Source: a virus. From it: a DNA stretch of 32,500 nucleotides. A model generated the notes under the pieces. It was not told the origin of the DNA. It saw only the letters and a list, made by a program, of their open reading frames with translations, and did not search any database. The position numbers and the translations under genes are program-made. The stretch covers positions 1-32,500 of the IMG/VR virus record IMGVR_UViG_3300045107_000453; one strand, written 5' to 3'. Positions within the stretch are counted from its first letter, which is position 1, and every line of letters starts with the position of its first letter. Shown piece by piece: positions 1 to 32,500 of this stretch.

Positions 1-95
1 GCTTCGGCTGCGACCGGACCACCGCCTGGCGGCGGTGGCAGCGGGCGTTGCATTTGGTGGCCGATCACCTCAACGGCGTCGCCTTGACGGCGTAG
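1..95 (+). CDS. C-terminal end of a DUF6362-like phage HTH protein (5' end outside window)
   Basis: The reading frame beginning at base 3 is open from the window edge to TAG at 93-95. It ends FGCDRTTAWRRWQRALHLVA followed by DHLNGVALTA. The R-T-x-W-R-R-W pattern followed by a helix and a terminal LNG resembles the recognition-helix end of DUF6362-type phage proteins, small HTH proteins found near phage early or regulatory genes. Only about 30 residues are visible, so this is a family resemblance from memory rather than a domain match. The other two plus-strand frames give low-complexity translations here. It would be the last gene of an upstream phage block, since a terminator hairpin follows before the methyltransferase genes. 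Confidence 0.5.
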   Translation, partial: FGCDRTTAWRRWQRALHLVADHLNGVALTA

Positions 96-323
96 TGTTT
101 TGGCGTGATTTGGCGGGTGGGATCGTGCATCCGCGTGCGTCTGCGGCGTGATGCGGCTTTCGCCACTGCAACAGATCCGCCCGTTTGGGGGTAGCATTTC
201 GGCTAAGGTCTGGACAGCGGTGACGGTCGAGGAAGCCGCCCGGGCATCGACGGGTCCTTCCTGGCCAATAGCCCATGCGGGGGGCGCGAGCGCGACGCTT
301 TTTTAGCATCAGGGCGCGAACAA

Positions 324-359
324 GGTTACCAGTCGGCCAGGTTACCGGCTCCGGTTACC
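324..359 (+). repeat. Three direct GGTTACC heptamers
   Basis: GGTTACC occurs at 324-330, 340-346 and 353-359, with start-to-start spacings of 16 and 13 bases. A further related pair, ACCACCCCAG and ACCACCCCAC, follows at about 357-386. The heptamer is not palindromic. Clustered short direct repeats just upstream of a terminator and a phage operon could be iterated sites for a phage regulator, but no binding protein can be named. Confidence 0.5.
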
Positions 360-403
360 ACCCCAGGCGCAGTGACCACCCCACCAGAATCTTCATTCAA
401 CCG

Positions 404-440
404 ACCCGCCCGGCGGCAACGCTCGGCGGGTTTTGCTTTT
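404..440 (+). terminator. Rho-independent terminator-like hairpin before the methyltransferase operon
   Basis: ACCCGCC at 404-410 pairs with GGCGGGT at 425-431 around a 14-base loop, followed by a T-rich run (TTTGCTTTT, to 440). It lies downstream of the DUF6362-like gene. It also falls inside the extended open frame that begins at GTG 372, which argues that translation of the methyltransferase starts after it. Confidence 0.6.
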
Positions 441-452
441 GGGATTCCCACT

Positions 453-1883
453 TTGAACACGCTCAACGTCGAGTACCGCAAGGTCGAGGCGCTGATTCCC
501 TATGCCCGCAATCCGCGCACGCACGCCGAGAGCCAGATCGCCAAGATCGCGGCCAGCATCGTCGAGTACGGCTGGACGAACCCGATCCTGGTCGACGGCG
601 ACAACGGCATCATCGCCGGGCACGGGCGTCTTGCTGCTGCGCGCAAGCTCGGACTGGCCGAAGTGCCGGTGATCGAACTTGGCCATCTCACGCCAGCGCA
701 GAAGCGCGCCTACGTCATTGCCGACAACCGGCTGGCGCTCGATGCGGGCTGGGACGAAGAGATGCTGGCCTTGGAGCTGGCCGAGTTGTCCGACGCGGGA
801 TACGACCTCGCCATGACCGGCTTCGAGGATGCCGAGATCGAGGCACTGCTCACCGGTGCGGTGGCCGTCGCAGAGGATGAATCAGAGCCCCAAGTCGACG
901 AGCCTGATGCGGCTGACGACGTGCCGGAAGCGCCCGTCGTGGCGGTGTCCCGCCCCGGCGATGTCTGGGCGATTGGCCCGCACCGCCTGATCTGCGGCGA
1001 TGCCACCGACCGGAACGTGGTCGCCGCGCTGATGGATGGCGAACAAGCCAGCCTGTGCTTTACCTCGCCGCCCTACGGCAACCAGCGCGACTACACCTCG
1101 GGCGGCATCACCGATTGGGATGCCCTGATGCGTGGCGTGTTCGCGCACCTACCGATGGCACCCGACGGCCAGGTGCTGGTCAACCTTGGCCTGATCCACC
1201 GCGACAACGAGGTGATCCCGTATTGGGACGGTTGGCTGCCCTGGATGCGCCAGCAGGGCTGGCGACGCTTTGCGTGGTACGTCTGGGATCAGGGGCCGGG
1301 GATGCCCGGTGACTGGGCAGGCCGACTGGCGCCTGCCTTCGAGTTCGTCTTCCACTTCAACCGGGAGAGCCGCAAGCCGAACAAGATCGTGCCGTGCAAG
1401 CACGCCGGACAGGAATCCCACCTGCGTGCCGACGGATCAAGCACCGCGATGCGCGGCAAGGACGGCACCGTGGGCGGCTGGACGCACAAGGGGCTGCCCA
1501 CGCAGGACACCCGCATCCCCGACTCGGTGATCCGAGTGATGCGCCACAAGGGCAAGATCGGTCAGGACATCGACCACCCGGCCGTGTTCCCGGTGGCGCT
1601 GCCAGAGTTCGTCATCGAGGCCTACACCGACGCGGGCGACATCGTGTTTGAACCTTTCGGCGGCAGCGGCACCACGATGCTGGCCGCCGAGCGCACCGGT
1701 CGGATCTGCCGCAGCGTGGAGATCGCGCCGGAGTACGTGGACGTGGCCATCAAGCGCTTCCAGCAGAACCACCCCGGCGTACCGGTCACCTTGATCGAGA
1801 ACGGTGGTATCGCGTCGGGTCAGTCCTTCGGGCAGGTTGCCGCTGAGCGCGCCGCCGACCTCGATGCCGAGGCGGTGGCATGA
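453..1883 (+). CDS. ParB-domain / beta-class DNA methyltransferase fusion, SPPY type
   Basis: The protein is 476 aa from TTG 453. The N-terminal ~135 residues form a ParB/sulfiredoxin-like nuclease domain, with YARNPRTHAE near residue 17 and the GHGRLAAARKLGL stretch near 56-68. An acidic linker and a RPGDVWAIGPHRLICGDAT stretch lead into a methyltransferase domain. Motif IV (TSPPYG, 204-209) precedes the SAM-binding motif I (FGGSGTT, 402-408), which is the beta-class order. SPPY is typical of N4-cytosine enzymes, though some N6-adenine enzymes also have it. The same frame opens at GTG 372, but that start would place the terminator hairpin inside the gene, so TTG 453 (GGGA 9 bases upstream) is preferred. 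The stop overlaps the next gene (ATGA). Likely role: phage DNA modification, possibly to evade host restriction. Confidence 0.88.
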   Translation: MNTLNVEYRKVEALIPYARNPRTHAESQIAKIAASIVEYGWTNPILVDGDNGIIAGHGRLAAARKLGLAEVPVIELGHLTPAQKRAYVIADNRLALDAGWDEEMLALELAELSDAGYDLAMTGFEDAEIEALLTGAVAVAEDESEPQVDEPDAADDVPEAPVVAVSRPGDVWAIGPHRLICGDATDRNVVAALMDGEQASLCFTSPPYGNQRDYTSGGITDWDALMRGVFAHLPMAPDGQVLVNLGLIHRDNEVIPYWDGWLPWMRQQGWRRFAWYVWDQGPGMPGDWAGRLAPAFEFVFHFNRESRKPNKIVPCKHAGQESHLRADGSSTAMRGKDGTVGGWTHKGLPTQDTRIPDSVIRVMRHKGKIGQDIDHPAVFPVALPEFVIEAYTDAGDIVFEPFGGSGTTMLAAERTGRICRSVEIAPEYVDVAIKRFQQNHPGVPVTLIENGGIASGQSFGQVAAERAADLDAEAVA

Positions 1884-3142
1884 ACTGGCTGGCCGACAAG
1901 ATCGAGCAGTGGCCGACCGCCAAGCTGCTGCCCTACGCCCGCAACGCGCGCACCCATTCCGAGGAGCAGGTGGCGCAGATCGCTGCCAGCATCGCCGAGT
2001 TCGGCTTCACCAATCCGATTTTGGCAGGCAGCGACGGCGTCATCGTCGCTGGCCACGGTCGTCTCGCCGCCGCCCAGAAGCTGGGTCTGGAACGGGTACC
2101 GGTGGTCGTGCTCGATCACCTGACGTCGACCCAGCGCCGTGCCCTGGTGATCGCCGACAACCGCATCGCCGAGAACGCAGGCTGGGACGAGGCGATGCTG
2201 CGAATCGAACTCGAAGCCTTACAACTCGAAGGCTTCGACCTGGACCTCACCGGCTTCGATGCCGACGCGTTGGCCGAACTGATCGCGGGCGACGAGCCGG
2301 ACAACGAGGGGCAGACCGATGAGGATGCGGTGCCCGAAGTCGGCGAGACGCCCACCTCGCGTCCGGGCGATGTCTGGATCATGGGCCCGCACCGGCTGCT
2401 GTGCGGCGATGCGACCGTGGCCGAGAGCTACGAGCGCCTGATGCAAGGCGCGGTCGCGGACATGGTCTTCACCGACCCGCCGTACAACGTGAACTACGGG
2501 AGCAGCGCCAAAGACAAGCTGCGCGGCAAGGATCGCGCGATCCTCAACGACAACCTGGGCGACGGCTTCTACGACTTCCTGCTGGCGGCCCTCACACCGA
2601 CCATTGCCCACTGCCGGGGGGCGATCTACGTGGCGATGTCCTCCAGCGAGCTCGACGTGCTGCAGGCCGCCTTCCGCGCTGCGGGCGGCCACTGGTCGAC
2701 CTTCATCATCTGGGCCAAAAACACCTTCACGCTCGGCCGCGCCGACTACCAGCGCCAGTACGAACCGATTCTGTACGGATGGCCCGAGGGGGCGCAGCGC
2801 CACTGGTGTGGTGACCGCGACCAGGGGGATGTCTGGAGCATCAAGAAGCCGCAGAAGAACGACCTGCACCCGACCATGAAGCCTGTAGAGCTGGTCGAGC
2901 GCGCGATCCGCAATTCGAGCCGACCCGGCAACGTGGTGCTCGACCCCTTCGGCGGTTCCGGCACGACGCTGATCGCCGCCGAGAAGTCAGGGCGGATGGC
3001 GCGGCTAATCGAACTCGATCCGAAGTACGTGGATGTAATCGTGCGTCGGTGGGAAGAGTTCACCGGGAAGCAGGCTACCCGCGAGGCGGATGGCGCGGTG
3101 CTTGATCAGGCGGCCAGCGATTCCTCGACGATCTCGCAGTGA
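1880..3142 (+). CDS. ParB-domain / N6-adenine-type DNA methyltransferase fusion, DPPY type
   Basis: This 420-aa protein is a paralogue of its upstream neighbour, with the same architecture. The ParB-like N-terminus has YARNARTHSEEQ at 19-30 and GHGRLAAAQKLGL at 58-70. It is followed by an acidic linker and a beta-class methyltransferase with motif IV DPPYNV at 199-204 and motif I FGGSGTT at 357-363. DPPY is the usual catalytic motif of N6-adenine methyltransferases. ATG 1880 overlaps the upstream stop by four bases, so translation is probably coupled. The ParB-like part may contribute DNA binding or nuclease activity, but its function in these fusions is not known to me. The gene ends close to the end of the converging minus-strand gene at 3106, overlapping it by 37 bases. 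Confidence 0.9.
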   Translation: MNWLADKIEQWPTAKLLPYARNARTHSEEQVAQIAASIAEFGFTNPILAGSDGVIVAGHGRLAAAQKLGLERVPVVVLDHLTSTQRRALVIADNRIAENAGWDEAMLRIELEALQLEGFDLDLTGFDADALAELIAGDEPDNEGQTDEDAVPEVGETPTSRPGDVWIMGPHRLLCGDATVAESYERLMQGAVADMVFTDPPYNVNYGSSAKDKLRGKDRAILNDNLGDGFYDFLLAALTPTIAHCRGAIYVAMSSSELDVLQAAFRAAGGHWSTFIIWAKNTFTLGRADYQRQYEPILYGWPEGAQRHWCGDRDQGDVWSIKKPQKNDLHPTMKPVELVERAIRNSSRPGNVVLDPFGGSGTTLIAAEKSGRMARLIELDPKYVDVIVRRWEEFTGKQATREADGAVLDQAASDSSTISQ

Positions 3143-3474
3143 ATCACGAAGCCCGTCAGGTAAGGCAGGCCGCGCGGGATGCCGTATTGCTTGCTGGTTT
3201 GGCGGCCAATCGTCCAGCTCATCCAACGCTGGGTGGCGGCGTGGATTGCGTCCGCCAGGGCCTTGCCCTCGACAAGCCCGTTCTGGACGTCGTCGGCAAA
3301 GTGGCGTCCGTGACGGCTGTCGAGGAAGACCCTGACCGATTCGAGGGGCTGGCAGGTGGCGTCGGAGATCGCGGTCATCGCGGTGGGCCAGGCGGCTTCG
3401 GCATCGTTGTTCATCGTGCCCCAAAAGCCCCAGGCTTCGTTCTGGGTGGCGGGGATGGTTTGCTTCGTGGTCAT
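3106..3474 (-). CDS. Conserved small phage/prophage protein of unknown function
   Basis: The protein is 122 aa, beginning MTTKQTIPATQ. ATG 3474 is preferred over longer upstream starts because AAGGAG lies 6 bases before it. No catalytic motif is recognised. The protein is soluble and mixed alpha/beta in appearance, with an aromatic N-terminal stretch (EAWGFWGTMNND) and a charged middle. It is the last of three small minus-strand genes that share one leader repeat, which suggests common regulation with the DUF3489 and DUF6900 genes. Its 3' end overlaps the convergent methyltransferase gene by 37 bases. It resembles hypothetical proteins seen beside DUF3489 genes in proteobacterial mobile elements, but I cannot assign a function. 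Confidence 0.75.
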   Translation of the reverse strand: MTTKQTIPATQNEAWGFWGTMNNDAEAAWPTAMTAISDATCQPLESVRVFLDSRHGRHFADDVQNGLVEGKALADAIHAATQRWMSWTIGRQTSKQYGIPRGLPYLTGFVIHCEIVEESLAA

Positions 3475-3507
3475 CTTCGTCTCCTTGGTTGATCGCTGCG
3501 ACACCCG

Positions 3508-3540
3508 TATGAACGCGCTGTTCGATTGAGAAGCCAAGCG
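3508..3540 (-). repeat. Leader repeat copy A
   Basis: First of three copies of a motif that reads, on the plus strand, ATGAACGCGCTGTTC, about seven variable bases, then GAAGCCAAGC. In this copy ATGAACGCGCTGTTC occupies 3509-3523, 34 bases from the start codon at 3474. The AAGGAG ribosome binding site of the gene lies between repeat and start. Copies B and C sit 35 bases from their own start codons, so the repeat keeps a fixed position relative to translation. Confidence 0.85.
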
Positions 3541-3593
3541 CTTTTTGAATCTTATTTCGGGGGCGGCGGCAGGTTTCGCTGCCCCGTTGTTGA

Positions 3594-4247
3594 TCACGCA
3601 ACTCGGTAGATGCGCTCGCCGCCCTCGGGCTTTTCCGAGGTGATGGTGAGTCCGAGTTTTTTCTTGAACGCCCCGGCAAAGGTGCCGCGCACGGTGTGCG
3701 CCTGCCAGCCGGTGACCTCACAGATCTGGTTGATGGTGGCCCCCTCCGGGCGCTGCAGCATCTGGATCACCGTGGCCTGCTTGCTGTTCTGCCGGGTGCT
3801 GCGCACCCTCTCGGCTTCGCCTCGCGAAACATCGCTGCGCTCGTTTGGCCGCAAGCTCGAAACTTCGCTGCGCTCGTTTTCGCGGGTGCGGGGCTTAACC
3901 CACGTTGCTTCGGCGGCGGTAACAAAGGCCTCCAGTTCAGCATCGCTCGCGGCGGCTTGCGCGCCTTCAGCGTTGGCGATGATCTCGTCGAGATGGGCTT
4001 CGAATTGATCGATGCCCGTCTTGTTCACGCCGGGGCGCGGCATTCCCAGGGCATCGTAGCCCTCGGCGGCGACGAACCAGTCGGTGCCGTCGGTGGTGAT
4101 CAGGGCACGGTTGAACATCCCGTCGAGCACCTTCTTGCGCGCGCCGCCTTTGATGTGGTCGGGGAACCAGTCGATCTTGCCTGCGCTGGTGTTGATGGCC
4201 TTGGCCAGGATGGCGTGTTGGGCCGGGGTCAGGTTGGTGCTGGTCAT
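3594..4247 (-). CDS. DUF3489 family protein with an in-frame inserted repeat
   Basis: The protein is 217 aa from ATG 4247, which has GAAGGAG just upstream. The N-terminal half (1-115) contains the LTPAQHAILAKA helix and a winged-helix-like region (GGARKKVLDGMFNRALI). The C-terminal ~65 residues (RQNSKQATVIQMLQRPEGAT onward, ending in IYRVA) match the DUF3489 pattern, a small predicted helix-turn-helix domain with GxxxxTVRGTFAGAFKKKLG. Between them, residues ~120-152 form a charged, repetitive linker (NERSEVSSLRP then NERSDVSRGEA) encoded by an imperfect 33-base duplication. Likely role: DNA-binding regulator of the mobile element. This is inferred from the HTH-like fold, with no direct evidence. 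Confidence 0.85.
   Translation of the reverse strand: MTSTNLTPAQHAILAKAINTSAGKIDWFPDHIKGGARKKVLDGMFNRALITTDGTDWFVAAEGYDALGMPRPGVNKTGIDQFEAHLDEIIANAEGAQAAASDAELEAFVTAAEATWVKPRTRENERSEVSSLRPNERSDVSRGEAERVRSTRQNSKQATVIQMLQRPEGATINQICEVTGWQAHTVRGTFAGAFKKKLGLTITSEKPEGGERIYRVA
3825..3879. repeat. Duplicated 22-base unit inside the DUF3489 gene
   Basis: Two 22-base copies with a single mismatch, at 3825-3846 and 3858-3879, are spaced 33 bases apart. On the plus strand each reads CGAAAC, A or T, then TCGCTGCGCTCGTTT. On the minus strand each encodes NERS(E/D)VS, so the repeat preserves the reading frame. The unit looks like a small interspersed element tolerated in a flexible linker. Confidence 0.75.
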
Positions 4248-4282
4248 GGGCTGCTCCTTCGGGGGTGGTGGATGACGATGTG

Positions 4283-4315
4283 ATGAACGCGCTGTTCGGG
4301 ACAGAAGCCAAGCGG
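4283..4315 (-). repeat. Leader repeat copy B
   Basis: Second copy of the motif ATGAACGCGCTGTTC plus GAAGCCAAGC. ATGAACGCGCTGTTC occupies 4283-4297, 35 bases from the DUF3489 start codon at 4247. The right half of this copy also forms one arm of an 8-bp hairpin at 4306-4328. Confidence 0.85.
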
Positions 4316-4328
4316 TTTCTGCTTGGCT
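4306..4328 (-). terminator. Hairpin just downstream of the DUF6900 gene, overlapping leader repeat B
   Basis: AGCCAAGC (4306-4313) and GCTTGGCT (4321-4328) form a perfect 8-bp stem with a 7-base loop. On the minus strand it begins 15 bases after the DUF6900 stop codon at 4343, so it could terminate or attenuate transcription between the DUF6900 and DUF3489 genes. The following T-run is weak, so regulatory RNA structure is as likely as a true terminator. Confidence 0.4.
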
Positions 4329-4342
4329 ACGCGGCTTTCCGA

Positions 4343-4549
4343 TCAGTCCTTGGCGATTTCCGCTTCCGATACCTTTGGGATCGATGCGCCGAGTTCGACG
4401 CCCGCCTTGAAGGCCGCTTCCAACGCGTCGCGGATGTTCCACACCGCCGTGTCGTGGAAGTCGAGCCTGTCCGAGTGACGGGTTTCCAGGGTCTCTATGC
4501 CCAGATGCTTTTGGGCGATCAGGGTGAGGAGGGTGTCGATCTGGCTCAT
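4343..4549 (-). CDS. DUF6900-like small protein
   Basis: The protein is 68 aa, reading MSQIDTLLTLIAQKHLGIET followed by LETRHSDRLDFHDTAVWNI and a helical C-terminus. The HLGIETLETR...SD.LDFHD.AVW..RDAL pattern is what I recall for DUF6900, a short single-domain family of unknown function found in plasmids and prophages. ATG 4549 has an AAGGAAAA ribosome binding site 6-7 bases upstream on the minus strand. It is the first of three small minus-strand genes, each with its own leader repeat, and stands head-to-head with the small terminase gene at 4656. Confidence 0.8.
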   Translation of the reverse strand: MSQIDTLLTLIAQKHLGIETLETRHSDRLDFHDTAVWNIRDALEAAFKAGVELGASIPKVSEAEIAKD

Positions 4550-4584
4550 GGCGTTTTCCTTTCGGGGTTGGTTGGCGTGACGTG

Positions 4585-4615
4585 ATGAACGCGCTGTTCC
4601 CGATGGAAGCCAAGC
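4585..4615 (-). repeat. Leader repeat copy C
   Basis: Third copy of the motif: ATGAACGCGCTGTTC at 4585-4599, then GAAGCCAAGC at 4606-4615. It lies 35 bases upstream of the DUF6900 start codon at 4549. Copies B and C also share the CCCCGAA(A)GGA segment containing the ribosome binding site, so the similarity extends through the whole leader. Confidence 0.85.
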
Positions 4616-4655
4616 TCAATCTGCGGACATGACGAACAAATGATTGAAGGTGACG

Positions 4656-5201
4656 ATGGGACTTTCCATTCGCGCCTACGCGCGCCACCGGGGCGTGTCG
4701 CACGTGGCCGTGAAAAAGGCCATCGACACCGGGCGGATCACACCGCTGCCGGATGGCACGATTGATCCGGATACCGCCGACGCGCAGTGGGCACAAAACA
4801 CATTGCAACCCCGCAAGGCGGCAACGCAGGAGAAGGTCAGCCCAGCAAAGGCGCGCGTACTGCCCGAGCGTGAGGTGTCCGAACCCGGCACCCCACCGTT
4901 GTCGGCGGGCGGGACATCGCTGCTACAGGCACGCACCGTCAACGAAGTGCTCAAAGCCCAGCTCAACAAGGTGGAGCTGGCGCAGCGCAAGAAGGAGCTG
5001 GTGGATCGGGCGCAGGCCGTGGCCCACGTGTTCAAGCTCGCGCGCATCGAGCGCGACGCGTGGTTGAACTGGCCCGCACGTATCTCCGGGCAGATGGCCG
5101 CCACGCTCGGTGTCGATGCGCACCAGATGCACGTGGCGCTCGAATCCGCTGTGCGCGAGCACCTGATCGAGCTGGGCGAGCTGCGCCCCAGAGTCGATTG
5201 A
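4656..5201 (+). CDS. Phage terminase small subunit (Nu1-like)
   Basis: The protein is 181 aa from ATG 4656. GAAGG lies five bases before it; TTG 4644 and GTG 4650 are possible but less likely starts. The N-terminal ~45 residues (SIRAYARHRGVSHVAVKKAI then DTGRI...DPDTADAQW) form a MerR/Nu1-like winged helix used to bind phage DNA at the packaging site. A disordered linker and a helical C-terminus (LLQARTVNEVLKAQLNKVEL onward) would oligomerise and contact the large subunit, as in lambda Nu1 (181 aa, the same length). It sits 10 bases upstream of a GpA-type large terminase. Head-to-head with the DUF6900 gene, it appears to begin the late operon. Confidence 0.85.
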   Translation: MGLSIRAYARHRGVSHVAVKKAIDTGRITPLPDGTIDPDTADAQWAQNTLQPRKAATQEKVSPAKARVLPEREVSEPGTPPLSAGGTSLLQARTVNEVLKAQLNKVELAQRKKELVDRAQAVAHVFKLARIERDAWLNWPARISGQMAATLGVDAHQMHVALESAVREHLIELGELRPRVD

Positions 5202-5211
5202 CTGGGGATGG

Positions 5212-7179
5212 ATGACGATGGACTACGAAGGCGCGCAGGAGATCGAACGGGCGTGGCGTGACGGGATTACTCCCGACCCGCTGCTGACGGTCTCGGAATG
5301 GGCCGATCGCCACCGGATGCTCTCCAGCAAGGCGTCCGCCGAGCCGGGGCGCTGGCGCACCAGCCGCACGCCGTACCTGCGCGAGATCATGGATTGCCTG
5401 TCGCCGACCTCGCCCATCGAGCGCGTGGTGTTCATGAAGGCCGCCCAACTCGGCGCGACCGAGATGGGATCGAACTGGATCGGCTATGTCATCCATCACG
5501 CGCCCGGGCCGATGATGGCCGTCTGGCCGACGGTGGAGATGGCCAAGCGCAACTCCAAGCAGCGCATCGACCCCTTGATCGAGGAGTCGCCGGTGCTCTC
5601 CGAGTTGATCGCACCGGCGCGCTCGCGCGACTCAGGTAACACCATTCTGGCCAAGGAGTTCCGCGGCGGCGTGCTGGTGATGACCGGCGCCAACAGCGCG
5701 GTGGGCCTGCGCTCGATGCCGGTGCGCTACCTGTTTCTCGACGAGGTGGACGGGTATCCGCTGGACGTCGAGGGCGAAGGCGACGCGATCTCGCTGGCCG
5801 AAGCGCGCACCCGGACGTTCGCGCGGCGCAAGATCTTCATCGTCTCGACGCCGACGATCTCGGGCGCGTCGGCCATCGAGCGTGAGTACGAAGCCAGCGA
5901 CCAGCGTCGCTACTTCGTGCCGTGCCCGCATTGCTCGCACCGGCAGTGGCTGCGCTTCGAGCAGTTGCGCTGGGACAAGGGGCAACCGGAAACCGCCGCC
6001 TACATCTGCGAATCGTGCGACACCGCGATTGCCGAGCATCACAAGACCTGGATGCTGGAGCACGGCGAGTGGCGGGCGATGGCCCCAGAGAACGGTGCCA
6101 AGACGGCAGGCTTTCACCTGTCGTCGCTGTACAGCCCGGTGGGCTGGCGCTCGTGGCGCGACATCGCTGCCGCGTGGGAAGCCGCCGTCAACAAGGAGTC
6201 GGGATCGGCCGCCGCGATCAAGACTTTCAAGAACACCGAGCTGGGTGAGACCTGGGTCGAGGAAGGCGAAGCGCCGGACTGGCAACGGCTGGTCGAGCGC
6301 CGCGAGGAGTACCGCATCGGCAGCGTGCCGCAAGGCGGTCTGCTGCTGGTTGGCGGCGCGGACGTGCAGAAGGATCGTATCGAGGTCTCCGTCTGGGCCT
6401 TCGGGCGCGGCAAGGAATCGTGGCTGGTCGAGCACCGCGTGCTGATGGGCGATACCGCACGGGATGCGGTGTGGAAGGCGCTGGCCGCGATGCTGGCCGA
6501 GAACTGGACGCACGCCTCGGGGGTGGCGATGCCGCTGGCGCGCTTCGCACTCGACACCGGCTTTGCCACGCAGGAGGCCTACGCCTTCGTGCGGGCCTGC
6601 CACGATGCGCGCGTGATGGCGGTCAAGGGTGTGCCGCGCGGCGCAGCCCTGATCGGTACACCGACGGCCATCGATGTCTCGCAAGGCGGCAAGAAGCTGC
6701 GCCGGGGCATCAAGGTCTACAGCGTCGCGGTCGGCATCGCCAAGCTGGAGTTCTACAACAACCTGCGCAAGAGCGCGGAGGTGGGCGAGGACGGGTCGAC
6801 CCCGGTGTTTCCGGCCGGGTTTGTCCATCTGCCCAAGATCGACGCCGAGTTCATCCAGCAACTCTGCGCGGAACAACTGATCACCCGCCGCGACCGCAAC
6901 GGCTTCCCGGTGCGCGAGTGGCAAAAGATGCGCGAGCGCAACGAGGCGCTCGACTGCTACGTCTACGCCCGCGCGGCCGCGTCAAGCGCGGGGCTGGACC
7001 GCTTCGAGGAATGCCATTGGCGGGAACTGGAGCGGCAAATCGGGGTCGCGCCCCCACCGGATGCGCCACCGCCCATCCACGACATCGAATTGAACGAGGC
7101 CACCCCCAGCGGTGGCCTCGCTGCTTCTGGAACCCGAAAAACCGGTCGACGCGTCATCCGAAGCCGTTGGCTTCGCTGA
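5212..7179 (+). CDS. Phage terminase large subunit (lambda GpA family)
   Basis: The protein is 655 aa; lambda gpA is 641. It packages phage DNA into the prohead with an N-terminal ATPase and cuts DNA with a C-terminal nuclease. Visible elements are a variant Walker A (KAAQLGATE, 76-84), Walker B (YLFLDEVD, 173-180), a coupling-motif candidate STPT at 213-216, and paired CxxC motifs (CPHC 239-242, CESC 267-270) that probably bind zinc. The nuclease domain starts with an acidic residue in GGADVQKDR (D385). The C-terminus ends in the basic RRVIRSRWLR tail typical of the family. ATG 5212 or ATG 5218 could be the start, both behind GGGGA. A perfect 10-bp hairpin lies within the last 90 bases. Confidence 0.95.
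   Translation: MTMDYEGAQEIERAWRDGITPDPLLTVSEWADRHRMLSSKASAEPGRWRTSRTPYLREIMDCLSPTSPIERVVFMKAAQLGATEMGSNWIGYVIHHAPGPMMAVWPTVEMAKRNSKQRIDPLIEESPVLSELIAPARSRDSGNTILAKEFRGGVLVMTGANSAVGLRSMPVRYLFLDEVDGYPLDVEGEGDAISLAEARTRTFARRKIFIVSTPTISGASAIEREYEASDQRRYFVPCPHCSHRQWLRFEQLRWDKGQPETAAYICESCDTAIAEHHKTWMLEHGEWRAMAPENGAKTAGFHLSSLYSPVGWRSWRDIAAAWEAAVNKESGSAAAIKTFKNTELGETWVEEGEAPDWQRLVERREEYRIGSVPQGGLLLVGGADVQKDRIEVSVWAFGRGKESWLVEHRVLMGDTARDAVWKALAAMLAENWTHASGVAMPLARFALDTGFATQEAYAFVRACHDARVMAVKGVPRGAALIGTPTAIDVSQGGKKLRRGIKVYSVAVGIAKLEFYNNLRKSAEVGEDGSTPVFPAGFVHLPKIDAEFIQQLCAEQLITRRDRNGFPVREWQKMRERNEALDCYVYARAAASSAGLDRFEECHWRELERQIGVAPPPDAPPPIHDIELNEATPSGGLAASGTRKTGRRVIRSRWLR
7095..7120 (+). other. Perfect 10-bp stem-loop within the 3' end of the terminase gene
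   Basis: CGAGGCCACC (7095-7104) pairs exactly with GGTGGCCTCG (7111-7120) around a 6-base loop. The sequence codes for NEATPSGGLA in the terminase tail. No T-run follows, so it is not a standard terminator. It could slow ribosomes, block RNA decay or set the packaging/structural expression ratio. Confidence 0.5.
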
Positions 7180-7209
7180 TGGCCGTCGCCTTCCAACCAA
7201 GGAGAACCC

Positions 7210-7701
7210 ATGAGTCTGGCCACTCGCATCGAAAGCCTGGTCCTGCGCGTCGCGCAGGAGTTCAACGACGTCCGCGCCAAGGCGGGCAATCTCGCCAACC
7301 TCACCACCACCGACAAATCGAATCTGGTCGCGGCCATCAACGAACTGAAGGCCGCCGTGGTGTCCTCGGCAGTGATCGACGACACCCAGGTCGCCACCAC
7401 CAGCACCTATTCGTCGAGCAAGATCGTCACGCTGCTCGATGCGCTCAAAGCGGAAATCTTGGGCGGGGCGGACGCCGCTTACGACACCCTGCTGGAAATC
7501 CAGCAACTGCTGCAAAACGGCACCAGTGGCCTGGATGCGCTGCTGGCCGCCGTCAACAACCGGGTGCGCTTCGATGCCGCGCAGACGCTGACCGCCGCCG
7601 AAGCCGCGCAGGCGCGCAGCAACATCGGGGCCGTCGCAGCCAGTGATGTCGGCAACACCGACACCGACTTTGTCGCGATCTTCGAAGGGGCGCTGCTCTG
7701 A
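7210..7701 (+). CDS. Fibre-like phage structural protein
   Basis: The protein is 163 aa, with AAGGAG six bases before ATG. The N-terminus MSLATRIESL starts an amphipathic helix and is followed by LTTTDKSNLVAAINELK (31-47), a segment I recognise from phage tail-fibre stalks. The C-terminal part contains LTAAEAAQARSNIGA, another common fibre repeat, ending in DTDFVAIFEGALL. The protein is predicted to be trimeric and elongated. Its place between terminase and gpW is unusual for a tail fibre and suggests a head- or neck-attached fibre. The stop overlaps the next start (TGATG), and both proteins share the N-terminal MSLA(T/S)RI motif. Confidence 0.75.
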   Translation: MSLATRIESLVLRVAQEFNDVRAKAGNLANLTTTDKSNLVAAINELKAAVVSSAVIDDTQVATTSTYSSSKIVTLLDALKAEILGGADAAYDTLLEIQQLLQNGTSGLDALLAAVNNRVRFDAAQTLTAAEAAQARSNIGAVAASDVGNTDTDFVAIFEGALL

Positions 7702-8093
7702 TGAGCCTCGCATCGCGCATCAGCGCGTTGGCCAGTCGTGTCGGGCTCGAGGTCAAGGCCAAGATCGACGCCACCTACCCCGGCCTGGCCCGGGCGTGGG
7801 TGTGTTTCGGTTATGTCGGCACGCAGATCGTCGTGCGTTCGTCGCACAACGTGGCCAGCGTGACCCGGACGGCGGCGGGTCGCTACCGCGTGACCTTCGC
7901 GGTTGCCATGCCCGACGCCAACTACTGCTGGACGGCGCTCGCCCGCAGCAGCACCAACAGCGGCACGCAGCGGGTGGCCATCGTGCGCGCCAGTTCCGAC
8001 CTCAAGACGGCCCAGTACGTCGACATCTCCTGCGCCACCACGGCCGCCTCGTTCGACGACTCCTTCGAAATCAATCTCGTAGTGTACCGCTGA
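7701..8093 (+). CDS. Fibre-tip-like phage structural protein
   Basis: The protein is 130 aa; its ATG overlaps the upstream stop by one base. MSLASRISALASRVG at the N-terminus mirrors the upstream protein. The rest, beginning ARAWVCFGYVGTQIVVRSSH and continuing through VTFAVAMPDANYCWTA, resembles the small beta-rich domain found at the ends of many phage tail fibres (pattern AWV.F...V.I..S.NV.S.T....G.Y.V.F...MPDANY). This suggests a receptor- or surface-binding tip. Together with its neighbour it looks like a fibre split over two genes, one stalk and one knob. The assignment rests on recalled motif similarity. Confidence 0.7.
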   Translation: MSLASRISALASRVGLEVKAKIDATYPGLARAWVCFGYVGTQIVVRSSHNVASVTRTAAGRYRVTFAVAMPDANYCWTALARSSTNSGTQRVAIVRASSDLKTAQYVDISCATTAASFDDSFEINLVVYR

Positions 8094-8314
8094 TGGCCTA
8101 CACACAAGCACATCTCGACGCACTGGAAGCGGCGCTGGTCAAAGGCGAAAAGCGCGTGAGCTTCGGCGATAAGACGGTCGAGTACCGCAGCGTCGATGAA
8201 CTCCAGGCCGCGATTCGCGAGGTCAAGCGCGACCTCTTCGAGCAGGCCGCTGCCACCGGTCTGTGGCCCGGTGCGCCGCGCCAGATCCGCATCACCACGC
8301 GCAAGGGGTTCTGA
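8093..8314 (+). CDS. gpW-like head-tail joining protein
   Basis: The protein is 73 aa; lambda gpW is 68. It begins MAYTQAHLDALEAALVKGEK and continues with a beta hairpin (RVSFGDKTVEYRS) and a helix (VDELQAAIREVKRDLFEQ), the alpha-beta-beta-alpha layout of gpW. gpW closes the portal after packaging and prepares the head for tail attachment. In lambda the gene also lies between terminase A and portal B, as here. The ATG overlaps the preceding stop (TGATG), and the stop overlaps the portal ATG in the same way, so expression is tightly coupled. Confidence 0.85.
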   Translation: MAYTQAHLDALEAALVKGEKRVSFGDKTVEYRSVDELQAAIREVKRDLFEQAAATGLWPGAPRQIRITTRKGF

Positions 8315-9825
8315 TGGGCTGGTATTCGAAGATCCGAAGCCTGTTTGGACAGCAACCCGTCCACGAAGCCGCAGGCCGTGGCCGTCGCTCGCTGGCTTGG
8401 ATGCCCGGCAATCCGGGTGCGGTCGCCGCGATGCTGGCTACCAGCGCCGAACTGCGCGTCAAGAGCCGCGACCTGGTGCGCCGCAATGCCTGGGCGCAGG
8501 CCGGTATCGAAGCCTTCGTGGCCAATGCGGTCGGCACCGGCATCAAGCCGCAGAGCCTGTCTGGCGACGAACGCTTCAAGGCCGAGGTGCAGGCGCTGTG
8601 GCGCGATTGGGTCGAGGAAGCCGACGCGGCCGGGCAGACCGACTTCTATGGCCTGCAGGCCCTGGCGTGCAGAGCGATGCTCGAAGGCGGCGAATGCCTG
8701 ATCCGCCTACGGCCACGGCGACCGGAGGACGGATTGGTGGTGCCCTTGCAGCTTCAACTGCTCGAACCTGAGCACCTGCCCATCAGCCTCAACACCGATC
8801 TTCCCTCGGGCAACGTCGTGCGCTCGGGCATCGAGTTCGATGCGCTGGGGCGGCGCGTTGCCTACCACCTGTACCGCTCGCACCCGGAGGACGGGCCGTA
8901 CTTGTCACCGATTGCCCCGATGTCGGGCCAGGGCGGGATGGACACGGTGCGCATCGATGCCCAGGAGATCATTCACCTGTTCCGCGTGCTGCGCCCAGGC
9001 CAGATCCGGGGCGAGCCGTGGCTGTCGCGGGCCCTGGTCAAGCTCAACGAGCTCGACCAGTACGACGACGCCGAGCTGGTGCGCAAGAAGACCGCCGCGA
9101 TGTTCGCGGGTTTCGTGACCCGCCAGAGCCCCGAGGACAACCTGATGGGCGAAGGTGCAGCGGACGCCGACGGGATTGCGCTTGCCGGACTGGAGCCGGG
9201 CACCCTGCAGATCCTGGAGCCGGGGGAGGACATCAAGTTCTCCGATCCGGCCGATGTGGGCGGTTCGTACTCCGAATTCCTGCGCACCCAGTTCCGCGCG
9301 GTGGCCGCCGCCATTGGCATCACCTACGAGCAGTTGACCGGCGACCTGACCGGCGTGAACTACTCGTCCATCCGCGCAGGGATGCTGGAGTTCCGGCGTC
9401 GCTGCGAGATGGTGCAGCACGGCGTGCTGGTGCATCAGATGTGCCGCCCGGTGTGGGCAGCTTGGATGAAGCAAGCGGTGCTCGCCGGGGCCCTGGATGC
9501 CCCGGGCTTCGCTCGAGGCGGGCCAGCCCGTCGTCGCCAGTACCTCGCGGTGAAGTGGATTCCCCAGGGCTGGCAGTGGGTCGATCCCGAGAAGGAATTC
9601 AAGGCGATGTTGCTGGCGATCCGTGCGGGCTTGATGTCCCGTTCGGAAGCCATCTCGGCCTTCGGCTACGACGCGGAGGACGTCGACCGGGAGATCGCCG
9701 CCGACAACCAGCGCGCCGACGACCTCGGTCTGATTTTCGATTCCGATCCACGCCGCACTTCCAAAGATGGCGGCAGCGCCGAGCCCAACTCACAGGCCAC
9801 CGACAGCAACCCGTCGTCCGCCTGA
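8314..9825 (+). CDS. Phage portal protein (lambda gpB family)
   Basis: The protein is 503 aa; lambda gpB is 533. It should form the dodecameric channel at the head vertex through which terminase pumps DNA. Recognisable regions are the basic N-terminus with RDLVRRNAWAQAGIEAFVAN, the QLLEPEHLP block, EIIHLFRVLRPGQIRGEPW in the core, and the GDLTGVNYSSIRAGMLEFRR block. This last block is characteristic of lambda-type portals (ITYEQLTGDLTGVNYSS). The C-terminus has SRSEAISAFGYDAEDVDREI. ATG 8314 overlaps the gpW stop, so this start is chosen over upstream in-frame codons. It is followed by the S49 protease/scaffold gene, the usual lambda order. Confidence 0.95.
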   Translation: MGWYSKIRSLFGQQPVHEAAGRGRRSLAWMPGNPGAVAAMLATSAELRVKSRDLVRRNAWAQAGIEAFVANAVGTGIKPQSLSGDERFKAEVQALWRDWVEEADAAGQTDFYGLQALACRAMLEGGECLIRLRPRRPEDGLVVPLQLQLLEPEHLPISLNTDLPSGNVVRSGIEFDALGRRVAYHLYRSHPEDGPYLSPIAPMSGQGGMDTVRIDAQEIIHLFRVLRPGQIRGEPWLSRALVKLNELDQYDDAELVRKKTAAMFAGFVTRQSPEDNLMGEGAADADGIALAGLEPGTLQILEPGEDIKFSDPADVGGSYSEFLRTQFRAVAAAIGITYEQLTGDLTGVNYSSIRAGMLEFRRRCEMVQHGVLVHQMCRPVWAAWMKQAVLAGALDAPGFARGGPARRRQYLAVKWIPQGWQWVDPEKEFKAMLLAIRAGLMSRSEAISAFGYDAEDVDREIAADNQRADDLGLIFDSDPRRTSKDGGSAEPNSQATDSNPSSA

Positions 9826-9835
9826 AGGAACCACT

Positions 9836-11083
9836 ATGACCCTACTGCCGCATCTGGCGGCGCGCCTCTTTGGCGTGCCGCTGGCTATCCATCGCCCGAA
9901 ACTTGACGTGATCCTGGCCGTGCTCGGCCCCCGGGTCGGCCTTTCCGATCTGGCCGCCGCCCCCAGCTACACGCCGCCCCAGCGTCAAGGCAGCGCCACC
10001 TCCGGATCGCCGCCTGGTGTGGCCGTCATCCCCATCCACGGCACGCTGGTGCGCCGCACCGTGGGGCTGGAGGCTGAGTCGGGGCTGACCAGTTACACGG
10101 GTCTCGCCGCGCAACTGGATGCCGCCATCGGCAATCCAGAGGTGTCGGCCATCCTGCTCGACATCGATTCGCCCGGTGGCGAGTCGGGCGGTGTGTTCGA
10201 TCTGGCCGACCGCATCCGCGCGGCGAGCCAGATCAAGCCGGTCTGGGCCGTGGCCAATGACATGGCCTTCTCGGCCGCCTACGCGCTGGCGTCCGCCGCC
10301 AGCCGGGTGTTCGTCTCGCGCACCGGGGGTGTCGGCTCGATTGGCGTCATTGCGATGCACGTCGACCAGTCCGTCAAGGACGCCAAAGACGGCGTTCGCT
10401 ACACCGCCGTGTTCGCGGGCGACCGCAAGAACGACCTCAACCCGCACGAACCGATCTCCAGCGAAGCCCACTCCTTTCTGAAAGCTGAGGTCAATCGCAT
10501 CTACGACCTGTTCGTCGAGACGGTGGCCCGTCACCGGGGCATTGAGGCCTCCGCCGTGCGCGACACCGAGGCCGGACTGTTCTTCGGGCAGGCGGCCGTC
10601 GCCATGGGCCTTGCCGACGCCGTCGGCACGCTCGACGACGCGCTGGCGCAACTGCTCGCATCCCTTTCCCCCAACCCGACTCCGGTGGCCGTGGCCACGC
10701 GGGCGGGCTTTTTCAGCAACCACCCCAAGGAGTCATTGATGAATGATCGAACCGACCCCGCTGTTCTTGATCGGCCTCTTGCTGATCCTGCTGGCAGTTC
10801 TCCTCAATCGCCCGCCACCACGCTGAGCGTGGCCGACGCCATCGAGATCGCGCAGACCTGCCAGCTGGCTGGCCGCGCCGACCTGATCGCGGGCTTTCTG
10901 GAGGCCAGCACCGCCCCCGCCACGGTGCGAAGTCAGCTCCTCGCCGCGCAAGCCGATGCGTCGCCCGAGATCGTGACGCGCATCGGGCCGGATGCCGCTG
11001 GCGCGTCCGCCGCCAGCAATCCGCTGGTCGATGCGGCCAAGCAACTGGCCGCGAAGTCTGCCGCCCTGAAGAAGGAGATTTGA
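9836..11083 (+). CDS. Head maturation protease, S49 family (lambda gpC-like)
   Basis: The protein is 415 aa, starting at ATG 9836 with AAGGAA before it. Residues ~60-230 are an S49/SppA-type serine peptidase: the substrate-binding strand IPIHGTLV, ILLDIDSPGGESGG at 106-119, the probable nucleophile Ser146 in NDMAFSAAYALASAA, and Lys198 in GDRKNDLNP. The 52-residue Ser-Lys spacing fits the S49 Ser-Lys dyad. The C-terminal ~114 residues (from Met302) are Ala-rich and helical like a capsid scaffold and have their own ribosome binding site. In lambda the C protease and Nu3 scaffold share one frame in this way. The protease would process the prohead and then be cleared. Confidence 0.93.
   Translation: MTLLPHLAARLFGVPLAIHRPKLDVILAVLGPRVGLSDLAAAPSYTPPQRQGSATSGSPPGVAVIPIHGTLVRRTVGLEAESGLTSYTGLAAQLDAAIGNPEVSAILLDIDSPGGESGGVFDLADRIRAASQIKPVWAVANDMAFSAAYALASAASRVFVSRTGGVGSIGVIAMHVDQSVKDAKDGVRYTAVFAGDRKNDLNPHEPISSEAHSFLKAEVNRIYDLFVETVARHRGIEASAVRDTEAGLFFGQAAVAMGLADAVGTLDDALAQLLASLSPNPTPVAVATRAGFFSNHPKESLMNDRTDPAVLDRPLADPAGSSPQSPATTLSVADAIEIAQTCQLAGRADLIAGFLEASTAPATVRSQLLAAQADASPEIVTRIGPDAAGASAASNPLVDAAKQLAAKSAALKKEI
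10739..11083 (+). CDS. Nested in-frame scaffold protein (Nu3-like internal start)
   Basis: Inside the protease gene, AAGGAG at 10727-10732 is followed six bases later by an in-frame ATG at 10739. The product would be 114 aa: MNDRTDPAVLDRPLADPAGS, a linker, then an Ala-rich helical part ending AKQLAAKSAALKKEI. This is the arrangement of lambda C/Nu3, where the scaffold is made from an internal start and the protease carries the same sequence as a capsid-targeting tail. The ribosome binding site is as good as those of neighbouring genes, so separate production is likely but not proven. Confidence 0.7.
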   Translation: MNDRTDPAVLDRPLADPAGSSPQSPATTLSVADAIEIAQTCQLAGRADLIAGFLEASTAPATVRSQLLAAQADASPEIVTRIGPDAAGASAASNPLVDAAKQLAAKSAALKKEI

Positions 11084-11084
11084 C

Positions 11085-11465
11085 ATGCCGACCGTCTTCA
11101 CCGAATCGATGAACCTGGGCGACCTGCTCAAGTTTGAAGCGCCCAACCTGTACTCGCGCGACCGCGTTACCGTGGCCGCAGGTCAGAACCTGCCTCTGGG
11201 CGCCGTCATCGGCGTGGTCACCGCCACGGGCAAGATCAAGCAGCTTGATCCGTCAGCCACCGATGGCTCGCAGGTCGCCGCAGGCGTGCTGCTGCAAGCC
11301 TGCGATGCGACCTTGATCGACCGTGACGACGGCCTCGTCGTCGTGCGCCACGCCATCGTCTCCGACCATGCGCTGCAGTGGCCCGAAGCCATCACCGCCG
11401 CCGAGAAGGTGTCGGCCATTGCCCAGCTCAAGGCGCTGGGTGTCCTCGTCCGTCAAGGAGTCTGA
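11085..11465 (+). CDS. Head decoration protein (lambda gpD-like)
   Basis: The protein is 126 aa; lambda gpD is 110. It starts MPTVFTESMNLGDLLKFEAP and continues with a beta-rich domain: SRDRVTVAAGQNLPLGAVIG, LDPSATDGSQVAAGVLL, and DDGLVVVRHAIVSDHALQW. This fits the HDPD/gpD family that trimerises on the expanded capsid and stabilises it against DNA pressure. It lies one base after the protease/scaffold stop and two bases before the capsid gene, exactly the lambda D-E order. AAGGAG precedes the ATG. Confidence 0.92.
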   Translation: MPTVFTESMNLGDLLKFEAPNLYSRDRVTVAAGQNLPLGAVIGVVTATGKIKQLDPSATDGSQVAAGVLLQACDATLIDRDDGLVVVRHAIVSDHALQWPEAITAAEKVSAIAQLKALGVLVRQGV

Positions 11466-11467
11466 CC

Positions 11468-12478
11468 ATGCAGAACATCTTCGAGAACCCCGCGTTTTCG
11501 ATGTCAGCGCTGACCGCCGCCATCAACATCCTGCCCAACAACTACGACCGTCTGGCCCAGATGGGGCTGTTCGTCGACCGCCCGCAGCGCTTCCGCTCGA
11601 TCATCGTCGAGAAACAGAACAACGTGCTGACCCTGCTGCCGACGATGCCTGTGGGCTCGCCCGGCACCGTCGGTGTTCGCGGCCAGCGCAACGTGCGCTC
11701 GTTCCACATTCCGCACATTCCACACGATGACGTGGTGCTGCCCGAGGAGGTCCAGGGCATCCGCGCTTTCGGCTCGGAGACGGAACTGCAGACGGTGGCG
11801 GGCGTGATGGCGCAGCACCTGCAGACGATGCGTAACAAGCACGCGATCACCCTGGAGCACCTGCGCTTCGGTGCGCTCAAGGGGCTGATCCTCGATGCCG
11901 ACGGCAGCGTGATCTACAACCTGTACGACGAGTTCGGCATCACCCCGAAGACTTTTTCTTGGGACATCGCCGCGCACGACAGCGCGTTCGATGTCGGCAA
12001 GGCCTGCCGCGAGCTGCTGCGCTACATCGAGGACAACCTCATGGGCGAACGGATGACAGGCGTCCATGTGTTCGTGGGCAAGGATTTCTTCGATGCGCTC
12101 ACCGCGCACGACGATGTCATCGCGGCCTACGAGCGCTGGCAGGACGGCCTGGCCCTGCGTTCCGATTTGCGCTCGGGCTTTACCTTCTGCGGCATCACCT
12201 TCGAGGAGCATCGCGGTCGCGCGACCGCGCCCGGTGGCACCGTGCGCCGCTTCGTCGAGGAGGACGAGGGGCACGCCTTCCCGCTCGGCACAATGGACAC
12301 CTTCGCCACCTACTATGCGCCTGCCGACTTCAACGAGACGGCCAACACGATGGCGTTGCCGCTGTACGCCAAGCAGGAGCCGCGCAAGTTCGACCGGGGC
12401 ACCGATTTGCACACACAGGCCAACCCGCTGCCACTGTGCCACCGCCCGCAACTGCTGGTGAAGCTGGAGATCGCGTGA
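11468..12478 (+). CDS. Major capsid protein (lambda gpE family)
   Basis: The protein is 336 aa; lambda gpE is 341. It builds the icosahedral shell with the HK97 fold. Family-typical segments are the N-terminal NPAFSMSALTAAINILP, RSIIVEKQNNVLTLLPT, the E-loop-like HIPHDDVVLPEEVQGIRAFG, LEHLRFGALKGLILDADGS and the C-terminal PRKFDRGTDLHTQANPLPLC. ATG 11468 is chosen because AAGGAG lies 7-8 bases upstream and the decoration gene ends three bases before it. The stop overlaps the next start (TGATG). It would be produced in the largest amount of any protein in this operon. Confidence 0.95.
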   Translation: MQNIFENPAFSMSALTAAINILPNNYDRLAQMGLFVDRPQRFRSIIVEKQNNVLTLLPTMPVGSPGTVGVRGQRNVRSFHIPHIPHDDVVLPEEVQGIRAFGSETELQTVAGVMAQHLQTMRNKHAITLEHLRFGALKGLILDADGSVIYNLYDEFGITPKTFSWDIAAHDSAFDVGKACRELLRYIEDNLMGERMTGVHVFVGKDFFDALTAHDDVIAAYERWQDGLALRSDLRSGFTFCGITFEEHRGRATAPGGTVRRFVEEDEGHAFPLGTMDTFATYYAPADFNETANTMALPLYAKQEPRKFDRGTDLHTQANPLPLCHRPQLLVKLEIA

Positions 12479-12780
12479 TGGGCCTCGTCGAACAGGTCTA
12501 TGCCGCCGCCTTGAGCGCGGGCCTGCTGCGCGATTGCCGGTGGCAGCCTGTCGATGGCTCGCCGCCGCAGACGCACGCGGTCGGCTTCACCGCGCCGGAC
12601 GACACCGTACTCGACGGGCTGGCTATCAACACCGACTACGCGATCACGTATCCGGCTTCGGTGTTCGTGGGTCTGGCTGTACGTGAGCTGGTCGAGATCG
12701 ATGGCGTGATCTATCAGGTGCGCGACGTGCGCGCCATCGGCGACGGCACCGAGCGTCGCGCCTCGCTCTCCCAACTCTGA
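12478..12780 (+). CDS. Head-tail joining protein (FII-like)
   Basis: The protein is 100 aa, with its ATG overlapping the capsid stop by one base. It has a short N-terminal helix and a small beta-barrel-like body: AINTDYAITYPASVFVGLAV, EIDGVIYQVRDVRAIGDG. The strand pattern and place right after the capsid gene fit the lambda gpFII / Gifsy-2 connector family (FII is 117 aa), which adds to the gpW-capped portal and forms the tail attachment surface. Sequence similarity is weak in this family, so the call rests on size, fold pattern and order. Confidence 0.7.
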   Translation: MGLVEQVYAAALSAGLLRDCRWQPVDGSPPQTHAVGFTAPDDTVLDGLAINTDYAITYPASVFVGLAVRELVEIDGVIYQVRDVRAIGDGTERRASLSQL

Positions 12781-12790
12781 GGAACACCCC

Positions 12791-13216
12791 ATGAACTCCG
12801 TCCGCGAGCGCGTCTTGCGGGAGGTCGTCGCACGCCTGTCATCTGCGATTGCCCCGACACCGGTGCTGCGCATGCCTGCCGTGCCGGTCGCCCGCGAGGC
12901 CAGTCCCGCGCTGTTGCTGTTCGTCGATGGCGACCGCATCACTGCCCACGCCAACCACCTGGTCGACCGGCAGATGTCTGTCCGGCTTACCGTGGTGGCA
13001 CGCGGTGCGGATGCCTTCGACATCGCCGACCAGGTGTTGGTCGCCGCGCACGCCGCGCTCTTGACCGATCCGAACCTCGGGGGGCTCGCCATCGCCGTGC
13101 GCGAGATCGACGCCGAGTGGGAGGCCGAGGACGCCGATGCCGGGGCCGTCGCGCTGCCCGCCCTCTACGAAATCCGCTACCGCACCCACGCCATTGATCT
13201 CACCCAAACAGGATGA
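12791..13216 (+). CDS. Tail terminator / minor tail protein U-like
   Basis: The protein is 141 aa, with GAGGAA before ATG 12791. It starts with a long amphipathic helix (MNSVRERVLREVVARLSSAI), followed by ALLLFVDGDRI, a strand-rich core with RLTVVARGADAFDIADQVLV, and a closing segment ALPALYEIRYRTHAIDLTQ. The helix-strand-helix-strand layout with a terminal YEIRYRT strand matches phage tail-terminator proteins (lambda gpU, 131 aa), which cap the tail tube at the head-proximal end. It sits between the head-tail joining gene and the tail tube gene, as expected for that role. Confidence 0.72.
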   Translation: MNSVRERVLREVVARLSSAIAPTPVLRMPAVPVAREASPALLLFVDGDRITAHANHLVDRQMSVRLTVVARGADAFDIADQVLVAAHAALLTDPNLGGLAIAVREIDAEWEAEDADAGAVALPALYEIRYRTHAIDLTQTG

Positions 13217-13223
13217 ATCTGAC

Positions 13224-13427
13224 ATGCACATCGAACTGCTGAAACCCCATACCCACGCAGGCAAGCGCTTCAAAGTGGGTGATCGCCTCGATCTGAACGA
13301 AGCCAGCGCCCGCTGGCTGATCGCACAAGGCACGGCCAAGGCGACCAGCCCCGCCACCGATTCCAAACCCACCCGCCGTGATGCCACGTCCGGTGTTTCC
13401 ACGACGGCAGCCACCCAAGGAGACTGA
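13224..13427 (+). CDS. DUF7210-like small phage protein
   Basis: The protein is 67 aa, starting at ATG 13224. The first ~40 residues, MHIELLKPHTHAGKRFKVGD then RLDLNEASARWLIAQGTA, match what I recall as DUF7210, a short SH3-like or small beta domain found in many tailed phages next to tail genes. The remaining 27 residues are polar and probably disordered. The function is unknown. Its position between the tail terminator and the tail tube genes suggests a minor or transient role in tail or neck assembly. Confidence 0.75.
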   Translation: MHIELLKPHTHAGKRFKVGDRLDLNEASARWLIAQGTAKATSPATDSKPTRRDATSGVSTTAATQGD

Positions 13428-13429
13428 AC

Positions 13430-14185
13430 ATGGCCTATTTCTCTGGACAAGGCCGCGTCTACATCGGCGCGCGCGATGAACTCGGCAACCCGGTTGGACT
13501 CGCCTTCGTCGGCAACGTGCCCGAGCTGAAGGTGTCGCTGTCGGTGGACACCATCGAGCACCAGGAAGCGCAGTCGGGTCAGCGCCTGACCGACCTGCAG
13601 CTCATCAAGACCAAGAAGGGCGAGTTCGCCTGCACGCTGGAAGAACTCATCCCGGCCAACCTGGCGCTGGCGCTCTACGGCCACAGCACCCAGGTCACGC
13701 CGGGCACGGTCACGGGTGAAGTCCTGCCCAACCCCGTCACGCCGGGGCACCTGTATCCGCTCGCGCACCAGAACGTCTCGGCGGTGCAGGTCCAGGACTC
13801 GGACCCGACCACTCCGAAGACGCTCCCGGCCAGCCAGTACAGCGTCAATGCCAAGCACGGCTCGCTGGTGGTGCTCGATGCCACGTCAGGCGGCCCGTAC
13901 ACCGAGCCGTTCACCGTCGATTACGCCTATGGCGCGGCGCAGAGCACGGCGATGTTCACGCAAGCCTTGCCCGAGCGATGGATTCGCATCGAGGGGCTCA
14001 ACACCGCCGACGGCAACCGCGAGGTGGTGATCGACCTGTACCGCGTGGCCATCAACCCGGCCAAGGAACTCTCGATTATCACCGACGAGCTGCTCAAGTT
14101 CGAGCTGTCGGGTCAGGTGCTGGCCGATCTGACCAAGCCGGTCGGCGGTGATCTCGGTCAATTCGGCCGTCTGGTGCTGCTGTGA
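13430..14185 (+). CDS. Major tail tube protein
   Basis: The protein is 251 aa; lambda gpV is 246. AAGGAG lies just before the ATG. It begins MAYFSGQGRVYIGARDELGN and shows the tail-tube pattern of a two-layer beta sandwich with DTIEHQEAQSGQR (loop and helix), the GEFACTLEELIPANLALALY segment, and a long hairpin. The C-terminus has the KELSIITDELLKFELSGQVL segment. These are typical of siphovirus tube subunits that stack as hexamers around the tape measure. The 3' end overlaps the start region of the tail chaperone gene, whose ribosome binding site lies in the last codons. Confidence 0.88.
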   Translation: MAYFSGQGRVYIGARDELGNPVGLAFVGNVPELKVSLSVDTIEHQEAQSGQRLTDLQLIKTKKGEFACTLEELIPANLALALYGHSTQVTPGTVTGEVLPNPVTPGHLYPLAHQNVSAVQVQDSDPTTPKTLPASQYSVNAKHGSLVVLDATSGGPYTEPFTVDYAYGAAQSTAMFTQALPERWIRIEGLNTADGNREVVIDLYRVAINPAKELSIITDELLKFELSGQVLADLTKPVGGDLGQFGRLVLL

Positions 14186-14196
14186 AGGAGGGCGCG

Positions 14197-14610
14197 ATGA
14201 CCCCCACGCACACCGACTTCCAGACCTTTCCGCCCACGCCGAAAGTGGTGACGCTGTCCGGCACTGCGCTGGAACTGACGCCAATCCGGCTGGGCGAATT
14301 GCCACGGCTGCTGACCGTGGTGCGCCCGCTGGCCGAGGAGATCACCAGTGATCCGGACTGGGTGGCGCTGCTGGGTCGGCACGGTGATGCCGTGCTCGAC
14401 CTGCTGGCGATCACCACCCGACGCGAGCGGGCATGGATCAACGACCTGTCACTGGAGGACGCCGTGCAACTGGCCGCTGCCGTGTTCGAGGTGAACGCGG
14501 ATTTTTTCGTGGCGCACGTCGTCCCGGCGATTCAGGGCGCGGCCCAGCGACTCGCGCCGACGCTGCGCTCACTGACGACCTCGGCTGGGACAGTGCCGTC
14601 GCCCGCCTGA
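14197..14610 (+). CDS. Tail assembly chaperone (gpG-like)
   Basis: The protein is 137 aa from ATG 14197 with AAGGAG six bases upstream; the same frame also opens at GTG 14182, but that codon lies at the ribosome binding site itself. It is helical, with ALELTPIRLGELPRLLTVVR and NDLSLEDAVQLAAAVFEVNA. The position between tail tube and tape measure is that of gpG, which coats the tape measure during tail assembly. The last ~13 residues (SLTTSAGTVPSPA) look unlike a conserved C-terminus, while the -1 frame overlapping them looks protein-like. A programmed -1 shift into the next ORF, as in lambda G/GT, is therefore possible. Confidence 0.75.
   Translation: MTPTHTDFQTFPPTPKVVTLSGTALELTPIRLGELPRLLTVVRPLAEEITSDPDWVALLGRHGDAVLDLLAITTRRERAWINDLSLEDAVQLAAAVFEVNADFFVAHVVPAIQGAAQRLAPTLRSLTTSAGTVPSPA
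14502..14508 (+). promoter_or_regulatory. Candidate -1 slippery heptamer
   Basis: T TTT TTC occurs in the correct X XXY YYZ phase of the chaperone gene (codons GAT TTT TTC). It is a canonical -1 slippery sequence and the downstream open frame is exactly -1. Against it, coding character seems to stay in the zero frame for about 60 bases after the heptamer, so it may be a coincidence of two Phe codons. Confidence 0.3.
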
Positions 14611-14639
14611 TCCGCGCCGGGCACCGGCTTGGAGACGTG

Positions 14640-14795
14640 ATGGCCTACACGCTCACGCAGGCGCAAGCCTTTCTGGATGCCGACGGACAGATCGAACGGC
14701 AGCAGCTTGCCCAGCTGCTTGGCATCCATGCCGTGGCAGCCCAAGGCGAGAAGCGTGGCATCGAACAACTGCAACGCGATCTTCTGAAGGACTGA
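14640..14795 (+). CDS. Small ORF downstream of the tail chaperone (possible gpT-like frameshift extension)
   Basis: As an independent gene it would be 51 aa from ATG 14640, with GGAG five bases upstream, reading MAYTLTQAQAFLDADGQIER and a charged helical tail ending in QLQRDLLKD. However, the same frame upstream reads DDLGWDSAVARLIRAGHRLG and then DV before the Met, which looks like conserved protein. This suggests the sequence is the C-terminal extension of the chaperone made by a -1 frameshift. Both models place its action in tail assembly. The stop lies four bases before the GTG of the next gene. Confidence 0.6.
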   Translation: MAYTLTQAQAFLDADGQIERQQLAQLLGIHAVAAQGEKRGIEQLQRDLLKD

Positions 14796-14798
14796 AAC

Positions 14799-15440
14799 GT
14801 GCGCCTCTCACTGACCACCACCGGCCTGCTCGACCCGCGTCAGTTGGAGGCGTGGAGCAGCGAGCGGCGTCGCGCCATCCACGCCGCTGTCGCCAAGGGC
14901 ATGCAATCGGGCGGGCGTGAAGTGCGTGATGCGGCGCGATCCGAGATGCGCAGTGCCTTCACCGTCAAGCGCGCGAGCTTCATCTCCTCGATGGGCGTGA
15001 AGCTGTTCGACAAGAAGCCAGAGCAACTGCCCGCCTTGCTGGTGGGCAGCAAGATTCCTTGGCTCGGCCTGCACGAAAAAGGCGGCACGGTGAGCGGCAA
15101 TTTGCTGATCCCGCTTCTGCCCGGGCGCATCGGCCCCAAGCGCTTCAAGGCGGTCATCGATGGCCTGATGCGCTCAGGCAATGCCTTCTTCATCGAGAAG
15201 AACGGCCGCGTGCTGCTGATGGCCGAGAACATCCAAGAGAACGCATCGCAACTCAACCGCTTCAAGCGTGCCGAGCGTGCACGTACAGGTGCGAAACAGA
15301 TCAAGCGCGGGCAGGAGATCCCGATTGCGGTGCTGGTCCGCCGCGTCGATCTCAAACGACGACTGAATCTGGCCGGTGGCGTGCAACGCGCGCTGCCTGC
15401 CTTGGCGCGGGCGATTCAACAAGAACTGGACAAAGTCTGA
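14799..15440 (+). CDS. DUF6441-like phage tail protein
   Basis: The protein is 213 aa from GTG 14799, with GAAGGA upstream. It begins MRLSLTTTGLLDPRQLEAWS, followed by a basic helix (RRRAIHAAVAKGMQSGGREV) and FTVKRASFISSMGVKLFDKK. A turn-rich middle (IPWLGLHEKGGTVSGNLLIP) and a basic helical C-terminus follow. This pattern matches the family I recall as DUF6441, encoded just before the tape measure in many siphoviruses, possibly a tail-completion or minor tail protein (lambda gpZ-like position or role). The function is not established. The stop overlaps the tape measure ATG (TGATG). Confidence 0.78.
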   Translation: MRLSLTTTGLLDPRQLEAWSSERRRAIHAAVAKGMQSGGREVRDAARSEMRSAFTVKRASFISSMGVKLFDKKPEQLPALLVGSKIPWLGLHEKGGTVSGNLLIPLLPGRIGPKRFKAVIDGLMRSGNAFFIEKNGRVLLMAENIQENASQLNRFKRAERARTGAKQIKRGQEIPIAVLVRRVDLKRRLNLAGGVQRALPALARAIQQELDKV

Positions 15441-18145
15441 TGGCAAGCAATCGTGCCCAAATCCTGATCAGTGCCGTCGACCAGACCAAGACCGCCTTCG
15501 ACTCGATCAAGCGCGGGCTGGACGGCCTCACCGACACGGCCAAGCGCGTCAACGGCGTGCTGGCCAACCTCGGGGTGGCTGTCTCGGTAGCGGGACTGAC
15601 CGCGATGGTCAAATCGGCCATCGACACGGGTGATGCGCTGGACGAGATGTCTCAACGTGTCGGTGTCAGCGTCGAGACCCTGTCGGTATGGAAACCGGCA
15701 GCCGAGCAGTCCGGTGTGTCCGGCGAATCGTTCGAGAAAGGGCTGCGCAAGCTGTCCACCACGATGCTGGAGGCTGCGACCGGATCGGAAGATGCCGCGC
15801 GCGGCCTCGAAGCCGTGGGCGTCGCGTTCAAAAACCAGGACGGCCAGCTTCGCGCCACCGATCAGGTGCTACTCGATCTGGCAGAGCGCTTCAAGGCCAT
15901 GCCCGATGGCGCGGAAAAAACCGCGCTGGCCGTGCAGCTGTTCGGCAAGTCGGGAGCCGAGCTGATCCCGTTCCTGAATCAAGGGCGCGACGGCATCAAC
16001 GAGCTGGCTGCCGAGATGCAGGCGCTCGGCGTGCAGATGAGCAGTGAAACGGCTGCGCAGGCGGGAAACTTCAACGATGCGCTCGACAAACTGAAACTGG
16101 CCACCACCAGCATCGGCAACCAGATCATCGCGTCCTTGCTGCCCGCTCTGAATGACATGGCCGGTGGCATGGTCGAGTCGGCCAAGCAAGGCGGCACACT
16201 GCGCGCGATCCTGGATGGCGTGGTGCTGGTGCTCAAGACCCTGGCGCTCGGTGCCGCCACCGTTGGCAAGGCCTTCGTCGCCTTGGGCGAGGCCATTGGT
16301 GCCGGTGTCGCGGCGGCGGTCGAAGCACTGCGCGGCAACACCGCCGGAGCCAAGGCCATCATTGCCGACCTCAAGGGCAATCTGGTCCAACGGCTGGATG
16401 AACTGGCGTCCTTTCGTGACAGCCTGTTCGACCCCAAGCCCATCGAGGTCAAGGCTCCCAAGATTCAGGCTGATCCGGAACTGCTTCAACGCCTGACCAA
16501 GCCAAAGGCCGCCAAGCCTGCGCAGGACACGACTGGCGCGCAAACCACGCTGATGAAAGCGCAGTTGGACGCCGAGTTCGCCCTGCTCAAGGACGGTCTG
16601 GCCCGGCAGCAAACTGCGCTGGATGCTGCGCTCGAAGACCGTCTGGTCTCGGTGCGCGACTACTACGCGCAGAAAACCACCCTCGAACAACGCGAGCTCG
16701 ATGCCGAGATCGCCCGCAAGCAGCAGGAACTCGCCCGCAGCCAACAGGTGGTCGCCAGCGCCAGCAGCGAAAACGACCGCCTGCGCGCGAAGGCCGAAGT
16801 GGCCAAGGCGGAAGCCGACCTGATCACGCTCAACAACCGCCGCGCCGACATCGAGCAGGCCAATGCGCGCAAGGCAGCGCAAGCCGAGCGTGAGCTGGCC
16901 GATGCCTTGGCGCAGGCGCGTGAGGAACTGGCTCAAATCACCGGCGCGGCCACCGATGCCGACCGCCAAGCGGCCATCGAGCGCAGCTACCGGGATCTGC
17001 GGGCGCGGCTGGCGGCAGAAAGCGATACCGACGGCGTGTCGCTCATTGATCGGCTGATCAATGTGAAGGCTGCACAGGCCAATCTGGCGGCGCTTGAAGC
17101 TCAGTGGCGGCAGGTCACTGAGCGTCTGCGTAATGCTCAGGAGGCCATTCAGACCCAGCAGCAGGCTGGGCTGCTGACCGAAGCACAGGCGCGTCAGCAG
17201 ATCGTGGCCTTGCAACAGCAATCAGCCACCGAGATGGAGCGCTTGTTGCCGACCATGCGGCAAGCCGCGCAGGCCATCGGGCCGGCGGCCGTGATCCGCG
17301 TGGCGGCCTGGCGCAACGAGCTGGAGCGCACGCGGCTCGTGACCGACGAACTCGCGCCGGTGTGGAACCGCATCGGCGAGGGCTTCGGCCAGGCCGTGCA
17401 GGGGATGGTCAGCGGCGCGCAAACCCTGCGCGAAGGGCTCTCGAACATCTTTCGCAGCATCGCCGAGGCCTTCCTGCAGCAGATGGTGCTTCAGCCCTTC
17501 CAGCAATGGGTGGCGATGCAGGCGCGGATGCTGGCGCTCAAACTCGGCTTCGTCCAGCAAGAAGCGGCCCTCGAGCAAGCGGCGGCAGCCCAGTCAGTGG
17601 CCACCAAACAGGCCGAAGCCGCCGCCACGGTCAGCGCCAACGCCGCCGAGGCCGGATCCGGCGCGGCGGCTTCGCAGGCGTCCATTCCCGTGGTCGGCCC
17701 GGGGCTGGCGCTGGCGGCCATGGCCGCGATGGTGGCCGCCGTCATGGCGCTGATGGGCAAGGTCAAGAAGTTCGCCGGAGGCGGCTACGTCACCGGGCCT
17801 GGCACGGCGACCTCGGATTCGATCCCGGCGCGGCTGTCGGCCGGCGAATACGTGGTGCGCGCGGCCGCCGTGCGGCGTGTCGGCGTGGCCTTCCTCGATG
17901 CCCTCAACGGCCTGAAGGCTCCGCCCGTGTGGGATGGGGCGCGCCTGGCCTTTGCCGCCGGTGGCCTGGTGCCTGCGGTACAGGCACCCGCGGCCGCCCC
18001 GCAAGTCAATACCGCCGTGCGCATCGTCAATGCCATCGATCCGGGCGTGACCCACGACCACCTGCAAACCCCCGCCGGCGAGCGGGTGATCCTCAACATC
18101 ATCGGGCGCAATGCACGGGCCATCCGTGCGGCGCTGCAAGCGTAA
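15440..18145 (+). CDS. Tape measure protein
   Basis: The protein is 901 aa, starting MASNRAQILISAVDQTKTAF. It is a long, Ala/Gln-rich helical protein that sets tail length and passes through the tail tube. The N-terminal ~200 residues contain the TMP family block with DEMSQRVGVSVETLSVWKPA and LFGKSGAELIPFLNQGRDGI. An extended coiled coil runs at roughly 400-500 (QRELDAEIARKQQELARSQQ onward). A hydrophobic segment (VGPGLALAAMAAMVAAVMAL) lies near 751-773 and could insert into the host membrane. A short KFAGGGYVTGPGTATSDSIP segment follows, a feature common at tape measure C-termini. ATG 15440 overlaps the upstream stop. At roughly 1.5 angstroms per residue, tail length would be near 130 nm. 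Confidence 0.93.
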   Translation: MASNRAQILISAVDQTKTAFDSIKRGLDGLTDTAKRVNGVLANLGVAVSVAGLTAMVKSAIDTGDALDEMSQRVGVSVETLSVWKPAAEQSGVSGESFEKGLRKLSTTMLEAATGSEDAARGLEAVGVAFKNQDGQLRATDQVLLDLAERFKAMPDGAEKTALAVQLFGKSGAELIPFLNQGRDGINELAAEMQALGVQMSSETAAQAGNFNDALDKLKLATTSIGNQIIASLLPALNDMAGGMVESAKQGGTLRAILDGVVLVLKTLALGAATVGKAFVALGEAIGAGVAAAVEALRGNTAGAKAIIADLKGNLVQRLDELASFRDSLFDPKPIEVKAPKIQADPELLQRLTKPKAAKPAQDTTGAQTTLMKAQLDAEFALLKDGLARQQTALDAALEDRLVSVRDYYAQKTTLEQRELDAEIARKQQELARSQQVVASASSENDRLRAKAEVAKAEADLITLNNRRADIEQANARKAAQAERELADALAQAREELAQITGAATDADRQAAIERSYRDLRARLAAESDTDGVSLIDRLINVKAAQANLAALEAQWRQVTERLRNAQEAIQTQQQAGLLTEAQARQQIVALQQQSATEMERLLPTMRQAAQAIGPAAVIRVAAWRNELERTRLVTDELAPVWNRIGEGFGQAVQGMVSGAQTLREGLSNIFRSIAEAFLQQMVLQPFQQWVAMQARMLALKLGFVQQEAALEQAAAAQSVATKQAEAAATVSANAAEAGSGAAASQASIPVVGPGLALAAMAAMVAAVMALMGKVKKFAGGGYVTGPGTATSDSIPARLSAGEYVVRAAAVRRVGVAFLDALNGLKAPPVWDGARLAFAAGGLVPAVQAPAAAPQVNTAVRIVNAIDPGVTHDHLQTPAGERVILNIIGRNARAIRAALQA

Positions 18146-18150
18146 ATCCA

Positions 18151-19209
18151 ATGGCACTTCTGTTCATCGACGGTTTCGATCACTACGACCCGCAGGCCGT
18201 GGACAGCTTTGGCGATCCGTGGCTCGCACGTGGCAAGGCGGCGTATCTGTCACCGCAGGCCACCCGGATCAATGGCCGTCGTCCGTCCTCCTATGCCCTG
18301 CGTTTGCCGGAAGGTTCGGGTGGTGGCTACGTCAAGAACCTCGACGCCACCAAGACCAGCCTGATCGTCGGTGCGGCCATTCGCGTGGTGCCGTACCAGA
18401 ACACCTACACCGAGCCCTTGCTGCTGGGCGTTCGTGATGCCAACTCGCAGGTCGCGCACCTCGTGAAAATCGGCGAGGACGGTCGGCTCAAGCTCTACCG
18501 CTGGCAATACGGCTATGACCAGTTGCTCTCGACCTCGGTCGCCAGCGCTCCGGCGCGCGGCTGGCACTACATCGAATTGCAGGTCACCCAAGGCACCAGC
18601 AATGGCATTCTGTCGGTGCGTATCAACGGCATCCTGGCCATCCAGATGACCGCGCAGAACACCATTCAGGGCGGCGGCCAACTGCTCACGGCATTCGTGG
18701 GTGCGGTGCCTGGCCAGAACTGCCCGCTCACCATCGACGTCGACGACTTCTACATCGCCGACACCAGCGGCACGATCAACAACACCTTCTTGGGCGACGT
18801 GCGCGTCGATGCTCTGCAGGCGCAGGCCGATGGCAGCCTGAACCAGTGGACCGCCAGTCCGGTCGGCACCGCTGCCTGGGAAGCCGTCAGCGACGAGGAC
18901 GAAGCCACAGCGATCAGTGCGCCCAACGTGGGGCTGCGCCAGTCTTTCGATGTCGAGCCGCTGCCGGTGATGACCACGCCCGCCATCTACGGTGTGCAAC
19001 TGACCATGCTGGCGCGCAAGACCGACGCGGGGCTGGGCAAGGTCAAAGGCCTCGTGGTCAGTGGTGCGCAAAGCGCCGTCAGTTCCGACATCATCCTGCA
19101 GGAGCAACTGGCGTGGCAAAGCACGCTGTTCGAGCGCAATCCGAACGGCAACGTGCAGTGGACGGAGGCCGCCTTCAATGCCGCTGAGTTCGGCGTGGAG
19201 TCGGCATGA
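18151..19209 (+). CDS. Tail protein with a jelly-roll (ConA/LamG-like) domain
   Basis: The protein is 352 aa, beginning MALLFIDGFDHYDPQAVDSF. Residues ~1-210 read as a concanavalin/laminin-G-like beta sandwich: SSYALRLPEGSGGGYVKNLD, SLIVGAAIRVVPY, LVKIGEDGRLKLYRWQYGY, RGWHYIELQVTQGTSNGILS, TIDVDDFYIADTSG. The order (sugar-binding-like sandwich, then DDFYIAD) is frequent in phage tail proteins. The C-terminal 140 residues (LGDVRVDALQAQADGSLNQW onward) are a separate beta domain. It follows the tape measure by five bases and overlaps the next gene by four (ATGA). It may decorate the tail or help recognise surface polysaccharide, which is inferred from the fold. Confidence 0.72.
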   Translation: MALLFIDGFDHYDPQAVDSFGDPWLARGKAAYLSPQATRINGRRPSSYALRLPEGSGGGYVKNLDATKTSLIVGAAIRVVPYQNTYTEPLLLGVRDANSQVAHLVKIGEDGRLKLYRWQYGYDQLLSTSVASAPARGWHYIELQVTQGTSNGILSVRINGILAIQMTAQNTIQGGGQLLTAFVGAVPGQNCPLTIDVDDFYIADTSGTINNTFLGDVRVDALQAQADGSLNQWTASPVGTAAWEAVSDEDEATAISAPNVGLRQSFDVEPLPVMTTPAIYGVQLTMLARKTDAGLGKVKGLVVSGAQSAVSSDIILQEQLAWQSTLFERNPNGNVQWTEAAFNAAEFGVESA

Positions 19210-20768
19210 CGGAGCGTGTCGTCGTTCAAGACATCGCGGAGGTTTCCAGCAAGCCGACTCCGGGAAGCGAACTGCCTGCCTTCCAGGGTGAAGTGCTCTC
19301 GCGCGCCACCTTCGGGGCGGGCGCAACCCACTTCACGCCGGAAACTGCCGTGGCTCCGCTGCCGCCCAATCTGGCGGCCAGCCTGTTGGCTGAGTCTTTG
19401 GCAGGCCCCTGGCCACCCATCGATGCGCCGATTTTCCTGGTCGAGGTGCTACGCCGGGACACGGCATCGAGTGCCATCGTCGCCACCGGCATGGATGCCT
19501 TTGGCGACCAGCCTTGGCCGGATGCCCAACGCGGCGTGTTTGCCTTCCGCCATGACTGGGCCCAACCCCTCGTCGAACGACTGGAGTGGCAGACCAGCGT
19601 CACGCGGCTGGCCAGCGGTAACGAATCTCGGCAGGCACGCCGCCGCGTTCCCCGGCGCTGGCTCACCTACAAAGTGGGCAACGCCCGGCAGACCGATGCC
19701 CTGGTGGCCGACTGGCTGGCCGATCATCTCGGTCAAATGGCGCTGTGGCCGCTGCCGCAGTACGCGGTGCACCTGACCCAGTCCTGCGAACGTGGCGCAC
19801 TGGCACTCAACGTGACGGAGGCTGACTGGCGGCGCTTTGGCCCACCGGCTGCTGCGCTGCGGCTGACCTATGACGGCGTGCAGGGTTGGGATAGCGACGA
19901 ACGCTGGGTGCTGATCATTGCGCCCGAGGGCTGGCAAGCCGTCCGTCTCAGCGACGTCGAAAGCGATCTGCTGTGGCTGGCCGAACCCTTGGCGCGTGCT
20001 GCCGGAGCCGGTAGCAGCGTGATGCCCTTGGTGTGGGGCCGCGCTGTCGATCCGGCGGACTTGACCCAGTGGGTGCCGGGGATCGTCGGCGGCAGCGTCA
20101 CCACGACTGTCACGCCCGCGCAAACGCCTGAAATGGATGTGCTCGACGACCCATGGCTCGACGAGATTCCGGTTTGGCCGGATGGCAACTGGCGTGACGA
20201 TCCGACGGCCGCCGCGCAAGCCACGATCACCCGCCAGGATTTATCCCCTGCAGATCCGTGGATGCGCCGGGACGATCCGTGGGCGACGACAACTTTGCAG
20301 CGGCGCTATCTGGCCAGCGCACTCAATGAAATCGAGCTCTGGCGGGCGCGGTTGTGGCGCACCCAAGGTCGTCTGGAAGCCTTCTGGCTGCCCGATGGCT
20401 TGGCCCCGATCCTGTGGGTGAACGTCGAAGCCGATCCCGAAGATGGCTTCCTGTGCGTGGATGGCAAAGACATCTCGGCGTTCTGGCATCGCCCCGCCGC
20501 TTGCTTGATCGTGCATCCAGACGGCTATCGGCAATACGCCCTGACGGCAACCTGCCATCTGGATCAAGGCGGTGTGCTGGTGCTGCGCTCGGGTCTCGAC
20601 GACTGGGTGCCCGCAGGCAGCCGCGTCATTCGCCTCGTGCGCTGCCGCCTCGACCACGATGCCATCGATCTGTACTGGCACAGCCCGACGCTGGTGGAGA
20701 TCACCTTGACCGCGCGCCAGTTGCCCGAACCGCGCGGCAATGACCGTCAAACCTACGAGGGAGAGTAA
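19206..20768 (+). CDS. Distal-tail-like protein (baseplate component)
   Basis: The protein is 520 aa, ATG 19206, overlapping the previous stop. The core motif is FAFRHDWAQPLVERLEWQTS then ESRQARRRVPRRWLTYKV (about residues 115-157). The pattern PxVERLEWxT...SRQARRxxPRRxLxY is common in distal tail proteins that join the tube to the tip. A second, related stretch (TLQRRYLASALNEIELWRAR then RLEAFWLPDGLAPI) lies near 360-400, so the protein may contain two such modules. The rest is beta-rich and acidic. It sits directly before the DUF2163 tip gene, as expected. The precise family name is uncertain. Confidence 0.65.
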   Translation: MTERVVVQDIAEVSSKPTPGSELPAFQGEVLSRATFGAGATHFTPETAVAPLPPNLAASLLAESLAGPWPPIDAPIFLVEVLRRDTASSAIVATGMDAFGDQPWPDAQRGVFAFRHDWAQPLVERLEWQTSVTRLASGNESRQARRRVPRRWLTYKVGNARQTDALVADWLADHLGQMALWPLPQYAVHLTQSCERGALALNVTEADWRRFGPPAAALRLTYDGVQGWDSDERWVLIIAPEGWQAVRLSDVESDLLWLAEPLARAAGAGSSVMPLVWGRAVDPADLTQWVPGIVGGSVTTTVTPAQTPEMDVLDDPWLDEIPVWPDGNWRDDPTAAAQATITRQDLSPADPWMRRDDPWATTTLQRRYLASALNEIELWRARLWRTQGRLEAFWLPDGLAPILWVNVEADPEDGFLCVDGKDISAFWHRPAACLIVHPDGYRQYALTATCHLDQGGVLVLRSGLDDWVPAGSRVIRLVRCRLDHDAIDLYWHSPTLVEITLTARQLPEPRGNDRQTYEGE

Positions 20769-20773
20769 GCACG

Positions 20774-21562
20774 ATGAGCCAGAACCCATTGCTGGAAGTC
20801 GAGCTATACGCCTTCGCCAGCAACAGCGCGCAGTTCTATCTAACGCCGCACGAATTCGATGTTGATCTGGATGGCAACCTCTACAAGAGCCTGGCCTTGG
20901 AACGCAACGAACTGGCGCTGGGTGCTGAAGCTGCGAAGGCTGGCTTGGATCTGAAACTGCCGCCGAACTGTGATTTGGTGCGCCACCTGCTCGCCAACTC
21001 GCTGACCGGCGACACCACCTCGATCACCCTGCGCATCGGACGGCGCGATACCTGGGGCGACTACTGGTGGATCTCCGGCACGCGCTGGATGGGCCGTGTG
21101 CTGGGCGTCGAAGTCGCTGACGATGTGGCTCGCATTCGCTGCGAGTCCGCGCAGGTCAGTCTCAAGCGCATCGGGTTGCGGCGGCTCTACAGCCGCAAGT
21201 GTTCCCACGTGCTGTATTCGGCTGCCTGTGGTGCCTCACCGATTTCTGCCAGCGCCTTGGTGAGCAACAGCAATGGCCGCAACGTCGATCTCGATGGTGG
21301 CACGCCCGGCAGCGTCAGTGGTGGCTTGGCCGGTGGCTGGCTGCAAACCCAGGAAGGTGCGCGCCACATGATCGTCAATGACTACGGTGGTGGCGTCGAG
21401 TTGCTCTATCCGGTGGCCATTGAAGTCGGCACCGAGGTTCTGCTGACGGTCGGCTGCGATCACAGCACGGCCACGTGCGAGTCGCGCTTCGGCAACCTCG
21501 ACAACTACGGCGGCTTTCCCGCCATCCCGAGCAAAAACCCGTTCTCGACGGGCGTGTTCTAA
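20774..21562 (+). CDS. DUF2163 tail-tip protein (gpL / GTA hub-like) with a four-Cys pattern
   Basis: The protein is 262 aa. The N-terminal region (LYAFASNSAQFYLTPHEFDV, LALERNELALGAEAAKAGLD, NCDLVRHLLANSLTGDTTSI) matches the DUF2163 family. The C-terminus has the conserved GCDHSTATCESRFGNLDNYG then GFPAIPSKNPF block of the same phage/gene-transfer-agent hub family. Four cysteines, C143-x8-C152 and C228-x6-C235, reproduce the spacing I recall for the Fe-S-binding cysteines of lambda gpL. The protein would sit at the tail tip and contact the gpJ-like protein. The start at ATG 20774 follows GAGGGAG, which overlaps the end of the preceding gene. Confidence 0.88.
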   Translation: MSQNPLLEVELYAFASNSAQFYLTPHEFDVDLDGNLYKSLALERNELALGAEAAKAGLDLKLPPNCDLVRHLLANSLTGDTTSITLRIGRRDTWGDYWWISGTRWMGRVLGVEVADDVARIRCESAQVSLKRIGLRRLYSRKCSHVLYSAACGASPISASALVSNSNGRNVDLDGGTPGSVSGGLAGGWLQTQEGARHMIVNDYGGGVELLYPVAIEVGTEVLLTVGCDHSTATCESRFGNLDNYGGFPAIPSKNPFSTGVF

Positions 21563-21580
21563 ACCCCTGGAGAAATCGCC

Positions 21581-21808
21581 ATGTGGTACCTCGTCGTCAT
21601 CGTGGTGGCGGCGCTGGTTTCGGTCGCGCTCGCACCGAAACCGCCCGAACCCAAACCGGCGTCCCTGTCTGACGTCGATGCCCCCACCGCAGAAGAAGGA
21701 CGACCGATTCCCGTTGTGTTCGGATCGGTGCTCATCAAGGGCGCGAATGTCGTCTGGTACGGCGACCTCGAAGCCGATCCGATCAAGAAGAAAGGTGGCA
21801 AGAAATGA
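21581..21808 (+). CDS. Small tail-module protein with N-terminal hydrophobic helix
   Basis: The protein is 75 aa, with CTGGAGAA before ATG 21581. It begins with a hydrophobic helix (MWYLVVIVVAALVSVALAP), then a Pro-rich turn and PTAEEGRPIPVVFGSVLIKG then ANVVWYGDLEADPIKKK. The P(I/V)VFG(S/T)xxxKGxNVxWYGDL pattern recurs in many phage genomes between the DUF2163 and gpJ-like genes, where it resembles the start of larger tail-assembly proteins. The helix could be a membrane anchor or be buried in the tail tip. The stop overlaps the next gene (ATGA). The function is unknown. Confidence 0.75.
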   Translation: MWYLVVIVVAALVSVALAPKPPEPKPASLSDVDAPTAEEGRPIPVVFGSVLIKGANVVWYGDLEADPIKKKGGKK

Positions 21809-22020
21809 CCACGCAGACCGTCATCACCATCGATCACGTGCGCGCCGTGGGCCTGTGCGTGAACGGCACGCGCACATGGTTTGCACGTCACGATCTGGAT
21901 TTCCGCGCCTTCCTGCGCGATGGCTGTGACGCCGAAACCTTGCTGGCCACGGGCGATGCAATGGCCTTGCGCGTGGTCGAGCACGCTCGCCAACACATCA
22001 ATCAGCAGGAGCACGGCTGA
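21805..22020 (+). CDS. Conserved small tail-module protein
   Basis: The protein is 71 aa, ATG 21805, overlapping its neighbours by four bases upstream and one base downstream. The sequence ITIDHVRAVGLCVNGTRTWF then ARHDLDFRAFLRDGCDAETL and TGDAMALRVVEHARQH is of a type repeatedly found just before the gpJ-like gene in proteobacterial prophages. There are no catalytic motifs. It is probably a small alpha-helical assembly factor or tail-tip chaperone; that role is a guess from position. Confidence 0.75.
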   Translation: MTTQTVITIDHVRAVGLCVNGTRTWFARHDLDFRAFLRDGCDAETLLATGDAMALRVVEHARQHINQQEHG

Positions 22021-24293
22021 TGGGTGGCAGCAGCAAGAAGCAAACCGTCGGTTATCGCTACCGGATGGGGCTACATCTGGCCTTGTGCCAGGGACCCGTC
22101 GATGCCGTGCAGGAAATCCAGATGGGCGACCGCACCGCGTGGGGTGATGCCGACCGTGCGCCGCTGTCCAGCGGGCATGGGTTGAGCAGCCTCTCCATCA
22201 ACAAGCCCACTCTGTTTGGCGGCGACGAGCGAGAAGGCGGCGTGGTCGGCACCATCGATGTGCTTTCTGGTCATGCCGGACAAGGACGCAACGACTACCT
22301 GATGAGCCGCCTTGGGCCCTCCATTCCGGCCTTCCGGGGCGTGCTGTCCTTGGTGGCCCGCAAGATCCTGTTCGCGGCCAACAACCCATACATCAAACCG
22401 TGGGCCGTGCGCGTCCGGCGCTTCACGGCGGGTTGGTTCGATGCGCCGTGGATGGAGTGGAATGCCGAGGTGCGCGCCTGGGATGAGATTGAGGCGCGCG
22501 AGATCAGCGTCGGCATGAACCCGGCGCACATCCTGGTGCAGTGCCTCACCGATCCGCATTGGGGCATGGGCTATCCGCAAAGCAGCATCGGCTGGAGTTT
22601 CTGGAACGCAGCGTGGGCGTTGTCGAGTGAGGGCTTCGGCCTGAACCTCATCTGGACGCGCCAGCAGCCCATCGAGAACTTCATCGCCCAGGTGCTCGAC
22701 CACATCGGCGGCATCCTCTACACCGACCCGGAGCAAGGCACGTTTGAGCTCAAGCTGCTGCGCGACGACTACTGGATCGACAGCCTGCCGCAGTTGGGGC
22801 CCGACGAGATCGTGCGCCTGGAACGCTTCGAGCGCGCCCAGTGGGGCGAACTGCCCAACGAGATCACCGTGGTCTACACCGACTGGCAAACCGGCGGTGA
22901 AGCCACCGTCACGGTCGAGAACCTCGCCGCCATCCAGTTGCAAGGCGGCGTGATCAATCAACGCCGCGACTACCCCGGCGTCAACCACGGCCCCTTGGCG
23001 GCCCGGTTGGCCTTGCGTGACCTGCGTGCCTTGGGTTCGCCGCTGGCACGGATGAGTCTGACGGTGGCACGCGACACGCTGGAGCGTGCGCCGCTGCCGG
23101 GCGATGTGTTCCTGCTGAACTGGCCGCGCCTGGGGATCGAGCGCATGGTCGTGCGCGTCACCGGTATCGACACCGGGGCCTTGGGCGCGGCCGAATGGCG
23201 CATCGAGGCGGTGGAAGATGTGTTCGGGATGAGCAACACCGTGCTGTCGCCCCCGCCGCCGCGTGTCGATGAGCCGACCCTCTCACCGTTGCCGCCTGCC
23301 GTGGTGCTGGCCGTCGAGGTGCCGTATTGGGAACTGGCCCGGCGCTTGTCGCGGGCCGATCTCGCGTACCTGACCGACACGGACACCTATCTCGGTGCGC
23401 TGGCGGCCGCCGGTGGCACCGGGCAGTTGAATTGGCAACTGGCCACCGGCGCATCGAGTGGCGACCTCGGAGTCGTTGTGGGCGAGGACTACGCGCCGCT
23501 GCTGACGCTCGATGTGGCCTTGCCTGGCAGTGAGGTCGATGCCATCGGTGTACCAGTGACGGCGATCAGCCAGCCGGAAAGACTGGCCGTGGGTGATTAC
23601 GCCTATCTGGTCGATGCGGCAGGCCAGATCCGCGAGGCCGTTACCGTCCTGGCCTTCGATGACGCCAACGCGACCATTGATCTCGCCCGCGGCGTGCTCG
23701 ACACCACACCTCAAGCACATGCCTTGGGGACTCGGCTGATCGGCGTCGGCGAATGGCTGGCATCCGAAGGTGCGGAGCGCGCCCCAGGCGAGTCGGTGTT
23801 CGTGGGCGCGATTCCTCGCACATCTACCGATCAGGGCGACGTGGTGCTGGCCGCCAATGGGCAGCCGACGGTGCTCACCGGCCGCCAGGCGCGGCCGTAT
23901 CCGCCGGGGCGCATCCGCCTCAACGGGCAGCGCGAGCCTGCCGTGGTGGCCGGTGACCTCACCGTCGCGTGGGCCCATCGCGACCGCACGCAGCAGACCG
24001 CCTACCTCGTGCAGCAAGACGAGGGCGACATCGGGCCGGAACTGGGCACCACCTACACCGTGCGCCTGCGCGACCGCCACGGCCTGCTGGTGCGCACCGC
24101 AAGCGGGCTGGCCGGCACGACCTGGACCTGGGTCGTGGCCAGTGCTGCCTTGGACGCCGGCGTCGCAGGCGACCGTATCACCGTCGAAATCAGTGCCGAG
24201 CGCGATGGTTTGAGTAGCTGGCAGCCGCAGGTGCGGGTCATGGATCGCGCCGGCTACGGCCTGCGCTGGGGACAGTATTGGGGAGGTGTGTGA
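22020..24293 (+). CDS. Tail tip / host specificity protein (gpJ-like)
   Basis: The protein is 757 aa. The N-terminus, MGGSSKKQTVGYRYRMGLHL then ALCQGPVDAVQEIQMGDRTA, is the characteristic start of gpJ-like tip proteins. It is followed by NPAHILVQCLTDPHWGMGYP and DHIGGILYTDPEQGTFELKL, then phage-tail hub domains and, from ~450, beta-rich repeats. The C-terminal ~120 residues (PGRIRLNGQREPAVVAGDLT onward) look like a fibronectin/Ig-like domain ending in YGLRWGQYWGG. The protein should be the central tip that contacts the host receptor. It is shorter than lambda gpJ (1132 aa). The stop overlaps the next ATG (TGATG). Confidence 0.88.
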   Translation: MGGSSKKQTVGYRYRMGLHLALCQGPVDAVQEIQMGDRTAWGDADRAPLSSGHGLSSLSINKPTLFGGDEREGGVVGTIDVLSGHAGQGRNDYLMSRLGPSIPAFRGVLSLVARKILFAANNPYIKPWAVRVRRFTAGWFDAPWMEWNAEVRAWDEIEAREISVGMNPAHILVQCLTDPHWGMGYPQSSIGWSFWNAAWALSSEGFGLNLIWTRQQPIENFIAQVLDHIGGILYTDPEQGTFELKLLRDDYWIDSLPQLGPDEIVRLERFERAQWGELPNEITVVYTDWQTGGEATVTVENLAAIQLQGGVINQRRDYPGVNHGPLAARLALRDLRALGSPLARMSLTVARDTLERAPLPGDVFLLNWPRLGIERMVVRVTGIDTGALGAAEWRIEAVEDVFGMSNTVLSPPPPRVDEPTLSPLPPAVVLAVEVPYWELARRLSRADLAYLTDTDTYLGALAAAGGTGQLNWQLATGASSGDLGVVVGEDYAPLLTLDVALPGSEVDAIGVPVTAISQPERLAVGDYAYLVDAAGQIREAVTVLAFDDANATIDLARGVLDTTPQAHALGTRLIGVGEWLASEGAERAPGESVFVGAIPRTSTDQGDVVLAANGQPTVLTGRQARPYPPGRIRLNGQREPAVVAGDLTVAWAHRDRTQQTAYLVQQDEGDIGPELGTTYTVRLRDRHGLLVRTASGLAGTTWTWVVASAALDAGVAGDRITVEISAERDGLSSWQPQVRVMDRAGYGLRWGQYWGGV

Positions 24294-24889
24294 TGGAAGC
24301 ACGCATCGATGTTCACCTGCTCACCCTGAACGAGCCTGCTGAATGGCGGGAGGCCTGCATCGCCAGCCTCGAAGGCGCACCGATCCAGTTGCACGTTTTG
24401 CCCGGCATTCCGGGCCGCATTGGTGAGGCACGCGCGGCAGGCTATGCACAAGGCACGCTGCCGCTGGTGTCCTTTGTCGATCCCGACGATTTGTACGAAG
24501 CCAGTGCCTTCACACACCTGGCCGATGCGCTGGAATCTCACCCGCAGGCCGTGATGGCCTACACCGACGAAGCGCTGACCGACGAAAACGGCCAGGACAT
24601 CGCCGTGCGGCGTCTGGCCTACAGCCGTTGGCAGCACGCCAACAGCGCCAGCCACGTGCACGGCCTGATCGTGATGCGACGCTCCGTCGTCGAAGCCGTG
24701 CTCAAGGAAACCACCGACCTCAACAACTTCGCCGACTGGCTGCTGACCCTGCTCGTGGCCAAGCGCGGCGGCGTGCTGTACCTGTCCATCGTTGGGCGTC
24801 ACTGGCGACAGCACCCGCAGCAAAGCCATCGTACCGGCGACCCGGATGCAGTCCGACGCATTCGCCAAGCATCGAACCTCTGGAGATAA
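24293..24889 (+). CDS. Family 2 glycosyltransferase-like protein in the tail module
   Basis: The protein is 198 aa, ATG 24293, overlapping the gpJ-like stop. It shows the GT-A/GT2 layout: N-terminal strand IDVHLLTLNEPAEWREACIA, the acidic metal-binding motif FVDPDDLYE (61-69), a helix (AFTHLADALESHPQAVMAYT), and the DE-x-L-x-D-E-N-G segment at 92-100. A C-terminal HWRQHPQQSHR follows at 170-180. It is shorter than typical GT2 enzymes (~250-300 aa). Its location inside the late operon, between the tip protein and a DUF2793 gene, suggests that it acts on virion proteins or is itself part of the virion. Activity is unproven. Confidence 0.7.
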   Translation: MEARIDVHLLTLNEPAEWREACIASLEGAPIQLHVLPGIPGRIGEARAAGYAQGTLPLVSFVDPDDLYEASAFTHLADALESHPQAVMAYTDEALTDENGQDIAVRRLAYSRWQHANSASHVHGLIVMRRSVVEAVLKETTDLNNFADWLLTLLVAKRGGVLYLSIVGRHWRQHPQQSHRTGDPDAVRRIRQASNLWR

Positions 24890-24892
24890 ACC

Positions 24893-25243
24893 ATGTCATC
24901 GACCGACCCGAACCTGGGACTCAATTACGGCTGGACACTCGGCGAAAGTGGCTGGGACACCGGCATGGACGCCAACCTCAAGCGCTTGGGCGCAGTGGTC
25001 GGGCTGTCCGTGAAAGACCGCGACCTGACCACACCACCGGCCAGCCCCGCCAATGGCGACCGCTACCTCATTCCTGCCGCCGCCACCGGCGTGTGGGCAG
25101 GCAAAACCAATCAGATCGCCGTGCGCATTGGCGGATCGTGGGAATACCACGAGCCCAAAGTCGGCTGGCTTTGCTACATCGAGGACGAGGCCAGGCTCTC
25201 GGCCTACAAGTCTACCGGCTGGAGCACAGGCCTCGCCATCTGA
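24893..25243 (+). CDS. DUF2793 tail fibre-like protein
   Basis: The protein is 116 aa, starting MSSTDPNLGLNYGWTLGESG. The centre (LTTPPASPANGDRYLIPAAA then TGVWAGKTNQIAVRIGGSWE) and the end (VGWLCYIEDEARLSAYKSTG) follow the DUF2793 pattern: a small beta domain seen in phage tail fibres and adhesins, with P.SP..GDRY.VP..A.G.WAG...Q.A....G.W....P..GW..Y..DE. It is the last gene before a strong terminator, a common place for host-range proteins. It may attach to the tip or to a separate fibre. Confidence 0.82.
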   Translation: MSSTDPNLGLNYGWTLGESGWDTGMDANLKRLGAVVGLSVKDRDLTTPPASPANGDRYLIPAAATGVWAGKTNQIAVRIGGSWEYHEPKVGWLCYIEDEARLSAYKSTGWSTGLAI

Positions 25244-25264
25244 TTTCCATCTTCGTACCCACAA

Positions 25265-25301
25265 GAAACCCGCCCAGATGTTCACGCACTGGGCGGGTTT
25301 C
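25265..25301 (+). terminator. Strong rho-independent terminator after the tail operon
   Basis: GAAACCCGCCCAG (25265-25277) pairs perfectly with CTGGGCGGGTTTC (25289-25301) around an 11-base loop, followed by GTATTTCT. The 13-bp GC-rich stem lies 21 bases after the DUF2793 stop. It separates the tail genes from the lysis cassette. Incomplete termination would give lower lysis-gene expression. Confidence 0.85.
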
Positions 25302-25319
25302 GTATTTCTGGAGACCGCA

Positions 25320-25625
25320 ATGACCGAACCTGAACAACAACAGCCTGCGCTCGTCGAGAAAATGCTCCTGCTGAGACGCGAGGACTTCGACGAACTGCTC
25401 GACCGCGCCGCTGAACGTGGGGCTGAACGTGTGCTCGCTCATCTCGGCCTGGAAAACGGCCACGCTGCGCGCGACATCCGCGAACTGCGCGATCTGCTGG
25501 AAGCCTGGCGCGATGCTCGCCGAACGGCGTGGCAGACCACCATCAAGGTCGTGACCACCGGCATCCTGGCCGCACTGCTCGTTGGTGCAGCCATCAAGTT
25601 GAAACTGATGGGAGGCCCGCAATGA
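25320..25625 (+). CDS. DUF6127-like membrane protein in the lysis cassette
   Basis: The protein is 101 aa, ATG 25320, with GGAG at 25310-25313. The first ~70 residues are charged and helical (MLLLRREDFDELLDRAAERG, AARDIRELRDLLEAWRDARR). Residues ~76-94 are a single transmembrane segment (KVVTTGILAALLVGAAI) with a short basic tail. The pattern matches what I recall as DUF6127, found next to phage holin genes. A regulatory partner of the holin (antiholin) or a pinholin-type protein is possible; neither is shown. The stop overlaps the next ATG (ATGA). Confidence 0.78.
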   Translation: MTEPEQQQPALVEKMLLLRREDFDELLDRAAERGAERVLAHLGLENGHAARDIRELRDLLEAWRDARRTAWQTTIKVVTTGILAALLVGAAIKLKLMGGPQ

Positions 25626-25849
25626 CTGCCAAGCCGAAGATCTGCTTACTGGACGACTGGCGGCGCGTGTTGCGACGGGCCTGGAGCATCCGCTTCTCGC
25701 TGCTGGCCGCTGCCTTTACGGCGGCAGAAGTAGTCGTGCCGCTGCTCGGTGACGTGCTGCCTCGCGGCGTGTTCGTGCTGCTGGCCTTTGCCGCCAGCAT
25801 TGGGGCGGCCATTGCACGGCTCGTTGCGCAGCCGGAGATGCACCAATGA
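25622..25849 (+). CDS. Holin-like membrane protein (DUF7940-like)
   Basis: The protein is 75 aa, overlapping its neighbours on both sides by four bases. After a short basic N-terminus (DDWRRVLRRAWSIR), two hydrophobic helices follow: FSLLAAAFTAAEVVVPLLG (about 25-43) and VFVLLAFAASIGAAIARLV (about 50-68). Basic residues sit at the cytoplasmic edges. The RRAW(S)(I/V)RFSLLAA..(A/G)AE...P...P.G.F..LA....GAAIAR(L/I)VAQ pattern is that of a widespread phage family, which I recall as DUF7940. Its position directly before the lysozyme gene makes a holin the best guess. Confidence 0.8.
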   Translation: MTAKPKICLLDDWRRVLRRAWSIRFSLLAAAFTAAEVVVPLLGDVLPRGVFVLLAFAASIGAAIARLVAQPEMHQ

Positions 25850-26355
25850 TCCGGCCAACATCACCCGTAACGCGCAGGGCGGTGACCGGACTGACGCTGT
25901 CCGCCGCCGCCCTAGTCGGCATCGTGCTGCACGAGGGCTACACCGACCGTGCGGTGATCCCAGTCAAGGGTGATGTGCCGACCATCGGGTTCGGCACCAC
26001 CACCGGGGTGAAGATCGGCGACACCACCACGCCGCCGAAGGCGCTGGCTCGGGCGCTCACCGACGTGCAGCAATTCGAGGGGGCGCTCAAACAATGCGTG
26101 ACCGTGCCATTGGCCCAGCACGAGTACGACGCGCTGGTGAGCTTTTCCTACAACGTCGGCAGCCGCGCGTTCTGCCAGTCCACGCTGGTCAGAAAACTCA
26201 ACGCCGAGGACTACGCGGGAGCCTGTGCCGAACTGCTGCGCTGGCGCTTCTTCAAAGGTAAGGACTGCGCGCTGCCTGAGAACGCGCGGCTGTGCGGCGG
26301 GCTGGCTACACGGCGAGAAGCCGAATATCGACAGTGCATCGGGGAGGCTTCGTGA
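25846..26355 (+). CDS. Endolysin, GH24 lysozyme with N-terminal signal-anchor-like helix
   Basis: The protein is 169 aa. It cleaves the peptidoglycan glycan backbone. A hydrophobic N-terminal segment (TGLTLSAAALVGIVL, 14-28) directly precedes the catalytic Glu30 in LHEGYTD, as in SAR endolysins that wait in the membrane. The active-site region continues IPVKGDVPTIGFGTT, with D43 and T46. The E to T distance (16) is one longer than in the classic P21-type enzymes, because a VKG-containing loop replaces the usual stretch. The family block VPLAQHEYDALVSFSYNVGS follows. Several cysteines could help in disulfide-controlled activation. It lies between the holin-like and Rz genes, with overlapping starts and stops. 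Confidence 0.93.
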   Translation: MIRPTSPVTRRAVTGLTLSAAALVGIVLHEGYTDRAVIPVKGDVPTIGFGTTTGVKIGDTTTPPKALARALTDVQQFEGALKQCVTVPLAQHEYDALVSFSYNVGSRAFCQSTLVRKLNAEDYAGACAELLRWRFFKGKDCALPENARLCGGLATRREAEYRQCIGEAS

Positions 26356-26852
26356 GCGTGATTCCGTGGCCGTATCGCCTGTTGGCCTTGGTGCTGCTCG
26401 CCACCGCGCTGATCGGATTCGGCTGGATCAAGGGGGCGAACCACGTTCAAGCGCAGTGGGATGCCGCCATCCAGCAACAAGCCCTGCGGGCCGCCGCAAT
26501 CCGTGAGCGGCAGGCACAGGCCACCGTCAAGGTCGTCACCCAGTACGTCGACCGAATCCGCGTCGTCCGCGAGAAGGGCGACACCATCATCAAGGAGATT
26601 CCCGTCTATGTGCCCGTTCAAGCCGATGCTGCTTGCACTATCAACCGTGGCTTTGTGCGCCTGCACGACGCTGCCGCCGCCGGCGAGCTGCCCGAGCCCG
26701 CCCGAGATACTGATGCGGCCGCCGCAGGCATTGCGCTCTCTGCCGTCGCCGGAACCGTTGCCGCCAACTACCAGACCTGCCACGAAAACGCCGAGCAACT
26801 GAGGGCGTTGCAGGAGTGGATCACGAAAACGAGCGCAGCCGAGAACCAGTGA
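26352..26852 (+). CDS. Inner-membrane spanin subunit (Rz-like)
   Basis: The protein is 166 aa from GTG 26352, which overlaps the endolysin stop and has GGGGAGG upstream; GTG 26358 is an alternative start. A single N-terminal transmembrane helix (RLLALVLLATALIGFGWI, about 8-25) is followed by a periplasmic coiled-coil-like region (AQWDAAIQQQALRAAAIRER and on), the normal i-spanin shape. With the o-spanin encoded inside it, it would fuse inner and outer membranes in the last step of lysis. It is the last recognisable phage gene before the convergent restriction locus. Confidence 0.85.
   Translation: MSVIPWPYRLLALVLLATALIGFGWIKGANHVQAQWDAAIQQQALRAAAIRERQAQATVKVVTQYVDRIRVVREKGDTIIKEIPVYVPVQADAACTINRGFVRLHDAAAAGELPEPARDTDAAAAGIALSAVAGTVAANYQTCHENAEQLRALQEWITKTSAAENQ
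26608..26802 (+). CDS. Outer-membrane spanin lipoprotein (Rz1-like), embedded in Rz
   Basis: The protein is 64 aa, lying entirely within the Rz gene in another frame, from ATG 26608 with AAGGAG ten bases upstream. It begins MCPFKPMLLALSTVALCACT: a basic residue, a hydrophobic core and a lipobox LCAC that would place the lipidated cysteine at residue 19. The mature protein is Pro-rich (TTLPPPASCPSPPEILMRPP onward), the hallmark of Rz1 o-spanins. Full nesting inside Rz is the lambda arrangement. Confidence 0.85.
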   Translation: MCPFKPMLLALSTVALCACTTLPPPASCPSPPEILMRPPQALRSLPSPEPLPPTTRPATKTPSN

Positions 26853-26895
26853 CTTGGTGCAGGCCAACTTCTGCCTTTCTGACGCACATCGATCC

Positions 26896-27786
26896 TTACG
26901 TCCACACCTCGTCCAGATTCTTGGCCGCCAGCAGCTTTTCCCGCAGCGCGTAGCGGGATGACTGCATATTGACCTCGCTGTGCTCCGGGCGCGGGATAGG
27001 GACAATCGCGGTCGCAGGCCCTTTGAACTTGATCATGTACTTCCCGGTGTCGTTGTAAGGCAGGATGGCATCGACCTCGGCAATGTGGGTGATCGCTGCA
27101 ACGGGAGCGACCTGATAGGCCGCGATGAACTTCAGCTTCGAGATGTGCTTCGCATTGATCCGAACGGCAAACCAGCAGTTCTCGTTCAGGAAGCGCTGCT
27201 TGAATCCTTCCTCACGCGCAGGGACGACGATGGTGTCGAACTTGTCGTTCTCTGAACCGACAGGCTGCACCTGATCGCTCGGGTCTTCCTGCTTTGGCGG
27301 CGTGAAGGCGTTGATGCCGAGCATCGGCAGAATCAGCAGCATATCGGCCAGGAAGGCCTGCGCCGTGGCCTTCGCAGCGGGGGCCATGGTCGGAGCCGTC
27401 GGGTTGTTCTTGTTCAGCAGGATGGCCCGGTCGTACTTCTTGGCCAGCGCCACCAGCGCCGACTCCAGGTACTGGACTTCGGTTTTGCCGATCTTGTGGT
27501 TGCGGTCGAAGAAATAGACGCCCCACACCCAACCTTCCTTGTTCGAGACGTGATTCTTCAGCCGGTCACCTACGGGATCGGCCTCGCCGATGTAAATGGT
27601 CTCCTCGGCGGCGTTGCCAACGAGGATGTAGATGCCAGCCTGCGAGAAGCCCGGCTCCTGCTTCAGCTGATGAAACAGCTCCTTGTTGAAGACGACGCCG
27701 TAGCCCGACCAGTTCGATTTGTCGACGTGACGAATTCCTTCGGGGTCACCGGTGGTGGCAAATAACGTGATGGAAAACGGCTGCAT
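26896..27786 (-). CDS. GIY-YIG nuclease family protein, last gene of the restriction operon
   Basis: The protein is 296 aa, ATG 27786, with GGAGGAG upstream. The N-terminal domain has GIYILVG (51-57), YIGEAD (65-70), the catalytic Arg in DRLKNH (R75), and a glutamate in VQYLESALV (E108). This is the GIY-YIG endonuclease set: nicking or cutting of DNA through Tyr/Arg/Glu and one metal. The C-terminal ~180 residues contain no motif I can name. The start overlaps the stop of a 29-residue ORF (TGATG), which itself follows hsdR by one base, so it is translationally coupled to the type I restriction operon. It may extend restriction or act as a separate defence nuclease. Confidence 0.82.
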   Translation of the reverse strand: MQPFSITLFATTGDPEGIRHVDKSNWSGYGVVFNKELFHQLKQEPGFSQAGIYILVGNAAEETIYIGEADPVGDRLKNHVSNKEGWVWGVYFFDRNHKIGKTEVQYLESALVALAKKYDRAILLNKNNPTAPTMAPAAKATAQAFLADMLLILPMLGINAFTPPKQEDPSDQVQPVGSENDKFDTIVVPAREEGFKQRFLNENCWFAVRINAKHISKLKFIAAYQVAPVAAITHIAEVDAILPYNDTGKYMIKFKGPATAIVPIPRPEHSEVNMQSSRYALREKLLAAKNLDEVWT

Positions 27787-27875
27787 CAGTTGCTCCTCCG
27801 CGACGCACGCCGTGCAGTTTCATGGCGCTTTGGCGAATAGCCGAGCTTTCTATGATCAAAGTCTCGATCACTCAT
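27786..27875 (-). CDS. 29-residue ORF linking hsdR and the GIY-YIG gene
   Basis: ATG 27875 begins one base after the hsdR stop, and the TGA overlaps the next gene's ATG by one base. The product is MSDRDFDHRKLGYSPKRHET followed by ARRASRRSN. It is strongly basic and hydrophilic. GGAGGG lies about ten bases upstream inside the end of hsdR. The tight fit between both neighbours suggests that it is translated, either as a functional peptide or to couple the GIY-YIG gene to hsdR. No family is recognised. Confidence 0.5.
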   Translation of the reverse strand: MSDRDFDHRKLGYSPKRHETARRASRRSN

Positions 27876-27876
27876 T

Positions 27877-31019
<3,143 letters not shown>

Positions 31020-31020
<1 letters not shown>

Positions 31021-32500
31021 TACGATTCTCCTTGTTCTTCGACGGTAGACGGAGCAACCATCTTGATAAGTCCCTTGTAATGATCCCTGTCGACAGTCTC
31101 CATCAGCTCCAGTACTTCACGCAGTACAGGCTGTGTTTCAGCAAGGAGAGAAAGGTCGTGCTCAGGATCGGAAATCGCGCCCGCGTGCGAGTAGGTATTG
31201 AGCAGCCGCAGAATGCGGGTCTTCTTCGCGTTATCAAACAGCACACGGTCGAGGCGTGGCTGCAGATCGCCGCTCATCTCGGGGAAGCGGAATGCCAAGA
31301 ACGCCTCTAGCAAGCGGCGGGCAACATTGGGTAATCCGTAGTGATGTTCCAGTTCGATCACATCCTCACGGTTGGCTTCCACGTAAACGCGCTTGAACAG
31401 ATACTGGTACTCCGACTCGTGCTCTTCGAGGAGAGGGTCGAGATACCCTAGCTCACTGGTTCGCGATCCGTCGGCGTGTCGGCGAGAGCGAAGCAGGAAG
31501 AATCGGGCGGGCTGCGCATCAAGCTTCAGCTTTTTTCGGTGTTTGTTTATATAGTGGAACCAGTTCTTCACCAGCCTGAAGAACGAGAAGCTGTGCGTGA
31601 AGATGAAAAGCTGCCCGGCCTCCTTGGTACGCTCCTTCATGTAACCGAAGGCCGAGAACAGCGCGTTGTCGTCTAGGCTCGACACTGGGTCGTCAATGAC
31701 GACGATTCCGTTCTTGAGATCGAAAGACTTGTCCTGCAGTGACTTGAGGAAATACAGGAACGCTATCGCCGTACGCTCCCCCTCGCTCAAGTGCGCCACA
31801 TACTCGCCATTACGGGTCAAAGCGTAGCCAGTACCCTTCGTTTCGAAGCGCAGTTCGTCGCGGCCAAGATAGGCGCGCAACTCCGACGTCAGCTCATCAG
31901 CAGCGCGACGATGTTCGAGAATGTCACGCTCCAACGTTTCAATCTTCGTCTGCGTCTCGGTCTGCTGCTTTTTGACAGCTTCCAGCGCGGCGGTTGCAGT
32001 CTTTACAGCATCGGACAGTTGCGCAAATTCAGCCTGTGCCTCGGCAACGTACGAAACCTCCAGCTTCTTGCAGGCTTCATCTACGGAGGCCTTGAACTGC
32101 GCTGAGATCTGGTTGTGCTTCTCGATGACCGCGTTGAATGCGGCGGCAGAATCGGTGAGCGAAGAGCGCATCACACCAGGAACGGGTGTCGCCGTGGTGG
32201 TCGGTGCGAATGGCTGATCGCGTTTCGCAGCCACACGCGCAATGAGCGCGTCAATCGCAGCTCCCAGTTCCGAACATACCGCTGAAACATTTTGGCCCGC
32301 TGCCGACGCATCAGACGCGAGCGCCTCGTAGAAGCGCGAAACGTCGGGAAGCGACAGCGAGTCCAATGTCCGCTTGATCGACTCCAGCTTCTTGAGAAGA
32401 GCGGATAGGTCTTGCTGAAACCTCGCGAAGGCGTCGTTGAAATGGGCTTCGAGTGCAGCCCGACGTGCCCCATTAAGCGGTTGCAGACAAAAGCGGCAAG
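31020..32500 (-). CDS. AAA_13-family ATPase, candidate PrrC/RloC-type anticodon nuclease (N-terminus outside window)
   Basis: The frame stays open to the right edge, so at least 492 residues are visible and the Walker A region is missing. The visible part starts [20 protein letters not shown], a C-x2-C motif common in AAA_13 proteins. A long helical, coiled-coil-like region follows, then the ABC signature [19 protein letters not shown], Walker B/D-loop [18 protein letters not shown], and the switch THSFSFFRL. The C-terminus holds ARRLLEAF (R-x3-E) and, 40 residues on, NTYSHAG (His). This pattern is like the R/E/H anticodon nuclease site of PrrC and RloC. PrrC and RloC are encoded within type I R-M loci, as here. 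The stop overlaps hsdR. Nuclease activity is inferred. Confidence 0.8.

Follow-up and report, generated by a model that had tools for sequence, protein, structure and literature searches.

A phage gene pair joining similar ParB-like domains to two methyltransferases of different predicted chemistry

Phage ParB-methyltransferase fusions and the locus

Fusions of ParB to methyltransferases near terminase genes have already been published, and the TSPPY/DPPY pair analysed here is a variant of such fusions. In the ParB-Tls loci of Paracoccus phages, 36 ParB-carrying m6A/m4C methyltransferases are described upstream of terminase, and a ParB-SPPY/ParB-DPPY pair is absent from the description in the portion of the article that deals with them (PMC6536676). 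Adjacent ParB-methyltransferases also occur in tandem in Aeromonas phage ST4 and Staphylococcus phage TPWB-09, but both members have DPPY. A literature search whose scope took in only a minority of subscription papers found no description of a ParB-TSPPY/ParB-TDPPY pair.

The window (a 32,500-nt stretch of the viral record IMGVR_UViG_3300045107_000453) carries such a pair, here called genes 1 and 2. An ordered, overlapping ParB-TSPPY/ParB-TDPPY pair like this one is formed by gp24 and gp25 of Acidithiobacillus phage AcaML1 (JX507079), which lie between primase and terminase genes and are 62.5% and 78.5% identical to gene 1 and gene 2, respectively. AcaML1 differs in that its gene-1 ParB was placed with the gene-2 ParBs; gene conversion, at which this tree hinted, was not retained, as a single gene-1 ParB clade was not rejected (p-AU = 0.34). 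Fusions of ParB to N6_N4_Mtase that tblastn detected in phages (among them Wolbachia phage WO and Vibrio, Gardnerella and Ruminococcus phages) have the domain order of gene 2, and a terminase gene is annotated within the 2.5-kb flank in 7 of the 17 records fetched. They are unlike gene 1, because 18 of their 19 ORFs have DPPY, one (Javan191) has DAPY and none has TSPPY. The catalytic subfamily of gene 1 is instead that of stand-alone TSPPY phage methyltransferases (HRTV-29 gp48, CBB_157 and an enzyme of Nostoc phage YongM), the first two of which are annotated as N4-cytosine enzymes; these differ in lacking a ParB module and in their gene context. The features of the locus are as follows.

453–1883, + strand: gene 1, ParB-like domain and beta-class amino-methyltransferase with TSPPYG, predicted N4-cytosine type, 476 aa, TTG start
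465–854, + strand: ParB-like (ParB/Srx/Noc fold) domain of gene 1, residues about 5–134; AGHGR (GxxR P-motif) at residues 55–59
948–1772, + strand: methyltransferase half of gene 1, residues about 166–440
1062–1079, + strand: motif IV of gene 1, TSPPYG, residues 204–209
1269–1568, + strand: middle, putative target-recognition region of gene 1, residues 273–372
1880–1883, + strand: ATGA start/stop overlap of genes 1 and 2
1880–3142, + strand: gene 2, ParB-like domain and beta-class amino-methyltransferase with TDPPYNV, predicted N6-adenine type, 420 aa
1898–2281, + strand: ParB-like domain of gene 2, residues about 7–134; AGHGR at residues 57–61
2471–2491, + strand: motif IV of gene 2, TDPPYNV, residues 198–204
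2696–2860, + strand: middle, putative target-recognition region of gene 2, residues 273–327
3106–3597, − strand: phrog_8020, function unknown, conserved neighbour (63 of 74 genome loci with room)
3594–4295, − strand: DUF3489, conserved neighbour (71 of 74 genome loci), start as scanned (approximate)
4644–5201, + strand: terminase small subunit, phrog_57 (66 of 73 loci)
5212–7179, + strand: large terminase subunit of the lambda gpA type (62 of the 68 genome loci with room)

Upstream of the pair, primase and exonuclease genes are present in one relative (L168), as is a primase gene in AcaML1. No nuclease that could be the partner in a type II restriction-modification system was recognised beside the pair in the window, which holds just 452 bases upstream and in which neighbours such as phrog_8020 are of unknown function.

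Conservation of the pair

A preliminary description of this DNA had reported two overlapping ORFs at 453–3142 with different catalytic motifs, which was confirmed: gene 1 contains TSPPYG and EPFGGSGTT, and gene 2 contains TDPPYNV and DPFGGSGTT. Motif IV precedes motif I in both, which is the order of beta-class methyltransferases. The same description held that the two genes share their whole layout; this applies to the order of domains (ParB-like domain, linker, then beta-class amino-methyltransferase) but not to the catalytic half, only the ParB halves being close (54% identity).

The TTG start of gene 1 at 453 is supported by its relatives, which carry TTG (182) or CTG (52) at this position among at least 255 ORFs counted, and in which a search upstream of the start found no conserved protein. 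A start at the GTG at 372 was ruled out, since conservation does not extend into the reading frame upstream. A hairpin lies directly before the weak start codon (TTG/CTG), so that expression of gene 1 may be low. A promoter search of positions 1–5300 gave no match; the number of terminators in the same interval was near that of shuffled sequences, and the hairpin preceding gene 1 was not among them. The ATGA overlap suggests that the two genes are translated as a coupled pair. An in-frame ATGA or GTGA overlap was found in 77 of 77 viral pairs and in 74 of 78 genome pairs, both figures coming from a frame check that ruled out a universal 4-base overlap; the pairs without it were L209, L227, L228 and L231 among the genomes, and L085, L086 and L248 in two other viral sets.

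Of the 80 viral and 80 genome loci fetched with gene 1, the pair was present in 77 and 78, respectively, and the five that miss it all stop at a contig end. Its recurrence across viral and genome loci indicates that the pairing is not due to chance. TSPPY was found in all 206 distinct gene-1-type ORFs scored and DPPY in all 194 distinct gene-2 ORFs (the motif reads QDPPY or MDPPY in nine gene-2 ORFs), and a ParB domain is present by sequence in gene 1 of L310, L312 and L324 and in gene 2 of L311. Median dN/dS values of 0.16 for gene 1 and 0.13 for gene 2 indicate purifying selection on both. In 300 genomes of one bacterial order, gene 2 adjoins all 21 ParB-fused copies of gene 1, and 7 of 28 gene-2 copies lack gene 1 (four weaker gene-2 matches, E = 1e-21 to 1e-17, are excluded from these counts). 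Gene 1 thus appears to be dependent and accessory, and to have been repeatedly gained or lost. The gene-2 copies of L227 and L254 contain inteins.

Domain assignment, origin and predicted target bases

The Pfam family N6_N4_Mtase was matched in both proteins, each of which has the domain with a SAM motif and motif IV, and ParB_N scored above its cut-off in gene 2 (28.2 versus 26.3 bits) and just under it in gene 1 (23.8 bits). Since phrog_498 matched nearly the full length of both, they were classed as phage ParB-methyltransferase fusions. They are not canonical ParB partition proteins, because TIGR00180 gave 24.4 and 29.9 bits against a cut-off of 58.45; no HTH family or dimerisation domain was detected among the Pfam matches of either protein. 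Structure prediction of the ParB-like domain, which the preliminary description had proposed, succeeded for one gene of the two. In the gene 1 model, residues 3–98 matched Srx, Noc, ParB and KorB (Z = 9–11.5) and residues about 170–450 matched beta-class methyltransferases (Z = 13–16), with residues 273–379 mostly at pLDDT below 50. The gene 2 model had a mean pLDDT of 58, and its ParB domain was modelled without confidence.

The pair had been regarded as a duplication that diverged in target chemistry, and the trees do not bear this out. In the methyltransferase tree, the catalytic half of gene 1 groups with the stand-alone TSPPY enzymes (support 99) and that of gene 2 with ParB-DPPY fusions of other phages, placing them in different subfamilies, and a common clade for the two halves was rejected (AU test, p-AU = 0.019). 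This was a quick tree with long branches and with motif columns included; it left out the gene-2 rows of L227 and L254 because of their inteins, and the AU test left out four long-branch rows (L292, L283, L286 and L278b). The ParB tree, built without gene 2 of L224 and without gene 2 of L227 and L231, L282, L286 and L298 (ParB motif unmatched), joined the ParB halves of the window, though weakly (67/78). The two proteins are therefore not sisters in both halves, as tandem duplicates would be. The 54% identity of the ParB halves and their weak union speak for a single ParB-methyltransferase that was simply duplicated in tandem and then diverged, but this origin is quite improbable in view of the separate placement of the catalytic halves. 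When the methyltransferase half of gene 1 was searched alone, stand-alone enzymes ranked next after AcaML1, and the six records fetched from the 37 further matches listed (710 records matched) all had TSPPY and all lacked ParB. These sequence comparisons show gene 1 to be chimeric, with an N4-cytosine-type enzyme attached to a ParB module. Different ParB subtypes were found on the same catalytic half, and subtypes can differ between the members of one pair.

Among functionally named PDB enzymes, the gene-1 profile scored highest with M.PvuII (1boo; N4-cytosine, 53.1 bits), followed by the rotifer N4C enzyme (39 bits) and adenine enzymes (26–33 bits). M.PvuII, a restriction-modification enzyme, has the HPAxFP and SPPx motifs in common with gene 1 and differs in that the matched chain carries no ParB domain. 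As a single sequence, gene 1 gave a tie between the rotifer enzyme (32.7) and CcrM (32.4). The gene-2 profile was nearer to adenine enzymes (39–49 bits) than to the rotifer enzyme (38 bits) or PvuII (27 bits). The top PDB match of both genes was the uncharacterised TTHA0409, and structure comparison, considered as a guide to the target base, failed to separate the N4 and N6 classes (PvuII 15.3, CcrM 15.9, M.BceJIV 16.1). Together with the SPPY and DPPY forms of motif IV, the profile scores agree with the earlier suggestion that gene 1 encodes an N4-cytosine enzyme and gene 2 an N6-adenine enzyme; on this prediction the two probably mark different bases.

Possible roles of two DNA marks

On balance, we think it more probable than not that the two genes form a module of solitary methyltransferases with which the phage marks DNA in two ways, and our best guess as to its purpose, which we infer, is the masking of two kinds of site. 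Gene 2 would probably be the older resident, a ParB-DPPY fusion of a kind widespread in phages and predicted to make N6-methyladenine, and gene 1 an accessory placed before it, which combines a similar ParB module with a TSPPY enzyme of unrelated type, the predicted product being N4-methylcytosine. Each enzyme would probably recognise a single fixed motif, and both would act on phage DNA between replication and packaging, so that the packaged DNA would carry two marks, the most likely benefit of which would be protection from host restriction.

The middle, putative target-recognition regions had the highest mean pairwise identity of the seven regions scored in each gene (0.83 in gene 1, 0.88 in gene 2), which suggests two fixed motifs. 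Masking against varied host restriction systems might lead one to expect variation in these regions; their conservation suits a fixed regulatory mark no less well than masking. It is accordingly a possibility to be taken seriously, if the less likely one, that the two marks serve as a fixed epigenetic signal regulating gene expression or replication of the phage or lysogen, in the manner of phage methyltransferases that mimic CcrM or Dam. The conserved regions are carried by phages of many bacterial families, copies also occur in bacterial genome contigs, and phage methyltransferases copying host CcrM specificity are described in passages of PMC7139368 and PMC6536676; the position of the pair near terminase counts against such a signal.

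That position would suit a role in packaging, in which the ParB-methyltransferases would set marks at the packaging region, or be directed there, and terminase would treat methylated DNA differently, and ParB guidance during packaging is proposed for ParB-Tls loci in the relevant part of PMC6536676 (citing Iyer et al. 2013). We nevertheless consider this role unlikely: terminase lies downstream of the pair in 62 of the 68 genome loci with room for it, but gene 1 is sometimes missing from loci with the same neighbours. In addition, the terminase here is of the lambda gpA type, which is the cos-cutting kind, and we know of no methylation control for such terminases. That one of the enzymes is catalytically dead or redundant and kept by linkage alone is very improbable, because the weak, hairpin-preceded start of gene 1 and its absence from 7 of 28 loci are set against purifying selection on both genes and invariant catalytic motifs.

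Returning to the two-mark module, its ParB part probably binds an NTP and serves to load the methyltransferase onto DNA or to keep it there. The Arg of GxxR, described as important in the ParB-CTPase fold (PMC12704722), is kept in 203 of 203 gene-1-type and 194 of 194 gene-2 ORFs scored. According to the sections of that 2025 survey dealing with these proteins, ATP is bound by bacterial proteins in which ParB is fused to a SAM-dependent methyltransferase, no NTP was bound by 17 of the 28 ParB-fold proteins purified, and fusions to N6N4-methyltransferases do not appear among the proteins named as binders (PMC12704722). A bolder version, which we regard as speculative and rather unlikely, is ParB-guided methylation, in which the module would be an interchangeable, NTP-switched DNA-loading device attached to unrelated methyltransferases, spreading both along replicated phage DNA shortly before packaging and writing 4mC and 6mA at fixed motifs.

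Fusion of ParB-like folds to methyltransferases is common in phages, and the survey text left the role of the ParB-like domain open (PMC12704722), in keeping with the preliminary remark that such a domain is poorly understood. The present pair offers a natural comparison, in that ParB modules resembling each other precede catalytic halves of different predicted chemistry within one operon; with its variant relatives, it makes testable both the contribution of the ParB module to DNA methylation and what a phage gains from two marked bases rather than one. In some relatives, one member is missing, a version lacks ParB or the ParB subtype is swapped.

A conserved overlapping gene pair

The window covers bases 1-32,500 of a virus record 38,279 bases long and carries two adjoining genes:

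453-1883, + strand: gene 1, 476 residues
1880-3142, + strand: gene 2, 420 residues

The end of gene 1 and the start of gene 2 overlap in the sequence ATGA. Both products contain a ParB-like and an N6_N4_Mtase domain and match phrog_498 over nearly their full length. Motif IV reads TSPPYG in the gene 1 product and TDPPYNV in that of gene 2, confirming the preliminary description of overlapping genes that differ in this motif. In each protein motif IV lies ahead of the SAM motif, which is the beta-class order. Gene 1 starts with TTG at 453; the codon at this position in relatives was TTG in 182 and CTG in 52 of at least 255 ORFs counted, and no conserved reading frame was seen upstream of the TTG in 26 loci inspected. 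Directly ahead of it, a stable hairpin (403-440, z -3.4) is followed by a T-rich stretch; a comparable hairpin precedes gene 1 in four of five relatives folded, and that of the window was not among the terminator-scan predictions. Together, hairpin and conserved TTG/CTG start may result in low expression of gene 1.

Searches with the gene 1 protein were followed up in the best 80 of 493 viral and the best 80 of 186 genome loci, which are the closest relatives only and are mostly labelled Proteobacteria. Gene 2 followed gene 1 in 77 of the 80 viral and 78 of the 80 genome loci, and all five loci missing gene 2 stop at a contig end. In the search with gene 2, a single gene 1 stood in front in 73/80 loci, six started too near a contig end for gene 1, and one (L132, 196-1736, + strand) had gene 1 in two ORFs, a possible frameshift. 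The in-frame four-base overlap was present in 77/77 viral and 74/78 genome pairs. TSPPY occurred in 206/206 distinct gene-1-type ORFs (one of them, in the related locus L314, without ParB) and DPPY in 194/194 distinct gene 2 copies, counts that include near-copies and ORFs from overlapping loci. Median dN/dS, calculated on ORFs taken from stop to stop and thus with a little sequence from upstream included, was 0.16 for gene 1 and 0.13 for gene 2 (253 pairs, 23 loci), at a median dS near 1 (1.05 and 0.90). Distances of the two genes were correlated (Mantel r 0.79, a value reached in 0 of 2000 permutations). The pair is also present in the Acidithiobacillus phage AcaML1, where its members are gp24 and gp25. 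The two genes form a real conserved unit.

Chimeric origin and the accessory behavior of gene 1

BLASTP aligned gene 1 residues 5-208 (54%) and 375-438 (47%) with gene 2, with no significant alignment between 208 and 375. In a tree of the catalytic halves, built quickly, with long branches and the motif columns kept in, gene 1 grouped with six stand-alone TSPPY phage enzymes (support 99) and gene 2 lay among ParB-DPPY fusions of other phages, beside that of Wolbachia phage WO (99). When the catalytic half of gene 1 was searched alone (710 records matched), stand-alone enzymes ranked directly after AcaML1 among the matches listed; six were fetched from the 37 rows that followed in the list, and all had TSPPY and no ParB. 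The ParB tree joined the gene 1 and gene 2 sets weakly (67/78), and placed the gene 1 ParB of AcaML1 next to gene 2 ParBs. The earlier proposal that one enzyme was duplicated and then diverged is not supported: the catalytic halves fall into separate groups and their joint clade was rejected (p-AU 0.019, four long-branch rows removed). The simplest history would be fusion of a ParB module resembling that of gene 2 to a TSPPY enzyme. Gene 1 and gene 2 are described here as a real, conserved, chimeric pair. The ParB-methyltransferase fusion itself is already known, and the pair is a variant of this published class; no account of a two-chemistry pair, of accessory behavior of gene 1 or of conserved recognition regions was found in the literature searched.

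A probe specific for gene 1 was run against 300 genomes, sampled evenly across the order to which a Burkholderiaceae genome belongs (presumably Burkholderiales), and detected 21 ParB-fused copies in 15 genomes and eight more, ParB-less matches. A DPPY ParB-methyltransferase was next in line for all 21 ParB-fused copies, at one locus (L304) after a gap of ~480 bases. A gene-2-specific probe detected 28 close copies in 21 genomes, and seven of these copies (six genomes) were without gene 1. The seven kept DUF3489 (six) or phrog_8020 (one) as a neighbor, and no terminase was seen within the short stretches fetched. A single clade of paired copies on the gene 2 tree was weakly rejected (p-AU 0.041). 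Since 7/28 gene 2 copies lack gene 1, and starred branches of the tree require at least three paired/unpaired changes, gene 2 can do without gene 1. Apart from contig ends, these sets held no ParB-fused gene 1 that lacked gene 2; gene 1 thus behaves as an accessory of gene 2. The ParB-less ORF of L314 (1248-2271, + strand) is a relative of the gene 1 catalytic half, with 66% identity over the probe, and gene 2 was absent from the 3.5 kb fetched.

Predicted targets and the ParB module

The top-scoring PDB sequence for the profiles of both genes was TTHA0409, which is uncharacterised. With enzymes of named function, the gene 1 profile scored 53 bits with PvuII (N4-cytosine) and 39 with rotifer N4C, versus 26-33 with adenine enzymes, whereas the gene 2 profile scored 39-49 bits with adenine enzymes (M1.HpyAVI, M.BceJIV, MboIIA, CcrM, RsrI), versus 38 with rotifer N4C and 27 with PvuII. 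A single gene 1 sequence as query again put PvuII ahead (52), with the rotifer enzyme and CcrM tied. HPARFP of PvuII has the counterpart HPAVFP in gene 1, and HPTQKP of CcrM the counterpart HPTMKP in gene 2. Structure comparison did not separate the two types. The profile scores and these motifs support the suggested N4-cytosine (gene 1) and N6-adenine (gene 2) targets as a prediction.

Identity was compared over seven regions per gene, with rows thinned below 92% identity. The middle region (residues 273-372 of gene 1, 273-327 of gene 2), the expected place of the recognition region in these enzymes, had the highest mean pairwise identity of the seven in both genes (0.83, 66 rows; 0.88, 44 rows), above that of the ParB domain (0.78 and 0.77). 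This ranking, in a sample of mostly close relatives, points to one fixed motif per enzyme rather than diversifying specificity.

In the structure model of gene 1 (mean pLDDT 66), residues 3-98 adopt the fold of sulfiredoxin, Noc, ParB and KorB (Z 9-11.5), and a beta-class fold spans residues ~170-450 (Z 13-16). The GxxR Arg was kept in all scored copies (203/203 gene 1, 194/194 gene 2). The module is exchangeable: among 197 distinct pairs, with three gene 1 copies left unclassified, a different ParB subtype (GHLR) occurred on gene 2 in four (L227, L228, L231, L311) and on gene 1 in one (L324). According to a 2025 survey (PMC12704722), phage ParB folds are often joined to N6N4 methyltransferases, and 11 of 28 purified ParB-fold proteins of many kinds bound NTP, through the GxxR Arg; the ATP binders there include bacterial ParB fusions to a SAM-dependent methyltransferase, and no N6N4 fusion is named as a binder in the sections consulted.

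Several relatives departed from the usual arrangement. Gene 2 homologues of L228 (6382-8367), L227, L254 and L311 carry an intein-like insert after the HP of HPTMKP (start HP/C in 4/4, end HN/T in L228); that of L228 matches Pfam Intein_splicing and Hint_2 below cut-off. In L315, a stand-alone TSPPY methyltransferase (1314-2220, + strand) overlaps a second methyltransferase gene (2212-2986, + strand), Dam-like by eye, as another pairing of a TSPPY with a DPPY enzyme. Aeromonas phage ST4 and Staphylococcus phage TPWB-09 have tandem ParB-methyltransferases with DPPY in both members. The ParB-methyltransferase of Streptococcus phage Javan191 (L273, 2468-3736) has DAPY at the DPPY position, its SAM motif is changed as well (FLGSAS), and it is possibly inactive.

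Gene context and role

In both relatives examined upstream, the pair comes after replication genes: a Cas4-type exonuclease and a primase in L168, a primase in AcaML1. Downstream lie phrog_8020, DUF3489 and terminase; of 68 genome loci that extend far enough to hold TerL, 62 have it. The layout is the 'ParB-Tls' arrangement known from Paracoccus prophages, in which 36 ParB-bearing methyltransferases are located upstream of terminase (PMC6536676). Neither domain and family matches at the window locus nor the AcaML1 annotation showed a recognisable nuclease next to the pair. The reading we favour is that the enzymes are solitary and mask two kinds of site. Its strongest rival, given how highly conserved the recognition regions are, is a fixed regulatory mark; such functional readings are not mutually exclusive.

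Two further genes follow the phage lysozyme gene in the window:

27877-31020, - strand: type I restriction subunit (HSDR_N, SWI2_SNF2, T1RH-like_C)
31020-32366, - strand: AAA_13 ATPase

They are either host DNA past the prophage end or phage cargo.
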